The notes under the pieces were generated by a model. The model did no database searches. It was given only the letters and a program-made list of their open reading frames with translations, and was not told the origin of the DNA. A stretch of 58,643 bases of DNA from an uncultured Lachnospiraceae bacterium (GTDB lineage Bacteria > Bacillota > Clostridia > Lachnospirales > Lachnospiraceae): the NCBI GenBank assembly GCA_947652925.1, contig CANTEW010000012.1, forward strand, positions 1 to 58,643. The letters run 5' to 3'. Positions 1 to 58,643 of the stretch are shown here, piece after piece. Every line of letters starts with the position of its first letter. The stretch's first letter is position 1. The translations under genes and the position numbers were made by a program.

Positions 1-1
1 G

Positions 2-166
2 ATAAAAGGATTCACCCCCAACTGGGACACACATCCGGCATTCGGTCTGGCTCTGCAGGAAGCCCAAAGAGCAGGCGTACAGATCCTCGCCTATGACTGC
101 CAGGTACGGCCGGATGAGATCATACTGGATACGCCCGTACCCGTAAACTTGGAAAACAACCCATAA
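2..166 (+). CDS. sfsA: SfsA family protein, C-terminal fragment
   Basis: The window opens inside a reading frame of 54 codons that ends in TAA at 164-166. The visible residues (for example FTPNWDTHPAFGLALQEA, then AGVQILAYDCQV and a final IILDTPVPVNL) match the C-terminal part of the sugar fermentation stimulation protein family, a nuclease-like fold of uncertain cellular role. The start lies outside the window. The stop is 11 bases before rarA, so the two may be cotranscribed. Family assignment is from recognised C-terminal pattern only. Confidence 0.75.
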   Translation: MKGFTPNWDTHPAFGLALQEAQRAGVQILAYDCQVRPDEIILDTPVPVNLENNP

Positions 167-177
167 AGGAGATAAAA

Positions 178-1491
178 ATGGACTTGTTCGAATATGCAAA
201 ACAAAAAACTCTGGAAAAAGAATCCCCCCTCGCCTCCCGCCTGCGCCCTACATCCCTGGAAGAAGTCGTAGGGCAAGAGCATATCATCGGAAAAGACAAG
301 CTGCTCTACCGGGCTATCCGGGCAGACAAATTAAGTTCCGTCATCTTCTACGGGCCTCCAGGGACGGGAAAGACCACACTGGCCAAAGTCATCGCCAACA
401 CCACCAGTGCCGGATTCACTCAGATCAACGCCACCGCAGCAGGAAAAAAAGACATGGAACAGGTCGTCAAGCAGGCGCAGCAGGATCTGGGCGCATACAG
501 CAGGAAGACCATCCTGTTCATCGACGAGATACACCGTTTCAATAAAGGACAGCAGGATTACCTCCTTCCTTTTGTAGAAGACGGGACGGTCATCCTGATC
601 GGCGCCACCACAGAGAACCCTTACTTTGAAGTAAACGGAGCCCTCCTGTCACGCTCCATCATCTTCGAACTGAAAGCCCTGGATAAAGGAGCCATCCGCA
701 CTCTGCTCATGCGGGCCGTCTCCGACCGTGAAAAAGGCATGGGTGGTCATGACGCGGTCCTGGAAGATGACGCGGCAGATTTCCTGGCAGACATGGCAGG
801 CGGCGACGCACGGGCCGCCCTCAACGCGATCGAACTGGGGATACTGACCACACAGCGGAGCGCAGACGGCAAGATCCATATCGACTTGGAGACAGCCTCC
901 CAATGCATACAAAAAAGGGTGATCCGCTACGATAAAGGAGGCGACAACCACTACGATATCATCTCTGCTTTTATCAAGAGCATGCGCGGCTCCGACCCGG
1001 ACGCAGCCGTCTATTATCTGGCAAAAATGCTGTATGCAGGAGAAGACGTAAGATTTATCGCCCGCCGGATCATGATATGTGCTTCCGAGGATGTGGGGAA
1101 TGCCGACCCTATGGCTCTCACTGTAGCCGTTTCCGCCGCCCAGGCTGTAGAACGGATCGGTATGCCCGAATCTCAGATCATCCTCTCTCAGGCAGCCTCT
1201 TACATAGCCTGTGCGCCCAAGAGCAACGCCGCGGTAAATGCCATCTCTCTGGCCATGGAAAGTGTACGCACTGTACGCACGACTGTTCCGGCACACCTGC
1301 AGGATTCCCATTACAGGGGCGCGAAGAGACTAGGCCGGGGTATAGATTACAAATATGCCCATGACTATCCCCACCATTACGTGGACCAGCAATACCTGCC
1401 TGATGAGATCCGGGATGCACGATTTTATGAACCAGGCGACCTGGGCTATGAAAGACAGATAAAAGCACATCTGAAAGCCATCAAAGAATGA
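178..1491 (+). CDS. rarA: Replication-associated recombination protein A, AAA+ ATPase (RarA/MgsA)
   Basis: The 437-residue protein is full length for RarA/MgsA, a clamp-loader-like AAA+ ATPase that acts at stalled replication forks. Walker A is GPPGTGKTT near residues 59-67 and Walker B is FIDEIHRFNKGQQD near 113-126. An SRS sensor segment (ALLSRSIIFEL) and the C-terminal helical region with ASEDVGNADP and YKYAHDYP are typical of the family. The ribosome binding site AAAGGAG lies 6-7 bases before the ATG. It follows the sfsA end closely and converges on a minus-strand gene after 38 bases. I see no independent promoter. Confidence 0.93.
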   Translation: MDLFEYAKQKTLEKESPLASRLRPTSLEEVVGQEHIIGKDKLLYRAIRADKLSSVIFYGPPGTGKTTLAKVIANTTSAGFTQINATAAGKKDMEQVVKQAQQDLGAYSRKTILFIDEIHRFNKGQQDYLLPFVEDGTVILIGATTENPYFEVNGALLSRSIIFELKALDKGAIRTLLMRAVSDREKGMGGHDAVLEDDAADFLADMAGGDARAALNAIELGILTTQRSADGKIHIDLETASQCIQKRVIRYDKGGDNHYDIISAFIKSMRGSDPDAAVYYLAKMLYAGEDVRFIARRIMICASEDVGNADPMALTVAVSAAQAVERIGMPESQIILSQAASYIACAPKSNAAVNAISLAMESVRTVRTTVPAHLQDSHYRGAKRLGRGIDYKYAHDYPHHYVDQQYLPDEIRDARFYEPGDLGYERQIKAHLKAIKE

Positions 1492-1529
1492 TCCCATCAA
1501 AGAGTCATCTCCGGATGGATCTTCTCTGC

Positions 1530-2042
1530 TCAGAGGAGCGCATTCATCAGATACGCATAGATCTCCTGGCATTTTCCCTCCCATTTCTGACAGATCGACC
1601 TGGCGGCCTCTTCTGTTGGGACGGATAATGTCAGGTCAATGAGATTGGCATTGCGCTCTTTTACCTGACATCTGACACAGTATTCTTCTGTTGTATTCTT
1701 ATAATAATCCGCCATCACAGCCGTCCGGTTCTGCATCTCAACGCCATGCTCCTCCAGATACGCATGGATCTCCTCCTTGATGACACCAGAGATCTCGTTT
1801 GTGAAATAAGACAGCGTAGTCGTCCCCTCCTCTGTGATCTTATAATAGGAAGTATCCCGCACGATATCCACAGAGATCAGCTGGGTCCCGACCATATCCG
1901 TGATCGTCTCCTGGAGATGGAAATAACTGGTATAATCATGGTCTAATATAAAATTTGATATCTGCGAATTGGTCAGCGGATGTCTGACTTTATCCAGCAT
2001 ATACAATATGATCAATTTATATAAGGTTTGTGGTTTAGGCAT
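1530..2042 (-). CDS. DUF4364 family protein
   Basis: A 170-residue protein with the DUF4364 pattern of Clostridia: an N-terminal winged-helix-like part (LYKLIILYMLDKVRHPLTNSQI) and a later segment YYKITEEGTTTLSYF. The family is thought to be transcription-regulator-like, but no regulated gene is known to me and none is shown here. Its start overlaps the end of the upstream radical SAM gene by 8 bases, so the two are probably translated from one message. A role in regulation is inference. Confidence 0.8.
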   Translation of the reverse strand: MPKPQTLYKLIILYMLDKVRHPLTNSQISNFILDHDYTSYFHLQETITDMVGTQLISVDIVRDTSYYKITEEGTTTLSYFTNEISGVIKEEIHAYLEEHGVEMQNRTAVMADYYKNTTEEYCVRCQVKERNANLIDLTLSVPTEEAARSICQKWEGKCQEIYAYLMNALL

Positions 2043-2982
2043 ATCGATCTCCTTTTTCCAAAAAACACCGGCCCTGCCAGGTGTTTTGGATCTTCATTTT
2101 ATGATGGAGCGCGTTCAGCACATCCCGTTTCCGGCTGCTCCATAGAGGTCCGATCAACAGATCCTTTGGGCCGTCCCCTGTGATCCGATGGACCACGATA
2201 TCCGGAGACAGATGCTCTAAACAAGCGACCACAAGATCCAGATATGCTTCCTGAGAGAGCGCCTGGAATCTTCCCGCCAGATAATCTGCTGCAAGATCTG
2301 TATCTTTTAAGATATGGAGGAGCTGCAGTTTGATACCCTGGACAGGCTGCCCATTGAGATATCTCACTGTTTCCAGCATATCATCCCTGGATTCTCCCGG
2401 CAGCCCTAAGATCATGTGTACAACGATCTCCAGATCCCGGCTGTCAAGACCTTCCACCGCCTGCTCAAAGCACCCCAGACCATACCCTCTGCGGATATAA
2501 CGGGCCGTATGTTCATGGATCGTCTGCAATCCCAGTTCTACCCAAACAGGCTTGTTTTTATTCAGATCCCCCAAAAGGTCCAGAGTCTCTCTTGGCAGAC
2601 AATCTGGACGCGTACCAATGGAAAGACCGGCAATATCCGGGTGCTGCAGCGCTTCCCCGAAGATCTTTTCCAGATACTCCACAGGCGCATATGTATTGGT
2701 ATACGCCTGAAAATACGCGATGAACTTGCGGACAGGCCTTTTTTTCCGGATAGACTGTATCTGCTGCTCCATCTGCACAGAGATCGGCTGGGCAGCATTT
2801 CCCGCAAAATCTCCAGAACCGCCTGCACTGCAGAAAATGCAGCCGCCGGTCCCTATCGTCCCATCCCGGTTCGGGCAGGTCATCCCGCCATTCAATGTGA
2901 TCTTATAGATCTTTTCCCCAAATCGCTGCCGCAGCATAGCATCCAGGGAATGATAAGGTTTTCCCCTCCAAGACGGATCCAC
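2035..2982 (-). CDS. TIGR01212-type radical SAM protein (YtqA-like)
   Basis: A 315-residue radical SAM enzyme. The iron-sulphur motif is visible as CPNRDGTIGTGGCIFC near residues 36-51, which has the wider spacing used by the TIGR01212/YtqA/YhcC group rather than plain CxxxCxxC. GTRPDCL and VELGLQTIHEHT downstream also fit that group. The substrate is not known to me. The start is GTG at 2982, chosen because AGGAGGGG stands 7-8 bases before it. It forms an overlapping pair with the DUF4364 gene downstream. Divergent from xerD. Confidence 0.88.
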   Translation of the reverse strand: MDPSWRGKPYHSLDAMLRQRFGEKIYKITLNGGMTCPNRDGTIGTGGCIFCSAGGSGDFAGNAAQPISVQMEQQIQSIRKKRPVRKFIAYFQAYTNTYAPVEYLEKIFGEALQHPDIAGLSIGTRPDCLPRETLDLLGDLNKNKPVWVELGLQTIHEHTARYIRRGYGLGCFEQAVEGLDSRDLEIVVHMILGLPGESRDDMLETVRYLNGQPVQGIKLQLLHILKDTDLAADYLAGRFQALSQEAYLDLVVACLEHLSPDIVVHRITGDGPKDLLIGPLWSSRKRDVLNALHHKMKIQNTWQGRCFLEKGDRYA

Positions 2983-3050
2983 AGCTCTCCCCCTCCTCTT
3001 TTTCCTGTTATCATATCACCTGCCCCCTGGACATGCAAGACAAAAAGCGT

Positions 3051-3079
3051 TTGCTTTTACCTCTGAAAACGTATATAAT
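3051..3079 (+). promoter_or_regulatory. Predicted sigma-A promoter of xerD
   Basis: TTGCTT at 3051-3056, a 17-base spacer and TATAAT at 3074-3079, about 40 bases before the xerD ATG. It lies in the divergent gap between the radical SAM gene and xerD. Confidence 0.65.
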
Positions 3080-3120
3080 ATATCCTGTCACTGTTTAAGA
3101 GTTTTGGGGAGACGGATAAA

Positions 3121-4005
3121 ATGGAAAATGCGATACAAAATTTTATCACCTATCTACATATGAATAAACAGACTTCTCAAAATACAGAACTCTCTTACCA
3201 AAGAGATCTGCGGAAACTTGCCTCTTTCCTGCAGACACATGGTATCGGAAAGTTTACAGATGCTACCCAGACAAATCTGGACGCCTTTATACTCCACATG
3301 GAAAAAAAGAACTTTGCCTCCTCCACTATATCCAGGAACGTGGCTTCTGTCCGGGCACTCTACCAATATCTGTTCCGCGAACACCTCATGGAAGACAACC
3401 CTGCTGAGAACTTGAAGCCTCCCCGGGTAGAAAAAAAAGTCCCAGAGATCCTGTCCATCAAAGAAGTGGACAAGCTGTTAAAACAACCCGATACAGAAAC
3501 TCCGAAAGGGATGCGGGACAAAGCGATGCTGGAACTCCTCTATGCCACAGGAATGCGGGTCAGTGAGCTGATCCATCTCCAACTGGAAGATATCAATCTG
3601 TCCCTGGGTTACATCACTTGTCAGGAAAACGGAAAAGAACGGGTCATCCCCATAAACCATGCCTCGAGACAGGCATTGGAGCAATATCTGGAAAATGCCC
3701 GGGATCATCTGGCAAAAAAGACCGGGACCACGAGCCTGTTCACCAACTGTTCCGGATATGCCATGAGCCGTCAGGGATTCTGGAAAATGCTGAAAGGATA
3801 CGCAAAAACAGCCGGGATCACAGGTGATATCACCCCACATACACTCCGCCATTCCTTTGCCGCACACCTGATCCAAAACGGAGCAGACATCAAGAGCGTA
3901 CAGGAAATGCTGGGACATTCGGATATCTCAACGACACAAGTCTATCTAAATCTAAACTCAAATAAAATAAGGGATGTATACATAAATAGTCATCCCCGCG
4001 ATTAA
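3121..4005 (+). CDS. xerD: Site-specific tyrosine recombinase XerD
   Basis: A 294-residue tyrosine recombinase of the size of XerC/XerD, which with a partner resolves chromosome dimers at dif. The N-terminal SAM-like core-binding domain covers about residues 1-85. The catalytic domain shows Arg in GMRVSELIHLQ, Lys in ENGKERVIPI, HTLRHSFAAHL, and the final His and Tyr in LGHSDISTTQVYLNL. All catalytic residues are present, unlike the recombinase relic near 42.3 kb. XerC is the main alternative; the symbol xerD is given because the stand-alone XerC/D-type protein of Clostridia is usually called XerD. Confidence 0.85.
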   Translation: MENAIQNFITYLHMNKQTSQNTELSYQRDLRKLASFLQTHGIGKFTDATQTNLDAFILHMEKKNFASSTISRNVASVRALYQYLFREHLMEDNPAENLKPPRVEKKVPEILSIKEVDKLLKQPDTETPKGMRDKAMLELLYATGMRVSELIHLQLEDINLSLGYITCQENGKERVIPINHASRQALEQYLENARDHLAKKTGTTSLFTNCSGYAMSRQGFWKMLKGYAKTAGITGDITPHTLRHSFAAHLIQNGADIKSVQEMLGHSDISTTQVYLNLNSNKIRDVYINSHPRD

Positions 4006-4022
4006 GGGATGATACTGACTCA

Positions 4023-4119
4023 ATAGTCACCATGCCAGGGTCTTAAGGTCACACCTCAAGATCCTGGCACATCAGAACGCGATGCTGTATCTCCATACAT
4101 ATGCATTACTTGTGACTAT
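4023..4119. other. Long imperfect hairpin in the xerD-deacetylase gap
   Basis: An outer inverted repeat ATAGTCAC (4023-4030) / GTGACTAT (4112-4119) encloses an 11-bp stem GCCAGGGTCTT (4034-4044) / AAGATCCTGGC (4058-4068, one G-T pair). No long T-run follows the inner stem, so it is not a standard terminator on either strand. The rest of the gap, 4120-4280, shows no gene. Confidence 0.45.
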
Positions 4120-4301
4120 GAAGGATGAATTCCTGAATAGTTATATGTATTATACAAAAAAATCGTTCAAATTACAACCCACTGCGTAAAAAAATTTTAT
4201 TTTTCAGACTATTTTTTCCTTGCTCCTGCGAAACAGACCGAATACCCTTCTTCATACAGGCATATAATGGCAATAACACCATTCGTATGGAGTGTTGTCC
4301 T

Positions 4302-4988
4302 ATGGCTAAAAAACTCAGATATCTGCTCTATGCCTGTACAGGCATCTTTCTACTGCTACTGAGTCTCTCCTGGAGCAGAAAGATCATCGATCCCACAGCT
4401 TCCACAGATACCAGATCAAAAAAAAACAAAGAACATCCAGTCCTCGCCCTTACTTTTGATGACGGCCCCCATCCGATCTATACACCACAACTCTTGGATG
4501 GCCTGAAAAAACGAGGGATCAAAGCCAGTTTTTTTCTCATGGGAAAGAATATCCCCGGCAATGAATCCATTGTAGAACGCATGTACGAAGACGGACACCT
4601 GATCGGTAACCACACGTTTGACCACGTCCAGTTAAACAAATTATCAGAATCCGAAGCCTGCAACCAAATCACAAAAACTTCTAATATCATTTATGAGATC
4701 ACAGGCCAATACCCCACTTATGTCCGCCCGCCATTCGGCGAATGGCGGGAAGGCCTGGACTGTACGGTCACCATGCTCCCTGTTTTTTGGGATGTGGACC
4801 CACTAGATTGGAATACCGATAATACAGACAAAGTCGTGCAGAAAGTGGTCACCTCTGTGACTGAAGGCGATATCATCCTCCTGCATGATCCCTATGCAAG
4901 TTCTGTAAAAGCAGCACTCCAGATCGTAGACATCCTGGATAAAAAGGGATACGATTTTGTCACAGTCGACCGCCTGCTGTTAGATTGA
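4302..4988 (+). CDS. Membrane-anchored polysaccharide deacetylase (NodB domain)
   Basis: A 228-residue exported or membrane-anchored deacetylase that would remove N-acetyl groups from a cell-wall or surface polysaccharide. A hydrophobic segment (YLLYACTGIFLLLLSLSW) near residues 7-24 is a signal or anchor. The NodB motifs follow: TFDDGPHPIYTP (catalytic and metal Asp), GNHTFDH (metal His pair), RPPFGEW, and LLHDPYA. Start chosen at 4302 because GGAG at 4289-4292 is 9 bases upstream; an in-frame ATG at 4287 sits on that site. A terminator follows within 25 bases. Confidence 0.88.
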   Translation: MAKKLRYLLYACTGIFLLLLSLSWSRKIIDPTASTDTRSKKNKEHPVLALTFDDGPHPIYTPQLLDGLKKRGIKASFFLMGKNIPGNESIVERMYEDGHLIGNHTFDHVQLNKLSESEACNQITKTSNIIYEITGQYPTYVRPPFGEWREGLDCTVTMLPVFWDVDPLDWNTDNTDKVVQKVVTSVTEGDIILLHDPYASSVKAALQIVDILDKKGYDFVTVDRLLLD

Positions 4989-5006
4989 CGATCAGAGGAT
5001 ACAAAG

Positions 5007-5035
5007 AAACCCCGGGGCATCCCCACGGGGTTTTT
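5007..5035. terminator. Bidirectional intrinsic terminator
   Basis: Stem AAACCCCG (5007-5014) / CGGGG plus TTT (5026-5033) followed by a T-run on the plus strand and with A's in front, so it can stop both the plus-strand deacetylase and the minus-strand infC operon, which converge here. Confidence 0.8.
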
Positions 5036-5047
5036 CAACTCTATATC

Positions 5048-5404
5048 TTACGCGATCTTCGCCTTTGCCGCCTCTGCCAGAGCCGTAAACCCTTCAGCAT
5101 CATTTACAGCCATCTCTGCGAGCATCTTCCTGTTGATATTGATATCTGCAAGCTTTAATCCATACATAAACTTGCTGTAAGAAAGACCATTCAGTCTGGC
5201 AGCCGCATTGATACGTGCGATCCACAACTGCCTGAACTGACGCTTTCTCTGCTTCCTTCCTGCATAAGAACTGGCCAGCGCCCTCATCACAGACTGTTTT
5301 GCGATCCTGTACTGTTTGGAACGCGCGCCCCTATAGCCTTTTGCCAGTTTCAAAACTCTTTTATGTCTTTTTTTTGCGTTTAATCCACCTTTGATCCTTG
5401 CCAT
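5048..5404 (-). CDS. rplT: 50S ribosomal protein L20
   Basis: A 118-residue basic protein with the full L20 sequence pattern ([18 protein letters not shown] at the start, [13 protein letters not shown] in the middle). L20 binds 23S rRNA early in large-subunit assembly and in many bacteria represses its own operon by binding the leader mRNA. Last gene of the infC-rpmI-rplT operon, 18 bases after rpmI. Confidence 0.98.
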
Positions 5405-5422
5405 CTCATGATCCCTCCTGTT

Positions 5423-5620
5423 CTATAAATACGGCAATGCTCTCTTCATCACTTTTGCGTTTGTAGCATCTGTAACCGTTGATTTTCTCAGATTTCTCTT
5501 CCTTTTCGGGGATTTTTTGGTCAAGATATGGCTCTTATAAGCTTTATTTCTAACTAATTTTCCGGTCCCTGTCTTCTTGAACCGCTTTGCGGCAGACTTA
5601 CACGTTTTCATTTTTGGCAT
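5423..5620 (-). CDS. rpmI: 50S ribosomal protein L35
   Basis: A 65-residue protein with the L35 pattern [21 protein letters not shown] and [10 protein letters not shown]. It lies between infC and rplT on the minus strand in the conserved order of the translation operon. Its ATG follows an AGGAGG-type site (AAGGAGGAATTC in the minus-strand sense). Confidence 0.97.
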
Positions 5621-5686
5621 TTTTTGAATTCCTCCTTGATCATACCGAAGTTTATCTGCGACTATCCCACATTTTTGCGTACCTTT

Positions 5687-6193
5687 TTAACGTTTTTCAG
5701 CTAAAAACATAGTCATGCTCCTGCCTTCCACTTTAAGACCTTTCTCCACAACTGCGATATCCGACAAAAGCTCTGCAAAGTCTTCCAGAACATGTTTGCT
5801 GGCATGCATATGCGCGATCTCACGGCCCCTGAAACGCAGTGTCACCTTGACCTTATCGCCTTTGGTGATAAATTTCCTAGCCGCTGTCGCCTTGGTCTTA
5901 ATGTCGTTCGCTTCAATATTCGGTGAAAGACGCACTTCTTTGACATCAATGGTCTTCTGTTTCTTCCTGGCCTCTTTTTCCTTCCTGGCCATCTCATATT
6001 TATACTTCCCGTAATCGATGATCTTACATACGGGCGGTTTTGCCATCGGAGCTATCTTCACCAGATCCAATCCTGCATCCTGCGCTTTGAACATCGCCTC
6101 TTTCGCAGACATGATACCCAGCTGCTCCCCTTTCGAACCAATCAAACGTACCTCTTTGTCTCTGATTTGTTCATTGATCATTAAATTGCTAAT
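5687..6193 (-). CDS. infC: Translation initiation factor IF-3, predicted AUU start
   Basis: IF-3 binds the 30S subunit and checks the start codon-anticodon pair. The protein shows both IF-3 domains (INEQIRDKEVRLI at the N-end; KVTLRFRGREIAH and a final KGLKVEGRSMTMFLAEKR). The first ATG is at 6181, but the GGAGGTG site (6201-6207) is 19 bases before it and exactly 7 bases before an in-frame ATT at 6193-6191. The ATT start gives ISNLMINEQ and matches the known AUU start of infC used for autogenous control in other bacteria. The start is therefore placed at 6193; this is inference from spacing. Confidence 0.95.
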   Translation of the reverse strand: MSNLMINEQIRDKEVRLIGSKGEQLGIMSAKEAMFKAQDAGLDLVKIAPMAKPPVCKIIDYGKYKYEMARKEKEARKKQKTIDVKEVRLSPNIEANDIKTKATAARKFITKGDKVKVTLRFRGREIAHMHASKHVLEDFAELLSDIAVVEKGLKVEGRSMTMFLAEKR

Positions 6194-6389
6194 TGTAGTG
6201 CACCTCCATACCTAGATTAAAACCATAAAAAAGTGTAGACAGCAGCACTATCCACACTTATATCCTGACTCTATATCTGCACACTGAAAAAAAATATACA
6301 GAATAACAGAAAATTCCGGTCAATAATCTATAAACCATTAGTCGCCCCTGCGCTAAGGTGAGAGTGGATGCTCTGCTTCGTTTTCGTAC
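6194..6389 (-). promoter_or_regulatory. infC operon leader (L20-leader type) with attenuator
   Basis: About 195 bases of untranslated leader precede infC. It has a conserved-looking block read on the minus strand as GCATCCACTCTCACCTTAGC (around 6354-6373), then an A/T-rich segment, then a terminator hairpin just before the ribosome binding site. This layout is that of the L20/infC leaders of Firmicutes, where L20 binding promotes early termination. The named RNA family is assigned from layout and memory of the motif, not from a covariance model. Confidence 0.6.
6227..6259 (-). terminator. Leader attenuator hairpin upstream of infC
   Basis: On the minus strand AGTGTGGATAG pairs with CTGTCTACACT (11 pairs, two of them G-T) and is followed by six T's, between the promoter and the infC ribosome binding site. 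Its place argues for attenuation rather than for ending an upstream gene. Confidence 0.75.
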
Positions 6390-6395
6390 CAGGAT

Positions 6396-6424
6396 ACTTT
6401 ACCATATATCTCGCACCACGTCAA
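6396..6424 (-). promoter_or_regulatory. Predicted sigma-A promoter of infC operon
   Basis: Minus strand TTGACG (6419-6424), 17-base spacer, TAAAGT (6396-6401). Confidence 0.65.
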
Positions 6425-6437
6425 GGATTTTTTTAGA

Positions 6438-6941
6438 TCACACCTGGGAAGGCATCGTCTCTCTGCCCAATTCTTCAACCAATGTCCGCATGATCCCTCC
6501 ATCCACCTGCTCTTGTGCAGACAGACTGTAACTGATCTGGCCCCATCTCCACACAGCTATCAATCTGCCGTCCGCTTCCTGTATAGGAATCACATGATCC
6601 CCTATCACTGCCTGCAGACCTTCTACCTCCTGCACCTGGCTCTGTATACCGGTAAGGTCATCCTCAAGCTGCGATGCCCGGTAACTGTATGGGACTCCAT
6701 TCCGGGTAAACTGTATCTCGGCGATCTTATCCGAGATGATAAAATATCTGGCATTCTCTGCCCCCACTGGTACCTCGATATCCGCGCCCACTCCGGCAAA
6801 AGCCCAGACCCCCTCCACCTCGACTGTAGGATCTGGTATCTCTTCTCTTTCTTCTTTTTGTATTTCTGGCTTTACCGGGTCTTCCGACGCGCAGCCGCTG
6901 AGTAAGAAAATGATCGCCAATAGTAACCAGCGTTTATCCAT
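6438..6941 (-). CDS. Putative lipoprotein of unknown function
   Basis: A 167-residue protein with a lipoprotein signal: KR after the start, a hydrophobic run (WLLLAIIFLL) and the lipobox LSGC with Cys near residue 17. The linker that follows is acidic and Pro-rich, as in exported tethered proteins. I do not recognise the globular part, which includes ARYFIISDKIAEIQF and a late Trp-rich segment AVWRWGQISYS. It stands alone on the minus strand just upstream of the infC promoter. Confidence 0.7.
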   Translation of the reverse strand: MDKRWLLLAIIFLLSGCASEDPVKPEIQKEEREEIPDPTVEVEGVWAFAGVGADIEVPVGAENARYFIISDKIAEIQFTRNGVPYSYRASQLEDDLTGIQSQVQEVEGLQAVIGDHVIPIQEADGRLIAVWRWGQISYSLSAQEQVDGGIMRTLVEELGRETMPSQV

Positions 6942-7027
6942 ATATACCCCCTATCCTATCTCTCTGTACACAGTATAACACAAGTCCATATCAAATGCCA
7001 ATTTCCTTTTTTGACGAAAAAAGGCGC

Positions 7028-7056
7028 AAAAAAAGCACCTTCAAGATAAAGATGCT
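7028..7056 (-). terminator. Intrinsic terminator after the Cys-rich small protein gene
   Basis: Minus strand AGCATCTT pairs with AAGGTGCT (one G-T pair), six-base loop, followed by seven T's; 8 bases beyond the stop of the gene at 7064. Confidence 0.75.
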
Positions 7057-7063
7057 CTCGCTG

Positions 7064-7342
7064 TCATAATCTGGTGATCTCCTGGATCTCTTTAAATCTC
7101 TCTATTATATATCCAAAATTCTCCCGTCTATGCGGCAGAGTACATTGACTGCAATCTTTGACCCCCGACTCCGTATAGCGATGATCACCTCCACACTTAT
7201 CTTTCAGCGCATACAAAGGACAGTAACAGAACAGACAATTAAAATCCTCTGGATGCTCCGTCTTATGGCATGGAAAATATTCACATTTCGTATGGGAAAA
7301 AAAAGAATACTCTTTGTCCCTCCATGGATCTTTTTCAAACAT
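7064..7342 (-). CDS. Cysteine-rich small domain protein (PF04071-like), under a B12 riboswitch
   Basis: A 92-residue protein with nine Cys residues in CEYFPCHK, NCLFCYCPLY, KCGG and KDCSQC, the pattern of the cysteine-rich small domain often found beside or fused to cobalamin biosynthesis proteins. Several Cys and His residues suggest a metal or cluster site. The ribosome binding site AAGGAG precedes the ATG. No cobalamin enzyme is adjacent here, yet a cobalamin riboswitch lies about 250 bases upstream on the same strand, so B12 probably represses it. Function is not known to me. Confidence 0.8.
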   Translation of the reverse strand: MFEKDPWRDKEYSFFSHTKCEYFPCHKTEHPEDFNCLFCYCPLYALKDKCGGDHRYTESGVKDCSQCTLPHRRENFGYIIERFKEIQEITRL

Positions 7343-7368
7343 ATCCTACTCCTTTTGGTGATAAGACA

Positions 7369-7430
7369 CCCCGGTATAGGAGGTTACTATGGTCTATAAA
7401 GTGAGCGGAGAAGACCATAATTCACCGGGG
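7369..7430 (-). other. Two-part nested hairpin in the B12-controlled leader
   Basis: CCCCGGT (7369-7375) pairs perfectly with ACCGGGG (7424-7430), and inside it TATGGTCT (7388-7395) pairs perfectly with AGACCATA (7412-7419). It lies between the riboswitch and the start codon, 27 bases before the ATG. No T-run follows, so it is not a terminator. Confidence 0.6.
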
Positions 7431-7489
7431 TAACTCATCGCCTGCCGTTTAATCATGCATAATCCACACGTACAGGTTTATTCCATTTA

Positions 7490-7530
7490 AATAAAAATAC
7501 CCGTTGTCTTCCTTTCGGAGAAACCCGGGC
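7490..7530 (-). terminator. Possible riboswitch expression-platform terminator
   Basis: Minus strand CCCG/CGGG closes an imperfect GAAA-looped stem and is followed by a T-rich stretch (GGGTATTTTTATTT). The inner stem has mismatches, so the call is weak. Confidence 0.35.
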
Positions 7531-7593
7531 GATCACTACATTTTTCTAAAAATGTATAGATGTATACTTTGCACGGAAGCTTCACCTTTCATA

Positions 7594-7765
7594 TAAAGCA
7601 GGTTTCCTGGCTCATGGATCCCAATCCCGTTTTCCCTTCTCATATGTCTTGACATACAATGGTCTTTAAAACGGGACTCCCCAAATACAGTGACCGGATC
7701 GCTTAGGATTCTCACCTAATTCCCTCTCCATCTGCCGCCACATACAGCAGAAGCACTTCATATGT
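7594..7765 (-). promoter_or_regulatory. Cobalamin (B12) riboswitch
   Basis: Read on the minus strand, the B12 box GGGAATTAGGTGAGAATCC lies at about 7705-7723, and the conserved 3-prime part GAGCCAGGAAACCTGCT lies at 7597-7613. A variable stem with AAAACGGGA/TCCCGTTTT lies between them. This is the core order of the adenosylcobalamin aptamer. It sits upstream of the Cys-rich small protein gene with no other gene between. Confidence 0.92.
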
Positions 7766-7787
7766 TCTCTGGAATTATACGAAATGT

Positions 7788-7816
7788 ATCATAACACACT
7801 ATGCCCAAAATGTCAA
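7788..7816 (-). promoter_or_regulatory. Predicted promoter of the B12 riboswitch transcript
   Basis: Minus strand TTGACA (7811-7816), 17-base spacer, TATGAT (7788-7793), about 20 bases before the aptamer. The -35 box overlaps the stop codon of the decayed ORF upstream. Confidence 0.7.
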
Positions 7817-7994
7817 ATCATTTTTTTGATCTCTTTTATTATTATCTTAACGTCTTCAATGAGATGATCTACTTTTATCTGATCTCTCCTGCCTCTCTTC
7901 CAGTCTCTCCTGTCTTTTTTCTGATCTCCCCTGGCCCTCTTTTAACTCAGCTATGCCCTCCAAATATCCGATCGAGTTTTTCGTTTTCCATCAT
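7813..7994 (-). pseudogene. Decayed small coiled-coil ORF (two frameshifts)
   Basis: A minus-strand start ATGATG at 7994 follows a strong GGAGGAGG site and reads MMENEKLDRI; the frame then stops at TGA after 15 codons. Moving one base gives LEGIAELKEGQGRSEKRQE and more Glu/Arg/Gln-rich sequence, and a second one-base step gives KVDHLIEDVKIIIKEIKKMI with stop at 7813-7815. Joined, these make an about 60-residue charged coiled-coil protein like small ones common in Clostridia. Each frame alone is meaningless, so decay is the simplest reading; a sequencing error is possible. From here to 8137 I see no gene. Confidence 0.5.
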
Positions 7995-8137
7995 GCATCC
8001 TCCTCCATTTCCAAATGTATATCCACAAGCTATGATCTGATCATACCCTACCAGAGAGACAATGTAAAGCAAAACATACCAAATTGGATCAACAATCACT
8101 TTTGTTTGATCAAACACAGATATGGACATAAAATAAA

Positions 8138-8181
8138 CAAAAAAATACCGCTGGACAGGATATGAGCTTCCCATCCAGCGG
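8138..8181 (-). terminator. Intrinsic terminator of the copper operon
   Basis: Minus strand CCGCTGGA (8174-8181) pairs with TCCAGCGG (8148-8155) and is followed by TATTTTTTTG. Confidence 0.75.
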
Positions 8182-8213
8182 CCATTGGTACTCTGAGACC
8201 CTATACTCTTCCT

Positions 8214-8411
8214 TTATGACACGATCTCTGTGTCAAATCCCAGATCATCCATGATCTCCCTTGCTTTTGCCACGCATTTTTCACATCCGTCGATGGACAC
8301 TGTCTTGTCTTCCAGGGAAACCTTGTAATCCAGTTCGGCTTTGTCCATAGCCTTTGAGATCCTCTCCACACATTTTTCACAGTGCATGTCTTCTGCTTTT
8401 AATACTGTCAT
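8214..8411 (-). CDS. copZ: Heavy-metal-associated domain protein, copper chaperone (CopZ-like)
   Basis: A 65-residue single HMA domain. The metal site is MHCEKC near residues 9-14. A second CEKC near residues 43-46 is unusual for CopZ, which has one CxxC pair, so it may bind a second ion or form a disulphide. Last gene of the csoR-copA operon, 33 bases after copA, and followed by a terminator. It likely carries Cu(I) to or from CopA in the cytoplasm; this is inferred from family and place. Confidence 0.8.
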   Translation of the reverse strand: MTVLKAEDMHCEKCVERISKAMDKAELDYKVSLEDKTVSIDGCEKCVAKAREIMDDLGFDTEIVS

Positions 8412-8444
8412 CTTTTTCCTCCTAGATCTTCGATCAAATTTTTT

Positions 8445-10685
8445 TTACAGCTTCAATGTCTTCAGCCGCAGAGCATTGCTGACCACAAATACAGAGCTGA
8501 AAGACATGGCCAGCCCAGCAAAGATGGGATTGAGCAGGGGGCCGCCAAAAGCATGGAGTACCCCGGCTGCCACAGGTATGCCCAGGCTGTTGAAGATAAA
8601 CGCCCAGAAAAGGTTCTGCTTGATGTTGCGGATCGTCCCTTTGCTCAGGCGGATAGCCCGGTACACATCCATCAGATCCGACCGCATCAGCACGATATCC
8701 CCGGATTCTATGGCGATATCGCTCCCGCTGCCTATAGCCACACCCACATCGGCCTGCGCCAGGGCCGGTGCATCGTTGATGCCGTCCCCTACCATCATGA
8801 CCTTTTTGCCTTCTTCCTGCAGTTTCTGTACCACTGCTGCCTTATCCCCCGGCATGACCTGTGCCACCACATGGTCCACATGGACTAAAGAACCGATATG
8901 GTCGGCTGTTTTCTGATGGTCTCCGGTCAGCATATATACTTGGATCCCCAGCCGTTTGATCTGGCTGATGGCCTCTGCGCTGTTTTCTTTTACCGTGTCC
9001 GCCACACTGATAAAGCCTGCCAAGACCTGGTCTATCACCACATACATAGGTGTCTGGCCTTTTGAAGCGGCACTCTCCGACTCTGCCTCCAGGCTTGAGA
9101 TATCCACCCCTGCGGCATCCATCATCCGGACATTCCCCACAAGGACAGTCTGCCCCTGATACCCCGCACGGATGCCCTGGCCGGTCACACTCTGGAAGTT
9201 TTCTGTCTCTTCCAGTTTCAGTCCCTGTTCTGCGGCCTCCCGTACGATCGCCTGGCCCAGGGGATGCTCCGAGGGCACTTCACAGGCCGCCGCGATGGTG
9301 AGCAGCTGTTCTTTCGGCAGATCCCTGCTCACGATCCTGACTACACGGGGCTGCCCTAATGTGACGGTCCCCGTCTTATCCAGGACGACTGTATCCACTT
9401 TATGGGCGATCTCCAATGCTTCCCCGCTCTTTATCAGGATACCATGGGTCGCGCCCAGTCCTGTGCCCACCATGATCGCCGTAGGCGTTGCCAGACCCAG
9501 GGCGCAGGGGCAGGCGATCACCAATACAGAGACGAATACTGTAAGTACGAAAGCAAGCTCCTGTCCTGTCAGGGTCCATATGACAGCGGCCAGCACCGCG
9601 ATCGCCAGCACAGTGGGCACGAAATATCCCGCCACCTGGTCTGCCAGTTTTGATATGGGCGCTTTGCGCCCCTGTGCATCCTCCATCAGTTTGATGATCT
9701 TAGAAAGAGTGGTATCACTCCCTGTATGGGTCACTTCTACCTGCAGGGAACCGTTATAGTTCAGACTCCCTCCGATCACCTGATCGTCCAGGTCTTTCTC
9801 CACAGGGATGCTCTCCCCTGTGAGCATGGACTCATCCACACTGCTGTTCCCGCTCACCACTTTTCCATCAAGAGGCACCCGGCTCCCCGGCCGGATCAGC
9901 AGGATATCCCCCACAGCTACCTGGTCTAACTGCACCTGCTCTTCTTTTCCATCCACCAGGCGCACTGCCGTGTCCGGGGCAAGTTCCATCATCTTCTTGA
10001 TGGCCTCGGAGGTCTTGCCCTTGCTCTTGCTCTCCATATATTTTCCCAACATCACAAGGGTCACCACAACTGCGGAAGATTCATAATACAGGTTGTGGAC
10101 GGCCGACGGATCGGACGGGATCAGCACCGTCATCACCAGACTGTAGACAAACGCGCTCCCTGTCCCGATCGCTACCAGAGAGTCCATATTGGGATGGCCC
10201 CTGAACAGCGTTTTGAAACCCACGATATAAAATTTTCGCCCGCAGATAAGGATACACACCGTCAGGACCAACTGCACCAGTGCAAAATTAAATGGATTCT
10301 GGTGCATATCGATGATAGACGGCAGAGGCATGGGAAATGGCACCATATGCCCCATGGACACATACAAAAGGGGGATAGCCAGACAGATCGCACCGATCAG
10401 TCTGCGTTTCGTCTTCTTGTGCCCTTCCAGCACCTCCTGCTCTTCTTCGAGAGCCTGGTCCTTCCCTTTCTCTTCTTCCGGGCTGGCCTCAAATCCGGCC
10501 CGCTCCACCCGGTCCATGATATCCTGGGGTGTGACGGACTTCTCTTCATATGTGATCGTCATCCGGTTTGTAGCCAGATTCACATTACTCTCCGAAACAC
10601 CCTCCATCTTCCTGGTCACCCGTTCCACTGCACTGCTGCAGGAGGCACAGGTCATACCTTTGATCACATACGTCTCAGTTACCAC
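8445..10685 (-). CDS. copA: Copper-translocating P1B-type ATPase CopA
   Basis: A 746-residue heavy-metal ATPase that exports Cu(I) across the membrane. One N-terminal HMA domain has GMTCASC near residues 9-15. The membrane metal site is CPC in ACPCALGLATPTA near residue 390, the phosphorylation site DKTGTVT near 436, the HP motif SEHPLGQAI, and the hinge GDGINDAPAL near 632. The start is GTG at 10685; its first base is the last base of the csoR stop (TAGTG), so translation is probably coupled. CsoR should derepress it when copper is bound. Confidence 0.95.
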   Translation of the reverse strand: MVTETYVIKGMTCASCSSAVERVTRKMEGVSESNVNLATNRMTITYEEKSVTPQDIMDRVERAGFEASPEEEKGKDQALEEEQEVLEGHKKTKRRLIGAICLAIPLLYVSMGHMVPFPMPLPSIIDMHQNPFNFALVQLVLTVCILICGRKFYIVGFKTLFRGHPNMDSLVAIGTGSAFVYSLVMTVLIPSDPSAVHNLYYESSAVVVTLVMLGKYMESKSKGKTSEAIKKMMELAPDTAVRLVDGKEEQVQLDQVAVGDILLIRPGSRVPLDGKVVSGNSSVDESMLTGESIPVEKDLDDQVIGGSLNYNGSLQVEVTHTGSDTTLSKIIKLMEDAQGRKAPISKLADQVAGYFVPTVLAIAVLAAVIWTLTGQELAFVLTVFVSVLVIACPCALGLATPTAIMVGTGLGATHGILIKSGEALEIAHKVDTVVLDKTGTVTLGQPRVVRIVSRDLPKEQLLTIAAACEVPSEHPLGQAIVREAAEQGLKLEETENFQSVTGQGIRAGYQGQTVLVGNVRMMDAAGVDISSLEAESESAASKGQTPMYVVIDQVLAGFISVADTVKENSAEAISQIKRLGIQVYMLTGDHQKTADHIGSLVHVDHVVAQVMPGDKAAVVQKLQEEGKKVMMVGDGINDAPALAQADVGVAIGSGSDIAIESGDIVLMRSDLMDVYRAIRLSKGTIRNIKQNLFWAFIFNSLGIPVAAGVLHAFGGPLLNPIFAGLAMSFSSVFVVSNALRLKTLKL

Positions 10686-10957
10686 TATTTCGTCATCCTT
10701 TCGATCACTTGCATCAATTCGTCGATCTTCTCCTGTTTCGCTTTCTCGCCGCCCTCTTCAAAAGCCTGGGCGACACATCCCGCCATATGGGCGCGCAGGA
10801 CCTCTTTCAATGCTTTTTTGATCACCGCGCTGCTGGCCATCAATTGATTGGCGATATCCATACAATACTGGTCTTCCTCGATCATTTTGAGGACTCCATC
10901 CAACTGTCCCCTGGCTGTCTTGATCAAGCGGGTCACCTGACCCTTGTCTGCCTGCAT
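10685..10957 (-). CDS. csoR: Copper-sensing repressor CsoR family
   Basis: A 90-residue all-helical repressor. The three metal ligands of CsoR are visible: Cys in QYCMDIANQL, then His and Cys in LRAHMAGCV. It would release DNA when Cu(I) binds. GGAGGG stands 8 bases before the ATG. First gene of the csoR-copA-chaperone operon, with a one-base overlap with copA and an operator-like inverted repeat upstream. FrmR/RcnR relatives sense other ligands, but the Cys-His-Cys set and the copA neighbour point to copper. Confidence 0.9.
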   Translation of the reverse strand: MQADKGQVTRLIKTARGQLDGVLKMIEEDQYCMDIANQLMASSAVIKKALKEVLRAHMAGCVAQAFEEGGEKAKQEKIDELMQVIERMTK

Positions 10958-10981
10958 GCACGACCCTCCCTTCGTCTCATG

Positions 10982-11007
10982 ATACCCCCACCCCCTCTGG
11001 GGTGTAT
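10982..11007 (-). promoter_or_regulatory. Predicted CsoR operator
   Basis: Inverted repeat ATACCCCCA ... TGGGGTGTAT between the -10 box and the csoR start. G/C tracts flanked by ATAC/GTAT are the known form of CsoR operators. Confidence 0.7.
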
Positions 11008-11013
11008 GGTGTT

Positions 11014-11042
11014 ATTTTATACAATTTTTAGTTGATTGTCAA
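11014..11042 (-). promoter_or_regulatory. Predicted promoter of csoR-copA operon
   Basis: Minus strand TTGACA (11037-11042), 17-base spacer, TAAAAT (11014-11019), directly upstream of the operator. An adjacent perfect palindrome CGATAAGAAATCTTATCG lies at 11061-11078, with no known meaning. Confidence 0.75.
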
Positions 11043-11163
11043 CCCCTTATCTGTTATGATCGATAAGAAATCTTATCGTCCAGTCATACTGTGTCATACT
11101 AATGTAGCGGTACGATCGTTGCAGAAGTCAGCTGGTCACTACATTATCTACAGGATCCAGAAG

Positions 11164-11182
11164 GCTTTCAAACACACTCTAA
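11164..11182 (+). repeat. Lone terminus of palindromic element type 2
   Basis: GGCTTTCAAACACACTCTA matches the right end of the type 2 element at 42864-42882 and ends in CTAA instead of CTAG. Only the last about 16-18 bases are recognisable. It lies just before the PsiE-like gene. Confidence 0.5.
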
Positions 11183-11203
11183 AAAAAGTAAAGGATCACG
11201 CTT

Positions 11204-11611
11204 ATGGATAATGACTCCATCAAAAACAAGATCAATGATATCATATTTCAGGTTGCCCGATGTCTGGAGATCCTATTCTCTGTGATCATCTTACTGGTCA
11301 TCGCCGCCTCCATCATCCCGCTTTTAGAAAACCTGTTCCATACATCTCTCCCCAATATGGACAGGGATGCTTTCACAGGTTTTCTGGGGGATGCCCTCAC
11401 ACTGGTCGTGGGCGCAGAATTCGTCAAGATGCTGTGCAAACACACTCCGGAGACATTACTGGAAGTATTGATGTTCGCCACCGCCCGCCAGATGGTCGTG
11501 GAACACCTCAACACCTGGCAGACTCTGATCGGTGTAGCCGCGATCGCCGCCCTGTTCGCCACGCAGAAATATCTGACGACCAGGACCGAGACCGATCACA
11601 ATAACGGATGA
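11204..11611 (+). CDS. PsiE-like integral membrane protein
   Basis: A 135-residue membrane protein with four hydrophobic segments: around residues 20-40 (LFSVIILLVIAASIIPLL), 60-75, 82-98, and 105-122 (LIGVAAIAALFATQ). The segment EFVKMLCKHTPETLLEVLMF with RQMVVEH is the pattern of the phosphate-starvation-inducible PsiE family. The biochemical role of the family is unknown, and no Pho-type site is visible. Single gene followed by a strong terminator. Confidence 0.65.
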   Translation: MDNDSIKNKINDIIFQVARCLEILFSVIILLVIAASIIPLLENLFHTSLPNMDRDAFTGFLGDALTLVVGAEFVKMLCKHTPETLLEVLMFATARQMVVEHLNTWQTLIGVAAIAALFATQKYLTTRTETDHNNG

Positions 11612-11666
11612 CAGGGCCTTTAAGATGATCATCGACACCCATTTTTTCTCTTTTTATGAGATAAAG

Positions 11667-11704
11667 GGAGTCTAAGATCTATCTTGATCTTAGACTCCTT
11701 TTAT
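11667..11704. terminator. Strong intrinsic terminator
   Basis: GGAGTCTAAGATC (11667-11679) pairs perfectly with GATCTTAGACTCC (11686-11698), followed by TTTTATT. It can serve the plus-strand PsiE-like gene; a weaker T-run on the other strand may serve the LRR gene, which converges. Confidence 0.85.
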
Positions 11705-11735
11705 TAGATTCATTCCATTTAACTCGGGATATCTC

Positions 11736-14063
11736 TCAATCCCCCGCACTGTGATAAGTTCCCGGACTGGTCACTTGATCATAGATGTAATAATCCTCCG
11801 GTCCCTTATCGGTATTGGCATCCAGATGCATCGCAAGCGCTTCATCCATGGTGATCGTACAGGCATCAATAAAGTTTTGATCCTCGATACGTTTATACTC
11901 ATTGCCTTCCCTATACTTTATACGATCGAGGATCTCTGCCTTCCATGTCTGACTTTCTGCGTAATAACGATACTCCATAAAACCACTCCACACACCTGTC
12001 TCCATATCATATCGGCTCACACTGTCCATGGTATTGTAGTCATGATAGTATGTCTTTCCGTCATCAGGGAGCTTGATGCTCACATCTTTCATGATGATAG
12101 ATGGTGACTCCGTCTCGACCGTATCCTCGAATCTGGCACCCGGATAATGATATTCCCATTTGTTAAAATATCTTCCGTCATACCATGCGTTTGAAAAATA
12201 TCCGATCGCGCCCCACCCCTGTGTACCCTCACTGGTACTGCCATCATCATACATAAATGTATAGCCATCTGCACTCCCTCCAAATATCGAGTTGAGTAGA
12301 GTGAGCTTCACATAGCTCCCCTCTTTACCAACCGTTTGCCGGACGGACTCCCATGTGAGCTTCGGCTGGTCCGTAGGCTCTTCCGGGACTTCCATCGCGC
12401 CATATTCCTGGATCATGGCTGAGACATCCATTCGGTCACATCTCATATAGGCATCTGTTGCGGAACCGTCAAACGAATACCAATATTTGATCTGATCAGC
12501 GTTGATCCCCTGCCCGCCACCTGTCCCTGCACCGCCATAGGTCCTGGTCTCACCGTTATAAGTCACATCTATAAGATAATGTGCCCAAGAAGACCACTCA
12601 ACGGTCACTGTACTGTCAAGTCTCTTAGCGACTGACATCATGACCGAGGGAAAACCGATAGAGTCATATTTCATGGGATACAGCGCTGATACGAGCATCG
12701 ATCTGCTGTCAGTCCTGTAATATGGATCTTGGATATAGAAAGTCTGGTCCACATGTGGTGAAGTTGAGAGTCCGTAGTACGGTGCTGTCGTACTCTTTTT
12801 CTGCTCACCCAACACATATACACCACTGTAGAGACATTCGCTGCTAAAGCCACTCTCGATCCCCGACAGATCGTCAAGATATGACTTGCTGCTGTCTCCG
12901 TACGTTGAGATCAGATAGTCAACAACATCCTGGAGTCCAGCGATCTGGACCGTGACCGTCGTATCCTCATATCTATATTCTTTTTCTATGGTGGTCTCAC
13001 CTGTTGTCATATCATATACCGGATATGTTCCTGTCACTTTTCTCCGCTGGAGCCTTAATCCTCCCCCATCTGTTCCAGATCCTGTTGCGATGTATCCGCC
13101 ATTCACCCTCCTTGTCTTACTATCCTCGTATCTTACATCCGAAAAAACAGTATCCGTCGGCGTTATACTCCCCACATCGCCCTCATCCGCATATTTTGTC
13201 CCCTCATCCACAAATTGGAATGAGTCGGGATCCGGATTATCTGTCTTGATATAGAAATAGGAATTAAATGGCGGCATGAGCGGGATCACCTCATAGGAAT
13301 ATTTCTCCACCTCTGTCGTTTCCTCAGTCTTTCCTGTGGTATCCTCTGGCTCATCTTTGTCATCACCAGGATCTTTAGTCACAGTATCTTTGACCGCAGT
13401 ATCTTCAAACGCGCTTTCATCTATTTTTTTAAGCTTTTTTGCATTGGAAAGATCGATCTTCCTGAGTTTTACGCAGCCTTTAAAAGCTCTTTTTCCAATC
13501 CTTTCAAGCTTAGGAGCCTTTGGTATCACGACCTCTGTCAATCTCTTATCCCCTGCAAACGCTGCCTCTCCGATCGTCTGTACGGCCTTTCCCATCATGA
13601 CCTTTTTAAGATCCGTACATGCGAAAAATGCATTTTTTCCAATGGACGTGACATTCTCTCCAACTGTAACTCTGACGATCCTCTTATTGCCTTTGAATGC
13701 ATTTTTTGCTATAGCCGTTACCTTATAGGGATATGTACCTTTATTCTTCCCACTCTTTGACTTGATCTTTATACTCTTTGGTATCATGACTTTCGTAAGT
13801 CTCTTCTTGGCATGCGCAGTCAGACCCACAACAGATACCGTACTCTTTTTCTTAGACACCAAAGTGACCTTATACACATAATTTCCTAAAATGACTTTTG
13901 TTCCCTTGTTCACTTTCTTAGCCGTGACTGTCTTCGTCGCTGCGCTCACAACGCGGCTGTCCCCAATACTTATAAGACTCCCCGCTAATATGGCCAAAAA
14001 CAGAAAGATCCTTGCCTTTTTAAAACAGATCCTCAAATCCTCCATATACCTCATCCCTTTCAC
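11736..14063 (-). CDS. Secreted leucine-rich repeat (BspA-like) protein
   Basis: A 775-residue exported protein. A signal peptide (FLFLAILAGSLISI, then SAA) ends near residue 42. Residues about 100-235 hold BspA/LRR_5 repeats, each with an AF.G or AF..C core (AIAKNAFKGNKRIVRVTVGENV, IGKNAFFACTDLKKV). A Thr/Asp/Glu-rich linker follows. The last 500 residues have many Tyr, Gly and Thr and no domain I recognise. No LPxTG or membrane anchor is seen at the C-end, so it may be free or bound non-covalently. Likely surface contact role, by inference. Start could be GTG at 14063 or ATG at 14054. Confidence 0.75.
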   Translation of the reverse strand: MKGMRYMEDLRICFKKARIFLFLAILAGSLISIGDSRVVSAATKTVTAKKVNKGTKVILGNYVYKVTLVSKKKSTVSVVGLTAHAKKRLTKVMIPKSIKIKSKSGKNKGTYPYKVTAIAKNAFKGNKRIVRVTVGENVTSIGKNAFFACTDLKKVMMGKAVQTIGEAAFAGDKRLTEVVIPKAPKLERIGKRAFKGCVKLRKIDLSNAKKLKKIDESAFEDTAVKDTVTKDPGDDKDEPEDTTGKTEETTEVEKYSYEVIPLMPPFNSYFYIKTDNPDPDSFQFVDEGTKYADEGDVGSITPTDTVFSDVRYEDSKTRRVNGGYIATGSGTDGGGLRLQRRKVTGTYPVYDMTTGETTIEKEYRYEDTTVTVQIAGLQDVVDYLISTYGDSSKSYLDDLSGIESGFSSECLYSGVYVLGEQKKSTTAPYYGLSTSPHVDQTFYIQDPYYRTDSRSMLVSALYPMKYDSIGFPSVMMSVAKRLDSTVTVEWSSWAHYLIDVTYNGETRTYGGAGTGGGQGINADQIKYWYSFDGSATDAYMRCDRMDVSAMIQEYGAMEVPEEPTDQPKLTWESVRQTVGKEGSYVKLTLLNSIFGGSADGYTFMYDDGSTSEGTQGWGAIGYFSNAWYDGRYFNKWEYHYPGARFEDTVETESPSIIMKDVSIKLPDDGKTYYHDYNTMDSVSRYDMETGVWSGFMEYRYYAESQTWKAEILDRIKYREGNEYKRIEDQNFIDACTITMDEALAMHLDANTDKGPEDYYIYDQVTSPGTYHSAGD

Positions 14064-14168
14064 TTTTTATTTTCCCTTACACAGCTTATATGTCCATTAT
14101 ACCACATTTTTTTAGGAATGTCCTTGTCATGACCAGCTGATCCTCTCAGAGATCCTTAACATCAGATG

Positions 14169-14196
14169 AAAGCAGCCTGTATATCCAGACGGCTTT
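14169..14196 (-). terminator. Possible terminator of the ppk operon
   Basis: Minus strand AAAGCCGTCTG pairs with CAGGCTGCTTT with one mismatch and one G-T pair, ending in a short T-run, 17 bases beyond the ppk stop. Confidence 0.5.
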
Positions 14197-14212
14197 CCCT
14201 TATCCATATCTT

Positions 14213-16360
14213 TTACTCATCCTCCACCGGTTCCGCCGGCACGAACACCCGTGTATTCTGCTGATGCCCCGGCCGCCTCTTTGCCCTCTCCTGCGCCTCC
14301 TGGCTGAAGATCATCTGGGAATTTATCAATGCCTTTCCCCGCTTATCCTGCTTCTCATACTGGCCGTCTTTCTGCAGGATATGGGCTTTTGTGTTATCCT
14401 GGAACTCGATATCCAGTATATGGAGGATCTCTTTTTTGATATCTGCATCTTCCACCGGGAACACGATCTCCACGCGCCGGTCCAGATTCCTGGTCATCCA
14501 GTCCGCGCTCCCCATGAACACATCTTCCGCACCGTTGTTATAGAAATAAAAGATACGGCTGTGTTCCAGGAAATCCCCCACGATAGAACGCACATGGATA
14601 TTTTCACTGACCCCCAAGATCCCTACCCGCAGACAGCAGATCCCCCTCACCAAGAGGTCGATCGTCACCCCGGCTGCTGACGCCTGATACAATGCTTCTA
14701 TGATATCCGGGTCGCACAAGGAATTGATCTTAGCGATGATATGGGCTCTGTTCCCATTTTCCGCATGTCTCTTCTCCACCTGGATCATATTCAGGAAACG
14801 TTTCTTCATCCAGAGCGGGGCCATGATCAGTTTATGCCAGAACTTCGGTTCTGAATAACCGGACAGCATATTGAACACTGCCGTGGCGTCTTCCCCAAAA
14901 CGGGCGTCACAGGTAAAGATCCCGCAGTCTGTATACAGCCTGGCCGTGCTGTCATTATAATTCCCCGTCCCGAGATGGACATACCTGCGGATACCCGCTT
15001 CCTCCCTGCGCACCACCAGCGTGATCTTGCTGTGCGTCTTTAAGCCCACCAGTCCGTAGATCACATGGCAGCCCGCTTTCTCCAGCATCTTTGCCCAGAC
15101 GATGTTATTCTCCTCGTCAAACCGGGCTTTCAGTTCCACCAGCACCGATACCTGTTTCCCGTTCTCAGCTGCTTTGGCCAGCGCCGCGATGATCGGGGAA
15201 TTTCCGCTGACACGGTAGAGCGTCTGCTTGATCGCCAGCACATCCGGGTCTTTTGCAGCCTGGCGTACAAACTCCACCACCGGATCAAAACTCATGTACG
15301 GATGATGGAGGAACACATCCTGCTTCTGGATCACTTCGAACACGTTGTCTCTGTCTATAAATTCCTGCACAGGAGCAGGCTGGTGGGAAGGCGTCTTAAA
15401 TGCATCAAATCCATCCATCCCATACAGTTTCATCAGGAAAGTCAGATCCAGAGGACCCTGGATATAAAAGATATCTTCTTCTTTGCTGTTGAACTCTGTC
15501 TTTAAGATCTTCAGGAGCCTCTTATCGATCTTATCCTCCACTTCCAGACGGATGACTTCCCCCCATTGGCGTTTCTTCAACTGTTTCTGGATCTCTTTTA
15601 ACAGGTCTTCTGCCTCGTCTTCATCAATGCTCAGATCCGCGTTGCGCATGATCCTATAGGGATGGGCGCATACTACATCGTAACTCAGGAACAATTTCCC
15701 GATGTTGCGCTCTATGACCTCCTCCAGCAAGATCACCGCCTTCTCCCCATCCTTCTCATCCGGCAGGCGGATCAGCCGCGGGAGGACAGAAGGCACCTGC
15801 ACAGTGGCGAACTCCAGGACTTCCTTACCTTTTTTCCGGTCTTTTTTGGAGATCAGAGCGCCGATGTTCAGGGACTTGTTCCGGATCAGCGGGAACGGCC
15901 GGGAGGAATCCATAGCCATGGGCGTGACCACCGGGTAGATGTTCTCCTCGAAATACTCATCCACATACTTCTTCTGTGACTTCGTCAGTTCCTCGTGCTG
16001 GGCGATCAGGGACAGCCCCGCTCTCTTTTTCAGAGCCGGATAGACAGAACGGTTGTAGGTGCTGTATTGCAGCTGCACCAGATCGTGTGTATCTTCGCTG
16101 ATCCGCTTCAACTGCTCTTTGGGCGTCAATCCGGCGATATCCGTCTTCGTATACTGGGCGTGTACCTGGTCTTTCAGGGAAGCTACCCGCACCATAAAGA
16201 ACTCATCCAGATTAGAAGAAGTGATGCTGAGGAATTTCAGCCGTTCAAAAAGAGGGATCGCCTTGTCACGCGCCTCGCTCAACACCCGCCTGTTGAACAA
16301 GAGCCAGCTCAATTCCCGATTGACATAATATTCTGGGTTCCTATAATCCTTTTCTTCCAT
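14213..16360 (-). CDS. ppk1: Polyphosphate kinase 1
   Basis: A 715-residue PPK1, which makes polyphosphate from ATP (and the reverse). The N-domain starts with NRELSWLLFNRRVLSEA. The two catalytic His segments are visible: KTHSKITLVVRRE and HLGTGNYNDSTARLY, the latter holding the His that is phosphorylated in the family. AGGAGA precedes the ATG. Twelve bases after ppx in a minus-strand operon, so synthesis and breakdown of polyphosphate are made from one message. Confidence 0.96.
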   Translation of the reverse strand: MEEKDYRNPEYYVNRELSWLLFNRRVLSEARDKAIPLFERLKFLSITSSNLDEFFMVRVASLKDQVHAQYTKTDIAGLTPKEQLKRISEDTHDLVQLQYSTYNRSVYPALKKRAGLSLIAQHEELTKSQKKYVDEYFEENIYPVVTPMAMDSSRPFPLIRNKSLNIGALISKKDRKKGKEVLEFATVQVPSVLPRLIRLPDEKDGEKAVILLEEVIERNIGKLFLSYDVVCAHPYRIMRNADLSIDEDEAEDLLKEIQKQLKKRQWGEVIRLEVEDKIDKRLLKILKTEFNSKEEDIFYIQGPLDLTFLMKLYGMDGFDAFKTPSHQPAPVQEFIDRDNVFEVIQKQDVFLHHPYMSFDPVVEFVRQAAKDPDVLAIKQTLYRVSGNSPIIAALAKAAENGKQVSVLVELKARFDEENNIVWAKMLEKAGCHVIYGLVGLKTHSKITLVVRREEAGIRRYVHLGTGNYNDSTARLYTDCGIFTCDARFGEDATAVFNMLSGYSEPKFWHKLIMAPLWMKKRFLNMIQVEKRHAENGNRAHIIAKINSLCDPDIIEALYQASAAGVTIDLLVRGICCLRVGILGVSENIHVRSIVGDFLEHSRIFYFYNNGAEDVFMGSADWMTRNLDRRVEIVFPVEDADIKKEILHILDIEFQDNTKAHILQKDGQYEKQDKRGKALINSQMIFSQEAQERAKRRPGHQQNTRVFVPAEPVEDE

Positions 16361-16371
16361 ACTCCATTCTC

Positions 16372-17907
16372 CTATACCTGTTTCTTCCTGCGCAGACGGA
16401 TACGGATACCGAAGATCTCCTCGAAGAAATCCGCCTTATCTTTCAAAAGCCCTTTTTCCAACCCATAGTCCCTCTCTGAATCCAGAGTGAGTACCAGCTG
16501 ACCGTCCTTCAAAAACGGCCGCAGATCCCGTATCTTCTGGTAGTGGCTCCGGTCAAGGGCATTCGCCACCCGATGGATGGCCGTTAATTTCGCGATGATC
16601 AGATAACTCTCACGGTCAACGCCGATATCCCGGCTGATCTCATCAAAATACCCAAAATCCTGGGTGTTGTAACGCACCACACTGGCGATGATCTGCCGTT
16701 CCGCATGGGAAAGGCCGATGATCTCCGTGGACATGATGATATGAAAAGAATTATCCGCGATGTCACACATACTGATGTATTTGCCGCACTCATGGAGGAT
16801 CGCGGCGATACGGAGCAGCAGACGCTCCCGGCTCCCCAGGCCGTGGACTTTCTTCAGACTGTCGAAGATCTTCAGCGCGATCTTCGCCACCGCCTGGGTG
16901 TGCCGACGGCTGGCCAGATACCTGGAGGCGATATTCTCCGCCGCCACAACGATATCATTTTCAAAATTATGTTTGCTGTGTATAAAACCATGGTCCTCCC
17001 CATAGTCATAGGCGATCCCGTCCGCTAAGAGCGTGCCGGGTACCCACATGGCCTCCGTCTGGAAGATATCCACAAAATTCTTATAGATAACAGCCGTCGG
17101 CACGATCAGGGACGCGTGTTCCGCCGGGACTCCCATATGCGTGGCCAGATCGTCAGGCGAACGGCTGATGATCTTCTGGTACAGACGGTTAAATTCCTCC
17201 CGGGTGATCGTCTTCTCCTGGGACTCCCCGTGGAAGATCGTATCTGTGAAAAAATCCCCCAGGAAGATCACATGCTTCACTTCCCGGTCAGCCAGATACA
17301 ACTTCTGGAACGTCAGGAGTTCATTGTGGATAAATTCTTCCACCAGCTGCTCATAATGGATCGTCTCTTTCTCCAGAGACTGCAGCCGCTCCCGGATGCG
17401 CAGATTCCCCAATCGGATATTCTGCGTGGTGACCAACGCATCTTTGTCAAACAGGGACACCTGCATACTCCCCCCGCCCACATCCACGATCGCTGTACTC
17501 TTGCGGATCATCTTCTGAAAATCATTCTCCATGGCGGCGATGGATTTATAACTCAGGAAACGCTGTTCTGAATTACTCAGGACCAAGATCCGTATACCCG
17601 TATTCTGTTCCACCCGGCCGATGGCGATATGGGCATTCTTCGCCTCCCTGAACGGACTGGTGCCGCAGGCCCGGTATGCATCCACCCGATATCCATCCAT
17701 GATCTCTTTATAATTTCTCATGATGGTACAGAGTTCATCCAGCATCCCAGAACTGAACCGTCCGCTCTCGTAGACGTCCTTCCCCAGCTCCAGACGATAC
17801 CTGATCGTATCGATCTCTTTTAACCTGTATTTCTTAGACAGCTCGAAGATCTTCATCCCCACTTCATAAGAACCCACATCAATCGCTGCAAAAGTGGTGA
17901 TCGACAT
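16372..17907 (-). CDS. ppx: Exopolyphosphatase / pppGpp phosphatase (Ppx/GppA)
   Basis: A 511-residue Ppx/GppA protein of the acetate kinase/actin-like ATPase fold. AAIDVGSYEVGMKIFEL at the N-end and AIVDVGGGSMQVSLF near residue 145 are the two phosphate-binding loops. The C-terminal part (from about residue 310) has an HD-like helical domain with LHECGKYISMCD. It removes terminal phosphates from polyphosphate, or from pppGpp. AAGGGGG precedes the ATG. Lies between the DUF815 ATPase and ppk1. Confidence 0.93.
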   Translation of the reverse strand: MSITTFAAIDVGSYEVGMKIFELSKKYRLKEIDTIRYRLELGKDVYESGRFSSGMLDELCTIMRNYKEIMDGYRVDAYRACGTSPFREAKNAHIAIGRVEQNTGIRILVLSNSEQRFLSYKSIAAMENDFQKMIRKSTAIVDVGGGSMQVSLFDKDALVTTQNIRLGNLRIRERLQSLEKETIHYEQLVEEFIHNELLTFQKLYLADREVKHVIFLGDFFTDTIFHGESQEKTITREEFNRLYQKIISRSPDDLATHMGVPAEHASLIVPTAVIYKNFVDIFQTEAMWVPGTLLADGIAYDYGEDHGFIHSKHNFENDIVVAAENIASRYLASRRHTQAVAKIALKIFDSLKKVHGLGSRERLLLRIAAILHECGKYISMCDIADNSFHIIMSTEIIGLSHAERQIIASVVRYNTQDFGYFDEISRDIGVDRESYLIIAKLTAIHRVANALDRSHYQKIRDLRPFLKDGQLVLTLDSERDYGLEKGLLKDKADFFEEIFGIRIRLRRKKQV

Positions 17908-17925
17908 ATATTTCCCCCTTTCTCC

Positions 17926-19215
17926 TTACTTTTTCTGTCCCAGCAGATAGTCGATAAACTGCTGGGCCGTACGCCCGGTCAGACCCCCATGGCTCAGCTC
18001 CCACTTGTTCGCCTCCAGCAAAAGCTCCTCCTCGGGGATATCCAGGTGATGCCTCTTTGCCAATACCGTGACGATGTTCTGGAACTCCTTCTTGTCCGGC
18101 GCACAGAAGAAGATCGTCACCCCAAATCGATAGACCAGGGACAGCTTTTCCTGTACCGTATCCGAAGCGTGCAGATCCTCCCGGCGGCCTTCCTTGTCAC
18201 CAAAACTCTCCCGGATCAGATGGCGGCGGTTGGACGTGGCATAGATCAGCACATTCTGGGGCTTTTTCTCCAGTCCGCCCTCGATGATCGCTTTCAGATA
18301 CTTATACTCGATCTCAAATTCCTCAAAGGAGAGGTCATCCATGTAGATGATAAATCTATAATTCCTGTTCTTGATCTGGGCGATCACCTCGTTCAGATCC
18401 TGGAACTGGTGTTTATAGACCTCGATGATCCGCAGCCCCTTCTCATAATACTGGTTCAAGATCGCTTTGATGCTGGAAGACTTTCCCGTACCCGCATCGC
18501 CGAACAGGAGACAGTTATTGGCCTTGCGCCCCTCCACAAAAGCCTCCGTATTATCGATCAGCTTCTTCTTGGCGATCTCATATCCCACTAAGTCATCCAG
18601 ATGCACATGGGCGATATTCGTGATCGGCTGGATCGTCACCTGCCCATCCCCATCCCGGTCCACACGGAAAGCCTTGTGCAGCCCCAGCCTACCCACGCCG
18701 AAATCCCGGTAGAACTCCACCATATCTTCCATAAATGCATCCACACTGTCCGCACCCGCCAGCTTTTCGCTCAGACTGCAGATCCGGTCCCGGATACGCT
18801 TGTTGAACCGCCGACTCCCCTCCGCCACATTCTGATAATCCGATACGATTCTTCCATAGTGACAGCCAAATACATCGTCAAAAATCCGCAGATCATACTC
18901 ATACAGTCTCTTGAATGCCGCAAAGTCGCTCCTGGCGATCTCATTGATACTGCCTTCCACCGGGCCGACGATCTCACAGGCCATGCTGAAAGCATTTTCT
19001 TTGTTGACCAGCAGAAAAGTCAGATAATCATGCCACAGATTTCCATAAAACCCGTAAAAACCCGCCATCTCCACCAGCCTGTGCACGCTGTCAAAAAATA
19101 GTCCTTTCTGTTCCTCCAGCCCCATGCTGCCCGTCCTGTGCCCTTCCAACAGGCACAGCATATCCCGCAGCACCTGGCCATGTTCAAGATCCCGGTATAA
19201 AATACACTCCTGCAA
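17926..19215 (-). CDS. DUF815 family AAA ATPase
   Basis: A 429-residue AAA-type ATPase. Walker A is GDAGTGKSSS near residues 244-253 and Walker B is FIIYMDDLSFEE near 304-315. The N-terminal 200 residues are helical and family-specific. The DUF815 family has no settled role that I know. The start is TTG at 19215, 20 bases after pheA ends; GAGGGGAT upstream is the only site found, so a later start is possible. Being followed by ppx and ppk1 suggests a tie to polyphosphate, but that is inference from place only. Confidence 0.85.
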   Translation of the reverse strand: MQECILYRDLEHGQVLRDMLCLLEGHRTGSMGLEEQKGLFFDSVHRLVEMAGFYGFYGNLWHDYLTFLLVNKENAFSMACEIVGPVEGSINEIARSDFAAFKRLYEYDLRIFDDVFGCHYGRIVSDYQNVAEGSRRFNKRIRDRICSLSEKLAGADSVDAFMEDMVEFYRDFGVGRLGLHKAFRVDRDGDGQVTIQPITNIAHVHLDDLVGYEIAKKKLIDNTEAFVEGRKANNCLLFGDAGTGKSSSIKAILNQYYEKGLRIIEVYKHQFQDLNEVIAQIKNRNYRFIIYMDDLSFEEFEIEYKYLKAIIEGGLEKKPQNVLIYATSNRRHLIRESFGDKEGRREDLHASDTVQEKLSLVYRFGVTIFFCAPDKKEFQNIVTVLAKRHHLDIPEEELLLEANKWELSHGGLTGRTAQQFIDYLLGQKK

Positions 19216-19235
19216 TGCTCTTTTCCATCCCCTCT

Positions 19236-20366
19236 TTAATAATTTCCAAATACCCTCACCTGGCTGGCCTCCTGGCGGATGCCCCGCAGGGCGTTTTTCA
19301 CCGCACCGTCCTCCAGATTCCCTTCAAAGTCCACGAAGAAACGATACTCCCAATTTCTCCCCGGTATGGGCCGGGACTCGATCTTGGTCATATTCAATCC
19401 ATTATAGATAAAATGGGACAGCATATTGTAAAGAGTACCACTCTTGTGGGGCAGTTCAAAACAGATACTGATCTTCCCCGCATGCGCCGCATATTCCTGC
19501 CGCCCGCTCACGATGATGAACCGGGTAGAATTATACTGGTTACGGCAGATAGCATCCTGCAGCACTTGAAGGCCATAAAATCCAGCCGCCTGTCTGCTGG
19601 CGATGGCTCCCTTCGTCACGTCCCCGTCCTCTTTCACTTTCTTGGCGGACACAGCCGTATTGCCCATCTCCCTGGTATCCCACTGGGGATGCCCTTCCAG
19701 GAACGTCTTGCACTGCATCAGCGCCTGGGGATGGGAATAGACCACCTGGATATCCTCTATAGACGCCTCCGGCAGACCCAAAAGGGCATGCTCACACCGG
19801 ATGATCTGTTCCCCTACGATATACAGATCGTAGTCCACCAGAAGATCGTAGATCTCGGCCACGATGCCCGCCGTGGAGTTCTCAATGGGCAGCACCCCAT
19901 AGTCAGCCCGTCCGCTGACAATGGCATCCATCGCATCTTTCCAGGTCTGCACATGGAAGCTCTCGATATCCCCGCCGAAAAATCCATGCATGGCGGCATA
20001 ACTGTAAGCCCCTTCCACCCCCTGGAACACCACGCGCACCTGTTCCCTGGGCAGCCGATCCACCATCGTATACGACCGCTCCTCCTCTATGCCATGTTCT
20101 GTCAGGAGCTGATATTGGAGCTTCCGGCTCATGGACATGACCTGCTGGAACAGTTCTTCCGCCCCTGTAGCATTGAACGGGGTATGGGCCAGCTCCTTGA
20201 TCTTTTTCAGCTTCTCTGCCTCCCGCTCCTTATCAAACACAGCTTTTCCTGTCCGGATCTTAAAATCCGCCACCTTCCGGCTCACTTCCATCCGCTCCTC
20301 AAAAAGCCGGACGATCTCTCTATCTATCTCATCTATCTTGTCACGCAATCCCAGAAGATCTGCCAT
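19236..20366 (-). CDS. pheA: Bifunctional chorismate mutase / prephenate dehydratase (P-protein)
   Basis: A 376-residue P-protein that makes phenylpyruvate for phenylalanine. The chorismate mutase part is residues about 1-85 (LLGLRDKIDEIDREIV, VADFKIRTGKAVFD). Prephenate dehydratase follows (VVFQGVEGAYSYAA, LPIENSTAGIVAEIYDLL, NSTRFIIV), then an ACT domain with IESRPIPGRNWEYRFF for Phe feedback. Start chosen at 20366 (MADLLGL) because GGAGGGG is about 9 bases before it; an in-frame ATG lies at 20399. It overlaps the folC end by 26 bases, so they are coupled. Confidence 0.93.
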   Translation of the reverse strand: MADLLGLRDKIDEIDREIVRLFEERMEVSRKVADFKIRTGKAVFDKEREAEKLKKIKELAHTPFNATGAEELFQQVMSMSRKLQYQLLTEHGIEEERSYTMVDRLPREQVRVVFQGVEGAYSYAAMHGFFGGDIESFHVQTWKDAMDAIVSGRADYGVLPIENSTAGIVAEIYDLLVDYDLYIVGEQIIRCEHALLGLPEASIEDIQVVYSHPQALMQCKTFLEGHPQWDTREMGNTAVSAKKVKEDGDVTKGAIASRQAAGFYGLQVLQDAICRNQYNSTRFIIVSGRQEYAAHAGKISICFELPHKSGTLYNMLSHFIYNGLNMTKIESRPIPGRNWEYRFFVDFEGNLEDGAVKNALRGIRQEASQVRVFGNY

Positions 20367-21657
20367 TGTCCTGTTCCCCTCCATCCGTATAAAATCCACT
20401 GATCTCCCCCAGAAAAGACAAAGAACCGAATACCACGACCACCCCGTCGGCTCCCGCTTTTTCCAGAGACAAAGACGCCGCTTCCTTAAGAGATGCCGCC
20501 ACCGATACCCGTGGACAGGACCTGCCCACTATCTCAGCCAGTTCCCCTGCCGGGAGCGCCCTGGGATCACCCGGCGTCTCCACTGTGATGACCTCCTCAG
20601 CCAAGGGGACCGTGATCTGAGCCACCTGCACATAGTCTTTATCCTTGAACATGCCCATCACATAGATGATCCTCTTTCCCGCAAAACATTTTTTCACCGA
20701 GTCAGCCAGCTGCGCGGCCGCCTTGGGGTTATGGGCGCCGTCCAGGATCACCACAGGCTCCTCCCGGATCAGTGTGAACCTTCCCGGCCAGGCAGTCTTA
20801 GCCAGTCCTTCCCGTATGTGTTGCCTGGAGATCTTAAATCCCTGATCGGCCAGTCCTTCCAACACTTTTATAGCGACCACTGCGTTCTCCACCTGACAGC
20901 CGCCTGACAATCTGGTGGAATACATCTCTCCCTCATAAGAGAATCTCTGTCCGTGAAGATCCTGGCTGACGACCCGGGCCTCCCTGTGATCCGCCAACAT
21001 ACATGGAACACTTTTCTCAGCACAGACCTGGGCGATGGCCTGGGCCGCCTCCGGCTCCTGTACGGTGGTGACCACCCGGCATCCCGGCTTGATGATCCCA
21101 GCTTTGCACTGGGCGATCTCCCCGATGGAAGTACCCAGCACATCCATGTGATCCAGACTGATCGATGTGAGTACCGCCACCTTCGTATCCGTGACCAGGT
21201 TTGTGGCGTCTGTCTCTCCGCCCATGCCTGTCTCCAGAGCCACGATCTCACAGCCCTTTTCCTTAAAAAATAAAAAAGCCGCCGCCGTCTCCATCTCAAA
21301 AGGCGTGGGATGGGCCAGACCCTCCCGCTCCATAGCATCCGCCTGCTCCGCCACCCGGCTGAAGACAGAGGCAAACTCTTCCTCGCTCACGATCGTCCCG
21401 TCCACGTCCATGATCTCACGGTATCTGAAGATCGCCGGGGATGTATACCGCCCCGTCCGGTATCCGGCCTCTCTCAGCACATGAGCCACATAAGCCAGCA
21501 CAGATCCTTTCCCATTGGTCCCGGCCACGTGTACATAACACAGATCACCCTGGGGATCGCCCAGACGTCTCAGGAGTTCTCTCATCCCCTCCAGCCCCAG
21601 GACCCGGCCAAAACGCTGTATATCGTCTATATATCTCCTGCATTCTGCATAATCCAT
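20341..21657 (-). CDS. folC: Folylpolyglutamate synthase / dihydrofolate synthase
   Basis: A 438-residue Mur-ligase-like enzyme that adds glutamate to folates. The P-loop is VHVAGTNGKGSVLAYV near residues 42-57, followed by GRYTSPAIFRYREIM. The second Mur motif is VALETGMGGETDATN, and DGAHNPKAA is in the C-domain. The start is set at 21657 (MDYAECRRYI) because AGAGGTG stands 11 bases upstream and family members begin this way; an ATG at 21678 is possible. Second gene of a minus-strand operon. Confidence 0.92.
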   Translation of the reverse strand: MDYAECRRYIDDIQRFGRVLGLEGMRELLRRLGDPQGDLCYVHVAGTNGKGSVLAYVAHVLREAGYRTGRYTSPAIFRYREIMDVDGTIVSEEEFASVFSRVAEQADAMEREGLAHPTPFEMETAAAFLFFKEKGCEIVALETGMGGETDATNLVTDTKVAVLTSISLDHMDVLGTSIGEIAQCKAGIIKPGCRVVTTVQEPEAAQAIAQVCAEKSVPCMLADHREARVVSQDLHGQRFSYEGEMYSTRLSGGCQVENAVVAIKVLEGLADQGFKISRQHIREGLAKTAWPGRFTLIREEPVVILDGAHNPKAAAQLADSVKKCFAGKRIIYVMGMFKDKDYVQVAQITVPLAEEVITVETPGDPRALPAGELAEIVGRSCPRVSVAASLKEAASLSLEKAGADGVVVVFGSLSFLGEISGFYTDGGEQDNGRSSGIA

Positions 21658-21679
21658 ATCTTTCGTAGCACCTCTCATC

Positions 21680-21826
21680 CTATACTTTCACCATAACGTT
21701 GTACCCGCGCTCTCTGTGATCCCCATCAGGATCAAGATCCTCAGGCAGATACTTTCTGATCTCCGTTCTTGCGGCGTCTGACAACATACATATCATCTGG
21801 ACAGCCTTTTCCTGCAACACACACAT
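21680..21826 (-). CDS. Small ORF of 48 residues at the head of the folC operon
   Basis: An ATG at 21826 behind GGAGGGTGG opens 48 codons and stops at 21680, just before the folC region. It reads VQMICMLSDAARTEIRKYL, then an acidic stretch and YNVMVKV. The first half looks like a short helical antitoxin-type or DUF2281-like piece, but I do not recognise it. The good ribosome binding site, the promoter upstream and the tight fit to folC argue that it is translated. It could also be the remnant of a longer gene. Confidence 0.45.
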   Translation of the reverse strand: MCVLQEKAVQMICMLSDAARTEIRKYLPEDLDPDGDHRERGYNVMVKV

Positions 21827-21864
21827 AAAACACCACCCTCCATCCTGACCATCCCCTGCCTTTG

Positions 21865-21893
21865 ATTATACACATTAACTTAAAGAAATACAA
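21865..21893 (-). promoter_or_regulatory. Predicted promoter of the folC-pheA-DUF815-ppx-ppk operon
   Basis: Minus strand TTGTAT (21888-21893), 17-base spacer, TATAAT (21865-21870). Palindromic element type 1 begins 17 bases further upstream. Confidence 0.6.
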
Positions 21894-21909
21894 TAAGCGG
21901 ATACCTTTC

Positions 21910-22075
21910 CTAGTACTCCATCCGGCCAGAAATCATAGTTTGACTCCGTCTGCTCCGCACCATTGCGTTGTTAAAATTTCTAACCGATGCCACCGCATCG
22001 CCGTCAAAATTTTGCCTAGCACTGGTGCAGACCAGTCAAAGTCAAACTACAATTTCTGACTGGATGGAGTACTAG
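21910..22075. repeat. Palindromic element type 1, copy A (166 bp, CTAG-bounded)
   Basis: Bounded by CTAG at both ends, with ends CTAGTACTCCATCC and GGATGGAGTACTAG. The whole element is a near-palindrome of two 83-base arms; the outer 38 bases match best. It is the reverse complement of copy B at 42879-43044 with six mismatches by hand alignment. No ORF inside. It occupies most of the gap between the folC operon and the CmpB-like gene. Confidence 0.85.
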
Positions 22076-22096
22076 AGTGTGTTTGAAAGATCATCC
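22072..22096 (-). repeat. Terminus of palindromic element type 2 abutting copy A
   Basis: CTAGAGTGTGTTTGAAAGAT and four or five further bases match the reversed end of the type 2 element (compare 30896-30919 and 42862-42882). It shares the CTAG of element type 1. The rest of type 2 is absent. Confidence 0.65.
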
Positions 22097-22166
22097 ACTC
22101 TCTAAATAAATGTATTTTTTTCTCTCATATGGGAAACAGCTATTAGAAAACGGAGTCTATAAACAT

Positions 22167-22553
22167 ATGAAAAATAAATTCTTACTCTGCGGGAGTATCG
22201 GCTGGTGCATGGAGATCTTCTGGACCGGGATCCACTGCCTGGGACAAAATGACTTTACCCTGATGGGCCACTCCTCCATCTGGATGTTCCCCATCTACGG
22301 CCTGGCAGCTGTCATCGGGCCTGTCTCAAGATATCTGAAAGACTTTCCTACCCTGTGGCGCGGCAGTATCTACACCGTGGGGATCTATCTCACAGAATTC
22401 ACCACCGGCTCCCTGCTGACCAGACTACAGATATGTCCCTGGGACTACAGCCAGGCGGCTCTCAATTACAGAGGGCTGATCCGGCTGGACTACGCCCCTT
22501 TATGGTTCCTGGCCGGACTTTTTTTCGAGAAAATTCTTTCAGATAATTCTTGA
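22167..22553 (+). CDS. CmpB-like putative ABC-transporter type IV membrane protein
   Basis: A 128-residue membrane protein with several hydrophobic segments (LLCGSIGWCMEIFWTGIHCL, WMFPIYGLAAVIGP, SIYTVGIYLTEFTTG, PLWFLAGLFFEKIL). The start of the chain (GSIGWCMEIFWTG) and the middle Trp/Pro pattern resemble the PF06541 family, which is called ABC-transporter type IV from sequence alone. Start chosen at 22167 from GGAG at 22152; a 19-codon extension to 22110 is possible. Role unknown. Confidence 0.6.
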   Translation: MKNKFLLCGSIGWCMEIFWTGIHCLGQNDFTLMGHSSIWMFPIYGLAAVIGPVSRYLKDFPTLWRGSIYTVGIYLTEFTTGSLLTRLQICPWDYSQAALNYRGLIRLDYAPLWFLAGLFFEKILSDNS

Positions 22554-22578
22554 AAAACACTGCTGACTATTATATGAT
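22550..22578 (+). promoter_or_regulatory. Predicted promoter of pyrBI
   Basis: TTGAAA (22550-22555), 17-base spacer, TATGAT (22573-22578), 43 bases before pyrB. The -35 box overlaps the stop codon of the preceding gene. Confidence 0.6.
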
Positions 22579-22620
22579 GATTAAAATATGACCATACAAT
22601 CATGCATCAGGAGGTAATTC

Positions 22621-23535
22621 ATGAACCATATCATAAGCCCATTAGATCTGTCTGTCGAGGAACTGGATAAACTTCTGGATCTGGCCAACGACATCGAACG
22701 CGATCCGGAAAAATACGCCCATGCCTGTGAGGGCAAACGCCTTGCTTCTCTGTTCTACGAACCCAGTACCCGGACACGGCTGAGTTTTGAAGCTGCCATG
22801 ATGAACCTGGGCGGGAAAGTACTCGGCTTTTCAGAACAGGGATCCAGTTCTGCGACAAAAGGGGAGAGTGTGGCCGACACTATCCGCGTTGTATCCTGTT
22901 ATGCCCATATCGCCGCCATCCGCCATCCCAAAGAAGGCGCCGCCCTGGTCGCTTCCATGGCGTCCCAGATCCCCGTCATCAACGCTGGAGACGGCGGCCA
23001 CCAGCACCCCACCCAGACCCTGACAGACCTGCTCACCATACGCTCCATGAAAGGACGTCTGGACAACCTTACGATCGGTCTGTGCGGCGACCTGCGATTC
23101 GGGCGTACTGTCCATTCCCTCATCGAAGCACTCGTGCGCTATGATAACGTAAACTTTATCCTCATCTCTCCGGAAGAACTCCGGGTGCCCAGTTATATCA
23201 GAGAGGGAGTCCTGCAGAAGAATAACGTCTCCTACCGGGAAGTCGTACGTCTGGAAGAGGCACTCCCTGATCTGGATCTTCTCTATATGACCCGTGTACA
23301 GCGGGAACGCTTTTTCAATGAAAACGATTATGTGCGTATGAAGGACTTCTACATACTGGACGAGATAAAGATGAAGCTTGCCGGGCCAGATATGCTGGTA
23401 CTCCATCCTCTGCCAAGGGTAAATGAGATATCCGTAGAAGTGGACAAAGATCCCCGTGCCGCTTACTTCAAACAGGCACAATACGGCGTGTATGTACGCA
23501 TGGCTCTGATACTGACGTTACTGAACCTGGCATAG
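22621..23535 (+). CDS. pyrB: Aspartate carbamoyltransferase catalytic subunit
   Basis: A 304-residue ATCase, which joins carbamoyl phosphate and aspartate in the first committed step of pyrimidine synthesis. The carbamoyl phosphate site is [28 protein letters not shown] and [15 protein letters not shown] complete the active site. AGGAGG precedes the ATG. Followed after 22 bases by pyrI, so the two form the dodecameric regulated enzyme. Confidence 0.97.
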
Positions 23536-23557
23536 ACAAGACGAAAAGGAGTTATAT

Positions 23558-23983
23558 ATGTTAAATGTTGGACAGATCAATGAAGGATTTGTGCTGGATC
23601 ATATAACAGCTGGAAAGAGTATGACCATTTACCGCGACTTAGGTCTGGACAAACTGGACTGCACCGTAGCGATCATCAAAAACGCCCGCAGCAACAAAAT
23701 GGGGAAAAAAGATATCCTGAAAGTTGAATGTGATATCGACACGCTGGATCTTGATATCCTGGGTTTCATCGACCACAACATCACGGTCAATATCGTTAAA
23801 GACGCCCAGATCGTCGAAAAGAAAAAGCTGAGATTACCGTCGAAGATCGTCAATGTGATCCATTGCAAAAATCCCCGCTGCATCACCTCCATCGAACAGG
23901 GATTAAAACAGATCTTTTTATTATCAGACGAGAAAAATGAGATCTACCGCTGTAAATATTGTGAAGAAAAATATAGTAAATAG
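23558..23983 (+). CDS. pyrI: Aspartate carbamoyltransferase regulatory subunit
   Basis: A 141-residue regulatory chain. The nucleotide-binding N-domain (INEGFVLDHITAGKSM) is followed by the zinc domain, whose four Cys are in HCKNPRC and RCKYCEE. It binds CTP/ATP and passes the signal to PyrB. The presence of pyrI means this ATCase is probably allosterically controlled. Confidence 0.96.
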   Translation: MLNVGQINEGFVLDHITAGKSMTIYRDLGLDKLDCTVAIIKNARSNKMGKKDILKVECDIDTLDLDILGFIDHNITVNIVKDAQIVEKKKLRLPSKIVNVIHCKNPRCITSIEQGLKQIFLLSDEKNEIYRCKYCEEKYSK

Positions 23984-24048
23984 ACATTGACAGACGATCA
24001 CGCGGACAGTTCGCAGAAGCTGATCTGTCCGCTTTCCAGATCAAGATC

Positions 24049-24947
24049 TTATCTCAAAGCACACTCTTTTTTAAATCTTTCATAATATCCCTGTGCCTTC
24101 TGGATCGATATATCCAGATTTTTTTGCAGTCTCTCTATGATGGCATCTTTCGAAAGCCCGAATTCCTCGCCTGTCTCTATGATACCTTCTGCCCGTCCTT
24201 CTTCTCTTCCTTCTTCCCTTCCTTTCGCTTCTCCTTCCGCCCATGTTTCCCTGAATACTTTACTCATATACATACCCATATCCCCCTCCATTCCCAAAAT
24301 ATCCCGGTCGATCTTATAATCTGTCACACTCACAGCTGTCACAAATACAGATTTTTCTATCTTGTGTCCTTGTACATAATCTATCACCCTATCTTTTATC
24401 TCTTTTGCAGATCTTTTCATATCCAACAATATCTCAAACAGATTGAACAGATCCACATTCTTTCTATCCCTTGATCCAAGATCGTTTTTCCTTGCTTCTA
24501 CAAGCAGCATCCTGTGATCGTTGACAAATCCTGCGATCTTTTCATCAATCTTCAGCATCCCGTGAAGAGACGTGGCGCCGTCCCAGGGCTTTTCGCCATA
24601 ATACACGACTATCGTGATGACCGGGATAAATCTGTCCGTTTTCTTCATCTTTGAAAGGTACTCGTCCCCATCTAAGCCACTTGCCTTCACATATTTTTTC
24701 GCGTTATCTTCGTACTGTTTCTTATATGTTCCATGCTCATATCCCATGACACGCAAAGGCATCGCATAGTCAATGTATTCCTGGTTTTCCATCCCCAGCA
24801 TCACAAATTCCACGTTGTGAGCAGTGGATCGCTTCCTTATTTTTATATTATCACGGGACGCCTGTATACTTTCTGCATATTTTCTATGTTCCAATACAGA
24901 AGAACTCTCTGTATCCACATCCTCCAATTCCTCGGCATACGGGCCAA
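24049..24947 (-). pseudogene. Rpn/PD-(D/E)XK nuclease family protein, 5-prime end lost
   Basis: The protein shows the core of Rpn-type recombination-promoting nucleases of Clostridia: HNVEFVMLGMENQEYIDYAMPLRVMGYE, IPVITIVVYYGEKPWDG, LLVEARKND, and the charged run GEAKGREEGREEGRAEG near the C-end. The reading frame stays open to 25041, but the codons upstream of about 24947 lie in palindromic element type 2 and encode no family sequence. About 40 residues of the normal N-end are missing and no ribosome binding site is evident. I call it a 5-prime-truncated relic; a shorter translated form is not excluded. Confidence 0.65.
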
Positions 24948-25004
24948 ATATACCACAAAGTGGGGCGTGCGGGTGGCGTGAATGATTTTTAAGACACGCT
25001 CTAG
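24948..25004 (+). repeat. Palindromic element type 2, right-end fragment
   Basis: From ATATACCACAAAGTGGGGCG to AAGACACGCTCTAG this aligns with the last 57 bases of the element at 42826-42882 (sequence GTGGGGCG, GGCGTGAATGATTTTT shared). It ends at CTAG and is followed by TACTCCACC, the first bases of element type 1, as in the full tandem. Confidence 0.75.
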
Positions 25005-25080
25005 TACTCCACCATCTCCCTATATATCCCAAAAACGGCATGGCCGTAAGGCCATGCCGTTTGAGATCCTTTATAGAAGA

Positions 25081-28000
25081 TCAACCTCTTGTCTTCCTGC
25101 GATATCTATACGCCCCCAATGCTGTGATGCCGCCTGCGCCTGCCAGTAACAGGAACAGATATACATTGACTGGCGTATCATCTCCTGTCTTCGCACCGTT
25201 AGAACTTATGATGCTGACATTGGCAGATGTCGTCCTGGGTGACGTTGATATGGTAGTCTGCCCATTTGTCGCTCCGCCTGTTGCAGCTGCGCCTCCTGTT
25301 GTCGCCGCACCTGTCACTGCTGCTCCTCCAGTCGGTGTTACATCTCCGCCTATTGGAGTGACGGTCGCTCCAGGAGGAGTCTCGTTTCCAGATGGTGTAT
25401 CACCGCCCTGTGCATCTGGCGCTTTGTCAATGACCACCGCATAATCTGATGCATGGGTGAAATCATATCGGCCAATGCCGTCAGCCGTGATCTTATTGCT
25501 GTCCATCTGTTCCAGACGCTCCCTCATCGGATTGTAATAATACAGAGTTGAATCCAATCCTGCAAATTCATCCCCAAAAGGTACACGCAGAGTTGCCACA
25601 AATCCAAATTCTCCACTATAAGCAAGATGGAGCTGTATAACAGTCTTACCTGACGCATAGGCATCGAGTACATCAGATGGGATGTTATCTGTATAGACAG
25701 TCAATGCCATATTGATGTCTTTCAATGAGCTGGCTGTGATATCTTCCCCTCGGATCGTCCATGTGATCCCGTTGCCCATCTGCAATACGATGGAAACTTC
25801 TCTCCCCTGTAAAGCCTCCAGGACAGAAGCAGGAAGTGTCTCGGTCCCATTCATCGTGACAGGGATCTCGGTCCCAGACGCCGCATTATTGATCGCCTGT
25901 ATAACGTCACCCCAGCCCACTTTCGTATCTTCGTTGGTGATATACGGCGCACGGGCAATGGATTCTGTCTCGGTATGACCACAGATATCACAGATCCTCT
26001 GACGTTCACCCAACTCTTCTTTGCTGGGCTCTATGGTGACCATCCACTCTCCCCATGTATGCTCCGCACACTGTACCAATACTTCCAATTCTAACTCCCG
26101 ATCCCCATATTGACTTGGATCTGGATTGTAGACAGCCGGATAAGTATGTTTTCCCACTGTCTCCATTTTCGTATTGGGATCTTTCCAACTAAAGCCAACA
26201 CCGATATACACAGAACTCAATTTCTTACCCTGTATACCTGTCAGTCCCTGGGGTACATCTGCGCCTTCATACGGAGCCGGGGATTTTAGGATATTCCCTG
26301 TACCCACTGCTGCCCCGCTGGTCAGGACATAGTTCGTTGCACTCTCGCCTGCCAGGCTTATGGTCGCTGTCACCCGCTTATCTTTTCCAACACTCGCATT
26401 ATCAAAAGCTGCCGTGTAGGTATAACTCACATCATCTACGGCACCCTTAAAGGTAGCCGCGATCACTGCATCTGTTGTACCGTCATAATATTTATCTGCG
26501 ACTGTGATGCCTTCTAACTCGATCGTTTTCTGCGTGATATTCGCAGTCGTGGAAGCGGGAGCCCCCACTCCTGTATAATTGCTGGCATCTGCGCCAGTGA
26601 TCACGATCTCTTTCGGAGTGACTGTCTTATTGGTCCCAGCATTTTTGTCAGCAAACTGACCTGTACCGGATACCTCGATCACATCGCCGGGAAGAGCTTC
26701 CGCCACAAAAGACACCACTGCATCTGTTGTACCGTCATACTCCTTATCCTGCGCAGTCATTGTGAGTTTCTCCAATACCCTGGGCTGGATCGTCCCTTTT
26801 ATATCTGAATTATTGGGCCACCTCACGTCGTAGCACCCAAGGTCATTTCCACCTTCCTGCTTATTTGTGAGTTTTACGCTTTTATTTTCTCCAGCCTTCT
26901 TATCTTCAAATTCAACTTTAGCACTCGCTGTCACATTATCGCCGTTGATCAGGCCGTCAAGCGTAGCCTCCACATCGGCCGTGGTCGTACCGTCATACTG
27001 CTTCGGTATCACATTTATGACCACATTGACCGGACGCTTCTTGATCGTCCCTGATGTGGCTGTGTTATCCACCCCTGGATAACCTGTGATAGAAAGTTTG
27101 ACGCTTATCTTCTTGTTGATATCTTCTTTTCTTACCTGATAACTGCTTCCTTCTTCACCTACAATGGTCTTTCCGTCGCAGCTCCACTGATAAGAAAACA
27201 GACCTGAGTCAATAGCTTGGGAATTGACTATCGCCGTCAGTGTCCCGCCGTAACACTCATCACCTTCTAATGTTATATCCAATTCACCACTGCTGATAAA
27301 ACTCTCATCGTTTGTCAGCGGCGGATGGCTGGCCATATAATTTGGTGTCTCCTTGGCACGCACTTCCAGATTTCCTGCCAAAACTGTATTATCCCCTACA
27401 TCGATCACAAAATCTGTATAATCTGATCTCGGCACATCTGTCCAATCACCGCCATTTATACGATACTCATAAGGAACACCAACAACACCTGTAAAAGTAA
27501 ACGTACGATTTTCCAAATCTTCCCGTCCATTAGTCGGTGCATATTCTGCTGGACACGCCCCAAGGCCTACTTTACCTGGTGTAGCTACCTGGATATAACT
27601 TGAGAAATTTTTTGCGATCGCATGACAAACGATCACTTTTCCAATATCATCTTCACTCACATTATATATATTGCTATTAAAAGTGTTGATCATTGTCTCT
27701 TGTCCGTTATCATCACGCCAATACCATTGATATGATATATCGCTTTGCGCAATAGACGAATCCTGTGGCACTACATCAACTTTTAATTTATCACCAGCAC
27801 CCACAGTACCATCTGCTTTTACTTCATCATTTTGATCCAATATGGTCATCGTGATCTTGCCTTTAAAATTCGGTTTATCTGTTGTAAAAGCATAGCCATG
27901 ATACAGATTATCTGCAGCACCATCTCCCGTATATATACTCCATGGAGCTACCCCCAGATCATTCCCTGAATTATCTACTATACGTTTTATATACTGCGTT

Positions 28001-30582
28001 TCATTCCCCGCATTATCTTCTACGAGCAGATACAGGTCATAGGTGGTATTCGGTACCAAACCCTCAATCTCAAAACGCCCTGTTGCATTGGGTGGGACAC
28101 TACTGCTTGCAACTTGATCTCTGTCATATGGATCTTCAAGATCACCCGATCCATTTGGTCTTTTCTGTGTCCGCAATGTATACTGCCATACACCACTATT
28201 ATCTTCCCCTGCTTCATCAGGCGCATTAAACTGAAACAATGCCGTCTCCCCAGTAAGAAATTCATCTTTAAGTTCCACTTGGGGATATTCCCTATCCACA
28301 TTAAAATCATCAATGTCTACTAGACCGATCTCACCAGTGTTTGATTTGACATATACTGTATATGTACCTTTATTAAATTTCAATTTATCCAAATTGTCCA
28401 CTGGAAACTCAAGTTTGCCTGTTACTTCACTCGCATAGGCTTCTCCCCACCTTTCTTGTGTTTGAGGGATCTCAGGGAAATCTTTAAAGTCGAATATCTG
28501 ATATCCTGGGATTTGGATCTCGATATCGCCACTCTCATGATTATACCACATCTTGCCATCATGGCCTGGCTTGCCTTTTTCCGGACTTATGTTCGCCTTC
28601 ACATCCACTTTTGGCGTAACAATAGTGAAAGTTACAGTCAACAGGCAATTGCCGTTTTCATCATTTCCTTTATATTTTTCCTTTTCCTTATCATTATCAT
28701 ATTTAAATTCTGCTTCATATATCGTCTTGGCATCTGAAGTATGCGGATATAATGTCGTATTCTCTACTTTATCCTTCTCTTTCCACTCCCAATGGCCTTT
28801 TACCTCTGTTCCTGCTTTATTTGTCGGCTTAGGAATATCAGCAGCAAGAAGATCTATAGCCTGAGGTATCTTTTTCCCTGCAATAATATTACGATCCAAT
28901 TGCACATTTGAATTGGTCAAAGTCCCTTTGGTAATAAAAAAACTAGACGATTCCTCTGATTTTGAACCTGGATGCTGCGGATCACCAGCATATTCTACTA
29001 TAAATTGATATTGTTTATCTAGAGAAATATCCGGTTTTCCTAATACTGCTGGTAAATTCTTAACGATCTGACCCGTATTAATTTCATCCTGACTTGCACC
29101 GGCTTCTGTTATAGGTATTTTCTCAGACCCATCGCTGTTTACCAAATAAACATTTATCCGCCCATTTCCATCATAAGTAACACCTGGCTCAGAGTCTTCC
29201 CCCAACAGATTAACTGTGGCTGTTACAGTCAATTTCTCACCAAACTCTATAGCCTGATTAGGATAAAGCTCCACATTACCCTGTTTGACATTTATCACCA
29301 CATTACTTCGGAAATAATTATTTGACAAGGTATTTTTAGCCTTCTCCTGCCCTTCATCCTCTATCACAGGCTCCTTCTCCGGTACAGCTTCTTTCGTCGG
29401 AGCCGGAGTCGATGCTGCTTTTTCTTTCGACGCTGGTTTTTCTTCTTCCGCGGATGCCGCTGCCGGCTCGCCTGCAGGCGTTGCTTTCTGTGTCTTAGGC
29501 TTTTCTGTCTTCACTTCGCTGCCTTCGGTAAAGCTTACATCAGAGATATCCGTCTCCCCGTCCACTGTCAGGGTCGCGCCTTCTTCAGAAGGTATATCCA
29601 ACGCGCCGTCTGCCTGGGCCAGATGATCTGTCATCCCCTGGGTGAGTTTTACATCACCGGCAACAGTCCCCTGTCCGTCCTGGTACAGGATACCTTTTTT
29701 AATATCCACATCTGTGGAAGGATCTGTGAACAGGATGGCATTGCCGTTCATGACGCTGTCTTTTGCGGTGATAGTGTTCGCGTCCACAACGCCGCCTGTG
29801 ATCTCCACTTTCGGGCTTGTGCCGCCGTTCCCGCCGCCGATGCCGCCGGTGGCTGTGATCGTACCGCCGCCGATATCGATCTTAGGGCTCCCCATCCCGG
29901 ATGCGCCTCCGATCGCCGCCGCGCCGCCTTGTCCCGTGGCGACCAGCGTACCGCAGTCTGCGCCGCATACATGGCTGGGACTCGTATTCCCGCAGGTGAG
30001 TTTCAGCTTCCCGCATTTGCAGGAACTCCCGTTATGGGTACAGTTTTTTTGGATCGCTGCCGCGCCCTCTCCAGCCTTTAGGTTATTGACCCCTTCAAGC
30101 GTAAAAGACACATCCCCGCTGGAATCATCCGCGATCCAGACCGGACTCTCGCCTGGTTCTGTCCGGGTGATATCCACGTTGGACAGGACGATATTGGCAT
30201 TTACACCGCTCCCGATCTCTATGGAATGCTCTTGACTGGATCCAGTCACCACATATTTGGAACTGGTCTTCGTCACTGGGTTTCCTTCCGTATCAAAAGC
30301 TGAGATCTCATTCCCGTTGATCCGGATATTTCCCCGTCCGATATCCAGCACCACCTGATCCTCTGTCTTCGAACCGGACTGTTCGCCATAGACCTGCGAC
30401 CGCATCTTATTTTTCTCAGCGTCTGACTCAGTATCTTTCTCTTTATCCGAGCTGTCCCCACCCAGCAGTCCCTTGAGGACAGAAAATCCTGCTGCCGCCG
30501 GCTGCGCTGCCACCGACATCCCCGTCATATTACATGCTAGGGCCGCAGCCAATGCCACGGCTATAAACCTTTTACTCCTCAT
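25081..30582 (-). CDS. Large multi-domain surface protein with YDG repeats
   Basis: An 1833-residue exported protein. Signal peptide at residues 1-30 (FIAVALAAALACNMTG). Residues about 70-290 form a Gly-rich, beta-helix-like carbohydrate-binding-type region with a Cys-rich insert (CTHNGSSCKCGK ... HVCGADCG). A Pro/Ala/Glu-rich linker follows, then Ig-like parts. Three YDG domains begin near residues 1195, 1280 and 1362 (YDGTTTADVE, YDGTTDAVVS, YDGTTDAVIA). ERQRICDICGHTE lies near 1515. The C-end has a hydrophobic stretch and RYRRKTRG, preceded by GAKTGDDT, which resembles but does not match LPxTG. Likely cell-wall-linked. Ligand unknown. Confidence 0.8.
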   Translation of the reverse strand: MRSKRFIAVALAAALACNMTGMSVAAQPAAAGFSVLKGLLGGDSSDKEKDTESDAEKNKMRSQVYGEQSGSKTEDQVVLDIGRGNIRINGNEISAFDTEGNPVTKTSSKYVVTGSSQEHSIEIGSGVNANIVLSNVDITRTEPGESPVWIADDSSGDVSFTLEGVNNLKAGEGAAAIQKNCTHNGSSCKCGKLKLTCGNTSPSHVCGADCGTLVATGQGGAAAIGGASGMGSPKIDIGGGTITATGGIGGGNGGTSPKVEITGGVVDANTITAKDSVMNGNAILFTDPSTDVDIKKGILYQDGQGTVAGDVKLTQGMTDHLAQADGALDIPSEEGATLTVDGETDISDVSFTEGSEVKTEKPKTQKATPAGEPAAASAEEEKPASKEKAASTPAPTKEAVPEKEPVIEDEGQEKAKNTLSNNYFRSNVVINVKQGNVELYPNQAIEFGEKLTVTATVNLLGEDSEPGVTYDGNGRINVYLVNSDGSEKIPITEAGASQDEINTGQIVKNLPAVLGKPDISLDKQYQFIVEYAGDPQHPGSKSEESSSFFITKGTLTNSNVQLDRNIIAGKKIPQAIDLLAADIPKPTNKAGTEVKGHWEWKEKDKVENTTLYPHTSDAKTIYEAEFKYDNDKEKEKYKGNDENGNCLLTVTFTIVTPKVDVKANISPEKGKPGHDGKMWYNHESGDIEIQIPGYQIFDFKDFPEIPQTQERWGEAYASEVTGKLEFPVDNLDKLKFNKGTYTVYVKSNTGEIGLVDIDDFNVDREYPQVELKDEFLTGETALFQFNAPDEAGEDNSGVWQYTLRTQKRPNGSGDLEDPYDRDQVASSSVPPNATGRFEIEGLVPNTTYDLYLLVEDNAGNETQYIKRIVDNSGNDLGVAPWSIYTGDGAADNLYHGYAFTTDKPNFKGKITMTILDQNDEVKADGTVGAGDKLKVDVVPQDSSIAQSDISYQWYWRDDNGQETMINTFNSNIYNVSEDDIGKVIVCHAIAKNFSSYIQVATPGKVGLGACPAEYAPTNGREDLENRTFTFTGVVGVPYEYRINGGDWTDVPRSDYTDFVIDVGDNTVLAGNLEVRAKETPNYMASHPPLTNDESFISSGELDITLEGDECYGGTLTAIVNSQAIDSGLFSYQWSCDGKTIVGEEGSSYQVRKEDINKKISVKLSITGYPGVDNTATSGTIKKRPVNVVINVIPKQYDGTTTADVEATLDGLINGDNVTASAKVEFEDKKAGENKSVKLTNKQEGGNDLGCYDVRWPNNSDIKGTIQPRVLEKLTMTAQDKEYDGTTDAVVSFVAEALPGDVIEVSGTGQFADKNAGTNKTVTPKEIVITGADASNYTGVGAPASTTANITQKTIELEGITVADKYYDGTTDAVIAATFKGAVDDVSYTYTAAFDNASVGKDKRVTATISLAGESATNYVLTSGAAVGTGNILKSPAPYEGADVPQGLTGIQGKKLSSVYIGVGFSWKDPNTKMETVGKHTYPAVYNPDPSQYGDRELELEVLVQCAEHTWGEWMVTIEPSKEELGERQRICDICGHTETESIARAPYITNEDTKVGWGDVIQAINNAASGTEIPVTMNGTETLPASVLEALQGREVSIVLQMGNGITWTIRGEDITASSLKDINMALTVYTDNIPSDVLDAYASGKTVIQLHLAYSGEFGFVATLRVPFGDEFAGLDSTLYYYNPMRERLEQMDSNKITADGIGRYDFTHASDYAVVIDKAPDAQGGDTPSGNETPPGATVTPIGGDVTPTGGAAVTGAATTGGAAATGGATNGQTTISTSPRTTSANVSIISSNGAKTGDDTPVNVYLFLLLAGAGGITALGAYRYRRKTRG

Positions 30583-30607
30583 AAAACAATGTCCTCCCTT
30601 TGACTGT

Positions 30608-30636
30608 CGTATACCTATCGTCCTCTATAATATCAA
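30608..30636 (-). promoter_or_regulatory. Predicted promoter of the 1833-residue surface protein
   Basis: Minus strand TTGATA (30631-30636), 17-base spacer, TATACG (30608-30613); GGGAGGAC stands before the ATG at 30582. Confidence 0.45.
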
Positions 30637-30707
30637 CTAGCATAGAGACCGGCTGTTCTCTGCAGCGGCCGCGCCGTCTACTTATCCATCCGCCATGTGG
30701 AGCGGCT

Positions 30708-30746
30708 AAATATCCGACACGCTTTATTACAGAAGCCAACTTGTCG
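30708..30746 (+). repeat. Short dispersed segment (type 3), copy 1
   Basis: About 39 bases including CACGCTTTATTACAGAAG are found again, inverted, at 41057-41096 with two or three mismatches. Weaker similarity extends about 25 bases further upstream. In both places the similarity stops at a CTAG-like tetramer (CTTG at 30752, CTAG at 41048-41051). No gene is seen in 30637-30751. Confidence 0.65.
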
Positions 30747-30751
30747 CTACA

Positions 30752-30919
30752 CTTGAACGTGTATGAACAACACTTTATGTCAACCGCATGTCACGATCTG
30801 TGGAGGATCTGGTCCAAATGAGGGCGGCGCAGCGCGGGCTGCGTCAACCGAAAGCGGGACAGATACACCGCAAAATGAGGCTTGCAGATGGCCTGGATGA
30901 TCTTTAAAACACGCTCTAA
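30752..30919 (+). repeat. Palindromic element type 2, diverged copy
   Basis: Aligns over its whole length with 42717-42882: shared blocks are CTTTATGTCAACCG, GGGCTGCG versus GGGCTACG, ACAGATACACCGCAAA and the end AAACACGCTCTA. Its ends are CTTG and CTAA in place of CTAG. Two near-palindromic arms are still visible. It lies between the two large surface protein genes; no gene is seen from 30920 to 30976. Confidence 0.7.
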
Positions 30920-30976
30920 GATCTTACTTAACAGTCTTTATATATTATATCGGCATTTTTTACTCTTGACTTAAGA

Positions 30977-32920
30977 CTACTGGGCTGTGAATGTCTGTAC
31001 ATCCACCTCGGACAAGTTGCCTGCTTTGTCTGCTGCTACAACAAAGAGCTGGTACCTTTTTCCTGCTTCCAAATCTGTATATGTAAATTCTCCGATCGTA
31101 TTGTTCTTCGTCTCTTTATTTTTTATCAATGTCTTGCGTCCCATGGACTTGATCCCGGACTCCGGCTGGACAAGACAGTAGAAATACCGGGTACCGCTCA
31201 CCTGCTCCGTCCGGCTGGTATCGTCCTTTGCTCTCGCCCGTATCCGCATCCCTGCCCCTACGTGCATGACAGTCACGCTCTCTATGATAGGCGGCAGGCT
31301 GTCGATATTCAGCCGGATCTTCTTCACGCCCGTTGTCAGGTTCGTACCCACTTCCCGCAGATAATACTCATAATCACCGGAACCGCCGTCGTCGGCAACG
31401 ACCAGCTCCTCCACCCATCCCACAGATCTGCTGTGGAATGCCTGGTAACCGTCCGGCGCCTCCAAGACCACATTTCCCTTGTACCATCCATTCTCCCCAT
31501 CCGGAGATGTGGGTGAGAGGATCGAGACTTTCTCAGTGGTCTCCAGATAAGACATCTGAGGGAGGATCTTCACGCGCACCTCTTTTTGATCGGGATCTTC
31601 CGGTGTGAATACCCTTACATAAGATGTTGTCCCATTGACGATGGGATATGTCTTATCCGGCTCTTCTTCCGCTGCCCAGCTCCATGTCCCGGCGATATCG
31701 CCTTCGATCGGATGGTCTGTGACTTCCAACTGACTGAGTGTCTGCCCGTATGTGCCTTTTGCCGCGGATGTGAGATCCACTTTCCCATCGGCTCCCCGCT
31801 GCAGACGAGTCTCTGTCTGTGCTCCCGACACCGTGTCATCTTCTTGCTCTTCCTCCGGATCGTCCAAGACGCTGTTGCTGGAGGTGACGGAGGATGGATC
31901 CAACACCCGCAGTGTATTCTGGACTGTCCAGGCTACACCCTCCGGCAAGAGCAGCCGCCCGCCGTCTTCCCGTGTCAGCTTCTTATCTTTTAGGATCCCG
32001 GCCGCACCGTTCTTTGTGATATTTACCGCGCCGTTGATCGTCCCGGAATTCCCATTGAGCACGATCCCTTTATATACTGTGATCCCGCCCATAGAGCCGG
32101 CTTCCACGATGCAATCGCCGTTGATCGAACCCTCCTCGCTGCCGTCCAGGCCGCCAAGGGCTACATTGCCCTCTCCAGCCACTGCTGTGACCTCACCCCC
32201 GCTGATCCGCACATGGCTGCCTTCACAGAAATATCCGCCTCCGATCCCTGCGCTGCCGTAACCGCCGCTGGCCGAGATATGGCCTCCCAGGATCTCGATA
32301 CGGTTGGCTTTCCTGCCATCCCCGCCTCCGATCCCTGCGCCGCCGTTCACCCCGGATGCGATCAGTGTCCCGCAGTCGGCATCACAGACATGCCCCTCTT
32401 CTTTATATCTCTCACAGCGGATGGTCAATGTCCCGCAATCGCACTGGCTGCCGCCCCGGACGCAGGACGTCTGGTTGCATCCTTTTTCTACTCCCGCGCA
32501 GTGGGAACCGCCTTTTAGCACGTTGTATCCCCGGAGAGTCAAGGTCACATCCCCTTCGGATGCATCTTCTATCTTCAATGCGTATGCATCTGTATCCACC
32601 TGGCTGATGTTGACATTCTCCAGCAAGATCTCCGCCGTGACCCCCGCTTCTATCTTAATAGAATATGTATCCGTCTCTCCCACGATGTGATAACCATCCC
32701 GGTTGACTTGTGTTTCCCGTTTTCCTTCTGGACTGAGCCCGCTGATCTTAGAAACGCCGATCTCGATATCCCCTTTGCTTATATCCAGCTTTGTCTTTGT
32801 GGCCACCTGCATCTGTACCAGCCCGCTGGATGCCTGGCAATCCGCGGCGCCCGCCGTCCAGCATAGACTCGCTGCCAGCAAGATGGCCAAAGGCTGGGAC
32901 AATTTTCTGTATTTGTTCAT
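30977..32920 (-). CDS. Secreted protein related to the N-terminal part of the 1833-residue surface protein
   Basis: A 647-residue exported protein with a signal peptide (LAILLAASLCWTAGA). Residues about 45-300 repeat the plan of its neighbour: KGDIEIGVSKISGLSPEG, an Asn/Gly-rich beta-helix-like part, and a Cys-rich insert (CNQTSCVRGGSQCDCG ... HVCDADCG). Two or three fibronectin/Ig-like parts follow, the last with ITYTDLEAGKRYQLFVVAADKAGN-type pattern. No YDG repeats and no C-terminal anchor, so it is probably released or held by other means. Probably arose by duplication of the shared module. Confidence 0.75.
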   Translation of the reverse strand: MNKYRKLSQPLAILLAASLCWTAGAADCQASSGLVQMQVATKTKLDISKGDIEIGVSKISGLSPEGKRETQVNRDGYHIVGETDTYSIKIEAGVTAEILLENVNISQVDTDAYALKIEDASEGDVTLTLRGYNVLKGGSHCAGVEKGCNQTSCVRGGSQCDCGTLTIRCERYKEEGHVCDADCGTLIASGVNGGAGIGGGDGRKANRIEILGGHISASGGYGSAGIGGGYFCEGSHVRISGGEVTAVAGEGNVALGGLDGSEEGSINGDCIVEAGSMGGITVYKGIVLNGNSGTINGAVNITKNGAAGILKDKKLTREDGGRLLLPEGVAWTVQNTLRVLDPSSVTSSNSVLDDPEEEQEDDTVSGAQTETRLQRGADGKVDLTSAAKGTYGQTLSQLEVTDHPIEGDIAGTWSWAAEEEPDKTYPIVNGTTSYVRVFTPEDPDQKEVRVKILPQMSYLETTEKVSILSPTSPDGENGWYKGNVVLEAPDGYQAFHSRSVGWVEELVVADDGGSGDYEYYLREVGTNLTTGVKKIRLNIDSLPPIIESVTVMHVGAGMRIRARAKDDTSRTEQVSGTRYFYCLVQPESGIKSMGRKTLIKNKETKNNTIGEFTYTDLEAGKRYQLFVVAADKAGNLSEVDVQTFTAQ

Positions 32921-32957
32921 CTCAACCCCATTCTTTCAAATGTATACGTATTTTAAC

Positions 32958-33322
32958 GCGAGCAGCACGATAAGCCGGGTTTTGTCGTTGGGTGATCATC
33001 TATCTAGGCCTGCCGTTACCGACAGGCTCCAGCGGCCCACCTGAGGACGCGGCGGGCAGCCGCACAGCCCTCTTCTCGGCCTTGCTTCAGATGGAGTTTA
33101 CATGTGCCTCTGCTGTTACCAGCAAAGCGGTAGTCTCTTACACTGCCTTTCCACCCTTACCAAGATCCATGCATGGTGCTGATCTTGGCGGTTTATTTCT
33201 GTTGCACTGGTCTGGGAGTCGCCTCCACCGGACGTTATCCGGCATCCTGCCCTATGAAGCCCGGACTTTCCTCACCTGGCGCCTTTCGGCATCGCCAGCC
33301 GCGATCACCTGTGCTGCTCGCG
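32958..33322 (-). ncRNA. rnpB: RNase P RNA, class A
   Basis: Read on the minus strand the two universal blocks are present: GAGGAAAGTCCGGGCTTC near the 5-prime end and ACAAAACCCGGCTTATCG at the 3-prime end. A perfect terminal P1 stem pairs GCGAGCAGCAC at both ends (33312-33322 with 32958-32968). Length about 365. It processes tRNA 5-prime ends with RnpA protein. Lies between the surface protein gene and the nucleoside kinase gene, with its own promoter. Confidence 0.96.
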
Positions 33323-33331
33323 TTCCCTTTT

Positions 33332-33360
33332 ATTTTAGCACGATCTGCCTAATATGTAAA
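33332..33360 (-). promoter_or_regulatory. Predicted rnpB promoter
   Basis: Minus strand TTTACA (33355-33360), 17-base spacer, TAAAAT (33332-33337), ending 10 bases before the RNA start. Confidence 0.75.
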
Positions 33361-33378
33361 TTCCTCATTCATCGATCT

Positions 33379-34767
33379 TTATACATGGAAACAACTCCCA
33401 CCGATAAATTCCCTCAATATGGAATTGAACGGGATCGCCTCACTGGGGACCGGCACAAAATAATCAAAGAATTTCAGGAGCCGTTTCGCCTCGCTGTACT
33501 CCGGCTGGTCTTTCCCTATGCCAAATAACAGAGGTTCCGCATAGACTTTCAGGCAGGCAAGTTCATAGATGAGCGCTGAGTTGAACATCACGTCCGCCTG
33601 TTCCTGGAACGGAAAGATATAATTTTCTTCTCCTCTGCGCACGGAATCCCACATAGCGATCGTCTGTGTAGCAGAGGCGCCCCGTGTCCTGGCATCCCGC
33701 ACGATCCGCCGTATGAGCCTTGTATCTGTAGCCGGGATACGGTTATGTTCATCCACGTTCAGGCTGGTCAGCGCGCTGATATATATCTTGAACTTATTCT
33801 CTCTGGGAAGGCTGCTGCACAACTGGTCATTTAACCCATGGATCCCTTCGATCACCAGGACGTCATCTGCCCCCAGCTGCAGATGATCCCCTTTATATTC
33901 CCGCTGCCCAGATATGAAATTAAAGCTGGGCAGTTCCACTCTCTCCCCTTCCAGGAGCCTGCGCATATCCTGGTCAAACTGCTGCACATCGACAGCTTCC
34001 AGGCATTCATAGTTTTTCTTCCCGAATTCATCCAGCGGAGTGTCTTCCCGGTTGCGGAAATAATTATCCATCCCGATCGGATGAGGGTTCAGCCCGTGGG
34101 CCGCCAGCTGGATAGAGAGACGATGGGAAAATGTAGTCTTCCCCGACGAAGAAGGCCCGGCTATCATGATCAGTTTCTTTGTCCCTGTGCCTGCCGCGAT
34201 CTCATTTGCTATCTGAGAGATCTGCGCCTCATGGAAAGCTTCCTGTACCAGCAGCACATGCTGGATCCCCATCTGTGTGATCTGATCGTTCAGCTCGCCC
34301 ACATTCGAGATGCCTATCCTTTTCCCCCACTCTTCCGATCTCTTCTGCACCTGGAAGAGTTTATGCTGGGGTATGAAAGGCGGGATCGTTTCCGGATCCT
34401 TCCTTGCGGGGAGCAGGAGAACAAATCCTTCCTCATAGGGGACCAGGTCAAAATGCTGGATATAACCTGTATGGTGTACCATAAAGCCATAAAAATAATC
34501 TTCGAATTCCCCAATGCTGTAAATATTCACTTTCGAGACACGACGGTATTTGAACAATCCCTCTTTGTCGTGCATCCTGTGCCTGCGGAAAAGTTCGATC
34601 GCATGGTCCGTACTCACAGAACGTTTCCTGATGGGCAGGCAGGCGTCCACGATCTGGCGCATCTGCTCTTTCACCTGTGCCAGGAAATCCCCATCCGGAC
34701 GCACAGATCCCTCCAGTGTGAAATAAAACCCTGTCCCCATTGAGTGATGGATCACCACGTTATCCAC
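33379..34767 (-). CDS. Nucleoside kinase, catalytic part (uridine kinase/PRK family), separated from its TGS domain
   Basis: A 462-residue product with the P-loop IAGPSSSGKTTF near residue 204 and a uridine-kinase/phosphoribulokinase domain after it (HPIGMDNYFRNRE, VLVIEGIHGLND). The N-half (HHSMGTGFYFTLEG, KRSVSTDHAIELF) is the ThrRS-like second domain of the Clostridia TGS-nucleoside kinase. The frame opens at a GTG at 34767 that overlaps the stop of the TGS ORF by 8 bases and is offset from it. In normal family members TGS and kinase are one chain, so this gene is broken, or it is made by reinitiation. Confidence 0.8.
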   Translation of the reverse strand: MDNVVIHHSMGTGFYFTLEGSVRPDGDFLAQVKEQMRQIVDACLPIRKRSVSTDHAIELFRRHRMHDKEGLFKYRRVSKVNIYSIGEFEDYFYGFMVHHTGYIQHFDLVPYEEGFVLLLPARKDPETIPPFIPQHKLFQVQKRSEEWGKRIGISNVGELNDQITQMGIQHVLLVQEAFHEAQISQIANEIAAGTGTKKLIMIAGPSSSGKTTFSHRLSIQLAAHGLNPHPIGMDNYFRNREDTPLDEFGKKNYECLEAVDVQQFDQDMRRLLEGERVELPSFNFISGQREYKGDHLQLGADDVLVIEGIHGLNDQLCSSLPRENKFKIYISALTSLNVDEHNRIPATDTRLIRRIVRDARTRGASATQTIAMWDSVRRGEENYIFPFQEQADVMFNSALIYELACLKVYAEPLLFGIGKDQPEYSEAKRLLKFFDYFVPVPSEAIPFNSILREFIGGSCFHV

Positions 34768-35017
34768 GCCTTCTTTTCAGACAGGCGCTCCTTTGATATG
34801 TATTATGCCCAGGTCCATCGGCAGTGGTCACAAAAGTGATCTTGGCATCTTTTTTTAAAGTCTTATGGAGTTCCCGCAGCTTTCCATCCACCATCATCAA
34901 TACGATCGGATATCTCTGAGTATCCTTATATTCTTCTGCGATATCCGCCAGGCATGTGCCGTAGTCATATGTCTTCTCTTCCCCATAGATCGTTGCAGTC
35001 ACTGTTTGCCGCTCCAT
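34760..35017 (-). CDS. TGS-domain fragment of the nucleoside kinase gene
   Basis: An 85-residue product. AGGAGG stands 7 bases before the ATG at 35017 (MERQTVTATIYGEEK). The TGS fold pattern continues with YPIVLMMVDGKLRELHKTL and TFVTTADGPGHNTYQRSACL, which in the family is followed directly by about 11 residues and then the KEGVDNVVIHHS-like part. Here the frame runs into KRRRG and stops; the expected KEGVDNV occurs in another frame just after. A deletion of about 30 bases with a frame change explains it. Follows Nif3 by 14 bases. Confidence 0.7.
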   Translation of the reverse strand: MERQTVTATIYGEEKTYDYGTCLADIAEEYKDTQRYPIVLMMVDGKLRELHKTLKKDAKITFVTTADGPGHNTYQRSACLKRRRG

Positions 35018-35031
35018 TTTATCTCCTCCTG

Positions 35032-35826
35032 TCATCCTATATCTACAAAGGGCTGCCGTCTCTGATCGCCGCAGAGCACAAGACCGGGGAACCTCTTTCC
35101 CAATTCTTTTTCCATATAGGAGATAAAGAAATACTCTGTCCCGTAATGTCCCGCATCAATGATGCACAGCCCCTGATCCACCGCATCCAGACCCGTATGG
35201 TGGTCCATATCCCCGGTGATCAGTACCTGTGCGCCGCTCGACAATGCACTGGGTACCATGCTCTTTCCCGCCCCTCCGGATACAGCCGCACGGCTGATGA
35301 TCTTCTTCAGATCGCCGAACACTTTCACACCCGGAAGATCAAAACGCTCTTTTACAAATCGGGCGCAGCTCTCAAGATCCATAGGTGATCTCAGCGTACC
35401 CACGCGTCCGATCCCCCGGGGACGTCCCTGTGCGTCTTCCCCTGTCTGTAAGAGTACCTGTGTATCCTGGAGCCCCAGAAGATCTTCATTGATATCAGCC
35501 ATCGCCAGGACATCAAAATTCGTGTGCATGGCATAACAGGCCATATGTCCTTCTGCCAGCCTCAAGATCTTTCTCCCTGTAAGATCCTGGTCGTTGACCC
35601 GCTTGATCCCCTGGAAGATCATAGGATGATGGGTCACGATAAGATCCGCCCCCCAGTCCTGCGCCTCCTGTAAGACCTCTTCTGTCAGATCCAGGGCAAT
35701 ATAAACTTTATCCACAGGCGCATCCATGCGCCCTACCAGAAGGCCCACATTATCCCACTGTTCAGCACAGGAAGAGGGATATGCCCCTTCCAGCTCCTCT
35801 ACGATCTCCCTACATGTCAAACCCAT
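35032..35826 (-). CDS. Nif3-like dinuclear metal center protein (GTP cyclohydrolase I type 2 family)
   Basis: A 264-residue member of the NIF3/YqfO family. The metal ligands are in THHPMIFQG and AMHTNFD, and late in HYGTEYFFISYME. Enzymatic role uncertain; some members were named GTP cyclohydrolase type 2. The start is set at 35826 (MGLTCREIVEELE) behind AGGAGG; the frame is open upstream but encodes only an overlap with trmK. It overlaps trmK by 17 bases, in the usual trmK-Nif3 pair. Confidence 0.88.
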   Translation of the reverse strand: MGLTCREIVEELEGAYPSSCAEQWDNVGLLVGRMDAPVDKVYIALDLTEEVLQEAQDWGADLIVTHHPMIFQGIKRVNDQDLTGRKILRLAEGHMACYAMHTNFDVLAMADINEDLLGLQDTQVLLQTGEDAQGRPRGIGRVGTLRSPMDLESCARFVKERFDLPGVKVFGDLKKIISRAAVSGGAGKSMVPSALSSGAQVLITGDMDHHTGLDAVDQGLCIIDAGHYGTEYFFISYMEKELGKRFPGLVLCGDQRRQPFVDIG

Positions 35827-36535
35827 ATCTCTCTTGTACCTCCTGTATGCACTTTTTTTCCTGGAGCACCTGCAGAAGCCGCGTGGACGCCCGGCTGCTC
35901 CCCGACAGGCGCAGTCCCTCTTCCAGTCTATCCAATCTCTTTTTCTCCTGCTGCAGATATCCTCCCAGGACCGGATGACCTCCCCGCAGCAGATACTTCC
36001 CGTAACGATAGTCCGCCTCATCCCAGCTGTCCCGGCTCTCCCCGCCTGTCTCCTGTCCCCCAGGCACGAGCCGCATCATGGGATAATACTTCCCGTCCTC
36101 TTCCACCATATCTTCCTCCACGATGGTAAAAGGCAGGTCCTGCAAAAACCTGCGGAAATGTCCCACATCAGACTGGGGCTGCAAGATCAGTTCCCGGACA
36201 GTGGCCAGCTGCCTGGCCCCCTCTCGCAATATCTTTTCCATCAACGGCCCGCCCATCCCTGCGATCACCACGGTCTGGGCCTCGTCCTGTCCCAGCTCTG
36301 CCAGCCCGTCGCTGCGCCTTACTTCTATCCGGTCCAGGAGTCCGTATGCCGCGATATTCTCCCTGGCTCTGGATAAGGGGCCCTGGCGGACATCCATGGC
36401 GATGGCTCCCGCAATACGATGCTGTTGTATCAGATAGATCGGCAGATAGCCATGGTCACATCCAATATCTGCCAATATCCCCCCCTGCGCCGCCAGCGCG
36501 CCGATCGCTGCCAGCCTTCTCGAGATCCGTATCAT
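35810..36535 (-). CDS. trmK: tRNA (adenine(22)-N(1))-methyltransferase
   Basis: A 241-residue class I SAM methyltransferase. ISRRLAAIGALAAQGGILADIGCDHGYLPIYL at the N-end (given here in part as ADIGCDHGYLP) is the SAM site. NPP-type motif is replaced by VIAGMGGPLMEKIL, as in TrmK. It methylates A22 of tRNA. Conserved order rpoD-trmK-Nif3 supports the call. Confidence 0.9.
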   Translation of the reverse strand: MIRISRRLAAIGALAAQGGILADIGCDHGYLPIYLIQQHRIAGAIAMDVRQGPLSRARENIAAYGLLDRIEVRRSDGLAELGQDEAQTVVIAGMGGPLMEKILREGARQLATVRELILQPQSDVGHFRRFLQDLPFTIVEEDMVEEDGKYYPMMRLVPGGQETGGESRDSWDEADYRYGKYLLRGGHPVLGGYLQQEKKRLDRLEEGLRLSGSSRASTRLLQVLQEKKCIQEVQERYGFDM

Positions 36536-36554
36536 ACCCTTGCCTAAAATCCCT

Positions 36555-37679
36555 CTAATCCAGATAATCCTTTAATTTCCTGCTCCTGCTGGGATGGCGC
36601 AGCTTGCGCAGCGCCTTCGCCTCAATCTGGCGGATGCGCTCACGGGTCACATTAAACTCCTGGCCCACTTCCTCCAAAGTCCTGGCCCTGCCGTCATCCA
36701 GGCCAAAACGCAGCCGCAGGACTTTCTGCTCCCGCTCTGTCAGCGTCCCCAGCACCTCCACCAATTGCTCTTTCAACAGTGTGAAGGCTGCCGCATCCGC
36801 AGGCACAGGCACATTATCATCCTGTATAAAATCACCCAGATGGCTGTCTTCCTCTTCACCGATCGGGGTCTCCAGAGAGACTGGCTCCTGAGAGATCTTC
36901 AGTATCTCCCGCACCCGGTCCACGGACATGTCCATCTCTTCGGCGATCTCTTCCGGCGTAGGTTCACGCCCCAGCTCCTGCAAGAGCTGCCTGGATACCC
37001 GTATCAGTTTATTGATCGTCTCTACCATATGGACAGGTATCCGTATCGTACGGGCCTGGTCCGCGATCGCCCTGGTGATCGCCTGCCGGATCCACCAGGT
37101 GGCGTAGGTACTGAATTTATACCCCTTTCGGTAGTCGAATTTTTCCACAGCTTTGATCAGCCCCAGATTCCCCTCCTGGATCAGGTCCAGGAACAGCATC
37201 CCCCTGCCCACATAACGCTTGGCGATACTCACCACAAGGCGCAGATTGGCCTCCGCCAGTTTTTTCTTCGCTTCTTCGTTCCCCTCTTCCATCTTCTGGG
37301 CCAGTTCGATCTCCTGCTCCGCTGTCAACAGGTTCACTTTTCCGATCTCTTTCAGGTACATGCGCACAGGGTCTTCAATACTGATCCCTTCCGGCACGGA
37401 CAGATCGATCTTCTCTATATCTACTTCGTCTTCCTCCTTAAGCTTCACTTCGTCGTCATCGTCCAGGATCAGAGGCTCCGGATCCCCCTCGGTGATACGA
37501 AGGACATCAATGCCGCTCGCTTCCAAAAAGTCGAAGACTTTCTCTATCTGATCCGGTTCCAGCGGAGTGTCCTTGAAGAAATCGTTGATCTCCTGGTATT
37601 CCAGCACGTTTTTTCTTTTCTTTGCCAGCTCCAGGAGTTCTACAAGTTTCTCACTGAATTTCCCCATGTTCATTTCCAT
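36555..37679 (-). CDS. rpoD: Primary sigma factor RpoD (sigma-A)
   Basis: A 374-residue sigma-70. Region 1.1-like N-part ([20 protein letters not shown]), region 1.2 ([21 protein letters not shown]), region 2 ([34 protein letters not shown]), region 3 and region 4 ([20 protein letters not shown]) are all present. It directs RNA polymerase to -35/-10 promoters like those listed here. Forty bases after dnaG, the classic macromolecular synthesis order. Confidence 0.97.
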
Positions 37680-37718
37680 CAGTGTTCCATCCTTCCATAC
37701 GTTGTTTATATTTTATCC

Positions 37719-39506
37719 TTATTCAAAAGAAATATGCAATTGTCCACGATCCATTTTCAACTTCTTCAATCCCATTTCTTTATCGATGTTTTCCTGCAGG
37801 CCTTTGATATCTCCTGGCTTTAGATTTTTCCGTTGTTCTTGCAGACTGTCTTCCAAGATACGCAGCAGAGTATCCGCAAATACCTTGCCCTCTCCCCTGT
37901 GGAGTTCTGCGGGCAGATCGCCGTTTAGGAGCGAAGCCACTTTCTTCTGCTCCTCTTCGTCCTCAAACTGGGCCCAGACCCGGACAGGCGTGAACACACC
38001 CTCTTTTTCCTGCTGCTCGTAAAGGATCCTGGCTGTCTTCTGGTAAAGAGGCGTGGTAAAATCCTCCGGCTCCAGATAGGCACGTACCTTTTTGAAGATC
38101 TTCGGCTGATCCACCATCCAGGCTAACATCAGTTTCTGCGCTTTCTCCCTGGCGCCTTCGCTCTCTTCCTTCTTCTTAGACGGACTGCGGACCTCCTGTT
38201 TCTTCTGTATGCCCGCACCCGACAGCGCCATGCTGTTGACCATCTTGTGGAGCTGTTCTTTCGCCACCTGGTACTGCCGTGCCACGGCTTCTATGTAATT
38301 GTCACGCTCCAGATCCTGGGTGAACTCCAGCAGACGTTCTGAGACAGCCCGGTAAAAATCCGTCTTGCCCTGGGGATCCTCCAGGTCGTGCTCCCTCTCC
38401 AGCATACGGACCTGGAACATAAAACTGTTCTGCGCCTGGCTGAGCCGTTCCCCAAAGGCTCCCGCCCCGCAGGTCTTGATAAATTCATCCGGATCTTTAT
38501 GGGGGCTCAAGTCCACCACCCGGGCATGGATGCCTGCGGCGCGCAGGAGGGGGATCCCCCTCAAAGCTGCTCTTATCCCCGCCTCATCACTATCATAGAT
38601 CATCAGCACTTCTTCCGTATACCGTCTCAGCAGACTGGCATGCCCAGTGGTCAGCGCCGTTCCCAGGGAGGCCACCGCATTGGTAAAACCTGCCTGGTGC
38701 ATGGCGATCACATCCATATATCCTTCACAGATGATGATATTTTTCTTCCTGGAAGATCTGGCACGGCTCAAGCCATACAGATTCCTGCCCTTATCAAAGA
38801 TCTTTGTCTCCGGTGAATTCAGATATTTAGGCTTTCCATCTCCCATCACACGCCCGCCGAATCCGATCACCCGGTTTTTCACATCCGTGATCGGGAAGAT
38901 CACCCGGTCCCTGAATTTATCATACATCCCTCTGCGCTCGTCTGCCTGGAACAGCCCGCTGTCACGCAATAGTCCGTCCGGATATCCCTTCCCTTTTAAA
39001 TAACGATACAGCCCGCTCCCAGACTTTTCCGCATAGCCCAGGCCGAACTGCTGGATCGTCTCTGCTGTCAGCCCCCTCTCGCTCAGATATCCTCTGGCCT
39101 GCGCGCCGCAGTCCTGTTTTAACTGATAATGATAATATCCGGCCGCCTGCTTCTGGATCCCCAGCAGGGAGCTCTTATAGTCCGCCTGCGCCCGGTCTTC
39201 CCCAAAGCCTTCCACTACAGGCAGCTCCACACCTGCCTGCTGTGCGAGCTGCTGGACTGCTTCCGGAAAACTGAGACCCTCATACTCCATCAGGAACGCA
39301 TAGGCATCCCCTCCAGCCCCACAGCCAAAACAATAATACATCTGTTTGTCCCGGCTGACTGAAAAAGAAGGGGATCTTTCATTGTGGAAAGGACACAGGC
39401 CAAAATAAGAATTTCCCTTTTTCTGTAGTTTGACATACTGTGAGACTACATCCACTATATCATTCCTCGCCCGGACTTCTTCAATGATATCCTCTGTATA
39501 ACGCAT
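37719..39506 (-). CDS. dnaG: DNA primase
   Basis: A 595-residue DnaG that makes RNA primers at the fork. The zinc site is CPFHNERSPSFSV...YYCFGCG near residues 38-63. The TOPRIM centre has CEGYMDVIAMHQAG and MIYDSDEAGIRA. The C-part binds DnaB helicase and is variable. Located between dgt and rpoD. Confidence 0.96.
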   Translation of the reverse strand: MRYTEDIIEEVRARNDIVDVVSQYVKLQKKGNSYFGLCPFHNERSPSFSVSRDKQMYYCFGCGAGGDAYAFLMEYEGLSFPEAVQQLAQQAGVELPVVEGFGEDRAQADYKSSLLGIQKQAAGYYHYQLKQDCGAQARGYLSERGLTAETIQQFGLGYAEKSGSGLYRYLKGKGYPDGLLRDSGLFQADERRGMYDKFRDRVIFPITDVKNRVIGFGGRVMGDGKPKYLNSPETKIFDKGRNLYGLSRARSSRKKNIIICEGYMDVIAMHQAGFTNAVASLGTALTTGHASLLRRYTEEVLMIYDSDEAGIRAALRGIPLLRAAGIHARVVDLSPHKDPDEFIKTCGAGAFGERLSQAQNSFMFQVRMLEREHDLEDPQGKTDFYRAVSERLLEFTQDLERDNYIEAVARQYQVAKEQLHKMVNSMALSGAGIQKKQEVRSPSKKKEESEGAREKAQKLMLAWMVDQPKIFKKVRAYLEPEDFTTPLYQKTARILYEQQEKEGVFTPVRVWAQFEDEEEQKKVASLLNGDLPAELHRGEGKVFADTLLRILEDSLQEQRKNLKPGDIKGLQENIDKEMGLKKLKMDRGQLHISFE

Positions 39507-39530
39507 CTCTTTCCTCCCTGGGCCGCGCTG

Positions 39531-40550
39531 CTAATACACAGACCAGCACTTCGGCACAAATATCTGGTCAAATTTGTCCATAGAATACTGGTCCGTCATG
39601 CCTGAAATGTAATCACATACCACACGCTCTACTGTCTCACCCTGGCTGAAGATCAGTTCCCGGTACTCTCTGGACATCTCTTCGGGATGCTCCATATAAT
39701 AATGAAACAACTCGATCAACATATTTGTCGCCTTTTTCTCCTCCTCTTTTGCCGCGGGATTCTGGTATACATTCTGGAACATGATAGACCTGAGGTCCAT
39801 CATAGCTTCCTGGATATCCTCGGACATACAGATCTTGTCCTGCCCGCTGCTGCTCTCCACGATATCATGGATCAGGGTATCCAGACGTTCCTTCGTGGTA
39901 TACCCCAGGAGCATCCGCAGGGTGATAGGGATATCGTCCTCTGTGAACAGCCCGGCCCTCTGTGCATCGTCCATATCATGATGTATGTAGGAGATCTTAT
40001 CACACAGGCGTACGATCTGCCCTTCCAGCGTGTGGGGCGTCCCGCTGGTCCGGTGGTTCCTGATGCCGTCGCGCACTTCCCAGGTCAGGTTCAATCCCCG
40101 TTCGCCCCGCCCTCTGGTCTCCAAGACCTCCACCACGCGCACACTCTGCAGATCATGGGCAAATCCCTCCTGGCTCACCTGATCCAGCGCATGCTCCCCT
40201 GCATGTCCAAAAGGCGTGTGCCCCAGATCATGCCCCAGGGCAATGGCCTCCACCAGATCCTCATTTAGCCGCAACGCTTTCGCGATGGTCCTGGCCGTCT
40301 GGGATACCTCCAGCGTGTGGGTCAGACGATTCCTGTAATGATCCCCCTGGGGCGCCAGGAATACCTGCGTCTTATCCTTCAGTCTCCGAAATGCTCTTGA
40401 ATGTAAGATCCGATCCCTGTCCCGCTGGTACACTGTACGGATGTCACACTCTTCCTCCTGCATGTCCCTTCCCCTGGAATCCCTGCTGTGGGAGGCAAAC
40501 GGGCTTAGGTTCTCTAATTCCATCTCTTCCAGGTTCTCCCGTATATCCAT
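39531..40550 (-). CDS. dgt: dGTP triphosphohydrolase, HD domain
   Basis: A 339-residue HD-superfamily dNTPase. The metal site is in RLTHTLEVSQTARTIA and GHDLGHTPFGHAGE, then DKISYIHHDMDDA. It cleaves dGTP or other dNTPs to nucleoside and triphosphate, setting the dNTP pool. First gene of the dgt-dnaG-rpoD-trmK-Nif3 group. An A/T-rich stretch (40600-40680 on the minus strand) holds several weak -10-like sequences; I cannot pick one. Confidence 0.92.
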   Translation of the reverse strand: MDIRENLEEMELENLSPFASHSRDSRGRDMQEEECDIRTVYQRDRDRILHSRAFRRLKDKTQVFLAPQGDHYRNRLTHTLEVSQTARTIAKALRLNEDLVEAIALGHDLGHTPFGHAGEHALDQVSQEGFAHDLQSVRVVEVLETRGRGERGLNLTWEVRDGIRNHRTSGTPHTLEGQIVRLCDKISYIHHDMDDAQRAGLFTEDDIPITLRMLLGYTTKERLDTLIHDIVESSSGQDKICMSEDIQEAMMDLRSIMFQNVYQNPAAKEEEKKATNMLIELFHYYMEHPEEMSREYRELIFSQGETVERVVCDYISGMTDQYSMDKFDQIFVPKCWSVY

Positions 40551-40683
40551 AAACTCCTCCGTTTCTCAACACCTGCCGTGTGTGGAACACTCTATCCCAT
40601 GGAGTGACAAAAAACCTCTATAATATTATATTCTATATATATGATAAATTTCCTTTTTTCTTGTAAAAAATATAGAATAGATA

Positions 40684-40712
40684 TTGACGAGAAGCTCCAT
40701 AAGTGCTATAAT
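40684..40712 (+). promoter_or_regulatory. Predicted tRNA-Leu promoter
   Basis: TTGACG (40684-40689), 17-base spacer, TATAAT (40707-40712), 50 bases before the tRNA. Confidence 0.75.
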
Positions 40713-40761
40713 GATTTTCGTTGCAAGGTTAATAACTTTATCGAAAGCTTAACAGCAATAT

Positions 40762-40846
40762 GCGGAAGTGTCGGAACTGGCAGACGAGCAAGACTAAGGA
40801 TCTTGTGAGCAATGTGCTCGTGTGGGTTCAAGTCCCATCTTCCGCA
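40762..40846 (+). tRNA. tRNA-Leu (anticodon AAG)
   Basis: Acceptor GCGGAAG / CTTCCGC (7 pairs), D-arm TCGGAACTGGCAGACGAG, anticodon stem CAAGA / TCTTG with loop CTAAGGA (anticodon AAG), long variable arm as in class II tRNAs, T-arm GTGGGTTCAAGTCCCAT, discriminator A. The 3-prime CCA is not encoded. Adenine at position 34 would need deamination to inosine to read CUU and CUC. Confidence 0.95.
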
Positions 40847-41365
40847 CTAGAAAGTTCTTACTCCAACCCTTACCAAAAAAATTAGATAAGCGGCTGGGTA
40901 TTGAGGATAGGAAGTCCATGAGCAGATGCTCATGGACTTCCTCGTTGTCTTTGGAGGAATTCAATCGCGCCAGTTTATCTTTAACTGGTTCTACCAGCAT
41001 ATTAAACGGCTCAGCAAATTTTGCCGCCACTGTCCCGTCAGGGCCGACTAGTGTATCGACAAGTTGACTTCTGTAATAAAGCGTGCCGGATATTTTGTCA
41101 CTCTGCAAGGCGGAGGAATGAGGTGTAGCGGTGGCTACAGCGATTGACGGTGCTATGTGCCAGTGGCACATGTTCAGCACGGACCGGAACGAAGTGCAGA
41201 CCAACGCAGCACAAGATGATCTCTAGGAAGGTCTTTAACCTCAGTACACTGACTTATCTATGGTCTTTTGCACAAGCTGGAAGGTACCAGTCGAGTTATA
41301 CGGATGTCTACTCCAGGGAGCTGGCTCCGAGATATTAAATGCCTTATTGCTGTTAGGATTTGTGC
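40847..41365. other. Gene-poor segment after tRNA-Leu with palindromes and a dispersed repeat
   Basis: No gene I can support. It holds a perfect 12-bp hairpin GGAAGTCCATGA (40910-40921) / TCATGGACTTCC (40930-40941), a GTGCCAgTGGCAC palindrome near 41158-41170, and the type 3 repeat at 41057-41096. Open frames on both strands (for example a minus-strand one with LYYRSQLVDTLVGPDG) have no recognised family and one runs through the antisense of the tRNA. Looks like eroded mobile DNA. Confidence 0.5.
41057..41096 (-). repeat. Short dispersed segment (type 3), copy 2
   Basis: Inverted match to 30708-30746 (see that entry). On the minus strand it ends near ATACACTAG, whose CTAG is at the point where the type 2 element begins in the 30.7 kb copy. 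Confidence 0.65.
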
Positions 41366-41677
41366 CTAAAAAATGTCCTCATGATCCTGCAGGTCATGGA
41401 AGATTCCGAGGACGTGCGCTTCGCTGCCTACGATTTTATACAGCATAAAATATTTATGCCGCCTGAAATGGATCGTCCGGTATCCCAAAGCCCGTAAACG
41501 GGGATGGTCACACAGCTTAAGGCTGCCGGCCACAGTGGAAAGCCTTACTGTGGTTTCCTCCATATCATCCGCGACCCTGGACGCTGCCTGGTCATTCTGG
41601 AGTTCATAGATCAGATAATGGAGGATTTTTCTGAAATGTTCCTGTGCTTCCGCTGAAAAAATAACTTCATATACCAT
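41366..41677 (-). CDS. RelE/ParE-family toxin
   Basis: A 103-residue protein with the RelE/ParE fold pattern: YEVIFSAEAQEHFRKILHYLIYEL at the start, and late RTIHFRRHKYFMLYKIVGSEAHVLGIFHDLQDHE. The ParE-like C-end (YKI..., then RD/HD-type ending) suggests a gyrase- or ribosome-directed toxin. The start overlaps the end of the antitoxin gene by 11 bases, the normal order for these operons. Confidence 0.85.
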   Translation of the reverse strand: MVYEVIFSAEAQEHFRKILHYLIYELQNDQAASRVADDMEETTVRLSTVAGSLKLCDHPRLRALGYRTIHFRRHKYFMLYKIVGSEAHVLGIFHDLQDHEDIF

Positions 41678-41906
41678 ACTCCTGCCTCAGTTCTGAAAGA
41701 AAATCCTTGGCGTTTTTGCATTCGCAGTTGGCGATCTGCCGTTCGGAAGTCTCTGCGATCTTGATAATATCCTCTTCGCTCAACAATGGAAATGGGTACT
41801 CTGCCCCGCGTTGCTTGAACAGGCTTCTGGCGTAATCCTGGATTTTGATCAAATCGGTCTCAGGCAGCACTTCCAGCATGGAGATCGTGTTTTCTAATGT
41901 ACTCAT
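41667..41906 (-). CDS. Antitoxin of the RelE/ParE pair
   Basis: A 79-residue acidic protein located before the toxin. The N-half (TISMLEVLPETDLIKIQDYARSLF) is a helical antitoxin-type segment and the C-end (KDFLSELRQEYGI) would bind the toxin. AAGGAGGAG precedes the ATG. Upstream on the minus strand a TTTATA / TATGAT pair with 17-base spacing may be the autoregulated promoter. Confidence 0.75.
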   Translation of the reverse strand: MSTLENTISMLEVLPETDLIKIQDYARSLFKQRGAEYPFPLLSEEDIIKIAETSERQIANCECKNAKDFLSELRQEYGI

Positions 41907-42027
41907 CCCGGCTCTCCTCCTTCTTTCTAAAATGTGATCGGCATGATCCTATTAAAAACTATCATAACATCTTACGGCATAAATATAAACACTTTTAAAA
42001 AATATCTATTGGGAGTTCAGCATAATG

Positions 42028-42497
42028 TCATCTTAAGTATCGCCTCGTCCGCTCATCCTGCCTGATGCCGAGGTAAAGCTTAGTGGTCTCATAACTACCA
42101 TGGTCATAAATATCTACAACTACTGCCAGCGACACATCCCCATCTATGATAGCGTGGTAGCCCCAGGTCTTCCACAAAGAATGGCAGGCAATCTTGCCCA
42201 TGATCCCCGGCTCCACTACGGCGGCAGGGATGATCCGCCACGCCTGCACCCGGCTGATAGCCTTTGGCTCTTTACGGTCATTGGCAAAGATATGATCGCC
42301 CCGGCGGTGGAGGTAACACTGCTTGAGTGCTCCTAGTACTCCATCCGACCATTTGAGCCGGAGCAGGTCGCTGATCCGAAACACGGTATATGCCCCATCA
42401 ATACAAGCGTATGATCACGCAGTTACCCTTTCTTCAAAAAATAATCCGCAAATTCCTTTAACTGTTTCTTGTCCCTGATCGGTTCTGTTGCTGCCAT
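42028..42497 (-). pseudogene. Tyrosine recombinase/integrase, inactivated
   Basis: On the minus strand an ATG at 42497 reads ATEPIRDKKQLKEFADYFLKKG and then meets TAA where family members have Gln (CAA). LRDHTLVLMG follows, then a one-base frame change to AYTVFRISDLLRLKW. After KWSD about 35-40 residues are gone and the junction carries GGATGGAGTACTAG, the end of element type 1. The rest reads ISRVQAWRII and KIACHSLWKTWGYHA, where the catalytic Arg of HxxR is Trp. So there are four separate lesions. It is a phage- or conjugative-element-type recombinase, not XerD. Confidence 0.85.
42333..42346 (+). repeat. Element type 1 end (14-bp scar)
   Basis: CTAGTACTCCATCC, identical to the type 1 terminus at 21910 and 42879, at the internal deletion junction of the recombinase pseudogene. 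Confidence 0.75.
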
Positions 42498-42676
42498 AAT
42501 AAATAAAGCCCCCTTTTTCTTTGATAGAAATAAATATAACCTATCAAGGACAAGAGGACACTCGTAACATTTTGTCTATACTGTAGCCTATTCTAACATC
42601 AAGATCAACAAGATCCAAGGGAAAGATCATTTTTATCTAAATACTAAAAAGTTTAAATATATGTTATAAAAATAGA

Positions 42677-42705
42677 TTGAAAACACATCTAATATCATGT
42701 ATGAT
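42677..42705 (+). promoter_or_regulatory. Predicted promoter, separated from the XRE gene by the two elements
   Basis: TTGAAA (42677-42682), 17-base spacer, TATGAT (42700-42705). It overlaps an ATATCAT/ATGAT palindrome that recurs by the second promoter at 43339. The next gene downstream is the XRE regulator at 43087, but the element tandem lies between. The stretch 42498-42676 holds no gene. Confidence 0.55.
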
Positions 42706-42716
42706 GATATCATCTA

Positions 42717-42882
42717 CTAGAATGTGTTTGAAAAATGCTTTATGTCAACCGTAAGCCACAATTTGTGGGAGATCTGCCCCGAATGAAGGCGGCGTAGCGG
42801 GCTACGGCAACTGGATAAGGGGCAGATATACCGCAAAGTGGGGCGTACGGATGGCGTGAATGATTTTTCAAACACACTCTAG
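42717..42882 (+). repeat. Palindromic element type 2, full copy (166 bp, CTAG-bounded)
   Basis: Ends CTAGAATGTGTTTGAAAAAT and ATTTTTCAAACACACTCTAG. The two halves form an imperfect palindrome with pairs such as ATCTGCCCC / GGGGCAGAT and GCGTAGC / GCTACG at the centre. Inner length between CTAG tetramers is 158 bp. Related sequence at 30752-30919 and fragments at 24948-25004, 22072-22096 and 11164-11182. No ORF. Confidence 0.85.
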
Positions 42883-43044
42883 TACTCCATCCAGTCAGAA
42901 ATTGTAGTTTGACTTTGCCTGGTCTGCACCAGTGCTAGGCAAAATTTTGACGGTGATGCGGAGGCATCGGTTAGAAATTTTAACAACGCAATGGTGCGGA
43001 GCAGACAGAGTCAAACTATGATCTCTGGCTGGATGGAGTACTAG
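42879..43044 (+). repeat. Palindromic element type 1, copy B (166 bp, CTAG-bounded)
   Basis: Ends CTAGTACTCCATCC and GGATGGAGTACTAG; inner length 158 bp. Near-palindromic along its whole length. Reverse complement of copy A with six mismatches. It shares its left CTAG with element type 2. Confidence 0.9.
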
Positions 43045-43086
43045 ATAAAGATATCTAAAATGGACTAAATTTAAAGAGATTGAGAA

Positions 43087-43320
43087 ATGTTGATCTATAA
43101 GATAAATGTATCAGAAAAACTAAAGGCCACCGGATATGATACGACAAGGTTGAGAAAAGAAAGATCGCTAAATGAAAACGCTATACAATATTTAAGAGAG
43201 GGAAGACCCGTAGGCGCAAAAGCTATGGACAATATCTGCCGCCTTCTCGATACTCAACCGGGCGATATCTTAGGATATGTCAGTGACCCTCACTTGGATG
43301 ACACCCAAAATAAAACATGA
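43087..43320 (+). CDS. Small XRE-family helix-turn-helix regulator
   Basis: A 77-residue Cro/C1-type DNA-binding protein. The helix-turn-helix is visible in LRKERSLNENAIQYLREGRPVGAKAMDNICRLLD, quoted in parts as NENAIQYLREG and AKAMDNICRLL, and the family ending QPGDILGY follows. Acts as a repressor or activator in the cytoplasm. The start follows a weak AAAGAG site. The stop lies in a 44-base palindrome shared with the next promoter, which may be its operator. Recent mobile neighbours suggest horizontal origin. Confidence 0.88.
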   Translation: MLIYKINVSEKLKATGYDTTRLRKERSLNENAIQYLREGRPVGAKAMDNICRLLDTQPGDILGYVSDPHLDDTQNKT

Positions 43321-43360
43321 TATTTAATGTGAGCCCTATTGGGATCACACTAAATATCAT
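43317..43360 (+). promoter_or_regulatory. 44-base palindrome, candidate XRE operator
   Basis: ATGATATTTAATGTGA pairs with TCACACTAAATATCAT (one mismatch) with a CCC/GGG inner stem. It overlaps the XRE stop and the promoter TTGGGA (43339-43344) - 17 - TATAAC (43362-43367). The half-site TAAATATCATGTAT resembles TAATATCATGTAT at 42690-42702 in the first promoter. Confidence 0.5.
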
Positions 43361-43418
43361 GTATAACAATATTATCAGATGTGGCAAATAAATCTGAAAT
43401 ACAGAAAGAGAGACAGAT

Positions 43419-43556
43419 ATGGAAACCATGGGGATGACAAACAAACAATGGTATGCCGATGTAAGAAACCAGATTGAAGACTGGGAAGATGTTAGAGAAA
43501 TGATCCAGGGAACGCCAGATAGTCCCGGAAAAGAACTGGCATTGAAAAAGATCTAA
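43419..43556 (+). CDS. Small ORF of 45 residues between XRE and the pRiA4b-type gene
   Basis: ATG at 43419 reads MTNKQWYADVRNQIEDWEDVREMIQG, quoted in part as NKQWYADVRNQIEDWEDV, and ends at TAA 43554-43556. It is charged and helical. Upstream there is only AAAGAGAGA as a ribosome binding site. I do not recognise a family. Its place between a regulator and a larger gene under a shared promoter suggests it is part of one unit; it could be a fragment of a longer gene. Confidence 0.45.
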   Translation: METMGMTNKQWYADVRNQIEDWEDVREMIQGTPDSPGKELALKKI

Positions 43557-43676
43557 CAGATGCCTATCTTAAAAACATCAAAAAGCCCTTGGCTATAGAA
43601 AGATATCGCTATATAATGATAACATCAGACAACACATCACCGATCCTTTTACAAAATACACATGGAGAGAAAAAAT

Positions 43677-45332
43677 ATGATCTCAGACAAATTATACCAG
43701 CTCGCGTTTGAATACAAGAAAACAAAGCTCTGGAAGACCCTATGGGACACAGATATATTTGCCGTGGCATTATCGGACGGCCAGATCGGTTATATCAGTG
43801 TGATGGGGGCAGGGGGAGACCATTGTGCCCTGGGCGTGTATATAGGCAGCGATGGATTGAGCAGTTATCTGCGTGTACTCACAACAGATCCCAGGACGCT
43901 GCCTCCCCTCAGACTCCGGGAACATCTCCTGCAGCAGGACTGCCTGCAGTGCGCATTTGAAAACAAAAGTGAGCTTTCAAAAGAAGAGCATGAAGAGGCA
44001 AAGGGATATGCCCGCACCCATGGGATAAGGATCGCCGGAAAAAAGGCCTATCCACAGTTCAAAAAGTACACGCCCAACCGCCTCCCATGGCATCTGCAGA
44101 CGGAAAAAGAACAGGAGATCCTCTGCCAAGTCCTGGATGCCGCCATCGAACTCTCCAAACGGTTGGAGACAAGTTCCCCCGACTCCCTGGGCCTTGTCCG
44201 GTTTGACGAGAACACCAGAGAGATCCCCTTACTGAGATACCAGGACGAGGGATATGTGATCGAAAAGACAGAACTCCCGCCGGAGACACCTCTGACCGTA
44301 CCTTCCCCCACAGCCAGCAATGACGTGGGCATCGCAAGTCTTAAGAAGGCCAAAAAAAGCGGCATCTGGGAATGCGAGATCATCCGCTTCCCCCAACCGA
44401 TCCAAAACGACCCGGAAGAGATCCCATTTTTTCCCATAACTCTGCTAGCTGTTGAATCCTCCAGCGGATACATGCTGCAAGTACCCCCTATTGAAGATTA
44501 TGAAAAAGACCCGGAACATCTCTTGAACATGTTCATAGAAGGATTCCTAAAAGAAAAGATCTGTCCGATCAGCATCAAGACCCGGGATGCACGCACCTAC
44601 GCATTTGCAGAATCCCTCTGCAAGAGACTGAAGATCAAGCTCAATATGGTGGGTGATACAGAGATGCCCGCGCTGGATGAAGCAGAAGAGAACTTTATAG
44701 CGCATTTCAGTATGGACGAAGAGGAACAGATGGACAGCCTCAACAGTGTGCTGGACACTTTACTGGGATTGGACGAAAGACAACTGCGCACACTGCCCGA
44801 TGAAATGGTCAACATACTGAGTATGCTGGCGGAACAGGGGATCTTACCGGATGCTCTGGTGGAAAAGCTGGACAGGGTCTTCTCTCCTACAAGCGCTCCT
44901 CCTGCAAAGCAAAAACAGACAGGCCCGCAGCATTCTTACGTGATCAGCGTCTCCCTGGGCACCGGCTGTTACCGGCACATCCAGATCGGGGGCGGCTGCA
45001 CACTGCTGGAACTGCACCGCGCCATCTTAGGAGCTTTCGGATTTATGGACGACCATGCCCATGCTTTTTTCATGGATAACATCATGTGGAGCGAAGCAGA
45101 CTGCTACTATGTGACAGGTATCAAACGCTATTACCGCACCACCAGAAAATACACCCTGGACCAGGCCGGTCTGTCCAAAGATATGTCTTTTAAATATGTC
45201 TTTGACTTTGGAGACGAGTGGACTTTTCAATGCAGGGTGCTGAAGGTCCTACCGGAAGATACGGATCATCCCATCATCATAAAGAGCAAAGGCGAAGCCC
45301 CTGAGCAATACCCTTCCTGGGACGACGAATGA
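43677..45332 (+). CDS. Plasmid pRiA4b ORF-3 family protein with N-terminal extension
   Basis: A 551-residue protein. The last about 130 residues (YVISVSLGTGCYRHIQIGGGCTLLELH, FGFMDDHAHAFFMD, YVFDFGDEWTFQCRVL) form the pRiA4b ORF-3-like domain, also seen as a passenger in IS elements. The first 420 residues include two repeated-looking blocks (IGYISVMGAGGDHCALGVYIG; PITLLAVESSSGYMLQVPP), typical of DUF6930/DUF7309-like extensions. Start set at 43677 from GGAGAG at 43664; an ATG at 43662 contains that site. Enzymatic role unknown. Confidence 0.8.
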   Translation: MISDKLYQLAFEYKKTKLWKTLWDTDIFAVALSDGQIGYISVMGAGGDHCALGVYIGSDGLSSYLRVLTTDPRTLPPLRLREHLLQQDCLQCAFENKSELSKEEHEEAKGYARTHGIRIAGKKAYPQFKKYTPNRLPWHLQTEKEQEILCQVLDAAIELSKRLETSSPDSLGLVRFDENTREIPLLRYQDEGYVIEKTELPPETPLTVPSPTASNDVGIASLKKAKKSGIWECEIIRFPQPIQNDPEEIPFFPITLLAVESSSGYMLQVPPIEDYEKDPEHLLNMFIEGFLKEKICPISIKTRDARTYAFAESLCKRLKIKLNMVGDTEMPALDEAEENFIAHFSMDEEEQMDSLNSVLDTLLGLDERQLRTLPDEMVNILSMLAEQGILPDALVEKLDRVFSPTSAPPAKQKQTGPQHSYVISVSLGTGCYRHIQIGGGCTLLELHRAILGAFGFMDDHAHAFFMDNIMWSEADCYYVTGIKRYYRTTRKYTLDQAGLSKDMSFKYVFDFGDEWTFQCRVLKVLPEDTDHPIIIKSKGEAPEQYPSWDDE

Positions 45333-45336
45333 ATGA

Positions 45337-45385
45337 GAGGGCTGGTGTAAAAAGAGTGGTATACCCTTTTTTTACACCAGCCCTC
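45337..45385. terminator. Bidirectional terminator between pRiA4b-type gene and rfbD
   Basis: GAGGGCTGGTGTAAAAA (45337-45353) pairs perfectly with TTTTTACACCAGCCCTC (45369-45385). Serves two converging genes. Confidence 0.85.
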
Positions 45386-45413
45386 CCATTTTTTTCTATC
45401 ATGAGATCTTCTA

Positions 45414-46256
45414 TCAAGAGACCACTTTCAGATACCGTTTCAGCGCATCCTGCCATGTGGGGAGACGGCGGAAACCTGCCTCGTCCAGCTTAGCCTTATC
45501 CATCCGGCTGTTATGGGGACGTTTTGCTTTTGCCGGATACTCGTCTGCACTGATCGGGGACACCTCCATAGGGATCCCTGACTGGGCGAAGATCTCTTTG
45601 GCAAACTCATACCAAGTACAGATCCCTTCGTTGGTGGCGTGGTAGATCCCATAGCGGTCTGTCTCCATCATATCCACTACGAGTACGGCCAGATCCCGGG
45701 TATACGTGGGCGATCCCACCTGATCGTCCACCACGGTCACTTTGTCCGTGGTCTTTGCCTTGTTGAGCATGGCTTTGATAAAATTATTGCCGCTGACCCC
45801 GAACACCCAGGCAATGCGCACGATAAAATACCTTTCCAGATATTTCTGCACGGCCACCTCGCCCAGATATTTGCTCTTTCCATAGACATTTAACGGATTG
45901 CAGGTATCCTGCGGCTCCCAGGGACGTTCTCCTTCCCCGTCAAAGACATAATCCGTACTGATATACATCATGGGAAGATCCAGCTCCCGGCAGACCCTGG
46001 CGATATTTTCCGTGCCGTCTGCATTGACTTTACAACAGACTTCCGGCTCGTCTTCCGCCGCATCCACAGCCGTATAAGCAGCACAGTGGATGACCCCATC
46101 CGCCTGCGCCCCTTTGATCACCCGCTCTACGGTCTGTGCGTCTGTGATATCCATCTCTTCCACATCCACACCCACGCCTTCATGCCCCCGCAGAGCCAGT
46201 TCTTCCATCACATCATGTCCCAGCTGCCCTTTCACTCCTGTAACCAAAAAACGCAT
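45414..46256 (-). CDS. rfbD: dTDP-4-dehydrorhamnose reductase
   Basis: A 280-residue short-chain-type reductase for the last step of dTDP-L-rhamnose synthesis. Nucleotide site VTGVKGQLGHDV at the N-end; AAYTAVDAAEDEPE; catalytic Tyr and Lys in NVYGKSKYLGE, with the preceding STDYVFDG. Last gene of the minus-strand polysaccharide cluster, so rhamnose is probably one of the sugars used. rfbA, rfbB and rfbC are not in this window. Confidence 0.93.
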   Translation of the reverse strand: MRFLVTGVKGQLGHDVMEELALRGHEGVGVDVEEMDITDAQTVERVIKGAQADGVIHCAAYTAVDAAEDEPEVCCKVNADGTENIARVCRELDLPMMYISTDYVFDGEGERPWEPQDTCNPLNVYGKSKYLGEVAVQKYLERYFIVRIAWVFGVSGNNFIKAMLNKAKTTDKVTVVDDQVGSPTYTRDLAVLVVDMMETDRYGIYHATNEGICTWYEFAKEIFAQSGIPMEVSPISADEYPAKAKRPHNSRMDKAKLDEAGFRRLPTWQDALKRYLKVVS

Positions 46257-46268
46257 CGCACTTCCTCC

Positions 46269-48728
46269 TTATAGTCTCTTCAACGAAAAGTCCTGACTGT
46301 CCAACGTAAGATTAGGATTATAATAGGGATCGCCTATGCGCAGGATATCCGGCCAGCGTTTTTCAAAAAGAGCGATCTCCTTGTTGAACCTGGCCACTTT
46401 CTCCGGCGTATCCTCAAGCCCCCGTGACTTGGATTCATAATGATACAATTCCGCATACGGGTTGTAGACGATCAGCTTGCCGGCTTTTCGTATCTTCAGG
46501 CACAGATCGATATCATTGAACGCGACTGCCAGTCCCTCGCAGAATCCCCCCACCTGGTGGAACACTTCCCGCGGGACCATCATACAGGCAGCCGTGACCG
46601 CACTGTAGTCCTGGGCGCTTATGATCCGGTGGCAGTAACCGGAATGACCCCGGAGCTGCTGTACGAAACAATGTCCCGCCACGCCTCCGAACCCGATCAC
46701 CACGCCCGCATGCTGGATCGTATCGTCCTCGAAATACAGCCTGGCTCCCACAGCCCCCACATCCGGCCGCATACAATACCCCAGGAGTTCTTCCACACAA
46801 TCCTCATTGATCACTTCCGTATCATTGTTGAGGAACAGATAATAGTCCCCTTTTGCAAAGCTCACACCGAAATTATTGATGGCCGCATAGTTGAAACTCT
46901 CTCTCCAATACACCACCTTTGCATGGGGGTGCGTCTCCTCCAGCTCTTTATAATAAGAGAAAGTCTCTTTCTTTTCACTATTATTCTCGATGATGATATA
47001 TTCCATGTTTTTGTAGGAAGATCTCTCCTCCAGGGAATCCAGGCAGCGCCGCAGATCCTCCGCATGGTCTTTATTCGGGATGATCACAGAGACCAGCGGA
47101 TCATGGTCCCGCAAAAACCGCGTGCGGTACAGTCCCAGATATTCCCCTTTATAGACTTCCGCTTTTATCCCGATCCTATCATAATGAGCCTGGACCGCCC
47201 GCTGTCCCGCATCAAAAGCGTACAGCTTGCTCTCAGGATTTTCCGAAGTAGAGTCCTCATGGCTCCTCCAATGGTACAGGACTTTCGGGATGTGGCAGAT
47301 GCGCTCCATACGGTAAGGCTCCTCCACCGCCTCCGTACACCGCAAGATCAGATCGTAGTCCTGGGCGCCGTCATACTCCGGACGCAGTACACCCACCTGA
47401 TCAAGGATATCCCGGCGCACCACAAAGAGATGGCAGATATAATTGACTGTACACAAGAGATCCTGGTTAAAATCCGGTTTCATATGGGGCTGGAAGAACT
47501 TGTGTCCGTCCATAGACATCTTATCCTCATCTGAATAGAGCATCTGGATCTGGGGATCCTTATCAATGGCTTTCACACACTCAAAAAGCGCATTCGGTGT
47601 GATCTGGTCATCATGATCCATAAATGCCACAAACGCTCCTTTTGCCGCCCCGATCGCTGCATTGGTATTCTGGGCGATCTGCAGCGCCTCCTCATGATAC
47701 AGCACCCGGATCCGTGGTTCTTTCTCTTCCCACTGTTTTAAGATCTCCCGGATCGGGGAATCCGGACCGCTCCCATCTGAGAGGCACAGTTCCCAGTTCT
47801 CGTAAGTCTGCTCCCGTACCGACTGGATCATCTGTTCCAGATATGCCGGCGGCGTGCGGTATAAGGGGACGACGATGGTGATCAGCGGACGATGTGCAAA
47901 GACTGTCTTGCGCTGTTTTTCCAACTCACTGGGTCCTGGCAGATGTTTCTGTATCCATTTCTGGTATACGACAGGGCGTTTGGAGATATTTGATATCTTC
48001 CCCATGCTCTTTGCAAAAAGTGCGCCCAGGCCGTGGGCCTGGTAATAGCGGATCGCTTTTTTGCGGTATTTATAGATCTTTTTCTGGAAGATCACCCGCC
48101 TGTCCAGGCTGACCTTGTGTACCGCTTTGCCCCTCCTGGACTGGAACACCAGATAGATCCACTCCCCTTTAAGGCCCTCCAATTCTATGAAAAAGCCGCA
48201 TTTCCCGCTGATGGGATGCTCTTTGAACATCTCCTCCACATCCACCCGGGCAGTTTTTTGGACATTGCAGGGGATCTGCTTTTTATCCTGGTCGAACACG
48301 CGCACCGACACGGGACCTGCATCCACCGCCCATCCCCGGAGCTGGCAGCATTTCTTAGGACCCACGATCTCCTCTTCCATGAAGAACTGGGGTCTTCCCA
48401 TCCGCGCCGCCAATTCTGCTGCACGGATCGTAAACCAACGTATGCGTTTGTCCCCCTGTACCGCGTATATCTGTAACTTTTTGTGGGATCTGATATCCGC
48501 GGGGATCTTGACCTTAAGGGTCACATTTTCCCCTTTGATCAGGTCCAGATCTTTAAAACGCTCCAGAGCGCTGGTATGCTCCCAGGGCTCCAGCTTTGTC
48601 TCAAGCGCCTCCCCATCCAGGAGGGCCAGCGGCTCATGCTCTTTCGGCCAGCTCCCCTGGAGCAGATATCTATCTGGTTCCAGCAGATCGAACCGCTCCC
48701 TCTTTACCTCAAAGAACTCTCCTGACAT
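46269..48728 (-). CDS. Glycosyltransferase with two GT2 domains (819 residues)
   Basis: A large cytoplasmic enzyme for building a surface polysaccharide. About 245 N-terminal residues form an all-beta-like module of unclear role. The first GT2 domain begins near residue 270 (ITIVVPLYRTPPAYLEQMI, with DHDDQITPNALFE as DxD). The second begins near 535 (PLVSVIIPNKDHAEDL, with LFLNNDTEVINED). Two active domains suggest a processive or two-linkage enzyme. Same design as the next gene, 24 bases upstream. Linkage unknown. Confidence 0.88.
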   Translation of the reverse strand: MSGEFFEVKRERFDLLEPDRYLLQGSWPKEHEPLALLDGEALETKLEPWEHTSALERFKDLDLIKGENVTLKVKIPADIRSHKKLQIYAVQGDKRIRWFTIRAAELAARMGRPQFFMEEEIVGPKKCCQLRGWAVDAGPVSVRVFDQDKKQIPCNVQKTARVDVEEMFKEHPISGKCGFFIELEGLKGEWIYLVFQSRRGKAVHKVSLDRRVIFQKKIYKYRKKAIRYYQAHGLGALFAKSMGKISNISKRPVVYQKWIQKHLPGPSELEKQRKTVFAHRPLITIVVPLYRTPPAYLEQMIQSVREQTYENWELCLSDGSGPDSPIREILKQWEEKEPRIRVLYHEEALQIAQNTNAAIGAAKGAFVAFMDHDDQITPNALFECVKAIDKDPQIQMLYSDEDKMSMDGHKFFQPHMKPDFNQDLLCTVNYICHLFVVRRDILDQVGVLRPEYDGAQDYDLILRCTEAVEEPYRMERICHIPKVLYHWRSHEDSTSENPESKLYAFDAGQRAVQAHYDRIGIKAEVYKGEYLGLYRTRFLRDHDPLVSVIIPNKDHAEDLRRCLDSLEERSSYKNMEYIIIENNSEKKETFSYYKELEETHPHAKVVYWRESFNYAAINNFGVSFAKGDYYLFLNNDTEVINEDCVEELLGYCMRPDVGAVGARLYFEDDTIQHAGVVIGFGGVAGHCFVQQLRGHSGYCHRIISAQDYSAVTAACMMVPREVFHQVGGFCEGLAVAFNDIDLCLKIRKAGKLIVYNPYAELYHYESKSRGLEDTPEKVARFNKEIALFEKRWPDILRIGDPYYNPNLTLDSQDFSLKRL

Positions 48729-48752
48729 ACCGTTTTTCCTTTCTCTCTATGC

Positions 48753-51269
48753 CTAAACTGACATGTCATCAATATCCGGGAGAGCCTCCGCTTCCCCGCG
48801 CAGACGGCAGTCGCCGCTGTCCAATGTCAGGTTCACATTGTAATAAGGATCCCCTTTTTCCAGTATCTCCGGCCATTTCGCGCAGAACAGGCCGCTCTCT
48901 TTCTTCAGGCGTTTCTTTTTCTCCGGGGTATCCTCCGCCCCCCTGGACAGGGATTCGTAGTGATATGCTTCCACAAATGCATTGTAGACCACCAAGAGTC
49001 CCATGCCGCGCACTCTCAGACAATAATCCACATCATTATAAGCCACCCGGAACTCCTCTCCGAACCCTCCGGCTTTCTCAAACACATCTTTCGGCGTCAT
49101 CATACACGCAGCTGTCACTGCGCTCAAGTCCTGGGTCGAATTAGATTTTCCCGCATAAGTGAGTACATGGTTCTTCGCCCCGCACAACACATGGCCGGCC
49201 GGCCCTCCCAATCCGATGACCACGCCCGCGTGCTGGATACGGTCATTGGGATACAGAAGCTTCGCCCCGCACACGCCCACGTCTTCCCGCTGGCAATAAC
49301 CCAGCATCTCTTCCATCCACTCCGGCGTGATGATCTGGATATCATTGTTCAGGAACAGCAGGTACTCTCCCTCGGCATGGCGCGCGCCGAAGTTATTGAT
49401 CGCGGCATAGTTAAAACTCTTCTCCCACTTGAGCACCCGGAGGTTTTCATGCTCTTCTTCTAGCTGCCTATAATAGGAGAACGTCTCCTCCTTTACGCTG
49501 TTATTCTCTAACACGAGGATCTCAAAATTGGTATATGTGGACTTCCCATAGATAGACTCCACCACTCTCTTAAGATCCTGGCAGTGATCCATATTGGGGA
49601 TCAGGATCGAGACCTTAGGACTCCCTTTCACTGGAAATGTGGTGCGGTATCTGCCGTAATGCTCTGTCATGGACACCTCCGCTTCTATCCCCAGTCTCTC
49701 ATAATGGGCGCGGACAGCCTCCTCTCCGGCTTTATATGCATACATCTTACTGGCCGGATCACCCGCTGTGGAGGCAGGATGCGCCCTCCAGTGGTACAGA
49801 GACTTCGCCACATGCCGGATCTTCCCGGCCTGTTCACAGCAGCGCAGGATAAGATCATAATCCTGGGCGCCGTCATAGGCGCTGCGGAATCTACCCGCCT
49901 TGTCCAGCACTGACTTGCGCACCAGGAAGATATGGCAGATATAATTATTGCTGCGCAGAAGATCCAGATTGAAATCCGGTTTGAAATGAGGATCGTAAAG
50001 ATGCGTCCCGTCCATGCTCAGTTTATCCTCATCTGTATATACGATATCCACCTGCTCCTCTTCATTCAAGACCTTGACCATCTCAAAGCAGGCGTCAGGC
50101 GCCACCACATCGTCATGGTCGCACAGCATGATAAATTCCCCCCGGGCCATATCCACCGCCGCGTTGGTGTTGCCGGAGATCCCCTGGTTCTCCTCCAGCT
50201 TCCGATAGCGTACCCGGGGATCCTTTCCGTAATCTTTCCTGATAAATGCTCCCACCTGCGGGTCGGTGCTGCCGTCGGCCAGGCAGAGTTCCCAATTTCT
50301 GTATGTCTGTTTTTCGATGGAATCGATCACTGCCTTCAGATATTTCAGCGGCGTGTTATACAGAGGGATCACGATGCTGATCAGGGGACTGTAGGCAAAG
50401 GTCTGCTGCCGCTGTTCCCTCAGTTCCTTACGGCTGGCGCTGTGTTTTTTCAGCCATCCGTGCTGCCCGCTGGCTTCCGGGTCGATCTCCCGGCTGATCT
50501 GCCGGACGAAGTTCACCATCCCATATCTGCGTATATATTCTCTGTTTTTTTCCGCGCGCTCTTTGCGCAGGGCGCGGGCCAGCCGCCCTCGCTTAGAAGC
50601 CCGGTAGTACATCTCCTTCAGGTCGATCCCGCAATTTTTTTTGATCAGATGGTTCTCAAATACTAATATCACCCAGTCCCCCGGGACATCAGAAGCCACG
50701 ATCGAGATGTCAAAACCATAAGCCCCGTCGCTCTCAAGACCCCTGGCCTTGTTCAGATCCATGCGGACCACACGCTCCATCTCAAAAGGGATCGGACGCT
50801 TCTTCTCATCCACCACCGCTATCTTCTCTTCCCCAAAGTCGTCCAGCACCCACCCCTGCAGGAGGATCCGTCCTTCCCGGGGACGGGCCACATCCAGTTT
50901 ATATTCAAGAGTCTGCCGCCTGTATCCTTTCTCAACGTCCGATGTGGTCCTTTCCCAGAGGACCCGCTCTTCTGTTCCCCGGACAGCCAGGACCTTGAGA
51001 GATCCATATCGGTCCCACAATCTGTCCACAGAGGGGACCGTCAGCACGAATCCCACCTGTGGAGAGATCCCGGACAGTTCAGGGATATTCTCGATCACAT
51101 CTTCCCTGGGCTTTCTCACTTCGCTAAAAGGCACAGATCCGCCGTCTGCCAGCACCTGGATATCAATGGACTCCTGATCCGGAGATGCCCGCCAGCCTTC
51201 TAAGATCAGGTCGATGCCTTCCCCTTCCTGGTATGCCTCCAGATCCATATTTGCATATATCTTATCCAT
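48753..51269 (-). CDS. Glycosyltransferase with two GT2 domains (838 residues)
   Basis: Paralogue of the neighbouring 819-residue enzyme. N-terminal 260 residues have the same kind of beta module (DLILEGWRA, ILLQGWVLDDFGE). First GT2 domain near 295 (LISIVIPLYNTPLKYLKAVI; CDHDDVVAPDACFE), second near 555 (KVSILIPNMDHCQDLKRVV; LFLNNDIQIITPE). Both copies keep DxD-type residues. Two bases after the phosphotransferase-like gene. They probably add successive sugars of one repeat unit. Confidence 0.88.
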   Translation of the reverse strand: MDKIYANMDLEAYQEGEGIDLILEGWRASPDQESIDIQVLADGGSVPFSEVRKPREDVIENIPELSGISPQVGFVLTVPSVDRLWDRYGSLKVLAVRGTEERVLWERTTSDVEKGYRRQTLEYKLDVARPREGRILLQGWVLDDFGEEKIAVVDEKKRPIPFEMERVVRMDLNKARGLESDGAYGFDISIVASDVPGDWVILVFENHLIKKNCGIDLKEMYYRASKRGRLARALRKERAEKNREYIRRYGMVNFVRQISREIDPEASGQHGWLKKHSASRKELREQRQQTFAYSPLISIVIPLYNTPLKYLKAVIDSIEKQTYRNWELCLADGSTDPQVGAFIRKDYGKDPRVRYRKLEENQGISGNTNAAVDMARGEFIMLCDHDDVVAPDACFEMVKVLNEEEQVDIVYTDEDKLSMDGTHLYDPHFKPDFNLDLLRSNNYICHIFLVRKSVLDKAGRFRSAYDGAQDYDLILRCCEQAGKIRHVAKSLYHWRAHPASTAGDPASKMYAYKAGEEAVRAHYERLGIEAEVSMTEHYGRYRTTFPVKGSPKVSILIPNMDHCQDLKRVVESIYGKSTYTNFEILVLENNSVKEETFSYYRQLEEEHENLRVLKWEKSFNYAAINNFGARHAEGEYLLFLNNDIQIITPEWMEEMLGYCQREDVGVCGAKLLYPNDRIQHAGVVIGLGGPAGHVLCGAKNHVLTYAGKSNSTQDLSAVTAACMMTPKDVFEKAGGFGEEFRVAYNDVDYCLRVRGMGLLVVYNAFVEAYHYESLSRGAEDTPEKKKRLKKESGLFCAKWPEILEKGDPYYNVNLTLDSGDCRLRGEAEALPDIDDMSV

Positions 51270-51271
51270 AT

Positions 51272-52552
51272 CTATCTTTTCCTTTCAACCAGCCTGCGGT
51301 ATGCGCGGTAAGCTTTCCAGGCCTTCGTATTTTCCATATCCCGGATCTGTCTGCGGTATTTTTCCCGGACTACAGCCAGACGCCGTGTTTTCTCTGACAG
51401 TTTTTCCATGACAAAAGGATCTCCCTGGTATATCCGCAAAGATACCAACAGTCTCACAGCTCCTTTTTCTATCTCCGTGATGATCAGCTGGGGGTCGTCT
51501 TCCAAAAAATAGACCGTATCCGCTTCTGCCCGCTGTCCATTGGCCACAAATCTTGCCGGGAGTTCCCGTCCTCCCCCGCAGACAAAATGCAGCTTCTCCA
51601 GTCTGCAGATCCCCGGCTCCATCCCGGGATCTAGGCGGATCCCCTGCACACCCTCGGGGATCAAGATCTCTGCCTGTACAACGCCCTCTTCCATAGCCAC
51701 CCGATAAGAATCCTCCGCCGAGTACCCGGCGCCTCTGTCGTAAAATACCTGCAGCGTCTCATTGCTCACATGGTAACGCTCCCGCTGGATCATCTCCTCT
51801 AAGGGCAGTCTCCCGGCGGCAGTCCCCTCGAACACCTCATGCAGCGGTACATGGGGATGGTTGATGTACCGCTGGAAGGACTGCTCCATACTCTCGTATA
51901 TCCCTATCTCCTCCGCCCCGATCCCCGCCCATGAAAACAGGTCGAACTCCTCCAGTACTTTCCGGTCTGTCTTCGTATGGATGTAATAATGCAAGATCCT
52001 GTAGACCAGATAAGAGACCGGGACAGGGAAGTCAAAACACCACTCATGATCGATCACCGTCACAGGATCGCCCAAGATCACATTGCTGCAGATCAGGTCG
52101 ATATCTGTGACCTCCATACTCTCCAGCCCCTCCGGCAGATCCACTTTCCCAAATACCGCCTCAAACTGCTCCGTCATGACAAAAGGCGTCCCTTCTGCGG
52201 GTTTCCTCACCGTTTCAATGAACGCTCTCAGTTCGTCTGCCGCCTGCTCCTGCTGCCCTTTCTCCAGCAGCCCGTCCAGCTTTTCCTCCAGTGTCTCTCC
52301 CTGGATGTAAGCAAGCTCCACCCCGCCATTGTCCAGCTTCTTCCCCGGGACCATCACATACCCAGTCCCGTCGTAGATCTTATCCAGGCTCTCCTCCCAG
52401 CGGAGCAGATCCTCCAGGTGTTTTTTTGCATCGGGATGCATGGGGATCTTCTGCACCGTCCGTTCCCCCGTCCCATCCTGCCAGATATCCGTGCGGATGG
52501 AAAAACAGTCTGCACGGTCGTTGGAAAACTTTGTAAATATGATCTTCTTCAT
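51272..52552 (-). CDS. Phosphotransferase-like protein of the polysaccharide cluster
   Basis: A 426-residue protein that resembles the aminoglycoside phosphotransferase/kinase fold: a weak nucleotide region, then DIDLICSNVILGDPVTVIDHEWCFDFPVP, where N and the D of VIDHEW look like the catalytic Asn and metal Asp. The C-terminal part (NTKAWKAYRAYRRL) is of the kind seen at the ends of polysaccharide enzymes. It overlaps the upstream methyltransferase gene by 4 bases, so both may modify one chain end. No product is known to me. Confidence 0.6.
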   Translation of the reverse strand: MKKIIFTKFSNDRADCFSIRTDIWQDGTGERTVQKIPMHPDAKKHLEDLLRWEESLDKIYDGTGYVMVPGKKLDNGGVELAYIQGETLEEKLDGLLEKGQQEQAADELRAFIETVRKPAEGTPFVMTEQFEAVFGKVDLPEGLESMEVTDIDLICSNVILGDPVTVIDHEWCFDFPVPVSYLVYRILHYYIHTKTDRKVLEEFDLFSWAGIGAEEIGIYESMEQSFQRYINHPHVPLHEVFEGTAAGRLPLEEMIQRERYHVSNETLQVFYDRGAGYSAEDSYRVAMEEGVVQAEILIPEGVQGIRLDPGMEPGICRLEKLHFVCGGGRELPARFVANGQRAEADTVYFLEDDPQLIITEIEKGAVRLLVSLRIYQGDPFVMEKLSEKTRRLAVVREKYRRQIRDMENTKAWKAYRAYRRLVERKR

Positions 52553-53496
52553 GACTGCTCCCCCTTCTCCAAAATGACCAAAAAAGAGTTGGCAAACTGC
52601 GGCAGCAAGCCGTCCTGGATCAGTGAATCCAGCACTCTCCCTTCCGAGAAGGCCAAGATCCTCTCCCTGTCAAAATTAGGGAAATTCTCTGTGATCTCCC
52701 CCGGTTTCGGCAGATATTCGTCAGAATAGATCACCATAGGCAACTTATAATCCGGGAATGGATAATAAAAATACGCCTGGAACTCCCCCGCCTGCCGGAT
52801 GATCTTACAGAGAGCCGGACGGGAAAAAGTTCGCACGCTCTCTGTACCCGGATACCCTTCCAGCCCTTCATGATATCTCCCCACGTGATCCTCCGTAAAT
52901 CCAGACCAGTATTTCAACCCGATCCGATTCTCGATCGCGATCACGATCTTCCCACCAGGCGCCAGATGGCCGGCCGCCTGCCGCAGCATCTCCACATAAG
53001 GATCATCCCCGCCTATATAACCTCTCGCATATTCAAACACACCGATCATCGTGATCAGGTCATACCGCCCCAATCCTTTTTCTATATCCTGGTAATTTCC
53101 CACCAGTATCTCTATATTGTCCCGCTCCTTATTCCTGTACGCGTTGATCTGGCTGCGCTTTTTTGACAATTCCACACAGGTGACACGCCCAGCCATATCC
53201 GCCAGCGCACCCGTCAGCGCACCGCACCCTGCCCCGATCTCTAAGACCTTGTGGTCTTTCGTGACTGGCAGCCAGTTTATGATATTCTGGCGGATCTTAG
53301 AAAAATGGTATAACACAGGCCAGCTCTTCCTCTGGGCGATCACCTGGTCATACTCTCCCTCTTTATACTCTTTGGCGATCGTAAGGAGTTCTTCCTCCAC
53401 ATCACCGTCGCTGTACAGGTCTTCTCCGGGATACCACGCATAGTCCAGGGTGACGCCCCCGATCTTTTCTTTCGCTCCTGATCCTTTTGAATCCAT
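52549..53496 (-). CDS. Class I SAM-dependent methyltransferase
   Basis: A 315-residue methyltransferase. The SAM motif I is VLEIGAGCGALTGALA near residues 86-101, then VTCVELSKKRSQI and LITMIGVFEYARG. C-terminal tail binds acceptor. First gene of the cluster that then runs to the phosphotransferase-like gene, two GT2 enzymes and rfbD. Methyl and phosphate groups at the end of a rhamnan-type chain often stop growth, which would fit this pair; that is inference. Confidence 0.82.
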   Translation of the reverse strand: MDSKGSGAKEKIGGVTLDYAWYPGEDLYSDGDVEEELLTIAKEYKEGEYDQVIAQRKSWPVLYHFSKIRQNIINWLPVTKDHKVLEIGAGCGALTGALADMAGRVTCVELSKKRSQINAYRNKERDNIEILVGNYQDIEKGLGRYDLITMIGVFEYARGYIGGDDPYVEMLRQAAGHLAPGGKIVIAIENRIGLKYWSGFTEDHVGRYHEGLEGYPGTESVRTFSRPALCKIIRQAGEFQAYFYYPFPDYKLPMVIYSDEYLPKPGEITENFPNFDRERILAFSEGRVLDSLIQDGLLPQFANSFLVILEKGEQS

Positions 53497-53672
53497 CTCT
53501 CATCTACTCCAATTTTATTTATTGACAGTTCCTTATCATGTCGATATCCTACCTGTTCTTTCATATGTAGCTATTTACCCATTATACACAAAGAATACTC
53601 CTCCATCAATTATTTTTAAGGATTTCCGTGCAAATTTATACTGTGGGAGGCTAGATGGAGTTACTAGGACAC

Positions 53673-53701
53673 TTGCAAAACACAAAGACAGATGATATAA
53701 T
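53673..53701 (+). promoter_or_regulatory. Predicted promoter of the thi operon
   Basis: TTGCAA (53673-53678), 17-base spacer, TATAAT (53696-53701), just before the TPP aptamer. The stretch 53497-53640 holds no gene. Confidence 0.75.
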
Positions 53702-53717
53702 ACCCCTGATGATATAA

Positions 53718-53804
53718 ACAGGGGAGCTTGTGTGACAGGCTGAGAGGAAGGTAGACCTTCGACCCTTAGACCTGATGCGGGTAATGCCGCCGGAGGGAGC
53801 TGTC
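53718..53804 (+). promoter_or_regulatory. TPP riboswitch (THI element)
   Basis: GCTGAGAGGAAGG, CCCTTAGACCTGATGCGGGTA and GCCGCCGGAGGGAGC-type blocks appear in the order of the TPP aptamer (given here in parts: CCTGATGCGGGTAATGCC is the core). P1 closes with ACAG / CTGT. A terminator follows and then thiM, so TPP should stop transcription. Confidence 0.95.
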
Positions 53805-53822
53805 AGATCTTGTATTTTTTCA

Positions 53823-53853
53823 GGGGGCGTCCTATCCGGATGCACCCTTTTTT
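53823..53853 (+). terminator. Riboswitch-controlled terminator before thiM
   Basis: GGGGGCGTCC (53823-53832) pairs with GGATGCACCC (53838-53847), one mismatch and one G-T, then six T's, 23 bases before the thiM ATG. Confidence 0.8.
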
Positions 53854-53876
53854 CAATGCAAAGGAGTATGTAAGAT

Positions 53877-54704
53877 ATGTATATGTTTGGACAGATCTTT
53901 GAGGATGTACGCCATACATCCCCCTTGATCCACAATATCACCAACTATGTGACCGTCAACGACTGCGCCAATATGCTGCTGGCCTGCGGAGCCTCGCCCA
54001 TCATGGCGGATGAGCTGGAAGATGCCGTGGAGATCACCGCCATCTGCGGCGGGCTGGTCATCAACATCGGCACCCTGGGTCAGCGCACCATCCCTGCCAT
54101 GTACGCCGCCGGAGAGCGGGCCAACCAGCTGGGCCATCCTGTGGTGCTGGATCCGGTGGGCGCAGGGGCATCCAAGCTGCGGACAGACACGGCTCTCGGG
54201 CTGATGGAACAGGTGGATCTTTCCGTCATCCGGGGCAACATCTCGGAGATCAAGACCCTGGCCCTGGGCAGCGGCACCACCAAAGGCGTGGACGCCGACG
54301 TGTCAGACAAGGTAACGGAGGACAACCTGGACAGAGCGGTGTCTTTTGCCAAAGAGTCCGCCCAGCGTACCGGAGCAGTCATCGCCATTACTGGGGCCAT
54401 CGATATCGTTGCCGACGGGGACCGGGCCTTCTGTATCCGCAACGGCCATCCCATGATGGCTGCGGTCACCGGCACCGGCTGCCAGCTCTCCGCCCTGACG
54501 GCAGCCTTCGTCACCGCCAACCCGGGCCGGCCCCTGGAGGCTGCCGCCGCAGCCGTGTGCGCCATGGGTCTGTGCGGAGAGATCGCCCATGAGAGGCTCA
54601 CTGACCTGGACGGCAATCTCTCTTATAGGAACTACATCATCGACGCCATGTACCGCCTGACCCCGGCGGCATTAGAAAAGGGAGCATGTTATGAAGTGCG
54701 CTAA
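53877..54704 (+). CDS. thiM: Hydroxyethylthiazole kinase
   Basis: A 275-residue ThiM that phosphorylates the thiazole alcohol for salvage. PLIHNITNYVTVNDCANMLLACGASPIMA at the N-end (in part ITNYVTVNDCAN), DPVGAGAS, GNISEIKTL, and TGTGCQLSALTAAF hold the active Cys and phosphate site. AAGGAG precedes the ATG. It overlaps the thiE-thiD gene by 14 bases and is controlled by the TPP riboswitch. Confidence 0.95.
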   Translation: MYMFGQIFEDVRHTSPLIHNITNYVTVNDCANMLLACGASPIMADELEDAVEITAICGGLVINIGTLGQRTIPAMYAAGERANQLGHPVVLDPVGAGASKLRTDTALGLMEQVDLSVIRGNISEIKTLALGSGTTKGVDADVSDKVTEDNLDRAVSFAKESAQRTGAVIAITGAIDIVADGDRAFCIRNGHPMMAAVTGTGCQLSALTAAFVTANPGRPLEAAAAAVCAMGLCGEIAHERLTDLDGNLSYRNYIIDAMYRLTPAALEKGACYEVR

Positions 54705-56169
54705 AGAACATATGCTGCTCTACGCTGTCACCGACCGGGCCTGGACGGGGAGACAGACACTCTATCAGCAGGTGGAGGCGGCACTGAAAGGCGGCGTGAC
54801 CTGTGTACAGCTCCGGGAAAAGGACATGGACAAAGAAGCGTTCCTGGCGGAGGCAAGAGATCTTCGCACCCTGTGCCGCCGCTATCACGTACCGTTTATC
54901 GTAAATGACAACGTGGATATCGCCATCGCCTGCGGCGCGGACGGTGTCCACGTGGGGCAGTCGGACATGACCGCAGGCCAGGTCCGCCGCCGGGTGGGAA
55001 AAGACATGATCCTGGGCGTCTCTGTCCATACGGTGGAAGAAGCCCGTCAGGCCGTCCAGGACGGCGCAGACTATCTGGGCCTGGGCGCAGTGTTCCCCAC
55101 CAGCACCAAAGCCGATGCAGATCCGATGCCCCACGACACCCTGCGTGCGATCTGCAATGCGGTGCCGATCCCTGTCGTGGCCATCGGCGGGATCAGCCAG
55201 GACAACCTCCTGAGACTATCCGGCAGCGGGGTGGACGGGGTGGCTCTGGTATCCGCCATCTTCTCAGCAGAGGACATTAAGGGGACCTGCCGGGATCTGC
55301 GGGCACTGTCGGAAGAGATGGTGCGTACAGTGGAAATGCGCAGTTCTACCATGAAGACAGCATTATCGATCGCCGGTACAGACCCCAGCGGAGGCGCCGG
55401 GATACAGGCCGACCTGAAGACAATGACCATGAACGGTGTCTTTGCCATGAACGCTATCACGGCAGTACTGGCCCAGAATACCACCGGTGTGCAAAACATC
55501 GTGGAGATGACGCCCAGATCTGTGGCACAGCAGATCGATGTGGTGTTCGAAGATATCCCTCCCGATGCTGTGAAAATCGGTATGGTAGCTTCCCGCGGAC
55601 TGATCGAGACCATCGCGGAACGTCTGGATCATCACCATGCAAAGAACATCGTGGTGGACCCGGTCATGGTGTCCACCAGCGGCCACCGGCTGATCTGTGA
55701 GGATGCGGTAGACACTCTGAAGACCCGTCTGCTCCCCCTGGCAGCCGTGGTCACTCCCAACATACCAGAGGCAGAGATCTTGTCCGGTATGAAGATCCAC
55801 AGTAAAGAAGATATCGAAGCCGCCGCTGAGAAGATCGGTGATACATACGGCTGTGCTGTCCTGCTCAAGGGCGGACACAGTATCAACGATGCCAATGACT
55901 TTCTTTATGCGTCTGGAAAGGGGCAGTGGTTTTTCGGCACCCGCATCAACAACCCCAATACCCACGGCACTGGATGCACCCTGTCCAGCGCCATCGCCGC
56001 CAATCTCGCCAAAGGCTTCGACCTGCCCACATCCATCCAGCGGGCAAAAGATTATCTCTCCGGCGCGCTGGGGGCGATGCTGGATCTGGGAAAAGGCCGG
56101 GGACCCCTGCGGCATGATCATAACCTGACCGGCAGATTTGCGCAGGAGGCAAGTCCCACCCTCCTATGA
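54691..56169 (+). CDS. thiED: Fused thiamine phosphate synthase - HMP(-P) kinase (ThiE-ThiD)
   Basis: A 492-residue fusion. Residues about 1-220 are ThiE (CVQLREKDMDKEAFL, FIVNDNVDIAIACGADGVHVGQSDM, GLGAVFPTSTK, VAIGGI). Residues about 230-490 are ThiD (ALSIAGTDPSGGAGIQADLKTM in part SIAGTDPSGGAGIQADL, DPVMVSTSG, LLKGGH, GTGCTLSSAIAA). It joins the pyrimidine and thiazole parts after ThiM salvages the thiazole. No thiC or thiG occurs here, so this operon can support salvage alone. Confidence 0.95.
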   Translation: MKCAKEHMLLYAVTDRAWTGRQTLYQQVEAALKGGVTCVQLREKDMDKEAFLAEARDLRTLCRRYHVPFIVNDNVDIAIACGADGVHVGQSDMTAGQVRRRVGKDMILGVSVHTVEEARQAVQDGADYLGLGAVFPTSTKADADPMPHDTLRAICNAVPIPVVAIGGISQDNLLRLSGSGVDGVALVSAIFSAEDIKGTCRDLRALSEEMVRTVEMRSSTMKTALSIAGTDPSGGAGIQADLKTMTMNGVFAMNAITAVLAQNTTGVQNIVEMTPRSVAQQIDVVFEDIPPDAVKIGMVASRGLIETIAERLDHHHAKNIVVDPVMVSTSGHRLICEDAVDTLKTRLLPLAAVVTPNIPEAEILSGMKIHSKEDIEAAAEKIGDTYGCAVLLKGGHSINDANDFLYASGKGQWFFGTRINNPNTHGTGCTLSSAIAANLAKGFDLPTSIQRAKDYLSGALGAMLDLGKGRGPLRHDHNLTGRFAQEASPTLL

Positions 56170-56295
56170 GCTGTAGTTTTCTCCATCCTCCATATTTTAT
56201 AAGTTGTATTTTGAAAATCGGTGTCGTATAATGTTACGAGAAATCCAAACAGACCGTCTAAACAAAGATTTCAGTAAGGAGGAGACGAGATACCT

Positions 56296-58643
56296 ATGCA
56301 GAATCTCACACTTGGGATAGATATTGGTTCAACGACTGTCAAGATCGCGGTTTTAGACGAAACCCACGAACTTCTATTTGCCGATTACAGGCGGCATTAT
56401 GCAAATATACAAGAAGCCCTCTCCCAGCTTTTGGGCAAAGCCCGGCAAAAACTGGGAGAACAGACCGTGAGCCCTGTGATCACCGGATCCGGCGGACTGA
56501 CCCTGGCCAAACACCTGGACGTGCCTTTTATCCAGGAAGTGATCGCCGTCTCTTCCGCCCTCCAGGAGGCTGCCCCGCAGACCGACGTAGCCATCGAGCT
56601 GGGCGGCGAGGACGCTAAGATCATCTACTTTGAGGGCGGGAACATCGAGCAGCGCATGAACGGCATCTGCGCAGGGGGGACCGGGTCTTTCATCGACCAG
56701 ATGGCCTCCCTTCTACAGACAGACGCCGCCGGATTGGATGACTACGCCAAAGACTATAAGGCCCTGTACCCGATCGCGGCACGCTGCGGTGTCTTTGCAA
56801 AATCAGACATCCAGCCCCTGATCAACGAGGGAGCCACCAGGGAGGACCTATCCGCCTCCATCTTCCAGGCAGTGGTCAACCAGACGATCAGCGGCCTGGC
56901 CTGCGGCAAGCCCATCCGGGGCCACGTGGCATTCCTGGGCGGCCCGCTGCATTTTATGTCAGAGTTAAAAGAAGCCTTCATCCGTACTTTGGATCTGGAC
57001 GAGGAACATACCATCGTACCGGAAAATTCCCATCTGTTCGCGGCTATCGGTTCTGCATTGAATGCAGACCCATCCGTGACCAACACCCTGGCTTCCATGG
57101 AAGAACGCCTGGCGGGAAATATACAGATGGATTTTGAAGTCGCCCGTATGGAACCTCTCTTCTCTTCTGAGGAAGAATATGACGCTTTCCACGAAAGGCA
57201 GTCCCACTACCATGTAAAGACCGGGAAACTGGAAGAACATCATGGAGACTGCTTCTTAGGGATCGATGCAGGCTCCACCACCACCAAGGCGGCTCTGGTA
57301 GCCGGAGATGGGACGCTCTTGTATTCTTTCTACAGCAGCAATGACGGGAGTCCTCTGGCCACCACCCTGCGTGCCATGGAAGAGATCTACGCACGCCTGC
57401 CCGACGATGCACAGATCGCCTACTCCTGTTCCACCGGATACGGAGAGGCGCTGATCCAGTCAGCGCTGATGCTGGACGAGGGGGAAGTGGAGACTGTCTC
57501 CCACTATTACGCCGCCGCCTTCTTCGACCCGGAAGTAGACTGTATCCTGGACATCGGCGGACAGGACATGAAATGCATCAAGATCAAAGACCACACAGTA
57601 GACAGCGTACAGCTCAACGAAGCCTGCTCTTCCGGATGCGGCTCTTTCATCGAGACCTTTGCAAGATCCCTCAACTACTCTGTAGAAGATTTTGCACAGG
57701 CTGCTCTATTTGCCAAAAATCCCATCGACTTGGGCACCCGCTGTACGGTCTTCATGAATTCCAAGGTAAAACAGGCGCAGAAAGAAGGCGCGGAAGTCTC
57801 CGACATCTCCGCAGGGCTGGCCTATTCCGTGATCAAAAACGCCCTGTACAAAGTCATCAAAGTCTCCGACGCCACGGAGCTGGGAAGACATATCGTTGTC
57901 CAGGGCGGGACGTTCTACAACGACGCGGTCCTGAAAAGCTTTGAGAAGATCGCTGACTGCCAGGCCATCCGCCCGGACATCGCCGGGATCATGGGAGCGT
58001 TCGGCGCAGCGCTCATCGCCAGAGAACGTTTCCAGACTGCAGACGGGACAAAACAGACGACCATGCTCTCTTACGAGCAGATACATAACTTAAAATACAC
58101 CACCTCAATGGCCAACTGCAAAGGATGTACGAACAACTGCCGCCTGACTGTGAACAAATTCAGCGGCGGCCGCCAGTTCATCAGCGGCAACCGCTGTGAG
58201 AAAGGCATCGGCAAACAGAAGAACAAAGACAAGATACCGAACCTGTTCGACTACAAATATAAAAGGATCTTCGGTTACGAACCCCTCTCCCCAGACCTGG
58301 CCAAACGCGGAGAGATCGGAATCCCCAGAGTCTTGAATATGTTTGAGGACTATCCGTTCTGGCATACTTTCTTTACTCTGCTGAAATACCGGGTGGTCTT
58401 ATCGCCCACCTCCACACGGAAAATCTATGAGCTGGGCATCGAATCCATCCCCAGCGAATCCGAATGTTACCCGGCTAAGCTGGCCCACGGCCATGTGACC
58501 TGGCTGCTGAAAAAAGGAGTAAAACGTATCTTCTATCCCTGCATCCCTTACGAGAGGAAAGAATTTAAGGATGCGGTGAACCATTATAACTGCCCCATCG
58601 TCACCTCCTACCCGGAAAACATCAAGAACAACGTGGAGCAGCT
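56296..58643 (+). CDS. 2-hydroxyacyl-CoA dehydratase activase-like protein, 3-prime end outside window
   Basis: The frame runs from ATG at 56296 to the window end (782 codons and two bases). Two BadF/BadG-type ATPase units are visible: [14 protein letters not shown] with [13 protein letters not shown] near residues 5-140, and [14 protein letters not shown] with [10 protein letters not shown] from about 320. A Cys-rich part ([20 protein letters not shown]) begins near 615. This is the long (about 1400-residue) Clostridia type that fuses activase and dehydratase-like parts. It couples ATP hydrolysis to electron delivery, by family analogy; substrate unknown. AAGGAGG precedes the start. Confidence 0.85.

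Follow-up and report, generated by a model that had tools for sequence, protein, structure and literature searches.

The window, the whole stretch of 58,643 nucleotides analysed here, carries two near-palindromic elements, E1 and E2, placed end to end (Table 1). As had been initially annotated, CTAG tetramers at 42717, 42879 and 43041 leave 158 bp between them twice and the middle one is common to both elements. The palindromic arms were also recovered, with 84 nt and 76% complementarity in E1 and 71 nt and 79% in E2, and over the full length the self-complement identity was 74.7% and 76.5%, respectively. The equal length of 166 bp is real, but it is partly a matter of bookkeeping: in E1 a 160-bp element is flanked on either side by TA and a single target base, and in E2 4-bp repeats flank an element of 158 bp. 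In the ORF list of the window no ORF of 60 aa or more overlaps either element. Folding of both strands gave -87.5 kcal/mol (z -11.4) for the + strand and -69.6 kcal/mol (z -11.6) for the - strand of E1, and -101.4 kcal/mol (z -14.2) for the + strand of E2, energies that none of 200 shuffles reached in any of the three cases. Both strands of E1 fold far beyond chance, which counts against a one-strand reading. A search of Rfam with positions 41800-43800 yielded no match above the gathering score; the sub-threshold matches were mostly to miRNA hairpin families.

Directly downstream of the pair lies a gene for a small Cro/C1-type HTH protein (PF13443; 43087-43320, + strand), after which a short inverted repeat is present at 43315-43362. 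Another inverted repeat (45332-45390; 25-nt arms, 92% complementary, with T runs) looks like an ordinary terminator. At 42333-42346, 14 bases of an ORF fragment of the phage-integrase type (PF00589; 42028-42384, - strand) match the E2 end exactly, and an E2 remnant may lie inside this fragment.

Table 1. Positions of E1, E2 and related elements in the window, with the ends of the other families
Feature	Position	Strand	Description
E1	42717-42882	+	166 bp with both CTAG; near-palindromic, well-supported MITE; + strand folds better
E1 ends			IS5-type; (C)TA-GAGYGTGTTTGAAAAAT
E2	42879-43044	+	166 bp with both CTAG; near-palindromic, likely MITE; + strand folds better
E2 ends			CTAG-TACTCCATCC
CTAG common to E1 and E2	42879-42882		interpreted as the target at which one element inserted next to the other
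E2-internal CTAG	42935-42938		E2 positions 57-60; the copy L011 has E1 there, with CTAG on both sides
E2 apical tip	42952-42971	+	GGTGATGCGGAGGCATCGGT; usual form GGYG-NN-GCGGTGGC-NN-CGGY
E1 apical tip	42791-42808	+	GGCGTAGCGGGCTACGGC; 2 bases shorter than the E2 and E3 tips
Second E2 copy	21910-22075	-	96.4% identical; abuts an E1-type end at 22072-22098
Older E1-like copy	30752-30918	+	77.5% identical
E1 fragment	24937-25004	+	86.8% identical; ends at CTAG, then E2-like end (2 mismatches) at 25001-25014
Remnant of longer E3 variant	41048-41226	+	degraded on the right; left end CTAGTGTATCGACAAG, with the tip at 41122-41141
Other end-families			E3 TGTAGCGACA and variants; E5 TGTACTGTACCG; E6 TACAGCRTTGCG; element L279 differs again

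Comparison with the own genome and with relatives established that E1 and E2 are both dispersed and that both occur in other gut Lachnospiraceae. The pair as query gave 89 matches in its own genome (2.92 Mb, 100 contigs), both palindrome orientations being counted, and the loci in hand from this genome include at least 23 full-length copies of E1 and at least 14 near-full-length copies of E2, two of which measure 133 and 157 bp. The E2 end CTAGTACTCCATCC occurred 95 times with up to two mismatches (39 times exactly) against 25 occurrences of the reversed control; for the E1 end, with up to three mismatches, the figures were 122 and 7. The pair was matched in all five genomes of the genus that were searched, the own genome included, and in named genomes 65 stretches, most of them from Lachnospiraceae, carried E2 ends. 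Among 299 genomes sampled from the family, E1 was detected in at least 15 and E2 in at least 4, counts that are lower bounds because two candidates were scored per genome.

Length is nearly fixed in both elements: of 141 full-length E1 copies, 120 have exactly 166 bp, and 57 of 61 E2 copies fall within 163-167 bp. The alternative that the initial annotation had offered, a pair of related, non-autonomous elements that share a size limit and a target, is thus largely right, in that both appear to be MITEs with mostly CTAG ends, near-fixed length and a related tip; for neither element do the copies combine variable length with ends devoid of CTAG. Ends of the E1 and E2 types are found on elements of other sizes as well. 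The counts of ends and of strand asymmetry given below refer to copies of 160-168 bp, i.e., 132 of the 141 E1 copies (125 distinct) and 57 of the 61 E2 copies (53 distinct), and copies within one genome are not independent.

The description of E1 and E2 as unrelated proved too strong. Their arms and ends do differ, and direct similarity between them was not significant, the score being reached by 340 of 500 shuffles for the whole elements and by 51 of 500 for the middle 60 nt, but the exact centres of both resemble the tip of a third family, E3. The central tips read GGCGTAGCG--GGCTACGGC in E1, GGCGATGCGGTGGCATCGGC in E2 and GGCGTAGCGGTGGCTACGGC in E3. In these comparisons, which used single-base shuffles of consensus sequences, the similarity of E1 to E3 was reached by none of 500 shuffles, and that of E2 to E3 by 1 of 500 (middle 60 nt) and 39 of 500 (whole). 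It is through E3, and over some 30 nt, that E1 is putatively linked to the shared tip. With at most two mismatches allowed, the tip pattern was present 62 times in the own genome against 7 for the control, and among the loci in hand 41 elements combine the tip with matching ends, 27 of them with E2-type and 14 with other ends. All 31 tip elements with CTAG at both ends are 165-167 bp long; the other ten (155-171 bp) lack one of the two terminal CTAG or had their limits set at an inner TA. A second form of E3, 218-219 bp in length, accounts for 4 of 11 pairs of ends, and at least one E2-ended element of 163 bp (L160) is without the tip.

About 50 nt at the tip are shared by E3, E5, E6 and L279 (GCAAGGCGGAGGAATGAGGCG-NN-GCGGTGGC-NN-CG..GATTGACGACAACGC, with variants); E6 has no match in Rfam. 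Two elements have E2 ends around an E3-type core: L147 agrees with E2 at 43 of 48 end positions, its core matching E3 at 74 of 90 positions as against 61 of 108 for E2, and L335 agrees with E2 at 42 of 52 end positions, its core at 68 of 89 with E3 as against 57 of 94 with E2. Recombination between ends and core is suggested by these elements. A related central tip appears to be common to E1, E2 and three or more families that have other ends and are mostly 165-167 bp long. Elements with a different interior were encountered as well. E4 (L018:1663-1812 and L092:1268-1416) is a CTAG-bounded palindrome of 149-150 bp with ends CTAGYACTACAGCGAAC, and an element of 240-242 bp with E1-type ends lies beside or within E2 (L032:1265, L049:1551, L104:640-879 and L107:714-955).

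The target of these elements is scarce. The window contains 28 CTAG sites against 158.6 +/- 11.9 in shuffles, and at least 9 of the 28 are ends or insides of E1, E2 or their relatives. Among the 132 E1 copies the end tetramers were CTAG twice in 63, NTAG..CTAN with an outer base departing from CTAG in 41 and neither in 28, and no copy had an equal non-CTAG tetramer at its two ends. In copies that retain TAG and CTA, the outer base is C or T on the left in 109 of 113 cases, and G or A on the right in 111 of 114. Judged from these flanks, E1 duplicates TA inside a YTAR target, the adjoining G and C being the element's own. The 57 E2 copies had CTAG twice in 43 cases, no simple pattern in 11 and an E1-like pattern in 2; this CTAG frequency is inflated, since E2 loci outside the own genome were mostly collected by a pattern requiring CTAG at one end. 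Non-CTAG direct repeats of 4 bp were present as ATAG/ATAG around a full-length copy (L008) and an interrupted copy (L103), and as TTAG/TTAG around a short form (L221), in which the right TTAG also starts an E1-type end. E2 thus apparently duplicates 4 bp (NTAG), the three non-CTAG copies being the basis of this assignment. The two elements appear to arrive at CTAG by separate routes.

A transposase gene between E1 ends, which had been named as something to look for, belongs to an IS5-family element, which we take to be a member of the IS427-like group. The own genome has four such copies of 885-994 bp with E1 ends, each with at least one stop in the matched stretch; some of these stops may represent a normal change of frame. 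In another genome (G106) an 885-bp element (L363:5912-6796) has two transposase frames matching NF033580 (IS5_3), with 138.8 bits for orfA and 109 bits, just under the cut-off of 110, for orfB; an E1-type end adjoins it and has one CTAG in common with it. With this IS, E1 shares the terminal ~19 bp, TA included. That E1 is a MITE with an IS5-type partner is well supported, and the same is likely for E2. At locus L140 the E2 end runs into subterminal sequence of the E1-ended IS5 elements and a transposase remnant; this relic is internally deleted and its other end was not found. It points to a likely IS5-type parent of E2, but it could be a recombinant. Six E2-bearing genomes, G304 and G306 included, showed no inward pair of E2 ends at IS length among the places listed, which were a part of those in G304 and none of those in G306. 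At least nine mini E2 elements of 46 bp with little beyond the two ends (e.g., L150:4846-4891) are present in G304 (contigs of strain MGB1), and several contigs of that genome stop within ~70 bp of an E2 end.

IS1182-like elements favour palindromic targets. IS1182 was considered as the parent and rejected, the IS1182 copies here having ends CAGACTGTAGACAAAG. Three IS1182-family copies (L098:1-1572, L209:930-2516 and L193) appear to sit in palindromic sequence, and the flank of the first is an E1-type end.

In plasmids neither the E1-E2 pair nor the E2-IS relic nor E6 was matched; viral contigs had no match for the E2 end or for a long core pattern, and phage records none for E6. A short tip pattern did match at least 120 viral-contig stretches, but these matches were taken for chance in G+C-rich phages and were not used as evidence. 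One match in a phage record was an E1-like element, 80% identical, in MT839353.1 (L554:3058-3224), a 4.3-kb, unannotated and unverified record from human faeces.

The folded structure is asymmetric between strands in E1, E2 and the tip elements. In every one of the 125 distinct copies of E1 the + strand was the more stable (mean -89.4 vs -58.3), as it was in all 53 distinct copies of E2 (-96.0 vs -75.0), DNA folding parameters gave the same direction, and the tip strand folds better in 41 of 41 tip elements, 27 of which are E2-ended and overlap the 53 E2 copies. At mirror positions of the palindromes G-U exceeded A-C on the + strand (357:126 cells in E1 and 370:152 in E2); the commonest imperfection was a mismatch of another kind (717 cells in E1 and 554 in E2). 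Covariation was counted for named structures in sets of 45 sequences each, taken from the 125 distinct copies of E1 and the 53 of E2. In E1, 24 pairs had both partners changed (13.8 in shuffles), and in E2, 37 (16.6 in shuffles), values that none of 500 shuffles reached for either element; repair from arm to arm could mimic such compensatory change.

Changes from Watson-Crick pairs to G-U or A-C, as read on the + strand, were then placed on FastTree trees by Fitch parsimony over 166 columns, so that the branch counts are approximate and depend on the root. In E1 the ratio of G-U to A-C changes was 75:90 on terminal branches and 35:16 on internal branches (p 0.011). In E2 it was 43:23 on terminal branches (p 0.019) and 36:8 on internal branches (p 2.5e-5). 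A smaller first set had given 38:40 and 13:7 for terminal and internal branches of E1, and 31:18 and 30:5 for those of E2. A mutational strand bias would be expected to appear on the terminal branches of E1; it is absent there, though the terminal branches of E2 lean to G-U, and neutral decay is therefore clear only for E1. Other mismatches were not depleted on internal branches (29 in E1, beside the 35 and 16), and on internal branches of E2 A-C and G-U returned to Watson-Crick pairs equally (25 and 26 times). Since recent changes in E1 are without strand bias and older ones are biased, the folded strand, as RNA or single-stranded DNA, is suggested to matter for spread.

Ordinary palindromic MITEs whose fold has no role, with an asymmetry derived from few founders and arms kept alike by intrastrand repair, would account for the MITE-like ends, the target-site duplications, the IS5 partner and the decay of E1 copies without strand bias (75:90). 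A founder effect, in turn, poorly explains the bias on internal branches, and the same asymmetry recurs in several end-families (41/41), the core being found with exchanged ends. Elements of other interior are also less asymmetric: E4 folds about equally on both strands, the differences being 0.9 and 3.6 kcal/mol in its two copies, and five E1-type elements of 240-242 bp are weakly asymmetric, with strand differences of 1.0 to 14.5 kcal/mol. We regard a fold without any role as possible but doubtful.

The orientation of E1 in the chromosome is uneven. At 34 of the 41 places listed in G106, the skew-negative strand carries the strong strand of E1 (p 2.5e-5); there are at least 41 such places, obtained from 40 of 80 candidates scored, and the skew was interpolated from 20 sampled stretches, within which alone the count is 4 lagging and 2 leading. 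E1 orientation in this genome switches at ~2.0 Mb and the skew at ~1.7-1.8 Mb. Two further genomes gave 17 of 24 (G183; p 0.064) and 15 of 24 (G000; p 0.31), with the skew taken as the sign of one stretch of at most 20 kb around the copies and in some cases near zero (-0.01, -0.04). The pooled count is 66 of 89, with significance in a single genome reached only in G106. Because CTAG is palindromic and the two ends of E1 are nearly alike, the target should not set orientation, which must then be set by replication, transcription or selection after insertion. E2 showed no replichore bias in G000 (7 lagging, 6 leading).

Such an orientation pattern would also be expected if selection acted against the opposite strand, strong hairpins on the lagging-strand template or in mRNA being harmful, so that the weaker strand and one surviving orientation result. 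The mismatches other than G-U and A-C that are not depleted on internal branches would fit this explanation as well. Neither compensatory pairs nor a conserved tip are predicted by it, and the unbiased E2 copies of G000 speak against it. Selection against the opposite strand is a live rival to a function of the folded strand, albeit one we consider rather unlikely.

Alternatively, the hairpins could serve the host where they lie, by forming 3' ends of transcripts, processing sites or insulators, with the RNA fold under selection. Neighbouring genes were defined here as automatic ORFs of at least 90 aa. E1 lies between convergent genes more often than between divergent ones (21 vs 10), and the BOX and RUP elements of Streptococcus pneumoniae are likewise enriched between convergent genes according to passages of one report (PMC3049150). 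E2 shows the reverse (6 convergent, 12 divergent). With respect to the strong strand of E1, both neighbours are opposite in 47 cases and both in the same sense in 24 (p 0.0086), so that its folding strand is more often antisense to its neighbours; for E2 the numbers are 14 and 13. As individual E1 copies are, in addition, without strand-biased constraint, a function for the host in place is improbable.

The junctions bear on how E1 and E2 came to share a tetramer. Of 61 E2 copies, 20 adjoin an E1-type end (16 on the left, 3 on the right and 1 on both sides), and E2 is also joined to E1-type elements of other sizes. In L011 E1 sits within the internal CTAG of E2, with intact E2 copies as the empty form, and L218 has an E3 element joined through CTAG to an E1-type end, a junction that in L019 contains an E2; these empty-site comparisons are at the level of repeats and are not allelic. 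The E1-E2 pair itself is present at three sites in the own genome and at one in a congener. Between two of these compounds (L001 and L002) the E1 halves are 86.1% and the E2 halves 97.6% identical, and in a third (L003) E1 is inverted relative to E2. The difference of 14% in E1 against 2.4% in E2, together with the inversion, implies that the compounds formed independently. Since CTAG is scarce and each insertion leaves CTAG at the element ends, elements insert into and beside one another, and such sequential insertion accounts for the CTAG shared by E1 and E2. A single composite unit of two hairpins, as the initial annotation had proposed, would fit the recurrence of the pair at its four sites, but it is highly improbable because E1 and E2 each occur alone at many sites, E2 abuts E1-type elements of other sizes, the E1 parts differ more than the E2 parts and E1 is inverted in L003.

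Taken together, we consider it quite probable that E1 and E2 are IS5-moved MITEs abutting at CTAG and belonging to a hairpin superfamily in which the folded tip strand has a role. IS5-family transposases would move both elements in trans, and the CTAG end of one element would serve as the landing site for the next. Within the superfamily the core tip would stay related, the length would usually be ~166 bp and one strand would fold better, while the ends recognised by the transposases would differ. The folded tip strand, as RNA or single-stranded DNA, would take part in the spread of source copies, and E1 copies would decay neutrally after insertion. We infer a function of the folded strand in the source lineage from the branch pattern, the core and the orientation. 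A bolder version is put forward tentatively: a selfish hairpin superfamily, selected for its folded tip strand with a stem of nearly fixed length and a conserved apical core, would have acquired the ends of several IS5-type transposons in turn, and its propagation would require that one strand to fold, which would couple the orientation of insertion to replication.

The common view of MITEs is that they are passive products of deletion in an IS. As in IS5-family MITEs (NF033580), E1 has the ~19-bp ends and the CTAG/YTAR site of the 885-bp IS; it differs in an interior without evident relation to the IS, as judged by eye, in a related hairpin core that occurs under other ends and in its strand-asymmetric fold. 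REP and REPIN sequences are not known to leave a target duplication and have a RAYT partner. REPINs are described in one paper as inverted pairs predicted to fold in single-stranded DNA or mRNA and moved in trans (PMC3116915); here E1 has a target duplication and an IS5-type partner, E2 probably so as well, and the units measure ~160 bp. For IS5 of E. coli a duplication of 4 bp with the consensus C(A/T)A(G/A), CTAG and CTAA included, is given in part of another paper (PMC11677980), which resembles the duplication inferred for E2, whereas E1 duplicates TA only. The passages on BOX and RUP portray high-copy, structured repeats with IS-like ends, enriched between convergent genes and strand-biased in the chromosome, about 61% of the insertions being on the leading strand (PMC3049150). 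The enrichment matches E1 and not E2; RUP is ~107 bp long and BOX modular, and the folding strand of E1, unlike the BOX and RUP insertions, is mostly on the non-leading strand. TIMEs are, by the title of their description (PMC4133298), mosaic and non-autonomous, but they derive from Tn3, unlike E1 and E2. Stable stem-loops in MITE transcripts are treated in passages of a 2024 review (PMC10969869), and strand-specific selection is not mentioned in those passages. Literature searches, judged by title, returned no paper on repeats of the E1/E2 type.

A scarce target that is multiplied by each insertion can give rise to chains of tandem and nested elements, as the CTAG sites here illustrate. The comparison of internal with terminal branches separates selection on source copies from selection on resident copies and is applicable to other MITEs. 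The hairpin core, the usual length and the better-folding strand recur across different ends, and MITEs of the E1/E2 type may thus carry a function of their own.
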